Assembly: GCA_946408385.1 (NCBI GenBank)
Contig: CAMJSB010000005.1
Location: 22,435-86,434, forward strand
Length of the DNA: 64,000 nt
DNA from: an uncultured bacterium
Lineage (GTDB): Bacteria; Patescibacteriota; Gracilibacteria; Absconditabacterales; Absconditicoccaceae
Reading direction: 5' to 3'
Position numbers and translations under genes: made by a program. Below are positions 1 through 64,000 of this stretch, in pieces. The first letter of the stretch is position 1. Each line of letters opens with the position of its first letter. Under the pieces are notes generated by a model. The model saw only the letters and a list, made by a program, of their open reading frames with translations, was not told the DNA's origin and ran no database searches.

Positions 1-1007
1 AGTACAGCAAGTATAAATGCACTCATGTATGTTCATTTTTTTGTAACATATTCCAAAGTTGGTTTTGCCCATTTAGGAATAGCGAGTGAAACTCATTTTC
101 CATATCGGAAGAAATCTTTTATCTCGATTAGTCATAGTATGATAGCTAATCCTCAGATTATGTATTTTACTGTAGATATATATTCCAAGAAAAAGTCTGT
201 GGAGAATAGCAATCTATGCATTCCGTACATTATTGCAGAATATAGCACGAATGTAGTTACCACAAATATTAATCCTGAATACAATACTTTCTTTCTAGAT
301 CCAACTGAAACCAAGTAAGTTAGTAAGAAAATCAGAACTCCAAACATACAAGGATTAATTCCATCCGCGAATCAAAGAGCTATTCCAAATAAAATTGGTC
401 CAGCTTTTTTTAATGATATTTCTTTTCAAAAAATTTTAGTAGTTTGATTTTCATCTGATTCATCAATATTTCATTGTAGCTCGCATCAGTTTTCATCATT
501 TCAATCACAGCTATATTTTTCTTCCTGAGCCTCTTCATCACTACATTCTATGACTAAGTTAGTATTTTGTTCATCTTCAATTTCATCTGGAAGACATTCA
601 TCATCACCTTTTTTAGTCGCATACTTTTCTAATAAGTTAACTGTTTTATCATAGTTGGCTCATATAAAGTAATCATCTCACATAACCACGACAGGAACAC
701 TATTAAATTCAGTTCAAAATTGTTCTCCATATTCTTTCATCATTTCTCTATTCTCTTTACTATAATACACTTCATATCATGTAACCTTGAAGTTGTAAGT
801 TTCCTTCAAAGTATCTAAATATCACTCTTCAGCTTTACAATGAGGACAAGTCTTTCAATAAAATAAAATAAGTTCAGCTGCATTTGAATTTAAGTCAGGG
901 TTATTATTTCACTTTTCATTCATTTTTGGAATAAAGATAGCTAAACAAATTCAAACAATAGCTATCAAAGCAATCACTATACTCAAAACTAAATTTTTAT
1001 TTTTCAT
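1..1007 (-). CDS. Thioredoxin/glutaredoxin-like domain (CPHC) fused to a CcdA/DsbD-like membrane domain; 3' end beyond window
   Basis: Code-25 translation MKNKNLVLSIVIALIAIVGICLAIF...LILFYGKTCPHCKAEEGYL...GFADGINPCMFGVLIFLLTYL; UGA read as Gly. Confidence 0.75.
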
Positions 1008-1085
1008 TTAACAAAATTATCGGATAAATACCAATAATATAACTGTATGATTATGGCCAAAAAAATCAACATAAAATCTGGTTGA

Positions 1086-2546
1086 CTAAAAGTTGTTTGC
1101 AAAATATGTAACTGTAATCATAAAAATTATAAGCAAGACAATCCAGAAAATGATTTTTCTATGTTTTTTTCTTTCAGTGTAGAGCGTTCATATAAATTCC
1201 CTAATAAAAGCATTAATCCAGAAATATCTTTTGGTCTTAGATCACATTCATTCAAAGTATAATCACTGTTCAGTAGCCAGTAATCCTGCTCTAAGTATAT
1301 GGTATTTAGTCGTAGAAAATGCAATATTAGCATTTTTATTATTTATCAATTTGTTTGAAAATTTGATATTCTCATATGTATTTTTGGCTTTATCTTCTAT
1401 CAAAATATTTTTTTCATCAATTCATTTTTTTATTAAATAATTCTTCATGGCTTCAGCTTCGGATATTATTTCATCACTACCTTTACCACCAGATGGCACA
1501 AAAATCAGATCTTTTCATCCAGCTTTTAATTGCTTATTTCTAAAATCAATTGCTTTATCTACTCTTCATTTTAATAAATTAGTTAGGCTTCCATCTTTTC
1601 TCATCTTACATCATAGTATTATTATATAATCTTTATCAAAATTCAGCTTTTTTCTGGCAGCTTTTAGAGCAATTACAATCGTACCAATGAATATACATTC
1701 TAGATACACAACAGTTAAATAAACCAAAGATTCCACAAAATCATATATATAAACTCATGGTCAATTCTGATTGTAGATATCAAGTCTGTGAAATTTGAGT
1801 AAAAATCTATATACCCAGTCAGGTAGAAATGTGGATACACATAGGAAAATTCACATGAATAAACCTAATAAATTTTTTACTGAAAATCATTCTTTTATAA
1901 TCAAGACAATATTACTTATGGTTACAAAAGTGAAAGTTATTAGAGCGATAGGAAGCAGAATTATAGAAAAACTAGACATAGAACCGATAGATTTTGTGAT
2001 AGTGTCATAAACTCAATTATAATTAAAAATGGAGAGAAAATTACTTAATACAAAGAATGAAACGAAAATAATTACTCATAGGTATGTAATATTTCTATAT
2101 TGATACAGATTTTTCTTAATACTTATTTTATAGCTCTTAATTAGCATGTAGAGGATATATGAGAGAAGAATAGTGAAGCAAATCGGAAGAATTTCGCATC
2201 CATTACTTTTACCAAAATAATTATTATCAGTTATAATCATTGATTTATGTACATAAATTGATTTACTGGAAAGAGTATCGCCATCAGTTTCTAGGCTCAT
2301 AAAAACCTTACCAGGCTTTTTGGATTTGATAGTTACCAAATATTTTCCTTTCTCTATCTTCTCTTCTAGAATTTCTATATTATCTTGATGGTCTAATATT
2401 AAGTTATAATTTTCATATTGTTTTCCATATAGTTCAAATGGAACAGTATATGTATTACCTTTTGTCAAAATCACAAAAGCTGAGATAATCACTAAAATGA
2501 TTGTTAGAATTAGTAAAGTTTTCTTTTCTTTTTTTAATTCTTTCAT
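1086..2546 (-). CDS. Membrane protein with C-terminal DUF218/YdcF-SanA-like domain
   Basis: 486 aa in code 25; C-terminus IIILGCKMRKDGSLTNLLKGRVDKAI...FVPSGGKGSDEIISEAEAMKNYLI...EDKAKNTYENI. Confidence 0.75.
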
Positions 2547-2915
2547 GATTAAGCAACTTTAAATAACATGATTTAATTATACAAAAACGGATTCCAAAAT
2601 AAAGCATAGATAATGCATAGATAAAACAAAAAATGGCTATCTACCAAATAGCCATTTCTTCTATAAGGTTCTACCACACGCACATAATGATATAGATTTT
2701 TTTAAAAAAAGCAAATTTTTTAATACTTTTTATAAAATGTCAATAACTTGTCAGAAAATTCAAATTCTGAATGGGGTTTATTGATTGTAACTAAAATGTG
2801 AAATGTAGACATGTTTTGAATTATATTAGACAGAAGTGTAAAATCAGATTTTTTCTTTATTTTATTAAAAATTTTGATATATGTAAGATATATTTAAATT
2901 ATCACTACAAAAAAC

Positions 2916-3308
2916 ATGAACGAAGTATTAGAATTTCTCAGGAATTGTTGAACTTATTATTTAGCAACTGTTGAATGAGATCAGCCAAGAGTTAGACCAT
3001 TTGGGACTATAAATGTTTTTGAAGGTAAACTTTACATTCAAACTTGAAAATCAAAGAATGTTTCCAGACAAATTCAATCTAATCCAAAGGTGGAGATTAG
3101 TTGATTTTTTGATGGAAGATGGATTAGAGTTTCATGAGAATTAGTCAGAGATGATCGTGTAGAAGCAAAAAAATCGATGTTGGATAGATATCCAGAGCTT
3201 AGAGGAATGTACGATGAAAATGATGATAATACAGAAGTTCTGTATTTCAAAAATGCAACTGCAACCATATACTCGTTCACAGAAGCTCCTAAAGTTATTG
3301 ATTTATAA
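2916..3308 (+). CDS. Pyridoxamine 5'-phosphate oxidase-like flavin-binding protein
   Basis: MNEVLEFLRNCGTYYLATVEGDQPRVRPFGTINVFEGKLYIQTGKSKNVSRQIQSNPKVEIS. Confidence 0.85.
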
Positions 3309-3309
3309 T

Positions 3310-3531
3310 TTATTTTTTCTTTCCCGTTTGTTTCACTATCCCATATTTTTCAAGTAGTTCAATAATTTCATCATGTTTATCTGAAATTTCATTTTTTAGA
3401 AAAGTATCAGCATGTCGAACAGCGATATTCAGATTTTCATAACCTTTCAGAATTCCATCAATATCAGATTCAGACTTTACTTCAGATTTAAATTTTTTTG
3501 AAAAAAATTCAAAAAGCTGATTCATATCCAA
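3310..3531 (-). CDS. Small hypothetical protein
   Basis: Intact ORF, 73 aa, convergent with the preceding gene. Confidence 0.5.
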   Translation of the reverse strand: MDMNQLFEFFSKKFKSEVKSESDIDGILKGYENLNIAVRHADTFLKNEISDKHDEIIELLEKYGIVKQTGKKK

Positions 3532-3559
3532 GATTCTATGTCAATTTAGGATTAGTTTG

Positions 3560-3991
3560 TTATTCACTAAAGTAATCATCGAGATAATAATCGACTAAAT
3601 GCTTCGTTGGAGAATATAGATTCTTTGGTAGATTGTTTAAGTCAAATCGCTTCCATTCATCTTCTTTAGTCGGTTCCATACATTTTAATTCTCAGCTAAA
3701 TTTTTCACATAGCAATCATATTGTCACAAAGTGTCTATCTGAAGCGATATCATCTAAGGCAGCAAAAACTTTTGGATTCAAAATATCCAGATTTGTTTCT
3801 TCTTTGACTTCTCTAATGGCAGCCTGAATTATAGTTTCGTTATATTCTTGCTTTCATCATGGGAAACTCCGAGTGTCTGGTTCATGGATTCATCATGTAT
3901 CTTGTTTGTTTTTACATCTATGTCAGAGTAAAACTTTATTTCAATCCTTTATAATAATTCAGACTCAGATTTTGATGTGATTGGTAGTCAT
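3560..3991 (-). CDS. NUDIX hydrolase
   Basis: Nudix box PGGKQEYNETIIQAAIREVKEETN with both G of PGG encoded by UGA. Confidence 0.85.
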
Positions 3992-4093
3992 ATAAGGTTA
4001 TAAGAAAACTAAACATTGAATTCTATATAGTTATTTTGTTTTAGAATAAAAGACTAGCAATAAAAAATTGTTTCATAAAAAGTCTTTAAAAAT

Positions 4094-4122
4094 TTGACAA
4101 AATTGATGAGATTTATTATACT
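4094..4122 (+). promoter_or_regulatory. Sigma70-like promoter TTGACA-17-TATACT
   Basis: aaaaatTTGACAaaattgatgagatttatTATACT upstream of the L,D-transpeptidase. Confidence 0.6.
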
Positions 4123-4157
4123 ATTTGTAATATGTCTTTTATTTATTATTTAATAAA

Positions 4158-4928
4158 ATGACTATAGAAAGACCTGAGCCTAAAGATTAATTTAAAAATA
4201 CTATATTAAAGTTAAAGAAATTAAAATCTGAAATAGAGAAATTAGAAAATCCAATAAAAAAAGCATGAGAAAAAATAAGTGAACTACAAAAAGAAAAATT
4301 GGAAGAGTCTACATTAAAAGAGGTTAAAGATATTATTAAATCAGATTATAAAAATTTAAATGACGAAGTTTTGTCAGAATTAAACATAAAATTGGATGGT
4401 AAAAAAGAAGAACTAATGGAATGCTGGTCTAAATATGAAGAATTGAAAGGGCCAAAACCAAAATTCCTTCCTTTTTTTATGTGATACCTTTGATATAATG
4501 TATGTAGCGATAAAAATGATTATTTATCAGTTGTTGATTATTCGATGGGTGCAAAGTCTAATAGATTATTTTTGATAAATATGAAAACTAATGAAGTCGA
4601 GATAAATACTACATGTATGCAATGACAGTGAAAAAATTGAGTACAAACATTTTCCAACCAAAATGAGAGTTGGCAGTCAAGTATCGGATTGATGCAGATA
4701 TCTAGTGAAAGAGATCTTAGAGATGAGCGTACATATGGATGAGTTCAACCTTATAAAGAAAAAGACAAAAAGCTTATAGTTTATTGAAAAGAGCAATGAT
4801 TTAATGATAATGTTTGGAATCGTTATATCTACATGCATACTTGAGATGCAAGTAAGTGATGTTTTACATTGCCTCAAAATAATATATGACATGATATACT
4901 GAAAAAATGGCATTTTGAGGTGTGATAA
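4158..4928 (+). pseudogene. Murein L,D-transpeptidase (YkuD_2-like) with in-frame TAA at codon 11; may be functional from an internal start
   Basis: ATG 4158, in-frame TAA 4188-4190, then one open frame: ...FSNQNESWQSSIGLMQISSERD...YGKEQGFNDNVWNRYIYMHTGDASKGCFTLPQ to TAA 4926. Confidence 0.65.
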
Positions 4929-5064
4929 TGTCATTTTATCCAGATGCAAAATATTTAAAGAAAACTAACTTATTGAGTTAAATTAAATACAATTATATTT
5001 TTTAATTGTTTATTTTTAGGATTTCTTTATATTCAATTCATTATTTATATAATGAAATTTTTGA

Positions 5065-6207
5065 ATGCACAATAAATTAAAGTTCACAATCTTGAAACAG
5101 AAATGAAATGCAAGAGTAGGAGAAATCGAACTAAATGGAGTAAAAATCCAGACTCCTATTTTTATGCCAGTTTGAACTAAAGCAACGATAAAATGAATAA
5201 TTCTTGATTTACTTCGTGATTCACATTATATTTGAACTCATATCGAACCTATAAAATTGATTCTTGCAAATACATTTCATCTATATTTACGTCCAGGGAA
5301 TGAATTAATTAAGGCGGCTTGATGATTGCATAAATTTGAAAATTGGAATGATTGATTAATTTTGACAGATAGTGGAGGATTTCAAGTTTTTAGTCTATGA
5401 CTTGGAAAGAAAGATGATAAATGATTTTCTCATAATGTAAGAATGAAGTTGACCGAAGAATGAGTAAAATTTTCATCTCCACACGATGGAAGCAAACATT
5501 TTTTTACTCCAGAAAAGGTAGTAGATATTCAGTCAGATTTTGGTTCAGATATTATGATGGTATTGGATGTATGTTCTCCATGAGATGCAGACAAAAAACA
5601 TACAGCTAGGCAAATGCAGATGACTCATCGCTGGGCAAAGAGAGCTTTTGAGCATTTTGGACCAAAATATGATGAAACGAGGGGAGTTTTGTTCCCAATA
5701 GTTCAATGATGAACATATCTAGATTTACGTCAGGAGTCTCTTGAATTTTTATCTCAATATGCACGAGATGGAATAGCAATTGGGGGAGTTAGTGTTTGAG
5801 AAGAAAGATCGAAGATTGAGGAAGTTATTCAGTATACTGCACCTAAGTTACCAAATGATAAGCCGAGATATTTGATGTGAGTATGAACTCCTGCAGATTT
5901 TCGTTTTGCGATAGAACAGTGAATAGACATGTTTGACTGTGTGAGTGCGACTAGATTAGGGAGACATGGAATTATATTTTCAGATGAATGAAATATCAAA
6001 ATAACTAATGCAAAATATGCTTCAGATTTTTCTCCTTTAACTTCAAGTTGTGACTGTTATGCATGTAGAAATTTGACTAAAGCATATTTTCACCACTTAT
6101 TGCGTGAAAAGGAAGTGCTTTGATGAGCGTTGTTATGACTCCATAATATCGTTTATCTCGAGCGTATTTTGGAAGATTGGAAGAGAAAATTTTTAGCAGA
6201 ATGATAA
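5065..6207 (+). CDS. tgt: Queuine tRNA-ribosyltransferase
   Basis: [29 protein letters not shown]...[14 protein letters not shown]...[13 protein letters not shown]; 381 codons with UGA=Gly. Confidence 0.95.
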
Positions 6208-6209
6208 AA

Positions 6210-7010
6210 ATGAATAAGGAAGTTTATCCAGAAGCATATGTGGATGTGAAAAGTCTTAATCCAAATCGGATCACTGAAAATTTTTTGGATTTTATGAGTT
6301 TGAATGTAGAAGAATTGAAAGGTAAAAATATAACGAGTATTGGGTGATGATTTTGAATATTTGAAATGGATATGGCAAAAAATTGAGCGAGTGTGACGGT
6401 AGTTGATCCAATGTTTATGAACAAACAATGAATTGATGCAAAATTAAAAGAAAATATTAATTGGATGAAATGAAAAAGTAGATGGAAACTTGAAAATAAG
6501 TTTAAAGAGATGAAAGCAGAAATAGCTAAAATTCTTTTGGAAAGTGAGGATGAAAAAGAATTACTGGAAGCTCAAGAAAGATTAAAACGATACGATGAGC
6601 GTCAAGTGGAAATTGAGGAGTGTTTGCGTAGACGTAAAATATTAATGGAACATTTAAAAACTCGAAAAGAAAATCAGAGTAAATATTGATTGATTCTAAA
6701 TCCATCTTCATGAGATGCTATAAAATGAATAGATAATGGTAGTCAGGATATAGTTCTTATAGCGCATACTTTATCGCATATTTATAATAAATCGGATTGT
6801 GATATTGTAAATTTTTTATCTGAAGCTTCAAAAATATTAAAATCTGATTGAAAATTTTATATTATAGATTATATACGAGATATTCCGGAAGTGGAGAAAA
6901 TTCTTGAAAAAACTAAGTTAAAAAATTATTATAAAGTGAATAAATGAAGTTTTGTGTGTTGCTTCGATAAGGAGTGATTGGATGGATTTTTGGATAAGGA
7001 GTTGAAATAA
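6210..7010 (+). CDS. Class I SAM-dependent methyltransferase-like protein
   Basis: NITSIGGGFGIFEMDMAKNGASVTVVDP motif I; SQDIVLIAHTLSHIY...EASKILKSDGKFYIIDYIRD. Confidence 0.65.
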
Positions 7011-7060
7011 AGGTTATTATATGATGAAATAAAGCTTTTTATTTTAGTAATTTCTTTATT

Positions 7061-7774
7061 ATGGAATATCCAAAATATCAAATTAATTTTATGCCTGAAG
7101 CTTATTATTGATGCTGTAGTACTGCCTGTTTTATGGGGATACTCAATTATTTTTGGTATACTCAGTTTAATATGAAAGATACTCGAGATGTTATGAAAAT
7201 TGCTAAAATGGGTAGATATGAATATGGTAAATGATTGAATGAGGTGGAAATGGCGTATGCTCTTTCTAGATTATGATTTAAGGTAACTTATGCTAGTAAC
7301 TCAACATATGAAAATGATTTGGCATATGTTCAGGATCCTAAAAGTTATATTGATAAGGCGTTTGAGAATTATGAAACTGAAGAGTTTCTAAAAGATGGGG
7401 TGTGGACAGATATGAATTGAAGCAATACGTTTGATTTGTATGATACATTTGCTATGAAAAAAGTTTTAGAAAGTGATGAAATTGACAAAATATATGAAAC
7501 AGATTTGGTATCTGTTGTAAAAAAGTTTCAGGATGAAGATACCTTATTTATATTGGCTTTAAATTGGTATGCTTTATATGATCAGCCTCGTGAAGAATGA
7601 ATTAGTGGTGGCCATGTAGTGCTTTGCAAATGATACAAAGATTGAATGTTTGAAATTTATGATTCAGGACCAGAGAAAAAACCTGAGTTTATATCGGAAG
7701 AAAGGGTAATGAAAGCAATGTTAGATCAAACTGATGAGTATGATGTAATAGTTGTGCAAAATAAAAACGAGTAA
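7061..7774 (+). CDS. C39-like cysteine peptidase family protein
   Basis: MEYPKYQINFMPEAYYGCCSTACFMGILNYF...GGHVVLCKGYKDGMFEIYDSGP (Cys and His/Asp boxes). Confidence 0.55.
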
Positions 7775-7830
7775 TTGAAAGTCCGCAGTATTTAGTTATA
7801 TTAAATTTGTTTATTCTATTATAGAATACT

Positions 7831-8874
7831 ATGTATTTCGCAGTAGTAGGGAATTTCCCAGAAATTACATTAGCAGAATTAAAATTGATTGATGCAAAAG
7901 ATATCAAAAAAGTTTGAAAGCATTTGATAGTTTTTGATACAAAAAAAGAGGATCAGATTCCATCTTTGGCTTCACTTGTGAAATGGTGAAAAATAATCTC
8001 AATTTCTGAAATTCAAAATTACGTTGGAGATAAGAGAATCCTTTGAATGGAAGATAAAAATCAAGCTATAAAATTCAAAAAACAACTTAATCTAAAAAGA
8101 TATAAAGAAGTCTGACTTTTGCATACGGATATGGATGTAAAAAAGAAATGAATTGAACTAATCAAAATTTGAGCAGAATGGTGAATCGTCCTTGGATATC
8201 AAAATATAAAACTGTATGAATTAGCAGATTTTGATAAACCTGGTCGTAGTATGCAGATGTGAATGATGCCTGCAAAACTTACACATACAATGATAAATAT
8301 CGCATTATCACAGGCTGAGAATAAGAAATTTAAGTTAATCTACGACCCATTTTGTGGAACTGGAACTACATGAATTATAGCAAATTATTTATGATATGAT
8401 TTTATAGGTTCAGATATCAAACTTTGATTTGCACTCAAAAACCAAGAATGGTGGAAAAATAATAGAAATTTCCATAATCAGATTTTTGATTTTTTTGATC
8501 AAGATATTTCAAAGCCATTGGATGAAAAATTATTCGCTCCATTGCTTGACCATGAAACTTTGATAGTAACTGAGGGATGGCTTTGACCAATTATTAAGCA
8601 GTCTACTACAGCAGAGCAAGTTTATGAATATCAGCGTTGGGTAAAGAATTTATATTTACAATTTATCCAGACTATCGCAGATTTCTATGACCAACATGAT
8701 GCAAAAAGACCAGTAATGGTATTTACGATACCGGTTTATATTGGTCATGAAAATATAATTCAAGACTTGATTACATTATTATGTGAGAAATTACAATGGA
8801 ACTTAGATGTGATTGATGAACTTTATAAAAGAGAAAATCAAAAAGTCTGAAGAAAAATTATGATTTTAAAATAA
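7831..8874 (+). CDS. RNA methyltransferase, Trm11/UPF0020-like
   Basis: DPFCGTGTTGIIANYLGYDFIGSDIK; 348 codons in code 25. Confidence 0.7.
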
Positions 8875-8886
8875 TTAATATTAAAA

Positions 8887-8920
8887 TAAAATAGCGCGGG
8901 AAATCCACGCTATTTTTCTT
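8887..8920. terminator. Bidirectional terminator hairpin
   Basis: aaaatagcgcgggaaatccacgctatttttc. Confidence 0.7.
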
Positions 8921-9179
8921 TGGAGTGGCTGGTAAGGCTGAATACAGCAATTAAGCCTGTCAGTAATACTGCTACGAAAATGAATTTCCGCAGTATACCA
9001 CTCTCTGTGAAGAGATTGACTGTAGCATACGGTGTTACTAACATTTGTCCTGTGGCGAGCAATGCCCAGGTGCTTTTTTTGGTGGTGCCTTTGGTGGTCC
9101 ACAGCTGGAAAATAGCTATGCAGGCTAGGATTGCTCCTATAGCACCCATAATCCATAGAACTACTTGAGTTGTTGTCAT
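8910..9179 (-). CDS. Small membrane protein, no UGA-Gly codons
   Basis: Intact in the standard-code track: MTTTQVVLWIMGAIGAILACIAIF...; six Gly all GGN; upstream TTGACT-17-TATATT. Confidence 0.65.
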   Translation of the reverse strand: MTTTQVVLWIMGAIGAILACIAIFQLWTTKGTTKKSTWALLATGQMLVTPYATVNLFTESGILRKFIFVAVLLTGLIAVFSLTSHSKEK

Positions 9180-9249
9180 AACTTTAATTATTTTTTGGTT
9201 TGAGCTTTGTTAATATAAGCATTTTTCAAAAAAAAGTCAACCTATATTA

Positions 9250-9285
9250 AAAATAAAAAAAAGTGCCAGAAACTGGCACTTGCGA
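9250..9285 (-). terminator. Intrinsic terminator
   Basis: AAGTGCCAGTTTCTGGCACTTTTTTTT on minus strand. Confidence 0.65.
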
Positions 9286-9337
9286 GAGTTTGTATAATTA
9301 ACTAATAGATTTGACTTTATTATTTCAATATGAAAAG

Positions 9338-9530
9338 AAAAATCCCTCCACGAAACGTAGAGGGAACAGAGATTCGGAATGCATACTGGCACACGCAATT
9401 TCAGAGAATGGCTGCTACCAAGCCAACTCACATTCTGTCATTATCTCTGAAGATTAGTTACTTTCTTAACTCCACATTAGCTCGTACGCCATAATGTGTT
9501 GATGAGCGAAGAGTTAACTTATCTAACGTA
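9338..9530 (-). ncRNA. Unassigned structured small RNA with its own promoter and terminator
   Basis: Minus-strand TTGAAA-16-TATAAC; stems TTAACTC/GAGTTAA, CACATTA/TAATGTG, TTCAGAG/CTCTGAA; terminator TCCCTCTACGTTTCGTGGAGGGATTTTT. Confidence 0.55.
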
Positions 9531-9582
9531 GTTTACGTTATAAAGATTTAACCTTTTATTTCAATATCAATACAAAATAAAA

Positions 9583-9615
9583 AAAATAGCGGCCTAAGCG
9601 ACCGCTATTTTTAAT
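9583..9615. terminator. Terminator after valS
   Basis: aaaaatagcggcctaagcgaccgctattttt. Confidence 0.7.
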
Positions 9616-9624
9616 ATGTAAATT

Positions 9625-12069
9625 TTATTCAGCTTTTTCTTCAGGCTTAACTACACAATCCACAGTCAAATCTCATGCTTTCCACTCGATGCTGTCAGCT
9701 TTAGTTACTCATAATACATCGTCCTCAAATAGTTCTATGCTCTTTCTATCTTCATCGTTGCAGTAAATTACTATCTTTTCGAGAGCTGTTCACATTGAGA
9801 TTTGAGATTCAGTTTTGAATCTTCTAACTGCTTCGATAACTTCACTAACTTTTTCAAATTCTGATATAACTTTTTCTGAATTATCGATATTTAATATTTC
9901 AGTAGGGAATGCACATTTATGGATAGATATTTCATTATCAGAATTTTTGAATTGATTCTGATAAATCTCCTCAGTGATATGTGGTAAATATGGAGCTATC
10001 ATCTTGAGAGTAGCGAATAATACATTGTACAAAGTCCATTGTCATGCTAATTTTTTTATTTCTCAGTTTTCAAATAATTCAGGTTTATATAATCTTACTT
10101 TTACTAATTCAAGATAATTGTCACACAAATCATGCCAGAAGAAATCTTCAAAGGCAATTTTTGCTAAACCATATTCGAAATTATCTAAGTATTCTGACAT
10201 TTTTTTGATAGTTTCGTTTGCTCTAGCTATAATCCATTTGTCAGTTTCAAGCAAAGTTGAAGTATCGAAATCTGCTTTTGGATCAAATCATTCAGTCAAC
10301 ATTCCTACGAAACTTGCTGCATTTCGGAGTTTTGTAACTAATTTTTGTCAGTTTTTGAATTCATTTTCTTCAAAAAGCATATCTTTTCCGAGTTGTCATC
10401 CAGCAGCCCAATATCTTACAGCATCTGCTCATCGTTGGTCGATAAGTGTCTCTGGATCAAATTTAGCATTTCATTTTGATTTACTAAATTTCTCTCATTT
10501 CTGAGCCATTACAAAACCTGATATCATTACATTTTTGAATGGTACATCATTTTCTCTGAGATAACTATGTAATGTAGTATATAATAACCAAGTTCTGATA
10601 ATATCGTGTGCTTGAGGCCTGAGATCCATAGGAAAGAAATTTGAAGTATCAAATCCATCTCTTTCAAGCATTTTTTTATTAATCAATGGAGACAGTCCAG
10701 AGGTAAACCAAGTATCCAAAACTAATGTTTCTCATCTTACTTGGTCAGCTGTATATCCATCTGGCAAGTCAACACTTGGATCTACAGGTCATCTTTCTAG
10801 CTGTTCTTCACTTGGTAGAATTATTTCATTTGTATTTACATCATACCATACAGGAATAGGAATTCAGAATTTTCTATTTCTTGAGATATTCCAATCCCAG
10901 TGTAAGTTTTCAATCCAATCGTTTGATCTCTTTTTCATGAAATTTGGATACCAATTCATTTTGTTGTTTTGAGTCAACAAAATATCTTTTTTATCCAAAA
11001 TTCTTACAAACCGCTGATGAACTGGTAAAATTTCTACAGGGACTTTTCATCTTTCAGAAATAGCTTTACTCTGAATGATAGGAGTTCTAGCTCTAACTAC
11101 TCATTTTTCAGTCAGAATTTCCATCATCTTTTCTCTAGCTTCTTCTACTTTGAGTCCATCAATTTCAGGTAATCATGTATTTATCATTCTTCCGTATCTA
11201 TCGATACAGATTTTTGGTTCTAATTCGTGTTTTTGAAACCAATAAACATCTACTTCATCTCCATAACTACAGCACATTACAAGTCAAGTTCCTTTATCGA
11301 TTTTTGCTTTATCATCTGGTAAAAGAGGTACAGTATCTCCGAGTGGAGTAGTGATTTTATGTCCAAAATATGGTTGATATCTTTCATCATCTGGATGAGC
11401 AAAAACAGCTTTACAAGCTGGAAGTAATTCAGGTCTAGTGGTAGCAATTACGAGTTTTGTGCCATCATCTAGAGTAAATTCTATATCATTGAAAAATTCG
11501 TTGAATTCTTTTTCTTCAGTTTCAGCTTGTGCAATTGTTGCTTGCAATTTAGTACACCATAAAGCAGGAAAATCCTTGGAAATGATTTCTCATTTTTTGT
11601 ATAATTTTACAAATTCTTTTTGAACTAATTGTTGAGTAGAAAGCTGAATTGTGCTATAACATTTGGTCCAATCTACTGAAAGTCACATTCTAGTCCATAA
11701 ATTTTTGTAGATTTCTACATACCTTTCGTTAGTTTCCAAACATTTTTTGATGAAATCTTTCCTTTCCATTTCTTTAATATTTATCTTCAAATCTTTTTCT
11801 ACAAGCTGTTCAGTAGGAATTCAGTTATTATCAAATCCCATAGGATAGTATACATTAAAACCTTTCATCCTTTTGTATCTAGCGATGATTTCAGCTTGAG
11901 TATACGATGAAATATGTCCAATGTGAAGTTTTCCACTTACTGTTGGAGGAGGTGTATCTATTGAAAATGTAGGTTTACTACTTCATTTTTCGTATGCATT
12001 GATTTGGTTTTCTTGCCAAAATTCTTGCCATTTAGGTTCAGATTCTGTAAAATTGTACTTGTTTGCCAT
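9625..12069 (-). CDS. valS: Valyl-tRNA synthetase
   Basis: [21 protein letters not shown]...[13 protein letters not shown]...[18 protein letters not shown]; 815 codons. Confidence 0.93.
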
Positions 12070-12161
12070 AATGTTTAATTGACTGAAAAATAAATTTCGA
12101 ATAAGAAAAAAATATTTATTGAAATGTGAATTTCAAGAGAAAAGGAAAAAGTCTCCGAAAA

Positions 12162-12195
12162 TTTGACAAAATTAAAAATTTTATGTATAATAAAG
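12162..12195 (+). promoter_or_regulatory. Consensus promoter TTGACA-17-TATAAT
   Basis: gaaaatTTGACAaaattaaaaattttatgTATAATaa. Confidence 0.7.
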
Positions 12196-12225
12196 TGTGA
12201 TTATTTTATAATTTAGTTTTTAAAA

Positions 12226-13383
12226 ATGGTATGAATTGAAAAATCTTCATCAGCATCAGTAGATGTGAATGAGTTGAAAAAAGAGTATGCTACATTGACA
12301 GATAAGGATCATAAAATTGCTTGGGCAAAGGAACGTATGAATAAGGTTATAAATTGAAACGTTTCTTTATCTGATGTCATTAATAAAATCAAGAATAATG
12401 AATTGACTAAACGACCTGCATGCCAGGAAGTTGTTATGGGAGTTCAAGCAGCTTTAAATATTTTGTGATACAATGTAGGAGGAGTCGATTGAATATGGTG
12501 AAATAATTCTAAGGCAGCGATGGAACAATTTTGAAAAAAATATAAATGTGAAGGATTGTCACTAAAATCTTTACAAACGCTTGTTGAGGCAGTGATAAAA
12601 TCTTGAGAACTTGAGCGTCTTTCAAAGGAAGTTGAGAATGTTTCTACGTATAAATTTTGAAAAAAAAGTAAAGTAGAAAGAAAAGATGTCGTAGCATTGA
12701 TTGATTCTTTGCCTAAACCATTTGATGGAATGCTTTTGAATTATGTTAAGACAAAGAATATTAAATGATTACAGCATTATTTAAATAGTGTTATTATCAA
12801 GGCATCTGATAAATATAAGACGAATTTGGTAAATCATCTTAAAGACAAATGAATTTGGTTACAAAATAATCAATTAATTGAAGATAATAAATTTTGACCG
12901 CAAACTTTAGAAACAATAAACTTTTTGGTAGCTAATCCGGAACCTTTATTCTCAGTTGGTGCTATGTCCAGAACGATGAAAGAACTTAATAATCTTGAAT
13001 GACAGATTGATACTAAAAAAAATTGAAAAAAAGAGTGACAAGGGGTTGAAAAGAAATCTCAGAATAAAAATGATGTAAAATTATATGGTTGGGGAAAAAT
13101 GGAAAAAGTAAAATGGAGGGAATTAGCTGGAGTTATAGTGAAAGTGAATCTAAAATATCCACAATTTGCGGAAAAAATGAATAAATTTGTGAAGGAAAGA
13201 AATGTTAAGTGATTGCAAACTGAGCTGAATAAGATGTTGGATAATATAACGCCTCAAAATAAAAACCGTATAAAGAAGAACCTTGAGAATAAGTGAATTT
13301 GGTTAAATAATGGTCATATCTATGAGGATTGAAAACTTTGACAGCAGACTATGGAAGTTTTAAAAAGTTTTCTAGATAACTAA
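12226..13383 (+). CDS. Peptidoglycan-binding-domain-like protein
   Basis: VQAALNILGYNVGGVDGIWGNNSKAAMEQFGKKYKC resembles PG_binding_1. Confidence 0.65.
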
Positions 13384-13500
13384 AAAAATATAGAAAATCT
13401 TAACAATTTGTTAAGATTTTCTTATTAATTATAGATTTTGAATTGGTTGTTTTTGAATAATTTGTAATATATTTAGATTTTAGCTGTGTATAATTTGAAT

Positions 13501-14091
13501 ATGTCGATTTGTATATGAGTAGATTGTGATGAAGTGCTTTCTGAGACACTAAATGAATTGATAAAATATCCACCACTCAAGGAAAAGAATCTGAAAAGAT
13601 CTGATATCACTTCATATGAATTATATGAAGTAGAGAAAATCTGATTATCAAAAGAAGAAATGGTTCAGGCTTTTTTTTCCTTTTTTGAATCGCCAGAATA
13701 TTATCTATGTCAGCCAGTTTCCTGAGCATATGAAAAATTATATGAACGGAAGGAGGCAGGACACAAATTGTTTGTAGTGACTGCAAGGAAAAAGCCACAT
13801 GAAGAATTGACTAGAAAATGGGTACAATCCCATTTTCCGTGAATATTCTCGGATTACTTATTTATGTGACAGTATACAGAAAACGAAATCCCCAAATCTC
13901 AGTTATGTAAAGATAGATGAATTCAGCTTTTGATAGATGATAATACTTTCAATATTGATGATATGAACTCGGTTTGAATACCATGATTTTTGTTGGATAA
14001 ACCGCGAAATCAAGGGGTAGATGATTCTAAGTTGTTACATAGAGTTTATTCGCGAGATGAGATTGATTTATCCCAATTTTTTAGAGTTTAA
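13501..14091 (+). CDS. 5'(3')-deoxyribonucleotidase-like HAD protein
   Basis: MSICIGVDCDEVLSETLNELIKY...FVVTARKK...LLIDDN. Confidence 0.7.
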
Positions 14092-14188
14092 TTTTTGATA
14101 TATAATATTAAAATCAAGCTAAACTTGACTTTTTGATTAAAAAACATATAATAATTATATTACAGATAATAAAAATAATAAAAACATT

Positions 14189-14497
14189 ATGGAAAAGATT
14201 TTTAAATCGTTTGAGGAGCTTCTAGATTTTGATTTCTCAGAGCTCGAGCCCCAGAAGAGCAATTACTTAAGGCTCATTCCCTCTGACGAAATTCTTCCAA
14301 AAGTAAGGGAAGAATTTGAACCAAAAAAATGGAGAATCATAGAAAGACACAATGCTTCGACTCCGGGAATCATTATGGAGATAACACCAAGGTGGATGAC
14401 AATCACAATCCATCGAAAAACGGGTTTTACAAGAAGAAAGGATTTTCCCATCTTCGGAAAAAATCCAAAGGATGTTATCCTGGATATCTTTGAATAA
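14189..14497 (+). CDS. Small hypothetical protein, no UGA-Gly codons
   Basis: Intact in standard code (102 aa); TTGACT/TATAAT upstream, hairpin and T-run downstream. Confidence 0.6.
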   Translation: MEKIFKSFEELLDFDFSELEPQKSNYLRLIPSDEILPKVREEFEPKKWRIIERHNASTPGIIMEITPRWMTITIHRKTGFTRRKDFPIFGKNPKDVILDIFE

Positions 14498-14619
14498 AAT
14501 TTAAAAGTGGCTAGGCAGAAAATTTCTTGCTTGGCCCATTTTTATTTTTGATTAAAATATTTGATTAAATTCATAAATTTTATATAAAAAATTAGATTTA
14601 ATATTCTAATCAGGCTAAT

Positions 14620-15357
14620 ATGGTGAAAGAACACTATAAAACAGTTTTTATTTCAGATATTCATATCGGTAATCCTAAAAATCAATCAGATAAACTTATC
14701 AGGTTTTTAGATTCTATATTTTTTGAAAATCTGATTATTATTTGAGATTTTATAGATTATCGACGGATAAATTGATACTGAGAATGGAAAGAAAAAGAAA
14801 AAAAAACTTTAAATTACATAAACAATTTATCCACAAATTGAGTAAATATCACATATATCCAATGAAATCATGATAGACAATTAAAATGCTCTGAAAAAAT
14901 TCATTTTAATAATATGACAATCTGTAAAAATACCTACTACACCACTACCAAATGAAAAACTTATTTCATACTCCATTGAGATAGCTTAATGTCCTGATTA
15001 ACGAATTCTGACCTAATTTGAATTTTATGGACTAAAATTTGTGGTTTATCTCTAAAATTTGAAAATATTTTAAATAAACATATCAGTAAAAAATCCCATA
15101 TTTCACCTTCAGAAAAAATAAATAAATACATAAAATCAATATTGTTTTCTCAAAAAAAAATCGAGAAGAGAATTAATAAATTTCTAAACAATTTAAATTG
15201 TGATTGAGCAATATTATGACATTTTCATAATCCTCAAAATTATTCACTTAATTGAGTTGATTATTTTAATACATGAGATCGAATAACCAATTGTTCTGCT
15301 GTAGTAGAAAATTTAGAATGAGATTTAAATCTGATTTATTATAAAAATAAATTTTAA
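14620..15357 (+). CDS. Metallophosphoesterase (LpxH-like fold)
   Basis: VFISDIHIGNPKNQ...IIIGDFIDYR...IQGNHD...LHGDS...LGHFHNP. Confidence 0.85.
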
Positions 15358-15430
15358 CCTAAAAAATTTGCAAAAAGAAGTAAAATAGATTATAATTGTG
15401 AGTGTGTAAAATTTATATTGATTTATTTTA

Positions 15431-16495
15431 ATGAAAAAAATAAATAAAACATTAATTATTGGTGGTGTGTTAGCTTGTTTTATTTTTAATTTAACGATTG
15501 CCGATAATTCGGATTGTCAGTTTTTTGAAAATCATGTTTATAGCCAGAAGGGTGCTAGTTCTAATTGATTTGATATTGTGAATCAAATTCGAGAAACAAC
15601 AGATTATCCATATACAAATTTTTTAACAGTGGAACAGCAGAAAGCAATTATTACAAAAGATGATCTTAATACGGCTCTTTTGAATCTTAAAAAATATTGT
15701 TGTAGTAAGGAATGATGATTAGCTAAAACATCAGAAACATGCGAAAAGGATAAAGCATTTTTTAATGATAATGTGGTTGATAGTAAATATTTATTTGATC
15801 ATATATTTGATGTTGTAATGAGGAGGTTAAATTGAATGACTTGAGATACAAATATTTATACAAAGACAAATATGACAGTAGATGATAGGTGATATGCTCG
15901 AAGACAACGGATTAGTAATCAGGCTATATCTATTGAATGATCTTCTCCTCAAAATTTTATAAATAAATATAAAGAGTTTTGGCAAAAAAGTTCATCAGAT
16001 TTGTGATATGATATTTCACAAAATGTTAGTAGTAAATTTATGAATCAGAGTTTATCAAATTTTTTGGAATATGTGAAATGATGATGAGGTTCCTCAGATA
16101 CTGAAAATGTATCAAATGCTATGAAAAGATACAATGAATGGACTTTATATGATAGATATATTAATGCATGTGCATTAAGTGAATATTTTTATGCTTTGTT
16201 GGCATTAACAACTGAGGATAAATATAACTATAATAGTAGAGATTTGATAATTCAAAAAATATCAAATCATTCGTGTGATAATGTGGTTTCTAGACAAATA
16301 ATATGAGAAAATAATTATGTTTCATCAGTGATGCAAAATTCTTTTAATGTTTTTTTGTCTAATTATATGGAAGGATATATGAATTATTTAAATGAGAGAC
16401 AGTTTAGATCTCAAAGCCTTTTTAAAAATGCGAAGGATAGATGGTTAGACGTGATTAGAGCTACATCTTGTTTGCAATCTAAATGTAATGCTTAA
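15431..16495 (+). CDS. Secreted Cys-containing hypothetical protein
   Basis: Signal peptide MKKINKTLIIGGVLACFIFNLTIADN; 355 codons in code 25. Confidence 0.6.
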
Positions 16496-16526
16496 TAACT
16501 TTTTATTTTTTATAGAAATATTTAAA

Positions 16527-17048
16527 ATGAATTGAAAAAAGATATTAGGGAAAATTAAAAAGATTTGTATTGTTACTGTATTTTTTGTTTTTAATTTGAT
16601 TTTTATTCCAAATTGTATTTATGCTCAGGATAATAATGATTTGGAAGTTGATTGATTTAATATTACACCAGAGTTGACTCAGAATGAAATGGATGTTGTT
16701 AATAATTCCATTGAAGAAATATGAATGACTTGATGAAAAGTATGGGAAAAATATAACGAAATTGCAAATTCTTGAAATTTTACAACTTCACAGCAAATTT
16801 CATCATGAATAATGAATTGGGATACGATTTTGCATTATTTAGTTTTTGTGGTTCAATTTTTGAGTCAATTATGATTGGTTGTTTGAGCAGGATTTATAAT
16901 ATTCGCATGATATAAATATATGCTTAGTGTGTTTAATGGATGACAGACTAAATCTAGTGTAATAACAAATGCAATAATATGAGTTGTTATAGTTATATTT
17001 TCTTATGCTATTTTAAAAGCTCTTACTTCAATGGTTGGTTTATCTTAA
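16527..17048 (+). CDS. TrbC/VirB2-like pilin (two TM segments)
   Basis: Signal peptide then LHYLVFVVQFLSQLGLVVGAGFIIFAGYKYMLSVFNGGQTKSSVITNAIIGVVIVIFSYAILKAL. Confidence 0.6.
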
Positions 17049-17079
17049 TTATATTAGTTTATGCAGAAATGGTGTATTT

Positions 17080-17859
17080 TTATTTTTTTTCGTTTTTCAT
17101 TTTTTCAAATAATTCTGGGAAACTATTAATTGCATGTAATGTTAATGGACTTGCAGATTTGATAGTGAAGTTTTTTACATTTCAGATGAAACTTAGCGTA
17201 GATACGACATCTCACCAAATTTTGTAGGTTGTGATGTGTTTAGTTCGTTCTTTCTTAAGTAGAGTATCTTTCATCATTCATATGAAATTTTTTGTAGGAC
17301 TTGCTCAAGGGTTAAAAACGATACAACGTTCAGGGTTTCTGTGTTTTGTTACGATATAACAAATAGTTCATCATAGAGAGTGTCCACATATCCATTTTTT
17401 TGCATCAGGATATTTTATTTGGATTTCATCGAAAAATTTTAAAGATTCTTGTACACGTTCATCGATTCAATTTACTCAGAGAACGATTTGTATATCGCTG
17501 AAAATATCTTTTATATCTTTAAAATCTGTTCACCTATAACAAATTAAAATAATATTTTCTGTACGATGTTTATATGCAGCATGTACTAAAAAATTTGTAT
17601 CTTTATCTAAAATCCAATTTCATACTTCTTCTGTGCGTTGTTCGGGTGGAAGGTATACTTCTTTAACAACTGAAACTATTTGATCATCATGTTCTTGTAT
17701 ATCAGATTTTTGAAAGTTTTTTTTTCATAAAATTTTAGCAAATCATTTGGCTATTCTCTGTGAACTTTTACTAGAATCTCAAAAATTTTGATATTGTGCA
17801 AAATTGTTTTTATCATTGAAATTGTTTTGATTATCTGTCGAAATAAGAGGTCTTATCAT
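17080..17859 (-). CDS. Lipase class 3-like alpha/beta hydrolase
   Basis: LICYRGTDFKDIKDIFSDIQI...KKWICGHSLGGTICYIV (GHSLGG with UGA-UGA). Confidence 0.75.
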
Positions 17860-18651
17860 TTAATCTAGGCTAAATACAGATAAAAATTCTGGCAAGTGAA
17901 GATAGCTTAAAGTTTTTTGTTGAAGTTTAGCTTTTTCCTGTTCTGAATATAATTTAGATGATCACGATAGTCTATTTCATTCATGGTCGTGTATATCTTG
18001 TAACAAATATATGCAATTTCATGTGTAACAAAATTTGACAATCCAAAAATCTTTTTTCAAAATTTTTAATATTTTTACAACTTCGGGAGAGAGCATTAAT
18101 GCATCAGTTTGATTATCGTAATTCGCTGAGAATCATCAGTAATTTACTCTTTTAGTCTTTAATTTATTATATCAAAATTTGGATATTTTTCGTATTAAAA
18201 CTAATAATAGAATTCCTCCTCAAATTGTGTTTAGCCAAAATAGAATATTCCAAAGTCCTCATTTGTTGTATAGCCGTGAAAGTAGTCCAAATATAGCCCC
18301 CCATCATAAAAATCACCATAATAATGGTAAAAATGATGGGTTATCTAGTAGATTCTTTTTCAGATCCAGAGAAAGTTGAAATATGTTTTTAAATTTAGGG
18401 TTGAAAAATCAGATTTTATAAATTATTCATTGTTCATTGATGTCGTGGTCGGCGGTTAATCATTCAAATTCACCCCCTTCTATAAAATAGTTATTTCCGA
18501 TTTCTTGGAAAGTGTATTTAAAATGGATATCTATGATTATAGGAGATATAAATCAAAGTTTTTGAAGTATTTCATTTTGATGCTGAAAATATAGTTTTGA
18601 TGGAGAAAACTTAAGATTTGTTTGATTATAATTTTGTGTATTTCCTAGCAT
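17860..18651 (-). CDS. Membrane protein of unknown function, directly upstream of the lipase-like gene
   Basis: 264 codons, TM region FLPLLWGFLGWGAIFGLL...; TAA directly abuts next ATG. Confidence 0.6.
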
Positions 18652-18838
18652 TATTTACTACTTTTTATAAATTTAGTAGATATTAAATTATATTCAATTT
18701 TTGTATAAAAAGCAAAAAAATATTAACTTTTTTGAATTGATTATAAGTAGATATATTTATATAAAAAAGTCAATCTGTTTATGTGGTAAATACATCCAAA
18801 AATTTGCAAAATTTTATGTTTTTGAGTATAATATATGC

Positions 18839-19090
18839 GAGATAAGTTACTTACCGTAAGGTTCTACCCACACAGTATTCCCTTATACTAGGTTGCTTAC
18901 CTCAAGGATGTATTCATCCTATTTTCATCTCAGTGTACTACCCATTAGACTGGGATGAGTTAGGATCAACCCGAATTGATTTTTTATGGATCTATGCCTT
19001 TGTCTTGAATTTTAAGGTAAAGAGATCGATCCATATAATGGATTGCCTTTCGGGTTGGTCATAAACGGAAGGGTTGCCTTCCGTTTTTTC
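18839..19090 (+). ncRNA. Unassigned ~250-nt structured RNA
   Basis: TTGCAA-17-TATAAT at 18804-18832; stems GGATGtattCATCC, CATCtCAGT/ACTGgGATG, ATGGATC/GATcCAT, long-range CAACCCGAA/TTCGGGTTG; terminator AAACGGAAGGGTTGCCTTCCGTTTTTT. Confidence 0.6.
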
Positions 19091-19194
19091 TTTTGTAGAA
19101 ATATTTTAAGGCTTTTGATAGATAGTGATTTTGCTTGTTTTTTTTGCATAAAAGTATATTAAATTATTTGTTTTAAATATGTTTTTATGTGCTG

Positions 19195-20166
19195 ATGGCT
19201 ATTTATCAATGAATGCAAAGTTTTAAGGAAGAAAATCAAAGAAAAACAGTTTTGTTGTTAATTCTTTTTCCTGCAGTTTTGTTTGTGATTTTTTGGGTGG
19301 TGTTTACTTTGTTTTTTACGAATACAAAGTCTTGGGATGATTGATTAAGTATGACGTTAGGTATTTTCCCATTGGTATTTATATGATTGGGTATTCGATG
19401 ATTGGTATCATTTTTTTTACAAAAAGACATTATGTTTTGACTTTCTGGAGCTAAGCCAATAACAAGAAAAGAAAATCCTGAATTATATAATATTGTTGAA
19501 AATTTATGTATTTCTAAAGGGCTTCCAATGCCAAAAATTGCAATAATGCAAGAACCTTGAATGAACGCATTTGCTACATGATGGAAAAAAGATGATTCCT
19601 GGGTGGCTTTTACATCTGGATTAATTCAAAATTTAGATAAAAAAGAAATTGAAGCTGTAGCTGGTCATGAATTAACTCATTTAATAAATAAAGATTCACT
19701 TTTGATGTATGTCGCTTATGTATTTGTAGGGGTAGTGAGTTTAGTTGGGCAATATATATTAAGGATTGGATATTCTGGTTCATCTTCTAAAAAGACTTCG
19801 TGAATCTATATTTTTGGTATAGCTTTCTTAGTTCTTTGATACTTATTTTATCCATTAATTAAATTGGCTATTTCACGTAAAAGAGAGTATATGGCTGATT
19901 TAGGGTCAGTGGAGTTGACTAGGGATAATCAGTCGATGATTTCAGCTTTGAAAAAAATCTCTAGCAATTCATATGTAGCTAAGGCGAATTCTTGAATCTC
20001 ATCATTTTTTATTGCAGAACCGAAAATTTCAGAATCACATGTAAATAATTATGTGTATTGAGTGGAAAATTATGCATCGAGTGATTGAAAAATAAAAACA
20101 TCGATATGGGATTCTCACCCTAGTATTCATGATAGAATTGAAAAATTACAAAGTTATTGATGATAA
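19195..20166 (+). CDS. htpX: M48 family metalloprotease HtpX
   Basis: [55 protein letters not shown]...[14 protein letters not shown]. Confidence 0.9.
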
Positions 20167-20169
20167 AGT

Positions 20170-20538
20170 TTATTTGAGCATCTCTTTTCCTTTTTTGAGT
20201 ATCTCTTTTTTCTTATCCCTGTTTGTTTTTAGGTAGTGCCATTTTTTAAAAATTAGGTATACGTACGTAATTACGGTTAAATAGATTTCTCATAATGTTA
20301 AATATATTAAGGTTGTATATTGAAATTGTGATATTCATAGTAGAAAAAATAGTAAAGAAGAAATTAATCGGAAAGAATAATTTGATTTGTTATTATATCA
20401 CATAATTTCAGCATCATTTTTGGTACATCCAGGAACGAATGCTATAAAATTTCAGATTCAAGCTGCTCAATAGGCTGTAATTAAAATCCAAAGGACTATG
20501 TTAAATCGGAATTGATCTAAAGGTAGAGGTAAAGTCAT
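20170..20538 (-). CDS. Membrane hypothetical protein
   Basis: 123 codons in code 25, several TM stretches. Confidence 0.5.
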
Positions 20539-20558
20539 TAAGATTTTTTGATATAAAA

Positions 20559-21386
20559 TTAAATTTTTTCAGCGAAAATTATCATCCTTTTGTCGGTTCT
20601 TCAAATAGGATAACATCACATTAATGTGATGTATTCAGTTCAATCTTCTCAAAAATTAGTATAAGTATCATTTACATCTTTTGGTCTTACAACTACTGTT
20701 TTTATAACTTTGTATTCGTATAGTATACCATCCCATACAACCTGGATTTTATCATTTTCTTTTAGTTGAGGAATATTACGAAAAACTGTTCAATATGGGT
20801 TCTTTTTCCAATATTCTTGTGAAGTGTGTCCAAAAAAGAAAGCATTTCATCATTCTCATGGGTTTGGTGTGGTTGGATATTTAACCACTCAATTTTCTAA
20901 ATCTGAATCGAAACTGGTTTCTGTAAAATCTTCTTGGTTTGTTATATGGCTTTCAACCAAAGGGACATCTAAATTTATGGCAGGAATTATTAATCTATTT
21001 GTTGGTGGTAACATATTAAATGAAAGGTCATAGCTGTCCAAATTTTGTTGTAGGTAATGGTCCATATCCGTTGCTACCTCTTGTTCCATGGAAATTACTC
21101 CTGCATATTGTTCCACTAGATTTTCAACTTGCTGATTAGATCAATGTTGTCCGTTAAATGAAGAATTAATATCGTCTTCAGAAATTCAAAATACTTCGTT
21201 TGGAGAGAAACGATCTGTGAAATTATCGATTACTAATTGCGCGTTTGTAATTAGATAAGTTCATAGAAATAAAACAGTGAAAATTAGTCCAAGAACTTTT
21301 AGTTCTTTAAAGAATTTTGAAAATTTATAAAATTTATTTTTAGGTTGAGTTAGTACGTATTCAAGATCATTTAATGTTTGATACAT
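20559..21386 (-). CDS. Sortase
   Basis: NRLIIPAINLDVPLVES...NAFFFGHTSQEYW...EYITLMGCYPIGRTDKRMIIFA (His, Cys, Arg). Confidence 0.8.
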
Positions 21387-21555
21387 TCAAGTAATAATTG
21401 GATATAAAGTGATACATAATTATATTCTTAAAACTGAAAAAATGCAAAAAATCGGCCACTTTTTCTCAGATTTCTTTATTTAATTTAAGAACTTGATGTA
21501 TTTTTTGTTGACTTGGTGAAAATTATAGGAAAATTTGATAACTATTGGTTATAAA

Positions 21556-21585
21556 AAACCGACATTTTGGTGTCGGTTCATTGTT
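21556..21585. terminator. Terminator hairpin
   Basis: aaaaaaccgacattttggtgtcggttcattgtttt. Confidence 0.55.
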
Positions 21586-21672
21586 TTATGTTGGTAATGT
21601 TAATAATCCACATAAGATTTTTCGCTAACGTACAGAATGACATGATTTTACTACATTCTGACTAATAAGTGT

Positions 21673-22137
21673 TTAATTCAAGGCTGCTGAATTTGTGATT
21701 TGAACTTGAATTTCTCAAAGTTCTTCCATGTTGGCTTGATCTCACATTTGAGTAGTTAGATATCATGGGTATTTATCGAAAAATACGTGTCATGGACATT
21801 CGTTTATTTGCCAATCTTCACCTAGTCCATACATTGGATAGAGCTTCAAGTGTAGGTGATTTACTCACATTCATTCCATAATCATTCATACACGCTGAAC
21901 TTTTAGACTTTTTTTGAGTATATCGATTACTTCTTTGGCGGTAGACATTAATCTTCAATAAAACTTTTCATCGTCAATCAAAAATAAATCTGAATCATAA
22001 TGTTTCTTTGGAATAACTAATGTTTGTCATTTTACGTTTGGCATGATATCCAAAAATGCTAAGAATTCGTCATTTTCCCAAATTTTGAAGCATGGAGATT
22101 CTCCATTGGCGATTTTACAGAAAATACAGTCAGACAT
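21673..22137 (-). CDS. HIT family hydrolase
   Basis: MSDCIFCKIANGESPCFKIWENDEFLAFLDIMPNVKGQTLVIPKKHY...NVSHLHLKLYP. Confidence 0.85.
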
Positions 22138-22163
22138 GATTATATTATTTTAGTAAATAAATA

Positions 22164-22580
22164 TTAGCAGAATATTAATTCACAATTGTTATTTTTTGCC
22201 CAATCTTGAATGATTTTTTTGTCGTTATTTGCTAGCCTTGCAAAGCTGATATTGTCGAGGATGAATAAAGCATTTTCATAATCATTTTTTCATTTAATTA
22301 TTCAATTTAGTATTTCAATTGAAGATTCATTCGTTTTTGAAATGTTTTTTTTGCTTGTAATGTCTCATGTAGCTAAGAATTCATCGAATGTAATCTTTTC
22401 GTTCAATAAATCTTCATAAGCTTCGAAAATAAATCAAAATTTATGAGCAATTTTCAGATTTTTATTTCATCTTTCTTCTAGTTTTTTGGCAGTAGCTGAA
22501 ATCTTTTTTTTCTCTTTAATTACAAAATCGTCATCTTCTGGCCGTAATAATTCGAGTAATAAATCAAAATATTTTTGCAT
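22164..22580 (-). CDS. Hypothetical protein
   Basis: 139 codons in code 25, upstream of HIT gene. Confidence 0.45.
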
Positions 22581-22583
22581 TGT

Positions 22584-23204
22584 TTATTGTATCATAGAAT
22601 AAAATTCTTCTTTTCATTTTTCATCCAATCATAATTTATCCACAATCTGCTCTGAATAAGAATTGATAACCATATTGATTGTTTTCTCTTCAGACAATCC
22701 ACGACTTTGCATATAGAAAAGTCTTTCTGGAGATATACGTTGAATTTTTGCTCAATGGGATGCTTTTACGTCTGGAGAATCCACTCTAAGTCATGGAATG
22801 AGAGAAATGTATTTCGCATTTCATAGTAAAAGGGTTTCTTCGTAAAGTTTAGCCTCGACATTTTTTATGTCTTTTTCTATGTGTAAATTTCCATTTAAAG
22901 TAATAGATGCATTATCTGAAGCTAAAGCAATGACATTGATTCAGACTTTTGTATTGCTTACTTTAAAATTTGTATTTATATCTAGTTTTATATTTTGATT
23001 CTCAATTGCAGGAATTAGAAAGTAACATTCAATTTTCGAATTTTCATTTTGGATATCAAAGTGGAATGAAATCTGACTGCTCTTAATTACGGCTCAAAAT
23101 TTTATATTTGAGTTAGAATCTGGAATAATTTGAAAATCATTTTCTTCATTCTCAAATTTACGCAAAATATTTTTTTCAGAATTTTTCCAAATGATTTTTT
23201 GCAT
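22584..23204 (-). CDS. Short SufB/SufD-like FeS assembly scaffold
   Basis: C-terminus SPDVKASHGAKIQRISPERLFYMQSRGLSEEKTINMVINSYSEQIVDKL; only 207 codons. Confidence 0.75.
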
Positions 23205-23491
23205 TATTCATTTTCTGGATTTGTAAATCAAAATTCTCATTCAACATTTTCATATCCATTGTTATCATTGAAAAATCACTCTAAATCTTTCATAACATCT
23301 TCTTCAAAGTCTCATTCTTCATTCTCTGTGATGTTGATTTCGGATATTTCTCATGTCTCTGCAATATTTTCTGTTGTTATAGGTTTATCACTTATATTAT
23401 TATTTTCTCTACTTCAAAATCATAAGTATAGTATAATTCATATAATTATCAGTAATATTAATAGTAGAATGACTTTTAATTGTTTTTTCAT
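23204..23491 (-). CDS. Small membrane-anchored acidic protein
   Basis: MKKQLKVILLLILLIIIGIILYLGFGSRENNN...; TAATG overlap with sufBD-like gene. Confidence 0.5.
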
Positions 23492-23645
23492 TTTTTACGG
23501 TAAAAAATATAAAATGAATATAATTAATATATATTTTCATATGTTCAATTCAAATATTGGATTTTAATAAAATGATTTCAACTTGACTTTTAATGAAATA
23601 TTATGTATAATATGCATATCTTTATCTTTATATATACTATATATC

Positions 23646-24365
23646 ATGGGTGCAACAAATAATCTTAGTTATGATGCATGGAAAGAATATTTAAAAAATG
23701 ATAAAGACATGAATTCGAAGTGGAAATCTTTGATTGAATTATGAGAAAATGTTAAAAAGGATTTAAAAGAAAATTTGAATTCTTTACCTTATTCAGAGGC
23801 TTTAAAAAGAAGAAGATTTTTAACTGCAAGAAATATTTTTAATATAATCAGTACTGCAAAAGAAAAACCAAATTTTGACTGGAAACAAAAGCTAATTTTT
23901 AATGAAAAGGATGAACGTGATGAATATGTTATTCAATGTAAAAATCCTTCAAGCGATTATATTTTTAGGAGAATTAAAGAAGAAAGATGAGTGGCAAATA
24001 TGCATTGAGAAAGTATAAATAAGTATTTACAACCTGTAGCGGATAAAATTTGGGCATTAAAAGAGACTCTTAGAGTTTCTATTCAAACTGAGACTAAACC
24101 ATCAGATTTGTCTTATGAAGCCATGAAAACTGAAGTCAAAAAAGATGAATGAGCAGAAAATCATTATGGGTGAGATGATGAAAATATTATGAATGATGAT
24201 GGAGATATAGTTCTAAATCCAAAATATGAACACATTCCTAATGAAGAAAAAGTTCAAGAGGAGGGAGATGTAGAAGATAAGACGAAAACTGGAGATAAAA
24301 AGGTTGAAAAAGAGAAAAAATCTGATTCAAGACAACTAGAAATTCCATTTGACTATGAAGATTAA
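23646..24365 (+). CDS. Hypothetical protein
   Basis: 240 codons in code 25; TTGACT-17-TATAAT upstream. Confidence 0.55.
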
Positions 24366-24399
24366 AATAAAAAATATCAAAAAATAAAAATTTAAAATT

Positions 24400-24711
24400 A
24401 TGAAAAAGGTATTATTATTCATTTGGCTATGTATAACAGGTTTGCTATCAGTAGTAATATCCGTGTTATGTGTAGACTGGTGGCTTGGTGGAGGCTATGC
24501 AGGGATTCTTAATCACAACTATGAGCCGGCGTATCTTTCACAAGTTTGGGAAATTGTATCTCACATCTACACTTGGACTCCAGAAGGAACATTGTTTAGG
24601 GGAATTTTCTTTCTGGTTGCATTCGTCATAATGTTTGGATTGCCCATAGTATTAGCAGTGTACCTTTACAAACAAACTCTAAAAATTTACAAGAAGTATC
24701 GGGAGCTATAA
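24400..24711 (+). CDS. Small membrane protein, no UGA-Gly codons
   Basis: Intact in standard code: MKKVLLFIWLCITGLLSVVISVLCVDWWLGGGYAGIL...; all Gly GGN. Confidence 0.65.
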   Translation: MKKVLLFIWLCITGLLSVVISVLCVDWWLGGGYAGILNHNYEPAYLSQVWEIVSHIYTWTPEGTLFRGIFFLVAFVIMFGLPIVLAVYLYKQTLKIYKKYREL

Positions 24712-24727
24712 CTCTCGATATTTTTTA
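24692..24727 (+). terminator. Terminator whose loop contains the stop codon of the preceding ORF
   Basis: TATCGGGAG ctataa CTCTCGATA TTTTTT. Confidence 0.6.
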
Positions 24728-24759
24728 AAAAATTAATTTGTTTGTATTTCAATAATAAA

Positions 24760-24786
24760 TTCCTATCCTATGGTAGGAATTTTTAT
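24760..24786 (+). terminator. Second terminator hairpin
   Basis: aaattcctatcctatggtaggaattttt. Confidence 0.6.
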
Positions 24787-24800
24787 TTTGAATTGTATTT

Positions 24801-25517
24801 ATGCTTTCAATCAAGAATTTATCTGTATCTGTATGAGAAAAAGAAATATTAAATCAGATTTCTTGTAATTTTGAGTTAGGTAAAAATTATTGTATACTAT
24901 GAAAAAACGGTAGCTGAAAATCATCATTGGCTATGACTTTGATGTGAAATCCAAAATATAAAATCATAAACGGAGAAATTACTTTGGACTGAGAAAATTT
25001 ATCGGATTTATCGCCAGACAAAAGAGCTAAACTCTGAATTTTCTTGGCATTCCAAAATATCCCAGAGATTCCATGAGTTAAGTTATTTGAATTTTTGAAA
25101 TGAGTTTATGATAATTCGGTCAAAACTACGACATTTATGGAATTCAAGAAATTGATTGAGCCAATTTTGGATGAGCTTCAGCTTTCCAAAGACTTTCTTT
25201 GGCGTGATCTGAATGTGGGATTTAGTGGATGAGAACGTAGAAAATTAGAAATCCTTCAGATGAAATTATTAAATCCTAAATACATAATTCTCGATGAAAT
25301 AGATTCATGACTAGATGTGGATGCTTTTAAAGTGGTTGCAGAAATGCTCAAATCTCTTTCTACAGACCAGAATTCATTCATCATTATTACACATATATTC
25401 ACGATATTGAATTATTTGAATATTGATGAAACGATAGTCTTGGAAAGATGAAAAATTGTAGAAACTTGATGATGAGAAATTGCTCAAAGGATAAAAGAAA
25501 ACTGATTCAAAAAATAA
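24801..25517 (+). CDS. sufC: FeS assembly ATPase SufC
   Basis: YCILGKNGSGKSSLAMTLMGNPKY...[39 protein letters not shown]; invariant Gly encoded by UGA. Confidence 0.92.
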
Positions 25518-25543
25518 ATTTTATGTTATAAATTATAAACAAA

Positions 25544-26653
25544 ATGTTCTCTTTCATAAAAGATCGATTCAAACCAAACATCGAACCTATGAATCATATT
25601 TATATCAGTAGGTCTAATTTGTTATATAATTATAAATATTTGCAGTCACTAAAACCAAATGCGGATTTATTTCCTGTGATTAAGTCTAATGCTTATGGAC
25701 ATGGTATAGATCAGATTTTACAGATTTATAAGTGATTGCCTATCAAATATATTGTAGTAGATTCTTTCCCTGAATATAATATCGTGATGCGTCATAGCAA
25801 ATTTAATGTACTACTTTTGTGAGAAACTTTGCCTGTAAATTATGAAAAGTTTAATTTCAAAAGAACTACATTCTGTGTTTATAATTTGGAAACTTTACAA
25901 GTTTTAGCAAAACTAAATAAAAAGCTGAAAATCCATCTATTCTTGAATACAGGAATGAATCGTGAATGAATAGATGCAGATTTATTACCAAATGCATTAG
26001 AATTTTTGAAAGATTATCCAAAAATTGAAATTGAATGAGTAATGTCGCACTTATTTTCTGCAAATTCTATGGATATAGAAAAGCAAGTGGATGCATTCAA
26101 AATGATGTATCAGCAAGTTTTAGATTATTGACATAGTCCGACTTATCGTCATATTGGAGCTAGTATTTGATTGTTAAAACTTCAGGACGATTTTTTCAAT
26201 GCATATCGTCCATGATTAGCTCTTTATGGATATAATCCATTATCAGAGGATGATTCAGATTTCGATTTATGAGAAAAATTGCAGCCAGCTTTGTCTCTGT
26301 CTTCAGTTATAGTTGCGATAAATTCGGTGCCATATAATGAGTGAGTTTCTTATGACCCACAGTGGAAACAATTAGACAAATCTGACAAAATCACGGTTAC
26401 AGTTCCATTTGGATATGCAGAATGAATGCCTCGCTCAGTTCGTGAAAAAATAGAGATTAGTCATGAAGATGGAGATTTGAAACAAATTGGAAATGTGTGT
26501 ATGAATCTCTCATGTTACTTATGAAATGAAAAAGTGCTTATTTGAGATAAAGTTTGGCTTTTGGGAAAAGATCAGAAACTAGATAATTCAGTTTCATGAC
26601 GGGCAAAAGCTGCAGGGACTATCCCTTATGAGATATTAGTTCATTTGGATAGA
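25544..26653 (+). CDS. alr: Alanine racemase
   Basis: ADLFPVIKSNAYGHGIDQI...NTGMNREGI...RPGLALYGYNP...SYDPQW...CMNLSCYL...AGTIPYEILV; ends SFG-TAG. Confidence 0.88.
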
Positions 26654-26697
26654 GGAATTAGAAGGGAAATTGTAGATTAAGATGATCTTATAATGAA

Positions 26698-26732
26698 TAA
26701 AAGCTATCCATATAGGATAGCTTTTATTTTTT
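26698..26732. terminator. Terminator between alr and convergent gene
   Basis: aaaagctatccatataggatagcttttatttttt. Confidence 0.65.
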
Positions 26733-26739
26733 AATTTAG

Positions 26740-27558
26740 TTAATCTTGTAATGAACAAATTGCTTTTTTATAAGATTTTTTATTAACCCGATTTTTGTAT
26801 TCTTCTTCATCCATATATCATTGTTGAATGTAGTTTCATGCAATTATAATTCCAAGATCATTTAAATGCTTTATAAATTCAGGATTCTCTTGTATTTTTT
26901 CTTTGATAAGGTCATAAATATTTCCATTTAAGTAATCATTTATCATTTTTTCTCAATCTTTAGTTCAATACAAAAGTTCTGAAAACTTTAAAGCAAAAGG
27001 TTCTATCTCTCAATACCAAAATAAATCAGAAAAATTTTTATTTAGGATATCCCCTTTGAATTCTAGTTTACATTCTTTTTTTGGATATTTTTTGTTGTAA
27101 CGAAGTGATATTATTTTTTGTGCGATTGCTTGAGCGAAATATTCAAATAGTAGTGTGAATCCTCGTATATTTTCATCTGAATAATCTTCTTCAAGTTGCT
27201 GATTATTTATAGATAAAGTATGAGTATATTCGTGGAATAATGTCTCATAAAAATATTCTTGATAATTTCTTCTTAGTTTTTTGGCTTCTTTTTTTAATTG
27301 GGAGGTGTTTATTAGAATTGTATATTTCCCATTATCGTATTGTGTTTTTCATGCTCGAGACTCATCATCATATTGTACTTCTACAATAGTGGCATTTTTT
27401 AGATTATCATAAAATCTAGGTAATTCTCAAAATATAGCTTCTAAATTTTGCAAATAATCTCATTTATTAAATGCATAGCATATATTTGCTGTATCCGGAT
27501 TCTTTGATAATTTACATTTATTACAATTAATACGACCCGTCCTACATTCAAGATTCAT
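26740..27558 (-). CDS. HExxH putative metallopeptidase
   Basis: FYETLFHEYTHTLSINN...FTLLFEYFAQAIAQKI. Confidence 0.6.
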
Positions 27559-27616
27559 AATAAATATTTATGTATTAAATTGATATTATAGAATCATTTA
27601 TAATGTTCAGATTTTT

Positions 27617-30076
27617 TTATTTCTTTGTAACTTTCTTAGTTACTTTTTTTGTAGCTCATTTCTTCAATTTTTTTTCGATTTCAGCTACTGCTAATCTTGT
27701 CTTAATCATTGTGTCTGGATTCAAAGACATTGATTCGATTCCACATTCTACCAAAAATTTAGCGAATTCTGGATAATCAGATGGAGCCTGTCCACAGATT
27801 CAGATATATTTTTTCTTCTTTGTAGCTACTTCGATGACTTTTTTAATCATCTTTTTGATAGCTTCATTATTTTCATCGTAAATATCTGAAACTAATTCTG
27901 AATCTCTATCTACTCATAGGATTAATTGAGTAAGGTCGTTTGAACCGATACTAAATCCGTCAAATACTTCCAAGAATTCTTCGGCAAGGATTACATTTGA
28001 AGGGATTTCACACATTCACATAACTTTTAGTCCATTCTTACCTTGCTTTAATCCAAATGAAGCCATGGTTTTAATTACTTTTTTAGCTTCATCTACTGTT
28101 CTTGGAAATGGGATCATCACATCTAGATTATCTAATCCCATTTCTTCTCTAACTTTAAGAACAGCTTTACATTCTAGACCGAAAGCTTCTTTATAATTTT
28201 CTGAATAGTATCTAGAAGCTCATCTCCATCCAATCATTGGATTGTCTTCCTTTGGTTCAAATTGTGCTCATCCAATAAGATTTGCATATTCATTAGATTT
28301 GAAATCTGATAATCTAAGGATTACTCTCTTTGGATAGAATGCAGCAGCAATTGTAGCTACTCATTCAGCTAATTTATCGATAAAATAATCAGCTTTATTT
28401 TTGTATCCTACAGTTAAATCAGTAATTTGTTTTTTAACATTAGCATCTTTTAGTTCATTGAAACGAAGAAGTGCTAATGGGTGAACTTTAATATAAGAAT
28501 TGATGATAAATTCTTCTCTAGCAAGTCCAACTCCATCATTAGGAATGAAACTTTCTTCAAATGCTTGTTCAGGAGAACCTACATTCATTGTAATATGAGT
28601 TTTTGTTTCTGGAAGTTTTGCGATGTTGATTTCGTTTACTTTAAATGGAAGTTTTCCTTTATAAACGATACCAGCACTTCCTCCACTACAGTCTACTGTA
28701 ATATCTTTTCATTGAGGGATAACTTCTGTTCCGTTGTTAGTACCTACTACACAAGGGATTCCTAGTTCACGAGAAATGATAGCGGCATGACATGTTCTTC
28801 CTCATCTATTTGTTACGATAGCTGAAGCAATTTTCATGATTGGTTCCCAGTCAGGATCAGTCATGTCAGTAACTAGTACTTCTCCTTTTTTGAATTTGTT
28901 AATATCTGCTACATCTTTAATTACGTTAGCTTTACCTGCCCCAATTTTTTCACCTACAGATCTTCCTTGAACGATAACTTCACCTTTCTTTTCTAGTTCA
29001 TAAGTCTTTAGAACTGACATATCTGTATTTGAGTGAACAGTTTCAGGTCTGGCTTGAACGATAAATAATTCTCCAGTTTTACCATCTTTAGCCCATTCTG
29101 TATCCATAGGACAGAATTTTCATTTCTTTTTAGAATAATGGTCTTCGATAATAACTACTTGTTTAGCAAGATTCAAAACTTCATCATCTGTAAGAGTAAG
29201 TTTTTTTCTATCAGCTTCAGGTACTGAAATATTCTTTGTTGGAGAAACTCCAGAATTTGAGTAAATCATTTTGATGGCTTTTTCTCCGACTTTCTTTGAA
29301 AGGATAGCTTTCTTTCCTTTTCTAAGAGATGGTTTGAAAATATACCATTCATCTGGATTTACTGCACCTTGTACTACATTTTCTCATAGTCAATAAGCAC
29401 CAGTCAAAAGTACGGCATCTTTAAATCCTGACTCTGTATCTATAGAAAACATCACTCCACTACATGCAAGATCACTTCTTACCATCTTTTGAACAGTAAT
29501 TGAAAGTGCAATAGAGAAGTGGTCGAAATGCTTATCTTGCCTATAGGAAATAGCTCTATTTGTGAATAATGATGCAAAACATCTTTTACATGCATCGATA
29601 ATTGATTCATATCCAAAGATATTCAAATATGTATCTTGTTGACCAGCAAATGAAGCATCTGGGAGATCTTCTGCAGTTGCAGAACTTCTAACAGCTACGT
29701 CTACATTTTTTCAGTAGATTTTTTCCATTTTTTTGTATGATTCGATAATTGCTTTAGTCAAATCTTCAGGGAATTCGAGAGATTTAATCAAAGATCTTAC
29801 TCTAGAACCTCTCTGAGCTAAATTATCCATATCTGAAGTATCCAAATCTGATAAAATTTCTTTGATTTTTTTATCTGCTCATGTTTCTTTTAATAAATAA
29901 CGATAAGCATATGCTGTAATAGCAAATCCGTTTGGAATATTTACTCCTTTTGGAACGAGATTTCTATACATTTCTCCAAGTGAGGCATTTTTACCTCCGA
30001 CATAAGGTACATCTTCGATTCCGATTTCATCGAATCGTAAGATAAATTTGTTTTCTTTTCAGTTTGTTTTTTTCAT
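27617..30076 (-). CDS. ppsA: Phosphoenolpyruvate synthase
   Basis: [15 protein letters not shown]...[26 protein letters not shown]...[14 protein letters not shown] region; 820 codons. Confidence 0.93.
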
Positions 30077-30103
30077 TTTGTTATTTTTTTATATATAAAA
30101 ATC

Positions 30104-31111
30104 TTAAATATATTTCTCAGCTTCATTGATAATTTTGTTCATCACTTTGATACAAGCGACTGGATGCTTTCACATTGATGTTTCTCATGAAAGCATGAGA
30201 TAGTCAGCTCACTGTGAAACTGCATAAAATATATCAGATACTTCAGCTCTAGTTGGAAGGTTATTTGTTATCATACTTTCAAGCATTTGTGTGGCTACAA
30301 TCACTTTTTTCCCTTTTCTCTTTGTTTTTTGAATCAGATTGATTTGATGAGAAGGAATTGTTTCTACAGGTACTTCTGCTCATAAATCTCATCTAGCCAC
30401 CATAATCGCATCAGCACTTCTTATAATTCATGCAATATTATCAATTCATTCTTGATTTTCGATTTTTGCGATTACTTTCAAATGGGCTCATCCATTTTTA
30501 TACATAAATTCTTTTAACTCTTGGATATCTTCTTCTTTCCTAGCAAAACTAAGTGCAACATATGACATATTTTGTTCAATTCAGAATAGAATATCGTCTT
30601 TGTCTTTATCTGTGAGTCATGGTAATCTGATTGGAATCCCAGGTAAATTTACATGTCTTCTAGATGTGATGGTAGCATCATTTTCTGCAACTCAGATTAC
30701 ATAATTAGTTGCTTTTTTGGTAATTCTGATATCTAGAAGTCATGATTCTATCCTTACTAAACTTCAGATTTCTACGTCTTTGATAATATATGGATAATCC
30801 ACATACATGATTTTATCATTTTTTACTAGAGATGAATCTACTACGATTTTGATTTCTTCTCATTTTACATAATCTACTGGATTCTCAAGTTCTCAAGTCC
30901 TAATTCCTGGACCTTTTGTATCCAAGAGAAATGCAAATTTGTTTCATACAGCACGTTCAACTTCTCTTGCAGATTGGATTACTTCTTTCATCCAATCATG
31001 AGTGGCATGAGAACAATTAAATCTTAGAATTCTGACTCAATTCTCGTATAGCTGTTTCAGCTTTTCTGGGGATTGTGTTGCTGGTCAGATTGTTGCAATA
31101 ATTCAAGGCAT
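30104..31111 (-). CDS. pyk: Pyruvate kinase (short form)
   Basis: MPGIIATIGPATQSPEKL...GVRILRFNCSHA...LLDTKGPGIRTG...IMVARGDLGAEVP...VIVATQMLESMI. Confidence 0.92.
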
Positions 31112-31133
31112 TTTCTTTCATTAAAATATAAAT

Positions 31134-32816
31134 TTATCCTTGTTTTTTAGTATCTTTATTATTTTTACCTTTAATCTTATCTGTTACTTTAGATATAGCT
31201 TTTAGAATTTTTCAGCCTCCATTCTTTTCTTTTGAAAATGGAGAAAATCATATCTGGAATGGATTCTTTTCTTTTATTGCTTTGATTCCTGCATTTAAAT
31301 TGATTTCATCCTGAGCGTATAATCTTGCAATAACTTCATCCTTTTTTACAGTGCTTCATAGTTTTTTGTAAATATACATTCCAGCTTCATCTATGATAGG
31401 ACATCCTAATCTTCTACAAACGGCATTTACATCATGTAAATCCATTCACGTAATTTTTCAATCTTTTTCAGCGACTACGTCATATGTATATTTACCTAGT
31501 TTAAGTGATTCAGAGTCTATGTTAGGATTCCCTCATTGTGCAGTAATAATTTCTTTCATTTTGTTTCGTGCAGCTCCAGTTTGTAGTTGATGCCTAGCTA
31601 AATTCATTGCGCTTTTACCAGTTACAAGTCAAATATTTTCAATAAGTTTACCTCCAAGGAAAACTATTTTATCTTCTAAATCTTTTGGTCTATCTGGATG
31701 CTGTTGTAGCACTCTTAAAACTTCACGAACTTGAAGTACGGCTCAGACTCCGTTTCAAATAACTTCATTAGCTTGAGTAATTTGAACTGACATTTTCATT
31801 CAGAGTTTTTTTCCAACGATTTCAAATCTTTGTTTCCAGTCTTTTGCTTCTTCCATGCTAGTTACTTTAGCTGTTGGTCAAACAGGAATATCTATAAGTG
31901 AATGGGTAACTCACATTGCATATTTTTTGGCCATAATTGAACTGACGACTTTTGCTTTTGACTGCATAGAAAGAGGATATTGAACTTTAATTAGTTTATC
32001 ATCAGCTGGAGCTAAATCTAATCCTCATCACCAAACCAGACAACAGTTAGTTTTCTCTACTAATTTTTCGATCCCTTCTTTGTCGAAATTAATATTCATA
32101 AGTACATTTACACATTCTCATGTGGCAGCAGGAGAGGTAATAGATTTAGAGAAATTTTTAGGAATTTTTATTCCTAAACTTGCAACAAGTGGAATTAGAG
32201 CCATTGTTGTTTCATTTCCAGGTACTCATCCGATACAATGTTTATCTGCAATGATTTCTCATTTTGGGTATCTAAACATAGATCCACATTCGGCCATAGC
32301 TTTAGCTGTCAGATAAGTTTCTTCATCTGTTGTTGGATAAAAATAACTAGATGCAACATAGTATGTCATCATTGTATCATCAAGTTTGTTTTCTGATATA
32401 TCTTTGATGATTGCGTGTATTTCTTCATAAGTAATTGGTTCTCATCTCATTTTTTTTCTAATGGCATTAGTAGTTACAGATGCTCATTCAGTAAGACAAA
32501 CTCCTACCATTTCTAAATTTTTGATTTTATATTTTTTTGCTAATTCATCAGAAACGGCGATGGTTCAAATTGTTACTCTGTTTGAAAAAGATACATCAGC
32601 AACAATTTCTTCTCAATTAATTCTTATGATGTTTACTTTATTATGTACGGTAATTCCGTAAGCCATTGCTTGATTCGGATTTAAAAAAGCAATCATTCTT
32701 TCTCCATCTTGCATATCACTTACGATAATCCTTGCGGTGAAATATGAATCAGGATCTTCTCTAAAAGCATGGTAATTTTTTCTTCGTTTATCAATTTTTT
32801 CAGCAAATCGTCCCAT
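31134..32816 (-). CDS. AMP phosphorylase / thymidine phosphorylase family
   Basis: 561 codons; [22 protein letters not shown]...SKSITSPAATGECVNVLMNI...GGGLDLAPADD; extra N-terminal domain as in archaeal-type AMP phosphorylases. Confidence 0.85.
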
Positions 32817-32985
32817 TTTTTGTTTCTATTAATATAAATAAAAGATGATTAAGTATACTCCAAAATGGAAAAAAATGCAAATTTTAAGGTAGATTTTTTA
32901 TATGAAATAATTGATTTTTTAACTATTTGAAATATTTGTATAAAACTGTATATATGATTTGTTTTGATTTTTTTGGATTTTCTTG

Positions 32986-34257
32986 ATGTTATCTTTGTAT
33001 ATTCATATTCCATTTTGTGTAAAAAACTGTCCATATTGTAGTTTTTCTGTAGTTCAAAATCCGAACGATGAAATGATTCAGACATATTTAGATAATTTGC
33101 ATAATGAAATTGATGGATGGTGAAAAGTGTTTTGAAGCGCTGAGATAAGAACTATTTATTTTGGATGATGAACACCGAATTTAATCTGAGCAGAAAAAAT
33201 AAAAAATCTGATTCATCACTGTGAAGAAGTTTTTGACTGTGAAAATGTAGGAGAATTGAGTTTTGAATGTAATCCATTCCCACAAGACCAAGTTTATGAA
33301 TTTGTTTCAGATTTGCAGAAATCGTTTAAAAAATATCCAAGAGTTCGTTTTTCATTTGGAATTCAGAGCTTGGATAATTGAGTATTGGAAAATGCATGAC
33401 GTCCTTATACATTTCCAGGAATGGTAGATTTTTTGCGTGGATTGCGTGATTTAAAATTAGAAAATAGTGTGTATAACTTCGATTTTATGGCATTTGGAGT
33501 CTTTAATCAAACTAAAAAATGAGATTTGCAACTGTGGACTCCATCAGCTTTAGAATTTTTTCAGGATTTTGTGAATTCATGATTTGCTGATAGCTTTTCT
33601 CTGTATATGCTAGAACTTTTTGAGCATCAAAAATGGAAGAAAAATCCTGATTGAAATTCTTCCGTTGTTCAGCAATCTGGTTTGTTTTGAAATGAAGATG
33701 AGATATATGAAGAATTTGATATTCTCAAAAATATAATTCAAGAGTGAGGATATAGACGTTATGAGATATCAAATTTTGCGGCAGTAGGAAAGTCTAGTAT
33801 TCACAATAGAGTTTATCGAGAGATGGAGGATTATTTGTGACTATGACTTTCTGCATCATCATTTATAAATGCTAAAAGTTCATATTTTTGATCTGTCGTT
33901 GAAAAACTAAAAAAAGTGGATCCTTCACTTAGTTTAGAGTGACTAAATGGAATACGTTGGATGAATACACCATATTTTCCAAAATACATTTGAAATGAAA
34001 ATTTAGTAGAATCAGCTATTCAACCTATGTTAGAATCAGATTATTTAATTGAATCATTTTTTTTATCTTTACGTACTGATAGATGAATTGATGATGTATC
34101 AAAGTTTGAACCAGTTCTCGTTAAAAATTATGCAGAGAAAATAAAAATATATGAGGAAAATGGATTTTTAAAATTATGTGGAAATGGATTTGTACTTACT
34201 GATGAATGAATGGACTGCTATAATGGAATAATTACGGAATTGCTGAAAGAAATTTAA
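32986..34257 (+). CDS. hemW: HemW-like radical SAM protein
   Basis: MLSLYIHIPFCVKNCPYCSFSV...TIYFGGGTPNLI...RVRFSFGIQSLDNGVLENAGRP. Confidence 0.85.
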
Positions 34258-34275
34258 TAAAAAGTTTGTTTGAAG

Positions 34276-35637
34276 TTATTTTAAAAATTCACTCTTTTTC
34301 TTCATCCAAAATTCTGATTGTCTAGTCAGGAATCCTTCATCCTGTTTATTTTTCAAGAAATGTTTTACGGATTCTTCAAGGAAAATTGTATTCTGGCTTC
34401 ATTTGAAAACGAGAATAATTGGATTTTTATCATTCCTTTCTTTTAATCTATCTTCAACAGTTTTGTTTAGGTTTTTCAGAGTTTTACAAACTGTTAAATT
34501 ATCAGTAGCTCAGATTTTTTCTAGTTCATCTGCTAAATAATCGTTCATAAATTTACCCAAAAGAAAAAGCTGATCTCCTGATTGTGAAACATATCCAGCC
34601 AATTTACGATGCTCCGATTCAGTTAAATCTCAAAGTTCTCTCATATCTCAAAGTATAAGCCAGATTTCACTTTTTGGAAAACAATTATTCCTGATAGTAT
34701 AAACTGTATCAATAGTTTTCCTCACGCTTAAAGGTGAAGCATTATATGTAGAATCAATGATTAATGTGTTATATTTTCAGTCAAATACAGATAATCTACC
34801 AGGTTGAAGTTTATACATTAATTCTAGTTTATCTTTATTTTTCAAATGCAAATCAGTTTTCCATCGATATGCTAGAATCTCAGTAATTCCAACTGCAACT
34901 CCGATATATCCATAGTTCATTTTCCCAAATAGGTTAGTCTCAATATTGTATTCTTGCTCTTTGATATGTAAAACAAAATGAGATTTCAAATCAGCATTTT
35001 CTTCTCATTTTTTAAATGAATGAGATTCGAAATATATATCAGCTTCTATATTATCGTTATCAAATGTTTTATACATAAGTTTATCAACCTTAATTCTAGG
35101 TGCTAACTGTTGAGCATATTCATCATTTGCATTCAGAAAAACTAAGGATTTAGTATTCAAAGCCATCTTGATTTCTTCACTAGCAATTTTTTGAGGATTT
35201 CAGAATTGTTCACTATGAACTGCATCAATTGCCGTAAAAACTCAGATATCAGGATGTGCAACTTTGAGTATAAAATCCATCTCTCATGGATTATCTATTC
35301 CATATTCCAGCACTATCGCATCATAATGTTTTCTTCCAAATAATGACATGAATACAGCTTTACAGCAAACTTTCATCATATTTCAAATTGATGGTGATCG
35401 TGATGTGATTTCAAAAACACTCAGTGAAAGTCAGAATTCCCCATTAAAATTTTTGGGAGAAGTGGATATTTTTTTGTTTGGAAAAAACTTCTTTAAAGTT
35501 TGAAAAATAATCATACGACAAGATGTTTTTCATACGCTTCAATTTATTCAGATTACGGTTGGTTTATGGCGTTTGATATAATGATGTGCACATTTTACTA
35601 AAAAACAATAACATGCACGGAGTAACTTTTTTTTCAT
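34276..35637 (-). CDS. Mur ligase, MurF-like
   Basis: VIGINGSVGKTSCRMI...LEYGIDNPGEMDFI...PGRLSVFDGKYNTLIIDSTYNASP...ILGDMRELGDL. Confidence 0.82.
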
Positions 35638-35661
35638 ATTTTCATATCGATTTATTAAAAT

Positions 35662-37014
35662 TTAGCTTTTTTTATTTGTGATTTTTCTTTTTTTAAATTC
35701 AGTATTATTTTCGACTTTTTTAATTTCTTTTTCTAGTTCTTCTGATTGAGGTATACGGAAGGCTAAGGATACTATTACGGCTATTGGGACGGCCAAAAGA
35801 ACTCAGAAAAATCACATTATAGTTCCGCACAAAATCATACATATAAATACAATTAGTGGGCTAACTCATAATGTTTTTCACATTAATACTGGCACTAAGA
35901 ATTTTTCTTCAGATTGTTGGATTAATGTATATAAGATTATCACAGCTAAGAATCATCGTCATCCTGAAAATATAAGAGCAGAAATTGCTGCTGGTAGTCA
36001 TCATAGAAATGGGCCTAAATATGGGATTATTTCAAATAATCATGCCAATATTGCTAGAGTTCATTTTTGAGGGATACTTATATTAAATAGTTCTAACATC
36101 CATAATCATAGGTAGGACATTATTCATATAAACAAGCAGAGAAAAAGCTGACTTTTTAATCGTTTTGTGATTCCAGAATATGCAGCATCAATTCTTGGTA
36201 ATATGCTTGTATAATGACGGAATATGTATTTTAGTCAATATTTGATATCATAATGTGCTACCGAGAAAAATATACATAAAGTGAGTACTATAGCAAAATC
36301 TACAATAATGGAAAAAATGTTTCCAAAAAATATCAAAGCTTGTCATGCAATTGTTTTTATATATCCGCTTGATGTAGACATAATACTTCAAATATTGTCA
36401 GAAATGGCAGTTAGTATACTATCAGAATTTGAATTTTGTATTCGCTGTATAAGCTCAGTTTTTAAGAAATTAGGCATTCGACTTGTTTTTTCAATGTATC
36501 AAGGAACTCATAGTTGAGATATTGATGATTGAAAGCTTGATAATCATGATGTTAAGGATTGTAATAATTCTGTTCATCGATTAAAAAAGAATGGTATTAG
36601 GATAACAAATCAAGCTAGGACAAAAAAAGTGGCTATGAGATATGTTATAAGTATTCATAATCCTCTACTTTTTGTAAGTCTTTGTCGAAAAACAACGAAT
36701 CATTCGAGAGCTAATGAAATTATGAAAGCCGCAATTACCATGTATATATATGACAATGAAATGTACATCATATATCATAAAATCACAATAGCCAGTCATA
36801 TTAGCCAAAATTTTAAAATCAGTTTTGTAGTTTTTGTAGATTCGGTAGTTATTTCGATTTGATTGCTTTTTAATAGATGATCTGTTGATTTTTCTAATTT
36901 TGGTTTAGGAAAACGTTTTCCATATCTTTCTTTAACTTTTTCTTTTCGTATGTGAAATTCTTTTTGCATGACTTGTTTTTTTTCTTCTCGTTTTTGTTTT
37001 AATTCTTTCCACAT
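35662..37014 (-). CDS. AI-2E family transporter
   Basis: LAGLFEIIPYLGPFLGGLPAAISAL...EKFLVPVLMGKTLGVSPLIVFICMILCGTIMGFFGVLLAVPIAVIV. Confidence 0.85.
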
Positions 37015-37403
37015 ATGTATGATTGAAAGGATGTAAAAGCGGATTGGAATTCTTTTTGAAAGTATGTTTTTCGTTCATGTTTTTTATGCTCTTGGATGTA
37101 TTGTGATGATTCTGGTAATTTATTTTTATTTAAGTTTATAAATATTTTGTAAAACTCTCAGTTTATCATATTTGATTCAATTTTATTGTCTCTTATATAA
37201 TTCATAATAGTTCTTCTGATATAATTTCTTGTAGTTGCATTTTTACTTAATTTTACTCCAATATGGCATGAAATTTGATTAAATTGTTTATTTGGATATT
37301 GTTTAATTCGCCAAAAACCAAAAATTCATCTTGTACAATATTGTCTTTTTTTGGTTAAATAGCGCACATCTTTGGTTCTTAAACGAAATTTGTGTTTAAT
37401 CAA
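36999..37403 (-). CDS. rnpA: Ribonuclease P protein component, probable TTG start
   Basis: LIKHKFRLRTKDVRYLTKKRQYC...HIGVKLSKNATTRNYIRRTIMNYIRDN; overlaps start of AI-2E gene. Confidence 0.75.
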
Positions 37404-37533
37404 AATACATAAAAAACATTTAAATTAGAAATTTATCACGATGTTAGATTAGTAAATTTTGTTTTCTTTGCAAGTTATTGTTAAAAAAAAGACCTATCAT
37501 TATGATAGGCCTATTTTAATTGTAATGGATTTT

Positions 37534-38817
37534 TTATTCTGTGACTTCTTCTGGATTCTCTACAGGTGTTGCAAGTCATTCTGTATTTGTATCTTCTAAT
37601 TCCTCACTATTATATAAATTTTCGTAATCATAGTCTTCGTCATATTCATAATCATTTCAACCCATAGCCGATCAAAGATAAGAAGATAATAATTCAGTTA
37701 AATCTTGAGCATTTTCAGGGATAGTTGTCGTAAATTCTGAAATTGTATTATATGCCCAAGAACCTTTGAGTGGAATAACTGTATCTTTTCATCCATTTTC
37801 TTCAGATTTTATTGTTAATTTTAAATCAAAGCCTATTTTGATTGAAGATTTTGATAGTTTTGGGGAAACTGTTCAGTTTAATTCTCCTCAAGGCATTGTT
37901 ATAGAAACATTGTATTTTGAACCTTTTTTGTCTGCAATAATTTTTATTATTGATTCTCAGTCTTGAGATATGTTTATTTCAGTGTCTTCTCCAGCAAATC
38001 AATTTATAACTAAAGTGCTAGCATCTTCATCATTTTTCATTTCCATATTTTCAATAACTGTTGTTACTTTGTGTTTTCATGTAATAACTAGATATCATTC
38101 AAAATTTTGAATATTTATTTCAGGTGTTTCTTGAATAGAATCTTCATCTAATCCACTGCTTATTGAATCGTAATATTCTTTCATTAGTTCATTCAATTTT
38201 TCATTATCTATTGAGAATTTTCGAGCATTATATCATTCAAATTGAGTAAATTTTCAGCTATAAACCATAAATCATTCGTTTCAGAATATTTCTTTTGATT
38301 TGTCATTTAAGTCTTTAGAATCTTTTAACATAGAAAATGTATTAGGCATGTCATTTAATCCTGACATAGGGATGGAGAACCATTGATTTTTAAATCCTGC
38401 AGCAATCATTTCTATCATAGCCAAATCATCACTTCATGTTAACTCGAAAGATGAGATGTTTAAATATATTGCATCATTTGCTAATTTTATATCAAGAGTT
38501 CAATTTAATTTAGTAGTTTCTCCTGAAGATGTGATGTTTGCGTTAAAATCAGTTGAAGATTCAGAATTTTTATTAACAAGATTTTGTTTGCTGTTTGATG
38601 AAATCTTTGCGTCTACTTTAATTTCATCTGTATTATATTTACCAGCAATGTCAAAACTTTGTTCAAAGTTATCATTTTGGCTTAAAATGTCTTGGAATTC
38701 GGAATGATTTGCAGTTTCTAAGGCTTCTTCGAAAGTCATATTAAAATTTTTGGATCCACATGCAGTTAGAGAAATCGTTGTTGTTAATAGTCATAACAAG
38801 AAAAGAGACTTTTTCAT
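37534..38817 (-). CDS. Lipoprotein
   Basis: MKKSLFLLGLLTTTISLTACGSKNFN lipobox; 428 codons. Confidence 0.7.
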
Positions 38818-38967
38818 TTGTGTATAAAAAATATAAAAAATAAAATTTTTATCGAACTCATTGTATGATAAATTATATAAAAATCAAGAAAATTTGTTTC
38901 TAATCGTGTTTCAACAAACACATACCCAACATATGAGTGCTACAATTGTATTTTATATTTTTTATAA

Positions 38968-39423
38968 TTATTCAATTTTAATTTCAATTTCTTCTTGGTT
39001 TCATTCTGTTGCATCTTCAAATGGCATTTCATCCAATTTTGACAGATTTATTCTATTTCATTCCATTTCTAGTTGATCTAGTTTCTTAGATACAGATTCA
39101 TCTGGGAATATCCAGGTATTCATATCACAAACTTCGTCTAATTCTAAAACTTCAGGAGATTGAATTATTGCAAAAGTTGCTCATTCGTACGATATTAAAA
39201 AATTCAATTTATTTCAATTTCATATGAAAACCCTTATAAAAGCTCAACTAATATCATACTCTCAAGGAAAGTCGATTGATAATAGATTTCCTCTATCATA
39301 AGCCATTTCTTCTCCAATTGTGGCCATTAAATTAATAATTCAGACTTCTATTTCTGTAGGATTAAATAAGAATTTATTTTCAATCAAAATTCCATTTTCT
39401 GTTTTTTTAATATCAATAGCCAT
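38968..39423 (-). CDS. Hypothetical protein with degenerate UlaG-like MBL-fold similarity
   Basis: NLLSIDFPGEYDISGAFIRVFIGNGNKLNFLISYEGATFAII. Confidence 0.4.
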
Positions 39424-39577
39424 TTTAATGCTTATATCTAATAAAACTATATATCTTATAGTATAATATATCAAAAAAAAATTGCAAGAGATTTAATTTT
39501 AACTTACTTGCATTTTCTTGCAGGATTAATACACTTAATTATTATGTTAAAAACTTTTATCATTCATTCACAGATAA

Positions 39578-41269
39578 ATGCGGGAGTGAATACTACAGTT
39601 TTTATGAGGAATCGGATTTTTCTTGTTTGGAATAAATTATATGGAACAAGCAGTATCAGGTTTTTCGAATTGATGATTTAAGAATTTTATGAAGAAATTT
39701 ACATCATCAGTATCAAAATCTTTTTGAAGCTGAATTTTAATTACAACGATTTTGCAGAGCTCGAATATTATGTCTGTACTGGTATTAGCATTTGTCTGAG
39801 CATGAATATTATCTTTAACTTCAGCATTAGCGGTTATCCTTTGAGTAAATATATGAACAATGATTCCTACTTCGATTTTATGAATAGTCTGATTGAGTTT
39901 TGATGTGTCAATAATAGCATTTCCATTAATACTTTTCTGAGCAGTTTGTATAAATTTTTTTTCTCGTTGGAACAAAGTAGAATCGTTTGGAAAATTCTTA
40001 CTTAGTTTAGGTTTGATTTTTTTGGCATTTTCTTTTATGAAAAATGGATTGAGTTTCTTAACGGATATAGATCTTTCAATATTTACATGAATGAGTCCAT
40101 GGCTATTTTTTCTTTTTTGACTTATGCTAACTCTTTTGGTGCAGTCTTGAAGTATAACATTTATTATTGTGTTGGCAACTGTTGGCTCATGAATTTTGTC
40201 TCCTACATTAGCATTGCCAATAATATTTTGAGGATATTTATGATCAACAATAACTATAATTATATGAGCGATATGAAAAAATTCGTTAGCGATAAAGAAA
40301 CAGGTTGCATTTCGACATGTTTGATTTAATTTGGTTACAGCATTAGTATGAATGTTAATGCTTCCATTGATTGTTAAATTCTTTATATCCGTATTGGAAC
40401 CAAATGTTTGAATCGTAATCTGATTTACTATTTTACGAGTATGATGGCGTAGCTTATTTGCTTTAATCTTTTTGCCTTTTGTAGACTCTATCTCAAAAAT
40501 TTTGAAAAAGAGAGTAAAAGACAAAAAACAGGTTGTAGATTTGGCGATTCAGAAGGTGTTTAATGTTGAAGATCTTACACCAGCAGTAGCACAATTAGTA
40601 GCCAAGCAGGATATGTTAGTACTATTTTGGAATGCAATTAGATATAATTTAAATGTTTGGGACTTTTCTCCAATGGCTGTAAAATCATGAGATTCTACGC
40701 AAGAAGAAATCGCAAATACATTGTCTTTTAAATGAAATTTTGATAAAAATGATTTATCAAAAGTATATCATGATGTAAAATACATTCAGAATGAATTATT
40801 AAAGTTTTTGGTATCATTGCCAGTTTCTGAAAAGAGTTCTGAAAATGCAGAATTATATCAAAGTGTTTTAGCAGTTTGAGATTCGTGTAAGACTATAAAG
40901 GATGTTTGGTGACATATCGAAGATTGGCAACGAAGTAGTAGTGATAATTTACAAAAAGATTATGACGATACACGTGAAATGGTTATAGTTTTTTATAGCA
41001 CAATTCTACATTTATATCAACGTTTTGATAGTAAAAAAGCTTTAAGTGATGCTCAAGAAGCTTTAGAAACTCTACAAAAAGAGAATGATGAATATCTAGC
41101 ACAACTCCGTCCACACAAAAGTGATGATATTCCATTGACTTCTTTGATTCAAGTAAGACGTTATTTTGTACAGTCTTGTAAAGAATTATTACATGCAATG
41201 GAACTATATAATGCTGGCCCTGATGAAATAAAATACTTTAAAGAAAATCTATCAAACATTATGAAATAA
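39578..41269 (+). CDS. Na+/phosphate cotransporter (NptA/PhoU type)
   Basis: MREGILQFLGGIGFFLFGINYMEQAVSG...SGILITTILQSSNIMSVLVLAFVGAGILSLTSALAVILGVNIGTMIPTS...LLVQSGSITF; C-terminal PhoU-like helices; 564 codons. Confidence 0.85.
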
Positions 41270-41290
41270 TTTTATGAAATAAGATAAAGA

Positions 41291-43192
41291 ATGACACTTG
41301 AAGAAGCAATTGATGAATCGATAACTAAAATATTGGAGCTAAATCCAGATTTAACATATGCTGAAGTTTATGAATTATGTTCAGACTATCTTTTAAAGTT
41401 TAATAAACCAACAAAAGAAGAAACCAAAATAAAAAGTCTGAAAAAATATTTAAGTAAGTTTTTTGAAATTGATTTGTTTGCCGATGAAGAACCTAAATTA
41501 GAAGATATTCAGCCTAGTATGTCGCCTTTGCAATCTATCCCAAAGCAATATTTTCAGGAAAGAAGTCGAGCGAAGAAGGATTATATAATCAAAATCCATC
41601 ACTTAGATAAACAAATCTGAAAAACGATTCTTTTTGATGATGCAAATTTGCAACTACGTTTCTGAGATGAAGTAGCTTTGATATGAAAGAATGGAAGCTG
41701 AAAATCCACACTTTTAAAAATGTTGATATGAAAAGAAGAATCAGGATTTTGAATGATTGAGATAGCTGATTGAGTTAAAATCTGATATCTTTCTCAGGAT
41801 TTATTTTGGGCAAATGATGAACATACAGTTGAGGAGGAAATGAAAACATGTTTCCCTGATATCAAATTGGCTATGGAAAGGTTGGAAGAAATTGAAAAGT
41901 TATTAACTGAAGGAGAATCTGATTATCATGCATTGATAGAAGAACAAAATAAATTACAAGATTTTTTAAGGAAAGAGAATGGATATCAAAAACGATGAAT
42001 GCAAATTGAAATTTTGAAATATTTCTGATTTTCAAAAGCTATGCTTAACTTTAAAATTAAGCAACTTTCATGATGAGAGCAGACCAAACTTCAAATTGCA
42101 AAGTTCCTAATTCAAGAAGTGGATTTATTATTACTTGATGAACCTACAAATCACTTGGATATTGAATGAATTTTCTTTTTACAGCGTTTCTGTGAATTGT
42201 GGTGAAAAACCTTAATTTGTATCTCTCATGATAAAAAGTTTTTGAATTCATGTTTTAATCGTGTGGTAGAAATTAGCCAGAAAAAACTCCATCTTTACGA
42301 ATGAAATTATTCAGACTATTTGCGTCAAAAAGAAAAGAATCTGGAGATTCAGCATAAAAACTATGTTGCACAGCAAAAATATTTACAGCAGCAAGAAAAG
42401 TTTATTACAAGATTTCGCTATAAATCAACCAAAGCTGCACAGGTTCAGAGTAGGATAAAAATGTTGGATAAGATTGAGAGAATCGAAGCTCCAGAAATTG
42501 AATCAGATCCAAAGAAAATCAATTTCAAACTTTCACAAAGATTGCCAAATCTGATTATGCAGATTGAGTGATTGACTGTTTGATATCCTTGAAAAGAATT
42601 GGTTACTTTACCAAACAAAATCGAAATCACAAAAGAAATGCATATCTGAATAATATGAAAAAACTGAATCTGAAAAACGACTTTGATAAAGACAATTCTT
42701 GGTCAGATTTCTCCTTTACATTGATCTGTAAAAGTTCATCCTGAATTACGTATTGGTTCATATTCACAGGTTTTTGACGATTTACATCCGGATGATACTG
42801 TGATAGAAGCAGTAATGTGAGTGGGAATTTCTTATCAAGATGCGAGAGCTTTTTTATGAACATTGAAAATCGATGTAGAAAAGATGGATCATAAAGTTTC
42901 ATCACTTTCATGATGAGAAATGGCAAAAGTCGCAGTAACCAAAATGTTGTTACAAAAACCTCATATAATCATAATGGACGAACCGACAAATCATTTGGAT
43001 TTAGGTTCAAAAGAAACTATCAAAATGATGTTACAATGATTTAATGGTGTGACGTTGATTGTTTCACATGATAGAGATTTTCTAGAATGAACATCAAATA
43101 TGCTTTGGTGAATATGGGACAAGCGTTTGACAATTTTTCATGATTTACAAAGAGGTTTCCAAGAACTAGAAAGTAGCTGCTGGAAGGGATAA
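41291..43192 (+). CDS. ABC-F family ATPase (two NBDs)
   Basis: ALIGKNGSGKSTLLKML...LSGGEQTKLQIAKFL...LLDEPTNHLDIEG...GIIGKNGIGKTTL...LSGGEMAKVAVTKML. Confidence 0.92.
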
Positions 43193-43195
43193 ATA

Positions 43196-44083
43196 TTATT
43201 CAACTTTTTTTAGATTTTCAACAAAAGATATTATTTTTTCTTTCACATGTTTTGCTTTTGATCTTTTTTCTACGAATCAGATTCGAATATTAGCTTTTCA
43301 ATCTCAGTCGTATCTGTAATCTATTTTATATTTTACTCAAATATAACTTTTAAAATAATCTACATCTGAAGCTGATCTTAATGGGAATATGTCATCTAAA
43401 AATTTTTTCAGATTTTTTGAAAAATCTTCAAATGATATATTAAAATTTTTCGGCTCATAAATTATTGTCAGAGAATCTTTAGCAAAGTTATCTAGAGATA
43501 GATCAACTTTTACAATAGGATTATTCCACATTTGATAATTTGGAATTACGAAAGATTCTCAAGTATTTTCCCCAAAATCATTTTTACCAGACATTCATAC
43601 ATGGAGAAGCTTTAAATATAATATTTGTCATTGGATAGTATCTCAATTCACTTTTAATCTGATTGTATCTCAGACTTTGTAATTTCTTATAAGTAAAAAA
43701 TATGTAAATAAAGACACAGAAAAAGTCTGAAAAGTAATTAAGATTCATCATACTCATACTGCCCAAACAGCTCAGACGATTGTATCCTTTGTCAATAAAT
43801 ATACAAATATCAATAAAATTCATATGAAAGCTCAAAAAAAGTCTACATACTGAATTTTTTGGTAATATTTTACATAAAAATCTTTATTATCAGTATTTCA
43901 TGACCATTCATACGGTTCTATATATTTCTTTTTTAGGCGTTGCTTGAATATATTAGAAACAAATGATAATATTAATAAAATTAAGATTATTATAAAAATA
44001 AAAGGTTGTTCGTAGATAAATTTATAGATACTATTTCAAACATATTCGAATGAATTTAAGATTTGATTTCCTCGAGTTTCCAT
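43196..44083 (-). CDS. MscS-like membrane protein
   Basis: YKVGDTIRLKVNGDTIQGQILYLKLLHVGM after multiple TM segments. Confidence 0.6.
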
Positions 44084-44101
44084 GAGATATATTAAAGCAA
44101 A

Positions 44102-44128
44102 TTAAAAAGGCTTTTTGGAGCCTTTATT
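44102..44128 (-). terminator. Terminator downstream of tRNA-Trp
   Basis: Minus strand AAAGGCTCCAAAAAGCCTTTTT. Confidence 0.65.
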
Positions 44129-44156
44129 TATTATTAAAATTAAATTTTTTCTAATT

Positions 44157-44228
44157 CAGGGCTGGCAAGAATCGAACTCGCGACGCGCGGCTTTGGAGAC
44201 CACCGCTCTACCTCTGAGCTACAGCCCT
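44157..44228 (-). tRNA. trnW: tRNA-Trp (anticodon CCA)
   Basis: AGGGCTGTAGCTCAGAGGTAGAGCGGTGGTCTCCAAAGCCGCGCGTCGCGAGTTCGATTCTTGCCAGCCCTG; acceptor AGGGCTG/CAGCCCT, loop CTCCAAA; 3' CCA not encoded. Confidence 0.93.
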
Positions 44229-44235
44229 ATTTTTA

Positions 44236-44570
44236 ATCATCCAACCAATAAGCCTGATTCTGTGTTTAAAGCACGATATATCTAGCAAAGAGCATCAGTC
44301 TTTGATCTCGCACTCCTCCTAAGAGGAAGCTTGCATTGGGAAGTGGTTTGCCCCTCGAATAGCAATCTGCTAAACTGAGTAGAAGTAAGTAATCTAAATT
44401 ACTATCTTCACGTTGCATCTTTCATGTGAATAAAATCACACTAGTTTACGTTTCTGTGGCACTTTCATTTGAGCTGTCGCTGTCCAGCATCCGTGAGATG
44501 CCTCCCATTTTTCAATGTCAGGACTTTCCTAATTTTGGTTATCCAAAACTTTGTGCTTTGATTGAACAAA
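44236..44570 (-). ncRNA. rnpB: RNase P RNA
   Basis: Minus strand ...AGGAAAGTCCTGACA...GTGCCACAGAAACG...CGAGGGGCAAACC...ACAGAATCAGGCTTATTGG; TTGAAA-16-TATAAT upstream; ends approximate. Confidence 0.9.
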
Positions 44571-44702
44571 ATGGATTATATAGAAATTATATTTTTTTTC
44601 AAGTTTTATTGTTTTCTTGATCTATAAAAAAATAATTAAAAAAAAGGGTCAGATTAAAATTTTCTCTTATTTGATTTATGTTTATCTGACTCATTAGATT
44701 TG

Positions 44703-46802
44703 TTACTTTTCAGCACTTCTCATTAACATTATCATTACATATCATCTCAGTTCTTGTATATTTGGATCAAGCATGGTCATAATTTCTCCTTCTTTTAATT
44801 TTTGGAAGTGTGGAGTATAATATTCATCAGTTTTTTCATATATTCAGTCAGAAGTCTGATATAGCATTCTAGATAAGGCGGTACCAAATTCACTTCTAGG
44901 AACCAAATCAAAAGGTCTAAATTCATCAATATTAATTCACATTATTCATAGTTGATATGCTAGTGTCACAGCATTTCAAAATTCCTCATTTAATTCTGGA
45001 GTTACGTCTGGAAAAGCAGGAACTTCAATACTTGTATCAGGAGTTTTTCAAAGTACATTTATCGCATATTTTGATAGCATTTTTGCCATAGATATCCTAT
45101 CTAAAGGTCCAAACATATCAGCCTCTATAATAGTAGGCATAGTGGTAATCTTGTTTTTATAAGCAAATTTATAAGCATCGTGCATTTCAGGAGTTAATCC
45201 ATCAGATAATGTTTGCTGATTAGCAGGTAAATTTGGGTTATAGTTAACTACCTCAACTCAATCTAAGTCTCCATCATTATTTTCTGAATCAGAATTTGTG
45301 GTTTTATCAGGATTTTTATCATCAGCAGATCAATGAGTATCTGTTTGAGAATCGGTTGCTTTTGAGCCTCTTCATCTACCACCTCATCAACTGCTACCAC
45401 CACCAGAAGGCTTACTATTTTCTTCTCGAATAGGGCTAAACTCTAAGACAGCTCCATTTTCTGTAGTTAAATTTTTAACAGTAGCTCAATCTCCATAAGT
45501 ATTTCATTGTCCATCTTTCCATCATTTGAAAGTGTATCATTCTTTGGTGCTAGTGTTCGTTGGAAGAGTTGCTTCTTGGTCATAAGTGAATCCACCAGAC
45601 ATTATTTCAGTACCATTTTCATCCAAAAAGCTGATTGTATATTTATTTGGCTCTATCTTTCATGTGAGGGCTAGATTTCAGGTGATAGTTCCTTCTGATA
45701 CAGCTTCATCTAAATCAAATCCAGTTTCTACTCATTCATCATCAGCATACCATTCAAAGTGATATCCTGTAGCAAGATCTATCTCATTAGAAAGCCAATC
45801 GATAGCACCAAAAACTTGTCCAGAGGTGAGAGGTTCATCATTAGTGAATGATACTCATGTACTAATTACATTTTCGCCAGATAGGACATTAAGAGTTAAA
45901 GTTTTAGAGGTATCTCTATATACGCGTTCATTCTTAAAACAACGAACAGACATGGCAGTAGTACGATAATTATCATTTGCTAGATATGCAGCATTTTTAA
46001 TTAATCCTGTTTTTCCGTTTCGTAGCGTAAAACTCAAAGTATGTCACATACCAGAGAATGGAGTAGAAGACCAAAACTGACCTGCAATATTATAATAATA
46101 TGGTTCAATTTCTCACTCATCTCACCAATATAACGATGCAAAAGGCATAAACATATCATTCGAAAAATCTGCAGCTACATTAATACCTTCCTCCTGTAAA
46201 GTATCTGAGTTGATTAAAGCTCATGTTGGCAAATCAGCATTATATTTATGATTATACCACATTACGACAAATTCATCAATTTCTCATACACTTGGTATAT
46301 GCCATCACTCTGGACATGGTCATTGTCTACCTGTAATAGGATTGTCAGATTCTAACCCCCATCAATTTGTTTCGTCATCTCATGTTCATCATCGTAGATT
46401 GTCATTACGGACACTACTCCAATCTGAACACCATTTATTATAATTTGCACATCCTTTTATAAAAGTACCACTAGAATATGGATTTTCTGGTCAGTACGAT
46501 GATGCATCAACTTTAGTTGATGAAACAGTTATAGTCGCACTTGGCTCTGATGGAAATCCATAGTTATTTCACCACTGATAATAATATCAATATGATGCAG
46601 TAGAAGCTCATGTTCATCCTCATAGTTCAGTCGCTCATAAATTTTTGTCTTGAATAACTATTCCATAGCTACCATCAGCTGAATAAACTGTAACAGTTCA
46701 TGCATCCGCATCATGTTCAATCCAATCACTTTCCTGTGCAAAAGTGAGTCATCATACAGCAAATAGTGATATTGCTATCAGACTTAGTAAAACTTTTTTC
46801 AT
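44703..46802 (-). CDS. Secreted surface protein with FISUMP-like domain, InlB-type repeat and S-layer-like C-terminus
   Basis: Signal peptide; VIQDKNLGATELGG...YYYQWGNNYG...CPEGWHIPSVGEIDEF; YTISFLDENGTEIMSGGFTYDQEATLPTNTSTKEGYTFKGWKD; C-terminal SLH-like region. Confidence 0.75.
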
Positions 46803-46862
46803 ATTAATATATGAGAATATAAAGTTAATTAAAATTTTATATTTCCGTTCAAATTTTGCAAA

Positions 46863-47009
46863 CTATTTTTTGTTTTTAGAAAACTTTTTACCTAAGAATT
46901 CAATCAATAACACAATTCCAATTCAAGTTAAAAAATAAATGATAGCTCATAAAATCTGATTACTATCTCATGTAATGGCTTCATATTTTCTTCATATATT
47001 TATAGACAT
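46863..47009 (-). CDS. Small TM protein, paralogous to the C-terminus of the DUF368 protein
   Basis: [30 protein letters not shown] vs [28 protein letters not shown]. Confidence 0.5.
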
Positions 47010-47150
47010 CTTTGTTCTTTTTAATATCTTGAGCTTGACTTTTATGTGTTTTTATGTAACTATATTATAGTATAATTTTATCTTGTATTTCTTTGTTTTA
47101 GATTATAACTTGTGTCCGATAATTATAATAAAGTTTTATATGATGTATAT

Positions 47151-48098
47151 ATGTGAATGGAAAAGCCTAATTTAATAAATAATAAAAAGAGAGACTCTTC
47201 ATTTATGAGACCAAATTATCAGGCTATGATATGAGATACTATAAATTGAAGAAGAGAAATAGTGTCTGAAGAACAACTAAGTCAAATGATTGATCAATGC
47301 GTCAATGAATGAGCAAATCTATATTGATTGAATGGTCGCTTGGAGCGTCAAATTATCAATCAGGCTTTTTATTCAAGAAAGTCAGATTTAGTAAAGTTTT
47401 GAGATTTATGACAAAATAAGGGAGAGTCTCATTTTAGAATGGGGATGCAACATAATCCACTAATGCCATTATACTTTCCAGAGATTAAATTAAACCCAAA
47501 TTTTTTGCACTCTCGTGTGGATTTTTACGCTACATTATATCATGAAATAGATCATGCATTGTATAATATAAAATATTATTTAAGTATATTTGAAAAGGCA
47601 AGGACTTTAGATGAATATGAAAATCTAATGAGAGAATGAATAGATAAAAGAAATAATAATGTCTTTATTTTTGAATTTTTTGCACGTATAAATACAGCAA
47701 ACGAATTGATGAGAAAAGCAGTTAGTTGGGATGAAGTTTGGAATTATTGACCATGAAAACCAAATTGGAGAGGATGAAATACAGAAAGAAAAAGAAGAAT
47801 TTATTGAGAAAGTATAATTTATGCTAGAAAATTTTTAGAAATGAATAATATGTTTTATAACATATTATTAAGATCCTTCTGAATTAATAAACATTGAAAG
47901 ACAAATTGTCAAATTGCAAATCCTTGAAATGAAATATTCCAAAAACGAGGAACTAAAATGCGTAACTTCTTTTTTAAATGCCAATTTGATGAAAATTGAG
48001 TTGAAAAAATGAAAAGAACTATAGATAACCACTATAATATCATAAAAAATGATAATAATATTTCTTTACAAGAATATATTAACAGATATTGCCAATAA
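47151..48098 (+). CDS. HExxH putative metallopeptidase
   Basis: FYATLYHEIDHALYNIKYYLSIFE...NNVFIFEFFARINTANELM; 316 codons. Confidence 0.55.
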
Positions 48099-48187
48099 TT
48101 GTAAAATAAAGGATAAGATATATCCATATAAGTAAATCGTTATAATTTATCATTCTTTTGAAATTAGGAAATTTTGAAGTCTGAATA

Positions 48188-49087
48188 CTATTTTTTGCTA
48201 AATTTTTTCCCAAGGAATTCAATTAATAACACAATTCCAATTCAAGCTAAAAAACAAACTATTGCTCAAAAAATTTGATGGTCTCCATTATATTGATTTG
48301 GTAAAATATTTTTTGCAGTTCATAAATTAACATCCAAAGTCTCTTTCCATGGCCAGATTTTATTCAAAGATCCAAGCATAAACCCAGTCAAAGAAGCCAG
48401 AGTTATCATTTTATAATGTTTGAATAACCAAGAAAGGACATTTGAAAATAGTACAATTCAGATTACAGCTCATGCTCAGAAAATGCATAATGTAGCGATG
48501 TCGAAATCTTTTACAGCCAGCATTATAGTTTTATACATTCATAGTAAGACGAGCATGAAGCTACCAGAAATTCCAGGCAAAATCATTGCGCAAATTGCTA
48601 TAGCTCCACAAATGAAAGTCCACCGCCAAGTAGAAGTGATGGAAAGGGGAGTATTAGTTGGAGCAGTTATGAAAAAAGCTAAAATTCAGAAAATTATCAA
48701 ACATAAAACAGTTTTCCAATTCCATTTCACTTGTTTTCCTAGGAATACTGCAGAAATCAGAATTAGTCCAACGAAAAATGACCAGATTAATATTGGATAA
48801 TTTTCCATAGCACTTGTTATTATGTTTGCAAAAAGCACTATGCTAGTTCAGATTCAAAGAATTAAGCATAATAAAAAGTTTCCATCGATATTTTTCCGGA
48901 AAGTTTTCCATTTTCATGTGAAAAATAATTTCAAATTTGGAACTATATTTTTGATAGCTTGAATTAGTCTTTCATAGATTCCAGTAATCACAGCAATTGT
49001 TCATCAGCTCACTCATGGAATTACATCACAGGCTCACATTAGTATACCTTTTAGATATATCAGAATTTTGTCTCGTATTTTGTTCAT
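48188..49087 (-). CDS. DUF368 family membrane protein
   Basis: [28 protein letters not shown]...[18 protein letters not shown]. Confidence 0.85.
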
Positions 49088-49344
49088 TATATATGTTTTG
49101 ATTGTAAAGTTAGTGATAACTACAATAAGGTAATTTTGATTAAAATCAATTGATAGATTTATTAGATTAGAACTGTATTAAAAAAATTCACAGATTATTC
49201 TATATTTTTCACACTTTTAAAATTTATGTTATACTTGTGATAAATTATTTGTTATAGAAAGATAAAAAGTGTTCAAAAATTTGCAAAAACTTTTTATTCT
49301 GAATATAATAAATACAACTTTTATAATTTAGCAAAATATTCAAA

Positions 49345-50919
49345 ATGACAAATAAAAGAAAAAAAGCTATTGATAAGGCTAAAGAATCATGAAAAAAGAC
49401 TCTAAAATGATGAAAAGAAATGTTAACTTGAGCAGTCGATGTAGTATGAGGAACTGCATGAGCATTGTGATATACTCTTTTATCAGCATTAGAAAAATGA
49501 GGTGAAATAGTTACAAAACCTGGTTGAGATAGTGAGTTAATTACACCAGATGAGCAGGAAAAGTTTGATAAAATGGCTGAGAAATATTCTAAAAAATCAA
49601 AAGAACATATAAATAAAGCTTGAAAGTACGGTACAAAGGCTCTTAAATGAATAAAAGAGATTGTTGAATGATTACTAAAAGCTTTATGATATGGAACAAA
49701 AGCTGGGTATCATTTGATTGATGCATGAGATAAAGCGATTGGAGAGCAGATAGAAAAGAAACAATTAAAAAAATGAAAAAAATCATGAAAAATTTGAAAA
49801 TTTTTTAGGGATAATGCTATAAAATTAGCTATAGCACTATCTGCACTGGGTTTTTGATGATATAAAGTTAATGAAACAGTGAGAGATAATAAACACTGAG
49901 ATAAAAAAGAGATTGTAATTAAAGATGAAGGTAAAAATGAAATTTGAAAATTGTCAGAGGCCGAACAAAGTGTTAAAGATTTTTTTGATTCACAGGATAT
50001 TATTAAGGATTTTAGATCTTCATGAAAAGAATATGAGGATCATTGGGTAAAAAGATATTTGTGAGAAGGTGATGGTTGGAAAAATGGATTTTTGTATGGT
50101 GGGACGAGAGGTGTTTTAGAATGAATGTGTAGAATGATCAAAGCTTGACACTTAAAAATGGTACTAGAAAAAGCAGATGCAGCATGAGTACCTAGACAAT
50201 GTGTCTTTTTGGCGTTGGCTGAATCATGTTGGAAGGCATGAGCTAATTCTGGGCAGGCGAGATGATATTGGCAATTTACTGAAGGTACGGCTATAAGTTA
50301 TGGATTGATTGTTGACTGAAAGGATTATCGTTCAGATCCAGAAAAAAGTACAGATGCGGCCATGGAACATTTAAAAGATAATTATGAAAGAGTTTGTAGG
50401 TATGCTAAGGAACTTTGATATAGTATAACGGAAAGTGATAAATGGATTTTTGCATTTTATATGTTTAATTGAAGTCCTGGATTGGTAAAATCGTGAATGA
50501 AAGCATGTAAATGAGATGTTAATGAATATTCAAAGAAGTTAGAAAAATTAGCAGAGAAAAATGGAGGATATATAATGATAGGGAAAGAAAGGAAAAGGGT
50601 TGATGCTCCACAAAATGCTAATTATGTTCCTCGTATTTTAGCAATACAAGATGTGTTGCAGCAAATATTTGAGGAATATTGATATAATGTCCAAAAAATC
50701 GAAGTCGATTGTTTGAAACAAAAAATTAAAAAAACATCAGCTGATTTGATGTATGAGGATTATGTAAAAAAAGGAGAAAGTTTAACTAAAAAAGAAAAAG
50801 TTAATAAATTAAAAGAAATTAAAGAAAAATACAAAGAAGAACATGATGCAAAATTGATATCTGATTCTTACTATAATTGAGCAATGCATATTATAGATGA
50901 TGAAATGGAAAGTTATTAA
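49345..50919 (+). CDS. Lytic transglycosylase (SLT fold)
   Basis: GVPRQCVFLALAESCWKAGANSGQARGYWQFTEGTAISYGLIVDGKDYRSDPEKSTDAAMEHLKDNY; TTGCAA-17-TATAAT upstream. Confidence 0.8.
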
Positions 50920-50939
50920 AAATATAGTAGTGATTACTG

Positions 50940-51794
50940 CTATGCTACACCTCACTTATATCTTAGAATATATTTTGGATTTCGATAACTAAGTGAAGAT
51001 TTGACACTTCTTACTGATATTTCTTCTCAACCACTATCTCAGGCTTTTTTATCCTTATTGGAATGTGCTCATGCAATTTTATCTTCGGATATGCACATTT
51101 CGGTATGTTTTTTTGGATCAAGTAATATGTCTCATGGTTTGAGCTTTTCACTTTTGTTAAAAGTTATACATTCAAATCATTTATCTTCAAACTGTTTTAA
51201 CATAGGACTACATCATCATGATGGTGGTACGTCAATTCATGCTTGTATAAAACAATGGCGAACAAAACTTTGGCAGTCAAATCATTTTCTACCATTCTTA
51301 TTCCCAGTTCCTCATAATTCATATCAATAGCTATTATCCTCAGCAATTTTCATTGCTGTTTGTATGGCAGATTCGATAACTCAACTATTAGATTCTACTT
51401 TTGATTCAGTAGTTTTATTATTTAAAGAATCAGCTTCGTATTTGAGAGATTCTTTACTCTGAATTTTACTTGAGCTGAATGAATTATTAGTATCTGAATT
51501 ATGATTTCACTGTTTAAGTTCGCTAAGAAATTTTTTAAAATCAGGGAAATAAGAACAAGAGAGAGATAACTTCAAATCCAAAAGTTTTAATTTTACAGAC
51601 TCTCCCAAACTTAGCTCCTCTTTCATAGCTAATTCAGCATATTTTAGTAAACCAGCATCATTTCTTACCCATTCAGTCAAAAATCAATCCTTGATTTCTT
51701 TATCTAAGGATGATAAATCAGCAACTGTATTTCATGTCAGTTGCTCTTTTTCTTGTATGTAATTTTTTATTTTAGACTCTTTTTCCAATTCCAT
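50940..51794 (-). CDS. NlpC/P60-like cysteine endopeptidase
   Basis: GYELGGTGNKNGRKGFDCQSFVRHCFIQAGIDVPPSGC...LKPGDILLDPKKHTEMCIS. Confidence 0.75.
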
Positions 51795-51823
51795 TTTATT
51801 ATGTTTAAGAGAATAAAATAGAA

Positions 51824-52774
51824 TTAAATTTTATCCTTTAAATCAACAAATTTTTCTTGAAGAGTAGGAGAATCTGCTTTTTCAATTTCTTCTTGCAAAA
51901 CTTTTGAAAGATTAATGATATCTTCATCATCAAATTCAATCTTTCAAACTGTATAATCTTCAATCTTTGCTGGGATCTTAACTCCTAAAGATTCATTAAA
52001 CTTTTTTAAGAACTTAAATTTTTCTTCAGATTTTTCTATTACATTACGATTTTCAATAATATCATCCAATTGATATTCATGCAATGCGCAGATATCCAAA
52101 GTCTGAGCCGCAATATTTCTTGGAGCATTTTTATCCAGACTGTAATCAGGAATTGGATCGAGTTTTGCATAATCTGAGTTAATTCAGATTTCTTTATCTT
52201 GATAAATCTGAGCAGCAGCTGTAGTTAATTTTCCAGATTCAGGAGTCAATCCACAGACTAAAATCAGCTTTTTACTTGTTGGAATGTGATCATCATTACC
52301 AAATCAATCCTCACTTAATAAGCGAGACATTGGAGTTTCATATGCTCTAACTTTATATTTTTCCCAAACTCTATATCACTGTTTCTGAAAATAAGTTTCA
52401 AAACTGAAAATCAAATCGTACATATTTTCTACATCGATTCCGTTAATTACTACATGTGGTTTTGTTCCATATTGGTTTTCAATCTTTTTTAGATATATCA
52501 CCAAGAAATCTTTAAATTCTTTTCCACCAGGTCGCTCTTTATATTCATTCAAAATATCTTCCGCTCTTACGCAGAAGAAAATTTCCATTTCATACTTAAA
52601 ATGAGAGAAAACTCTTTTCCATAAATCAGCAGGAAATCCGTTGATAATGCGAGAAAAAGCTGATTGGTCTATACAGTTTCCAACCACTTCCAAATATAAT
52701 TTATTTACATTTGAGAGCTTATCCTCAATCTCTTTGATTATTTGTGTTTGATATTCTGAAACGTTAAATCACAT
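51824..52774 (-). CDS. DUF1846 family protein
   Basis: KLYLEVVGN...MEIFFCVRAEDI...KLILVCGLTPESGKLTTAAAQIYQ...INSDYAKLDPIPDYSL. Confidence 0.6.
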
Positions 52775-52863
52775 GTTTTTGTTTTTGTAAGAATAAAAAT
52801 CCCTTTATTCAAGTATACACGAAAACATACTTTTTGTCAAAAAAATGAGGACTATTTATATTG

Positions 52864-54464
52864 CTATTTTGTCTTTTTATGTATAAAATTATTTATTTTC
52901 TCTTCTTCGATTTTTTGAATTAAGTTTTGGATGTTAAGTATTTTAATTTTTGCATTCATTGGAACTCTTCACTGAGTCATATGATTCATATCTTTAGGAA
53001 TATCAGATATATTAACTATTTCAGCAGTTTCTCTTGCTAATTGCATAAATCTTTCAGGGGTCATATTTGAATCAACTTGACATGCTAAAGCATAGTATCA
53101 TGCAACAGCTGGTATGGTCCAACTTGTACCTCAAATAGCATCATGTCTATATGATGATGGTGAATTAGGATCTGCAACAGTTCTATCCCCAGAGTTTATA
53201 AAAATTAAATTTTCTATATCTATTTCCTCATTATTATAAAATTCTTTAGTAAAATCACGTTCATATTCCTCATTTTTATCTTTTGGTTTATAAGAAGGAT
53301 TTAATAATTCTTTTCTCCTATTTATACTCCTTTGGTCAGGCCAAGTTACTTGATAATTTTGAAAATCTTCAATATCTCACATAGGATTCTTTTTGCCAAG
53401 AATCCCAAAATTTTTAATAAACTCATCTCCAGATAATACCCAGGTTCATTTCTCATTGAATTCTTTTACTAGTCATGAAATTTTATCTTTCTCTTCGGGT
53501 TTTTCAGTCATCCATCATTGATATAAATTTGAAGATATTGAAATAACTTTTATATTCTTATTTTTTAATTTAGATAAATTATCATAGATATCCTTATTAT
53601 CAGTTTCAGAGGAACTTTCTATATAATGTAAATTTGCACTTGGAACTATTCCAGTTTGTTTTCATGAGAGAATACTGGCAACAGCTGATCAATGAAAATG
53701 AGGCTGTTTTCACGATTTAACATGTTCTAACGGTTTTATATCATCATGAGGAGCTAATGGATTATCAATTATGGCAATATCTACTCACTCTCATGTGTAT
53801 CTTTCGTGTATTTTGTCTATTCATAATCCAATGCTTTTTCATTTTTCAAATACTTCGTGTGGATTATATCACATTGGAAATTTACAGTCATTTCCAAAAG
53901 AATTATCATAAAAAGAAATATTGTTTAATACATCTTGAGAATCAGACCAATCTCAATGCATTATTTCTCAATATGGTAAAGAAAAACTTAAATGCTTTTC
54001 TCCGATGGTAGATTTGATGAAATCAAAAGATATCGGAGATTTTATTTCCACTTTTTGTAACCTTTGTTGTATTTTTTCAAAAAATAAATTTGGAGTAAAA
54101 TCAGGTTCGTTTACTATCGTTTGTGCTATTTGAAAAAATAGCTTTTCAAAAGCATCTTTATCTTTCGTTTTATATCAATATTTTGAATATGTATTATCTA
54201 TAAATTTAAATAATTGTTCCTTAAAGTTTTGGGATAAATTTGAATTTTTTATCTCTTCTCAATATCAAGCTTTTATTAAACTAATAGCAATTTCTTTATC
54301 TTCCTTGCCAGCATTTTTTCTTGTTCAATAAAATCATTTATGGGCACTTTAGGTTTAAGAACATCACCAGACAAATCTCATAATTCTGAGTGAAAATTAT
54401 CAGTAATATCACGAATCTCTTGTTCATAACTGCTAATATTTTCATTAGTATCTGTAATTTCCAT
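52864..54464 (-). pseudogene. S8 subtilisin-like protease, frameshifted near its N-terminus
   Basis: Frame 1 from ATG 54464 ends TAA 54276; frame 2 open 54348-52864 carries DIAIIDN (Asp), HFHGSAVASILSG (His), GGTSWTIPAVAGYYAL (Ser); shift at A6 run (54314-54319). Confidence 0.75.
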
Positions 54465-54549
54465 GAATAACTATCAATATATAAAATATCATTTTAATTA
54501 TAGTCAAAAAATGAAAATTAATCAAAATTTTACTTACTTTTTGTTATAT

Positions 54550-55839
54550 TTAGAATGAAATATTTGTACGATTAATTTTCTCTAGCAAATTATTTCTCGT
54601 CTCTTCTCAAACAATTCAAAATAGTCCATCAGTTGTAGAACTGAACTCAATTTGATCCAGGTTTATATCTATTCATCTCATCAGATTTCTTTCAAACTTC
54701 AGTCAGACTAACATAGAAATATAAGTCGGAACATTATTCTTTTTTAAATCTGCATCATAAAAATAGCTATATCCTCATCATCTTTCACGTTTTCATCGAG
54801 ATTGATCAAAAAGAAAATTTCCTAATGAATAGAAAATATATTTTCCATTATACATTTCAAATTCTCATGGGATATGCGAATGTCATCCAAGGATTAAATC
54901 AGCCCCAGAATCTACCAAACTATGTGCTAAATTTTTCTGCCAGTTATTAGGTGAGAAACGATATTCAGCTCATCGATGAAGTGAAACGATTTTTACATCA
55001 CAGTTCATATCTTTCATTTTCTGTAAATCAGATTTAATTTCTTCTTCATTTATTCCATTCCGATAAACTATTCATCCACGAATTCTAGCAGATTTTCCAT
55101 CATAAGAATAAGCTCATAGACAGAATTTCATATTGTTATTTTCCCATGAAAAAATCTCTCTACTTTCTTCCTGAGTAAGTCCTGCTCACACATAACCAAT
55201 GTTATGTTTATCAAGCAAATCTTTCGTGATAGTCAATCACAGATATCATCAGTTAGAAAAATGATTATTAGTTAATGCGAGAAGTAATGGCTTATCCTGG
55301 CGATATTGTAGCAATGTTTCAATGTTTTTGGGATTAGAACGGAAATCAAATCCTCACTTTGGAACATCATTATCTGGTTCACAGAATAGACTTTCCAAAT
55401 TTAGAAAAAGCAGACAGTTATCAGATTTACAATTTTCAAATTCATTTAATGGATTGTAATTTCATTCCTTGAAAATGCGGTCATATCACTCTCTTTTTCA
55501 TAAGGTCCCGATATATCTACTTAGCATCACATCTCCTCCAGCTACGATATAGCTCGGATTTGAAAAATTAGGAAGTTCAATATTTTTAAAAGAAGTTCAT
55601 ATGCAGGCTATATCATCATGCTCTAAACAATACAATTCGTGTTGCTGTTGTTGTATTTTTGTGTATGTTAAAAATAAGTTTTCCATTCACTCAGCAAAAA
55701 TTTGAATGAATCGTACAAAAATTGAGCAAATAAATAATACAAGTGTACAAAAAACCAGACTATTTCTTTTTAATCCCTTTTTAGAATTCACTTTTTTTCT
55801 GCGAATTTTAGAAGTTTTGAAGCCTGATTTTTTTGGCAT
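54550..55839 (-). CDS. CapA family metallophosphatase-like protein
   Basis: YIVAGGDVMLSRYIG...CLLFLNLESLFC...DFRSNPKNIETLLQ...LTNNHFSN...LGGHSHIPGEFEMYNGKYIFYSLGNFLFDQ. Confidence 0.85.
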
Positions 55840-55844
55840 GTGAT

Positions 55845-56660
55845 TTAGTTATACCACATAAAAATTCTGGATGTATTTTCGGCTCACATATCTTGATTCA
55901 GAATTGTAGAGGAACTATCACGATATCGAAACTCAGCTTTTTTTCAGTTTTTGCTTGCTAAAGTTTGTAGCAAATATAAGCAAACAGGGCAGTCGGCATC
56001 AATTCAATCAATAAATTCTGACTGATTTAATGTCATACTTTTTAATGTTTCTATGGATTTTTGGTCGTGTTGCAATGTTTGTTGTTCATTTTGATAATGA
56101 GCAAAATCTACCGAAGCAATAACCAAAATATTTCAGTTCAAACCTTTCAAGTTTGTTAAAAGATTTTCTACAGCAGAAAGTTGAAAACATGGAGATATAA
56201 TCGGCAAAACTTCACTATCCGGGAAATACTTATTTATCCACTGAAAATGTTCTCAAATTCAATGTTCATTTGTTTTTAAGCTATTTCACCACACCTCAAA
56301 GACTTCTCCATTTTTATCACATTTCATTCAAAATTCACTTAATTCTGAACTCAATTCTCTCGTATTAGAATTATAACTCACATATGCTGATTCGCATATA
56401 GTTAGTATTTCTTTTGTATGTGAGTGAAAATGATTTGGAGAAATCAGAATTATTTTTCCAGGTTCTCAACCGTGATAATATTCATTTTTGAGAAAATTAT
56501 AAAATTTGTCTACCTTTTCACTATCCAGCATAAAATGTGGAATAATCGCAAAATTCCATCCAGATTTTTTATTCCATTTTAATCAAAAAAATAAGCATAG
56601 AATTAAAATAATTCATAGTAATACAATTCAGATTATATTTGCTGTTTTAGAAATTTTCAT
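55845..56660 (-). CDS. AmmeMemoRadiSam system protein B-like (Memo)
   Basis: KIILISPNHFHSH...ILVIASVDFAHYQNEQQTLQHDQ...DCPVCLYLL; N-terminal TM anchor. Confidence 0.7.
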
Positions 56661-56677
56661 ACATGTTAAATATTGGT

Positions 56678-57187
56678 TTACAACCAATTTTCAACTGTTT
56701 CTTTTGCTTGATAAACTGAGCTACCACGAATAGCTAATCAATCCAAAACTTCAGCTCATTTGCAGAGATTTTTTAATTGACCTGGAACTCAAGCTAAACC
56801 AGAACCTTCATGAGTAGTAAATGGTCTAACGATTTTTCACTCCCAGTTAAGTTTCTCTAATTGAGTAACCATTGGTTGAGGTAATTGTCATCGATAGATT
56901 GGTCCTCATACATAAATCACTTCGTAATCATCAATACTTTCCAAAGTATTAACTATTTCGGGCCTTTCGTCATTATCAATTTCTTCTTGAGCTTCTTTGA
57001 TGCAAGTGGCATAATCTTTGGCATAAGGAGTTTTTCTCTCCACTTTGAATAAATCTGCTCAAGCTAATTCCTGGATATATTCAGCGATAACTTCTGTATT
57101 TCATTTCTCTATATATCCAACTCCATAATTTTCGTCAGCTCTAGAGAAGTAAATCACGATACTTTTTTTGTCTTTTAAGTCAGTCAT
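56678..57187 (-). CDS. Flavodoxin-like protein
   Basis: SIVIYFSRADENYGVGYIEKGNTEVIAEYI...YEVIYVGGPIYRGQLPQPM. Confidence 0.8.
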
Positions 57188-57272
57188 TGAGTTCTTAGTT
57201 AAGCAAATAAATCTGAATAAAGAATATGGGAAAATGGAGAAATTACAATATTTTTTTAAATGGAGGATTTAT

Positions 57273-57300
57273 TTGATTTTTGAGAAAATATTGATATAAG
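57273..57300 (+). promoter_or_regulatory. Promoter TTGATT-16-TATAAG upstream of structured RNA
   Basis: tTTGATTtttgagaaaatattgaTATAAG. Confidence 0.5.
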
Positions 57301-57306
57301 GAAAGA

Positions 57307-57458
57307 GCCAACCAAATTTTACCTAAGAAACTTTTTAGTCGGTTTTTTAGTTGCTATATGAAGACGATTGGTATTATCGTTTTCTTCATTAGCAGCTGAA
57401 AAGCTTAGGTAATCTAGAAATTTGGTTTGGCGACTCGGTAATATCAGTCGTCTTTTTT
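57307..57458 (+). ncRNA. Structured RNA/leader upstream of the methyltransferase-nuclease pair
   Basis: Outer stem CCAACCAAATTTTACCTAAG / CTTAGGTAATCTAGAAATTTGGTTTGG; inner AGTTGCTA/TAGCAGCT and ATGAAGACGAT/ATCGTTTTCTTCAT; terminator GGCGACT...AGTCGTCTTTTTT. Confidence 0.6.
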
Positions 57459-57466
57459 AATATGAA

Positions 57467-57508
57467 AAAATAGTTCGGCTGATTACTTTTAGTCGCTAAA
57501 CTATTTTT
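57467..57508 (+). terminator. Second hairpin directly before the methyltransferase start codon
   Basis: AAATAGTTcggctgattacttttagtcgctaAACTATTTTT. Confidence 0.6.
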
Positions 57509-57511
57509 AAT

Positions 57512-58531
57512 ATGTGAAGAAATATAAATTTACAAAATGCAAAAGCTCAAAAGAATGATGAATTTTATACACAATTACCAGATATTGAAAATGAATTAAG
57601 ACATTATAAAGAACACTTTAAATGAAAAACTGTACTTTGTAATTGTGATGACCCCAGAGTAAGTAATTTCTTTCATTATTTTGCATATAATTTTGAGCAA
57701 TTAGGACTAAAAAGACTAATTACAACTTGTTATAAAAATCAAAATCCAAGTCTTTTTACGACTAATGAAAGTGAAAAAGCAGTTTATCTGATATATAATT
57801 GAGATAAAAATTGAAATAATATTCCAGATATGAATGAAATTTGAGTTCATAATTTAAAATGAGATTGAGATTTTAGAAGTGAAGAATGTATAGAACTTTT
57901 GAAACAAGCTGATATTGTAGTTACAAACCCACCATTTTCATTGTTCCGTGAATACATATCGCAATTAGTAAAATATGAGAAAAACTTTTTGATATTGTGA
58001 AATATGAATGCTATTCCTTATAAGGAAGTTTTTCCATTAATAAGAGATAATAAATTATGGACTTGATATGGTTTTAATATGTCTATGGTATATAAAACAA
58101 CGTATCCAAATTTATTAGAAGCTAATCGTAAATTTGTGATTTGAAAATGATATAATCCAGATGACTGATATGTAAAAGTTCCAGCTATTTGTTGGTTTAC
58201 AAACCTAGATATAAAGAAAAGACACGAAGATTTGATAATGTATAAAAAATATAATCCAGAAGAATATCCCAAATATGATAATTACAATGCAATAGATGTA
58301 AATAAAATTTCTGAAATTCCTATTGATTATGACTGAGTAATGTGAGTTCCTATAACATTTTTGGATAAATATAATCCAAAACAATTTGAATTATTGTGAA
58401 TTTGAACAGGAGATAGTGCAAAAGAATTGTGAATACAAAAAAATTATAGATGAAGAACTGATTTAGCATATACAAAGAATTGAAAGTCTTCTTGTCCATT
58501 TTCTCGTATTTTAATTCGCCGTAAAAAATAA
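57512..58531 (+). CDS. EcoRI-type adenine-specific DNA methyltransferase
   Basis: NDEFYTQLPDIENELRHYKEHFKGKTVLCNCDDPRVSNFFHYFAYNFEQLGLKRLITTCYK...ADIVVTNPPFSLFREYI; 340 codons. Confidence 0.85.
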
Positions 58532-58559
58532 TCAAATTTTTATTTTTTTTCTTGTTATT

Positions 58560-59645
58560 ATGAAAATTGAGTTAAAAGAAATCCCTATTCGTGATTTGGT
58601 AAAGTGATACAAAGACGATGCTGAAGCTTGAGTAAGAGGTTATGACTGAAAACTTGATATTCGTCCTCCGTATCAGAGAGAATTCATTTATAACGATGTC
58701 CAAAGACAAGCCGTAATTGATACGATTACGAAAAATTTCCCTTTGAATGTGATGTATTGGGCTGTTCGTGAAGATGGGACTTATGAAGTGATAGATGGTC
58801 AGCAGAGAACGATTTCCATTTGTCAGTATATCAATGGAGATTTTGCATATATGATGAAATATTTTCACAATCTGCAACCAGATGAACAAGAAGAAATTCT
58901 GAATTATAAATTGATGATTTATTTTTGTAGCGGAAAAGATAGTGAAAAATTGGAACGATTTAAAACTATCAATATCGCTTGAGAAAAACTTACAGACCAA
59001 GAACTCAGAAATGCAGTTTATGCAGGAAGTTGGGTAAGTGATGCGAAAAGATATTTTAGTAAGACAGGTTGTCCAGCTTATTGAATGGCGAAAGATTACT
59101 TGAATGGTAGTCCGATTCGTCAGGATTATTTAGAAACTGCGATTGATTGGATTTCTAAGTGAAATATTGATGTTTATATGGCAAATCACCAGCACGACCC
59201 AAATGCGAGTGCGTTATGGAGATATTTTCAAGATGTGATAACTTGGCTTGAATCTATATTCACACATAAACGCAGTAAATTTATGAAATGAGTGGATTGG
59301 TGAGCTTTGTATAATAAATTCAAAGACCAAATTTATGATACAAATAAAGTAGAAGAAGAAACAGCAAAGCTGATTTTGGACGATTCAGTTGGGAATAAAA
59401 AATGAATTTATCCATATATTCTCACTCGTGACGAGAAATATTTAAATATTCGTGCATTTACTGAATCCGAAAGACAAGCTACGTATTTGAAACAAGATTG
59501 AATTTGTGCTAAATGTGGAAAACATTTCCAGATTGAAGAAATGGAAGCCGACCATATCACTCCACGAAGTCAGTGAGGTCAGACTGTTTTGGAAAATTGC
59601 CAAATGCTTTGTAGGGATTGTAATAGGAGAAAAAGCGATAAATAA
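58560..59645 (+). CDS. DUF262 (ParB-like) + HNH nuclease
   Basis: RPPYQREFIYNDVQRQAVIDTI...YEVIDGQQRTISICQYI...ERFKTINIAGEKL; C-terminal [46 protein letters not shown]. Confidence 0.88.
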
Positions 59646-59647
59646 TT

Positions 59648-60505
59648 TTACAATCACAAATTTTTCAACCACTGAAGTGCATAATCTTCAGCATCTCTAG
59701 CCATTTCTTTTTGTTCAGGTCTTTCTCCAGTTACAGCTTCGCGTTCAGGGTTATTACTCTCAATAAATCAGTGCATAGCTCCCGAATACTCTTTAATCTC
59801 TGTTTGAATTCAGTTTTCTCTTAATATTTCTTCATATTCCAGTGAAGTATCTCAAATTAAATCATTATCAGCCAAAATAAATAGGGCAGGAGCGATAGAT
59901 TTTTGCTGTTGTTCAGATAATTCTAAGTACATATCGTCAGCATCTCAAATATAAGCATATCACAAAATCTGAGCGAAAACGTCGATATTTTCTTTTTTCA
60001 GAGTTATACAGGCTTCCATTGCATAATCTCATCCAGCAGAATATCACATAACTATCATTTTATTTGGGTCAATATTGTATTTTTCAGCATTATTTTTGAA
60101 ATATTTGATAGTATCCACGATTTCGTCTAAAGCATATGAAATGGAATAATCCATATTGAGTAATTTATAGTTGATATTTACTACCATCACATTCCAGTCT
60201 TTAGCAATTCTTTCACTTTGTGTATCTAGTGTGTCTGCACTTCAGGCGAAAAATGCTCATCAATGAATATTAAAAACTACAGGAAGTGCTCATTCATAAG
60301 TATCAGGGTAGTATAAATTTACATTCACAGGTTCTTCTCCCATCCTTGGTACTTCATAACGGTCTCAAATCAATTCTTCGTCAGGTTTAATGATTGTATT
60401 TCTATGCATTCTATTAAAAAGATATACTCATACCACAAGTAGGATAATGAATATCAAAATTAAAGTATCTAATGAGATTCTGGCTATTTTTTTAGCTTTT
60501 TTCAT
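59648..60505 (-). CDS. Alpha/beta hydrolase (esterase/lipase)
   Basis: PVVFNIHGGAFFAGSADT...MIVMGYSAGGDYAMEA...GAMHGFI. Confidence 0.8.
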
Positions 60506-60646
60506 AATTGTTTGAATAATTAACCGTAAAATTAAGCGATTTGAAATATAAGGAAATGACATCTTTTTTCAATTTTAATAATTCTGAATCAAAAAAATGG
60601 AGTATAAAGCTCCATTTTTAGTAGTGTTATTATTATAAGTTTAGTT

Positions 60647-61282
60647 TTATTCAACTACTTCTTCATGATAATCGTTCTTTCCTTGAGGTTGCTCTCAACT
60701 ACTTTTAATATCTTCTAAGAATTGATTATAATCTTCATTTTCAATCAAAAATTCCTCACCATATGTTGTTCAATTACTTCCATCTACAAAGTTTGCTTCA
60801 CATCTTCATGGCAATTTCCAATGTTGTCAGTCTTTATCATATTTTGCATAGAAATTTCTAGTAATCATTACTAAATTTCACTCCTCATCTTTTATTTCTT
60901 CTTCATCTCCATCCCATTCAATTCCATAATAAACAGCTCATTCCATCATATCTTGCATCCATCAGTCAACATTATTTTCACATCAAATTTGACGTTCTTC
61001 AGCAGTATCGATATCACTTATATCTGGTTCCCAATTACATTCTCATTCTAGAATCATATCATCCCAACATCAAATTCAACTAGGAAACATACATTCTCAA
61101 TGTTCTTCAACTGGAGAAGTTGCCCATAAATAAGTTCATCATTTACTTAAACAAAATTCTTTTGCTTCATTTGATGCTTCATTAAGGGAATTACAGTCAT
61201 TAGTTACATTTACATTACAGTTACATCCTGTAAGTAATAAACCACCAACTAATAAAGTAGTTAAAAGTCAGATTTTTTTCAT
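60647..61282 (-). CDS. Lipoprotein with DUF333-like segment
   Basis: MKKIGLLTTLLVGGLLLTGCNCNVNV; EASNEAKEFCLSKGGTYLWATSPVEEHGECMFPSG. Confidence 0.65.
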
Positions 61283-61293
61283 AGTTAGCTAAA

Positions 61294-62484
61294 TTATTTA
61301 TTTAAAACTCTGACACTTTCCAAAGCTTTTAAAAAGGAAGTGAAATTATAAGCCATCCACGGAATATCATTTCATTCATATAAATTGTATTCTTGTGTAA
61401 AAATAGTTAATGGGTCAAAATGTTCTCGTTTTTCGCAAGTTCATGGCCTATCATTATATCAGAATAATATTGGATATCTAGGGAATAATACATATCAATA
61501 TTTTTCACACTGTCACACAGGAATTCGTTTTCAATTTTCCAGCATTCGAATTATGAAATGGAATTCTCATGACCCAGCTCCATCTCAGAGGATTTGATAA
61601 ATAAAATCTCTACCATATTGGTCTTTTATGTGCAATAATATTGGTCAATCCATTGGAGAAGTTCAATACATGATATCATCATTGTATATTGGGAAAGTAT
61701 ATCAATATTCGGATTTAACCCATTCTAACATTTGTCAGTTGATAACTATTCATGAAGCTATACTCGTGATAACATCTTTTGTTTCTTCAATTCAGTCTAT
61801 CATAATATTTCCTGCTCAATATGTATAAAATCCTGTTCAATATTTTTCAACAAGTTCACTTCATTTTTCTTCGTCATTTCAATATTCTCAATTTTCAAAT
61901 TGAATAATCGGTCAAATATTTGGATATTCTGGTAATGGTCCATAATCTCAAAGTCAGTCTTTAATTTCTGTATATAAATCTACAAAATAACGAACAAATG
62001 GATGATCTCAATTTAAATCATTATAATATGATAACAAAACTGGATCATCTCATAAATACACAGTTCTTGGATTGTTAAGTTCAGTTTTAAGTTTTTCATA
62101 TAAATCCGAAATATAATTATCCACACAAACATCTCTTTCATACATTGTTCATGTCATAGTTTCATAACCAGTTCAATATTGTTCACATGATTTCAATAAA
62201 TCATCATGGATTATATCTATAAATTTATTTACAGCTGTAGAAGTATCTGTCTGATATTTTAAAATCATATTTCTATCATTTTGTAGAGCTTCATATTCGG
62301 CTTTGTCTTCTTCATTTGTTAAATCTAAATTTTTATAAAGATATCATCATGAAATTATATTTTCATAATTTTTTTCTACATTTGTATCATTTTTAATTTC
62401 AGGATTTTGTTCTACAGTCTTATTACATCCTATAAGTAATAAACTACCAATCAATAAAGTAGTTAAAAGTCAGATCTTTTTCAT
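61294..62484 (-). CDS. Lipoprotein, tandem paralogue by signal peptide
   Basis: MKKIGLLTTLLIGSLLLIGCNKTVE; 397 codons. Confidence 0.6.
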
Positions 62485-62520
62485 TCTATTATAAATTAAC
62501 AGATAAACTCAAAATTAAAA

Positions 62521-63615
62521 CTATAAACTTTCGAGCCATTGTTGAACTTCCTCTTTTGATGCACCTTGAGCAAATCTCTTACTTCAAATAATGTTTAAGT
62601 TGTATGGTTCTAAATATTCAAAGCTACCTTCAATTCAAGATGATCATGAAGTACAGAAAAGTACAATATTTTTGTCAGAGAAATCATATTTTTCAAGTAA
62701 TGTGAAGATAATATTTGGAGTTCTACCAAACCAGATAGGAAATCATAAATAAATTGTATCATATTGATCAAGATTAAAATCATTCCCAAATTCTGGTCTA
62801 ATTGATAAGTCTTGGTACTCTTGGTATGACCTAGATTGTTCATTTCTCCAATTTAAATCTTCTTCTGTATAAGGATTTTCAGGTCAGATTTCATTTAATT
62901 CACAATCAATTATTTCAGAAATGTATGTAGCAATCTGTTTAGTGTGTCCAGTTGGAGAAAAAACGATTACCAAAGATTTTTCTCATTCCAATGTTGATGT
63001 AAGGAATAATTCTTCTAATGTATCAATACTAACGGCATTGTAATAATGAGTTCCAGCTGCTCAATCTATACCATCGAGTTCTCATTTGAATAAAACTGAA
63101 TCTCCATAAATCATTTTATGTGGATCTACATAATTTTGCCACATTTCTTGGTCTATAAAGATAACATCAGCATGGTCTTCATATTCTCATCTCAAAACTA
63201 ATTTTCCAGCTTCAAGCTGTTCATCAAATCAATTTTCTGGTCACATAATAATATAAGTCTGAGCTTCTTCATCAGGAGTACCTGGAATTTCACAAGCTTC
63301 TCATTCACAAGTCTCATGAACTGGCTCTAAATCTAAATCAACATTATCTTTGCTATAAACTTTACATGAGAAATTGTAATTTACTCATTCACTAGTTACA
63401 CTTCATGTGTAAATATAAGCTCAATCTAATTTAGTAGCATTTGGCATACTGACATTTTCAAGATATTCTCATAATTCTTGTCTTAGCTTATCTCCACAGT
63501 AAACAGAATTTTGTTTAAATTTGTTTTCATTTTGAATAAATAGTCATGCACATACGATTCATGCAATCAAAATAAGTGCCAAAATGCACCATAAAACTTT
63601 TTTTCGTGTTTTCAT
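62521..63615 (-). CDS. Membrane-anchored protein with C-terminal flavodoxin-like domain
   Basis: SLVIVFSPTGHTKQIATYISEIIDCE...YDTIYLGFPIWFGRTPNIIFTLLEKYD. Confidence 0.75.
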
Positions 63616-63641
63616 TTATATAATAAGTAAAAAAATAAAAA

Positions 63642-64000
63642 TTATTTCAGTAATGAAAATACCAAAGTTACATCTCAATCTCATAGAATTTCTTTCAAGC
63701 TATCTTTAGAAATCATTCCGACTTTTCAGAGTTTAGTATATGACCGAGAATTACTTTCATAAAATAATGAAATCTGATTTCATTGATACAAAACAATATC
63801 CCCAGGTTCGGTTGTGATTTGTTTATCTGCTCTAGGTAAATCAAATCATAAATTTCCTACTTTTTCAAATCATCAATATTCACGAGCATTTATTGCTATA
63901 TCTCATTCATGCAGTTTTTCAATCAAAGCTTTTGTGGCTGAATTTTTTTCCAAAGGTAAATCAAAAGTTTTATCTCAAATTTTTAGATTTATAACATAGT
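63642..64000 (-). CDS. Cyclophilin-like fold protein; 5' end beyond window
   Basis: GDIAINAREYGGFEKVGNLGFDLPRADKQITTEPGDIVLYQGNQISLFYESNSRSYTKLGKV. Confidence 0.7.

Follow-up and report, generated by a model that had tools for sequence, protein, structure and literature searches.

A promoter and a strongly folded RNA were found directly in front of a methyltransferase-nuclease pair in the window, the stretch of 64,000 nucleotides analysed here, and the locus raises the question of whether this RNA governs the pair or works apart from it. The RNA was judged to be, with fair probability, a cis-acting two-state 5′ leader of the restriction-modification (R-M) operon, which would be attenuator-like and would belong to a new structured RNA family. 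The pair was classified by PADLOC as type II R-M and the upstream flavodoxin gene was found to be divergent. The organism uses code 25, in which TGA is read as glycine, and this sets the bounds of the methyltransferase and the nuclease (Table 1).

Table 1. Features of the leader RNA and of the genes that follow it, with positions in the window.
Feature	Position	Strand	Description	Support
Sigma70-like promoter	57273..57300	+	-35 TTGATT 57273-57278, 16-nt spacer, -10 TATAAG 57295-57300	Position fixed in 53 copies
Conserved RNA unit	57306..57458	+	Runs from the inferred start of transcription through the first U-tract	Covariance models R1/R2, covariation
P1a, 5′ strand of the closing stem (GCCAACCAAATTT)	57307..57319	+	Partner 57419-57431	Self-pairing permutation, compensatory changes
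P1b, 3′ strand of the closing stem (AATTTGGTTTGGC)	57419..57431	+	With the adjoining GACT, partner of P1a or D	
P2/P3, inner hairpin	57340..57403	+	Presents strand I	Minimum-energy fold; analogous hairpins in other copies
I, inner strand	57360..57379	+	Complementary to the RNA 3′ end; 17-20 bp with I′	Predicted dG -25.4
I′, 3′ strand of the pseudoknot helix	57436..57455	+	Continues into the U-tract	Pairing permutation, covariation, energies
Local terminator-like hairpin	57429..57458	+	GGCGACT/AGTCGTC + T6; competitor of P1 and I:I′	dG -8.4
D	57491..57503	+	Complement of P1b+GACT (57423-57435, 13 bp); inside the 3′ arm of H2	Permutation support
H2, hairpin with U-run	57466..57508	+	3 nt separate its end from the methyltransferase ATG	
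EcoRI-type adenine DNA methyltransferase	57512..58531	+	Code 25	PF13651 E = 3.2e-139; PADLOC MTase_II
GmrSD_N + HNH restriction nuclease	58560..59645	+		PF03235 1.9e-18, PF01844 3.4e-15; PADLOC REase_II 2.9e-133

The promoter, the closing stem, the inner arm, the terminator-like hairpin and the second hairpin named in a preliminary description of the locus were all recovered, and the strong RNA structure that it proposed was borne out both by energy and by covariation among homologues. The 222-nt region was predicted to fold at -71 kcal/mol as compared with -41.1 ± 4.0 kcal/mol for dinucleotide shuffles (z = -7.45, 0/200). When 53 copies were aligned without gaps on their GCC, the promoter was found to contain TTG at -34 to -32 followed by the presence of TAnnnT at -12 to -7; this fixed placement indicates that the window promoter does not owe its resemblance to chance. 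Ahead of it lies a direct repeat of 24 nt whose units are 75% alike (window 57232-57281). No promoter-like site was found in the 61-nt spacer between the window RNA and the methyltransferase gene (best score 3.4, p = 0.84 against shuffles, the genuine promoters of the RNA scoring at least 5.1); the preliminary description had named a promoter between 57458 and 57512 as a finding that would speak against its reading, which is therefore not refuted on this point.

The conserved fold is, on the comparative evidence, a pseudoknot in which the closing stem P1 is interlaced with the I:I′ helix just 5′ of the U-tract. P1 was found to contain the consensus GCCAAA../..TTTGGC and begins with the very first nucleotides of the RNA, which it closes. 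I:I′ comprises 12-17 bp across the family, I being located 53-69 nt ahead of the point where P1 ends and I′ made up of the nucleotides that immediately precede the U-tract. In an alignment of 57 rows, including two spurious antisense rows, 93.2% of the cells were found to be paired as compared with 70.1% after shuffling (0/500) and 35-52% with the partners slid, followed by the presence of 380 doubly changed, compensated cells against 108 and a covariation score of 0.614 against 0.197. The alignment was fitted to I:I′ and not to P1, which makes P1 the unbiased half of the covariation test. In unaligned sequence, P1 paired with itself over a mean of 14.3 bp as compared with 7.5 bp between copies (0/20000 permutations), and I:I′ likewise gave 0/20000. 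In the I:I′ helix all 15 aligned pairs were found to be changed on both sides, and its predicted energy ranged from -17.7 to -30 kcal/mol in 53 of 53 copies. The conserved nucleotides were mostly paired.

The GGCGACT/AGTCGTC hairpin of the preliminary description is not the conserved core: the conserved partner of its 3′ arm was found to be the inner strand 57360-57379, and a hairpin of this type was stable (dG <= -4) in 35 of 53 copies and weak or absent in the remaining third. The terminator hairpin is an optional feature that competes with I:I′. A straight P1-P2 stack would exceed the short linker, and in the model I:I′ may form either alongside P1 or in place of P1.

The source genome was found to contain four copies of the RNA, one of which is the window unit. 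A DNA search revealed a second copy, flanked by gyrA and a zinc-ribbon gene, whose inner and 3′ segments are those of the window unit but whose closing stem differs, and further copies then turned up in relatives. A first covariance model, built from 13 copies, matched 26 of the 353 genomes of the class, and a refined model (E <= 0.001) gave about 92 copies in 42 of the 353. Of 380 genomes sampled across the phylum, the source genome and one other (G537) alone were matched, and G504 was gained with a third model trained on the diverged set. Both of these out-of-class genomes use the standard code, with genes free of in-frame TGA, and the RNA is therefore not limited to recoded genomes. The family is, to judge from these models and the searches below, undescribed and present at about 100 sites in about 44 genomes of tiny host-dependent bacteria; the genomes are MAG-based, and the counts of copies and genomes are minima since searches over 40 genomes used strict filters. 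Low-score R1 matches in G188:C25, G058, G049 and G027:C2 were judged spurious, and antisense matches on palindromic arms were left out. The pattern TTTGGCGAC-N-GTCGTCTTTT was also searched in genome and viral contigs; most of its approximately 80 matches were attributed to chance, with no GCCAA 91-124 nt upstream and an inner complement of up to about 10. The genuine ones were found only in SR1-type genomes and no viral match qualified.

At the gathering threshold, none of the 4227 families of Rfam 15 was found over the RNA, the T-box model included, and the sole match in the window was a tRNA at 44157-44228. When the region and ten related loci were searched under relaxed settings, nothing credible was matched over the RNA units, in agreement with the earlier statement that no known riboswitch or T-box is present. 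No report of the RNA was found in the open-licence literature, and PMC8040213 makes no mention of the lineages that bear it.

The units are about 125-165 nt long and each was found to contain its own promoter, followed by the presence of a U-tract in every copy examined. These properties would also suit a stand-alone small RNA that acts in trans, ends at the first U-tract and is encoded beside the genes it serves. Tandem arrays point the same way, the largest holding six complete units (P1 and I:I′) at a spacing of about 260-290 nt (L174:5814-7340 in G159:C39), with shorter tandems in L176, L177, L178 and L179, as do the two f22 copies (G167:C5) whose downstream gene is preceded by a promoter-like site separate from that of the RNA (p = 0.000 and 0.037 relative to shuffled sequence). 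The arrangement of the downstream genes, however, makes this account unlikely. The next gene was co-directional in 44 of 45 cases in one set and in 36 of 39 in another, some of the exceptions being contig ends or weak matches, whereas the upstream genes lay either way. The distance from RNA to gene was 8-174 nt for the 70 genes kept for analysis, and in the shortest leaders the 8-37 nt from U-tract to ATG contained neither the space nor the score for a promoter. The I strand varies among the copies of one genome while its self-complementarity is kept, so that a common antisense target is not indicated. At f22 loci, including L151 (G167:C5), a second hairpin after the RNA was found to repeat I/I′ (GCGATTATC..GATAATCGC followed by a T-run); a general copying of I in the downstream spacer was weak overall (44/5000 permutations) and clear in some f22 copies only.

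The RNA is predicted to begin the transcripts of R-M, surface and mobile genes. Among the downstream genes tested against Pfam, those of R-M were found to encode EcoRI-type methyltransferases, N6/N4 DNA methylases (G004, G107 and G150), a ResIII/HsdR-like protein (G204), a Mrr_cat protein (G206) and a MmeI-type enzyme (G537), and the others pilin-like, SLH, Fib_succ_major and zinc-ribbon proteins and a serine recombinase; in G504 a recombinase was recognised by sequence likeness. The idea of an attenuating leader for the toxic nuclease is borne out in so far as a cis-acting leader is the likeliest reading, and not as to specificity for such a nuclease, since pilin, secreted-protein, zinc-ribbon and recombinase genes are also preceded by the RNA.

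The RNA was found upstream of 24 of the 26 EcoRI-type methyltransferase (PF13651) genes in TGA-recoded genomes of the class and of 0 of the 9 in standard-code relatives (exact test about 8e-7, relatedness ignored), the carriers including variants with a quite different, still self-pairing P1. In three of the nine standard-code relatives (L235, L241 and L246) a HTH_3, C-protein-like ORF ends just before the methyltransferase gene. The methyltransferase leaders contained strand D after the U-tract, which also matches P1b and vies for P1; over the 24 leaders P1b:D paired over a mean of 14.6 bp with self as compared with 9.2 bp across copies (0/20000 permutations). A hairpin with a U-run was found to abut the ATG in most of them, with differing sequences. 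In the window P1b:D and H2 are mutually exclusive because D lies inside the 3′ arm of H2. The nested folds of the window, with the pseudoknot ignored, were predicted at -66.5 (P1a:P1b) and -68.2 (P1b:D), and P1a:P1b would be preferred until D is transcribed. In the four window-type f1 leaders tested P1b:D came within 2 kcal/mol of P1a:P1b, whereas in the f14/f22 leaders it was preferred by 2-13 kcal/mol, I:I′ not counted, and did not overlap H2; the polarity of the switch may therefore vary between lineages.

Two sets of mutually exclusive helices are thus found, P1a:P1b against P1b:D and I:I′ against the terminator hairpin. A constitutive 5′ element, whose fixed, non-switching fold confers stability on the mRNA or alters RNA polymerase, would likewise be promoter-proximal and strongly folded. 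The put/EAR antitermination RNAs modify RNA polymerase and have terminators downstream, which the terminator-like U-tracts found here resemble. Two exclusive sets with covariation or permutation support would be needless for a single fold, however, and such an element is considered improbable. Still less is to be said for an element acting at the level of DNA, such as a palindrome, a protein site or the end of a mobile element: the unit does move with mobile genes and recur in tandem, but its orientation to promoter and gene is fixed and its pairs are interlaced. G-U pairs were moreover common in both helices, the U8-G186 pair being present in 50 of 54 rows, which argues for pairing of RNA on the + strand rather than a DNA palindrome. 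The flavodoxin gene (window 56678-57187) was found to flank the R-M cassette in G000 and G004 (L007) and not in G006 and G007, and the cassette with its RNA therefore seems to travel as a unit. A role of the RNA as guide or cofactor of the HNH nuclease, suggested by a distant likeness of that domain to the HNH of IscB/Cas9d, was rejected as highly improbable, as only an HNH stretch of 57-58 residues matched, far below the cut-off, most copies precede non-nuclease genes, and the nuclease is itself whole, a type II enzyme of GmrSD_N-HNH architecture.

For the preferred two-state leader, the fold, both of its alternatives, the promoter, the co-directional gene and the lack of a further promoter between RNA and gene in the window can be read directly from the DNA. 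Transcription would start 1-2 nt before P1a, as the promoter geometry implies, and the nascent RNA would form P1-P2 and the interlaced I:I′, ending at the U-tract. D and H2 would be made next, with H2 and its U-run abutting the ATG. Two strands would have a choice of partner, P1b between P1a and D and I′ between I and the terminator arm GGCGACT, so that the leader is predicted to possess mutually exclusive states; these would determine the level of transcription or translation at the methyltransferase-nuclease genes. The likeliest mode would be a transcription attenuator, with U-tracts placed after I:I′ or the terminator hairpin and again after H2. A translational component at the ATG is possible. 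The earlier argument that H2 leaves no room for a normal ribosome-binding site is void, as a Shine-Dalgarno-like motif was found in 0 of the 49 predicted genes of the window. In 57 genes, positions of about -25 to -17 relative to the ATG were found to be rich in T, a possible translation signal of the lineage; the U-tracts of short leaders coincide with this zone and could serve translation too.

For hard-to-grow, host-dependent bacteria, in which little is known of gene regulation, this would be a family of regulatory RNAs strongly supported by comparative evidence, and it would be attached to genes used to meet other cells and foreign DNA. More tentatively, the leader may sense a signal, possibly in the manner of a riboswitch, and gate or delay expression until a cue arrives; among TGA-recoded Patescibacteria it would have assumed the role of the controller proteins of R-M systems, and mobile genes for defence, surface proteins and recombinases would have carried it into relatives that use the standard code. 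A switching leader common to unrelated R-M types would be an added way of restraining a toxic nuclease. In the two R-M reviews consulted the regulators are proteins, DNA methylation, antisense RNA and hairpins, and the words riboswitch and leader RNA are absent.

Among known systems, the attenuators of the trp/his type with alternating segments and the riboswitch platforms share with the present family a promoter-proximal leader in cis with its gene, exclusive helices that share strands and U-tract hairpins before the gene; the U-tract was always present here, the local hairpin was good in the 35 copies mentioned, and H2 with its U-run precedes the ATG in most methyltransferase leaders. Unlike trp/his, no conserved leader peptide was noticed in the family, an ATG-led frame over I being present in L004 and L005 and missing in L006, and unlike riboswitches and attenuators the leaders contain no Rfam aptamer, possess an interlaced P1/I:I′ core and are shared by unrelated genes. 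The ToxI-type antitoxin RNAs (type III) are likewise pseudoknot RNAs, at times repeated in tandem, with a terminator and a gene after them, but differ in their units, which here measure about 125-165 nt and carry a promoter each; no ToxN-like endoribonuclease was found among the 24 downstream proteins scanned with Pfam, and no reverse transcriptase, as expected of a retron, among the downstream genes scanned. RNA control of R-M has been described, by antisense RNAs in the EcoRI and Eco29kI systems and by hairpins at nuclease starts (PMC3874152, PMC12707154). Common to both is regulation through RNA of type II R-M operons, among them ones with an EcoRI-type methyltransferase, whereas antisense transcripts and simple hairpins are used there and a sense-strand structured leader common to unrelated R-M types is found here. 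The controller (C) proteins occupy the same slot just upstream of the methyltransferase, as the HTH_3 ORFs of the standard-code relatives do, whereas in the recoded genomes the RNA is found in the place of the protein, and we infer that it may functionally replace the C proteins there.
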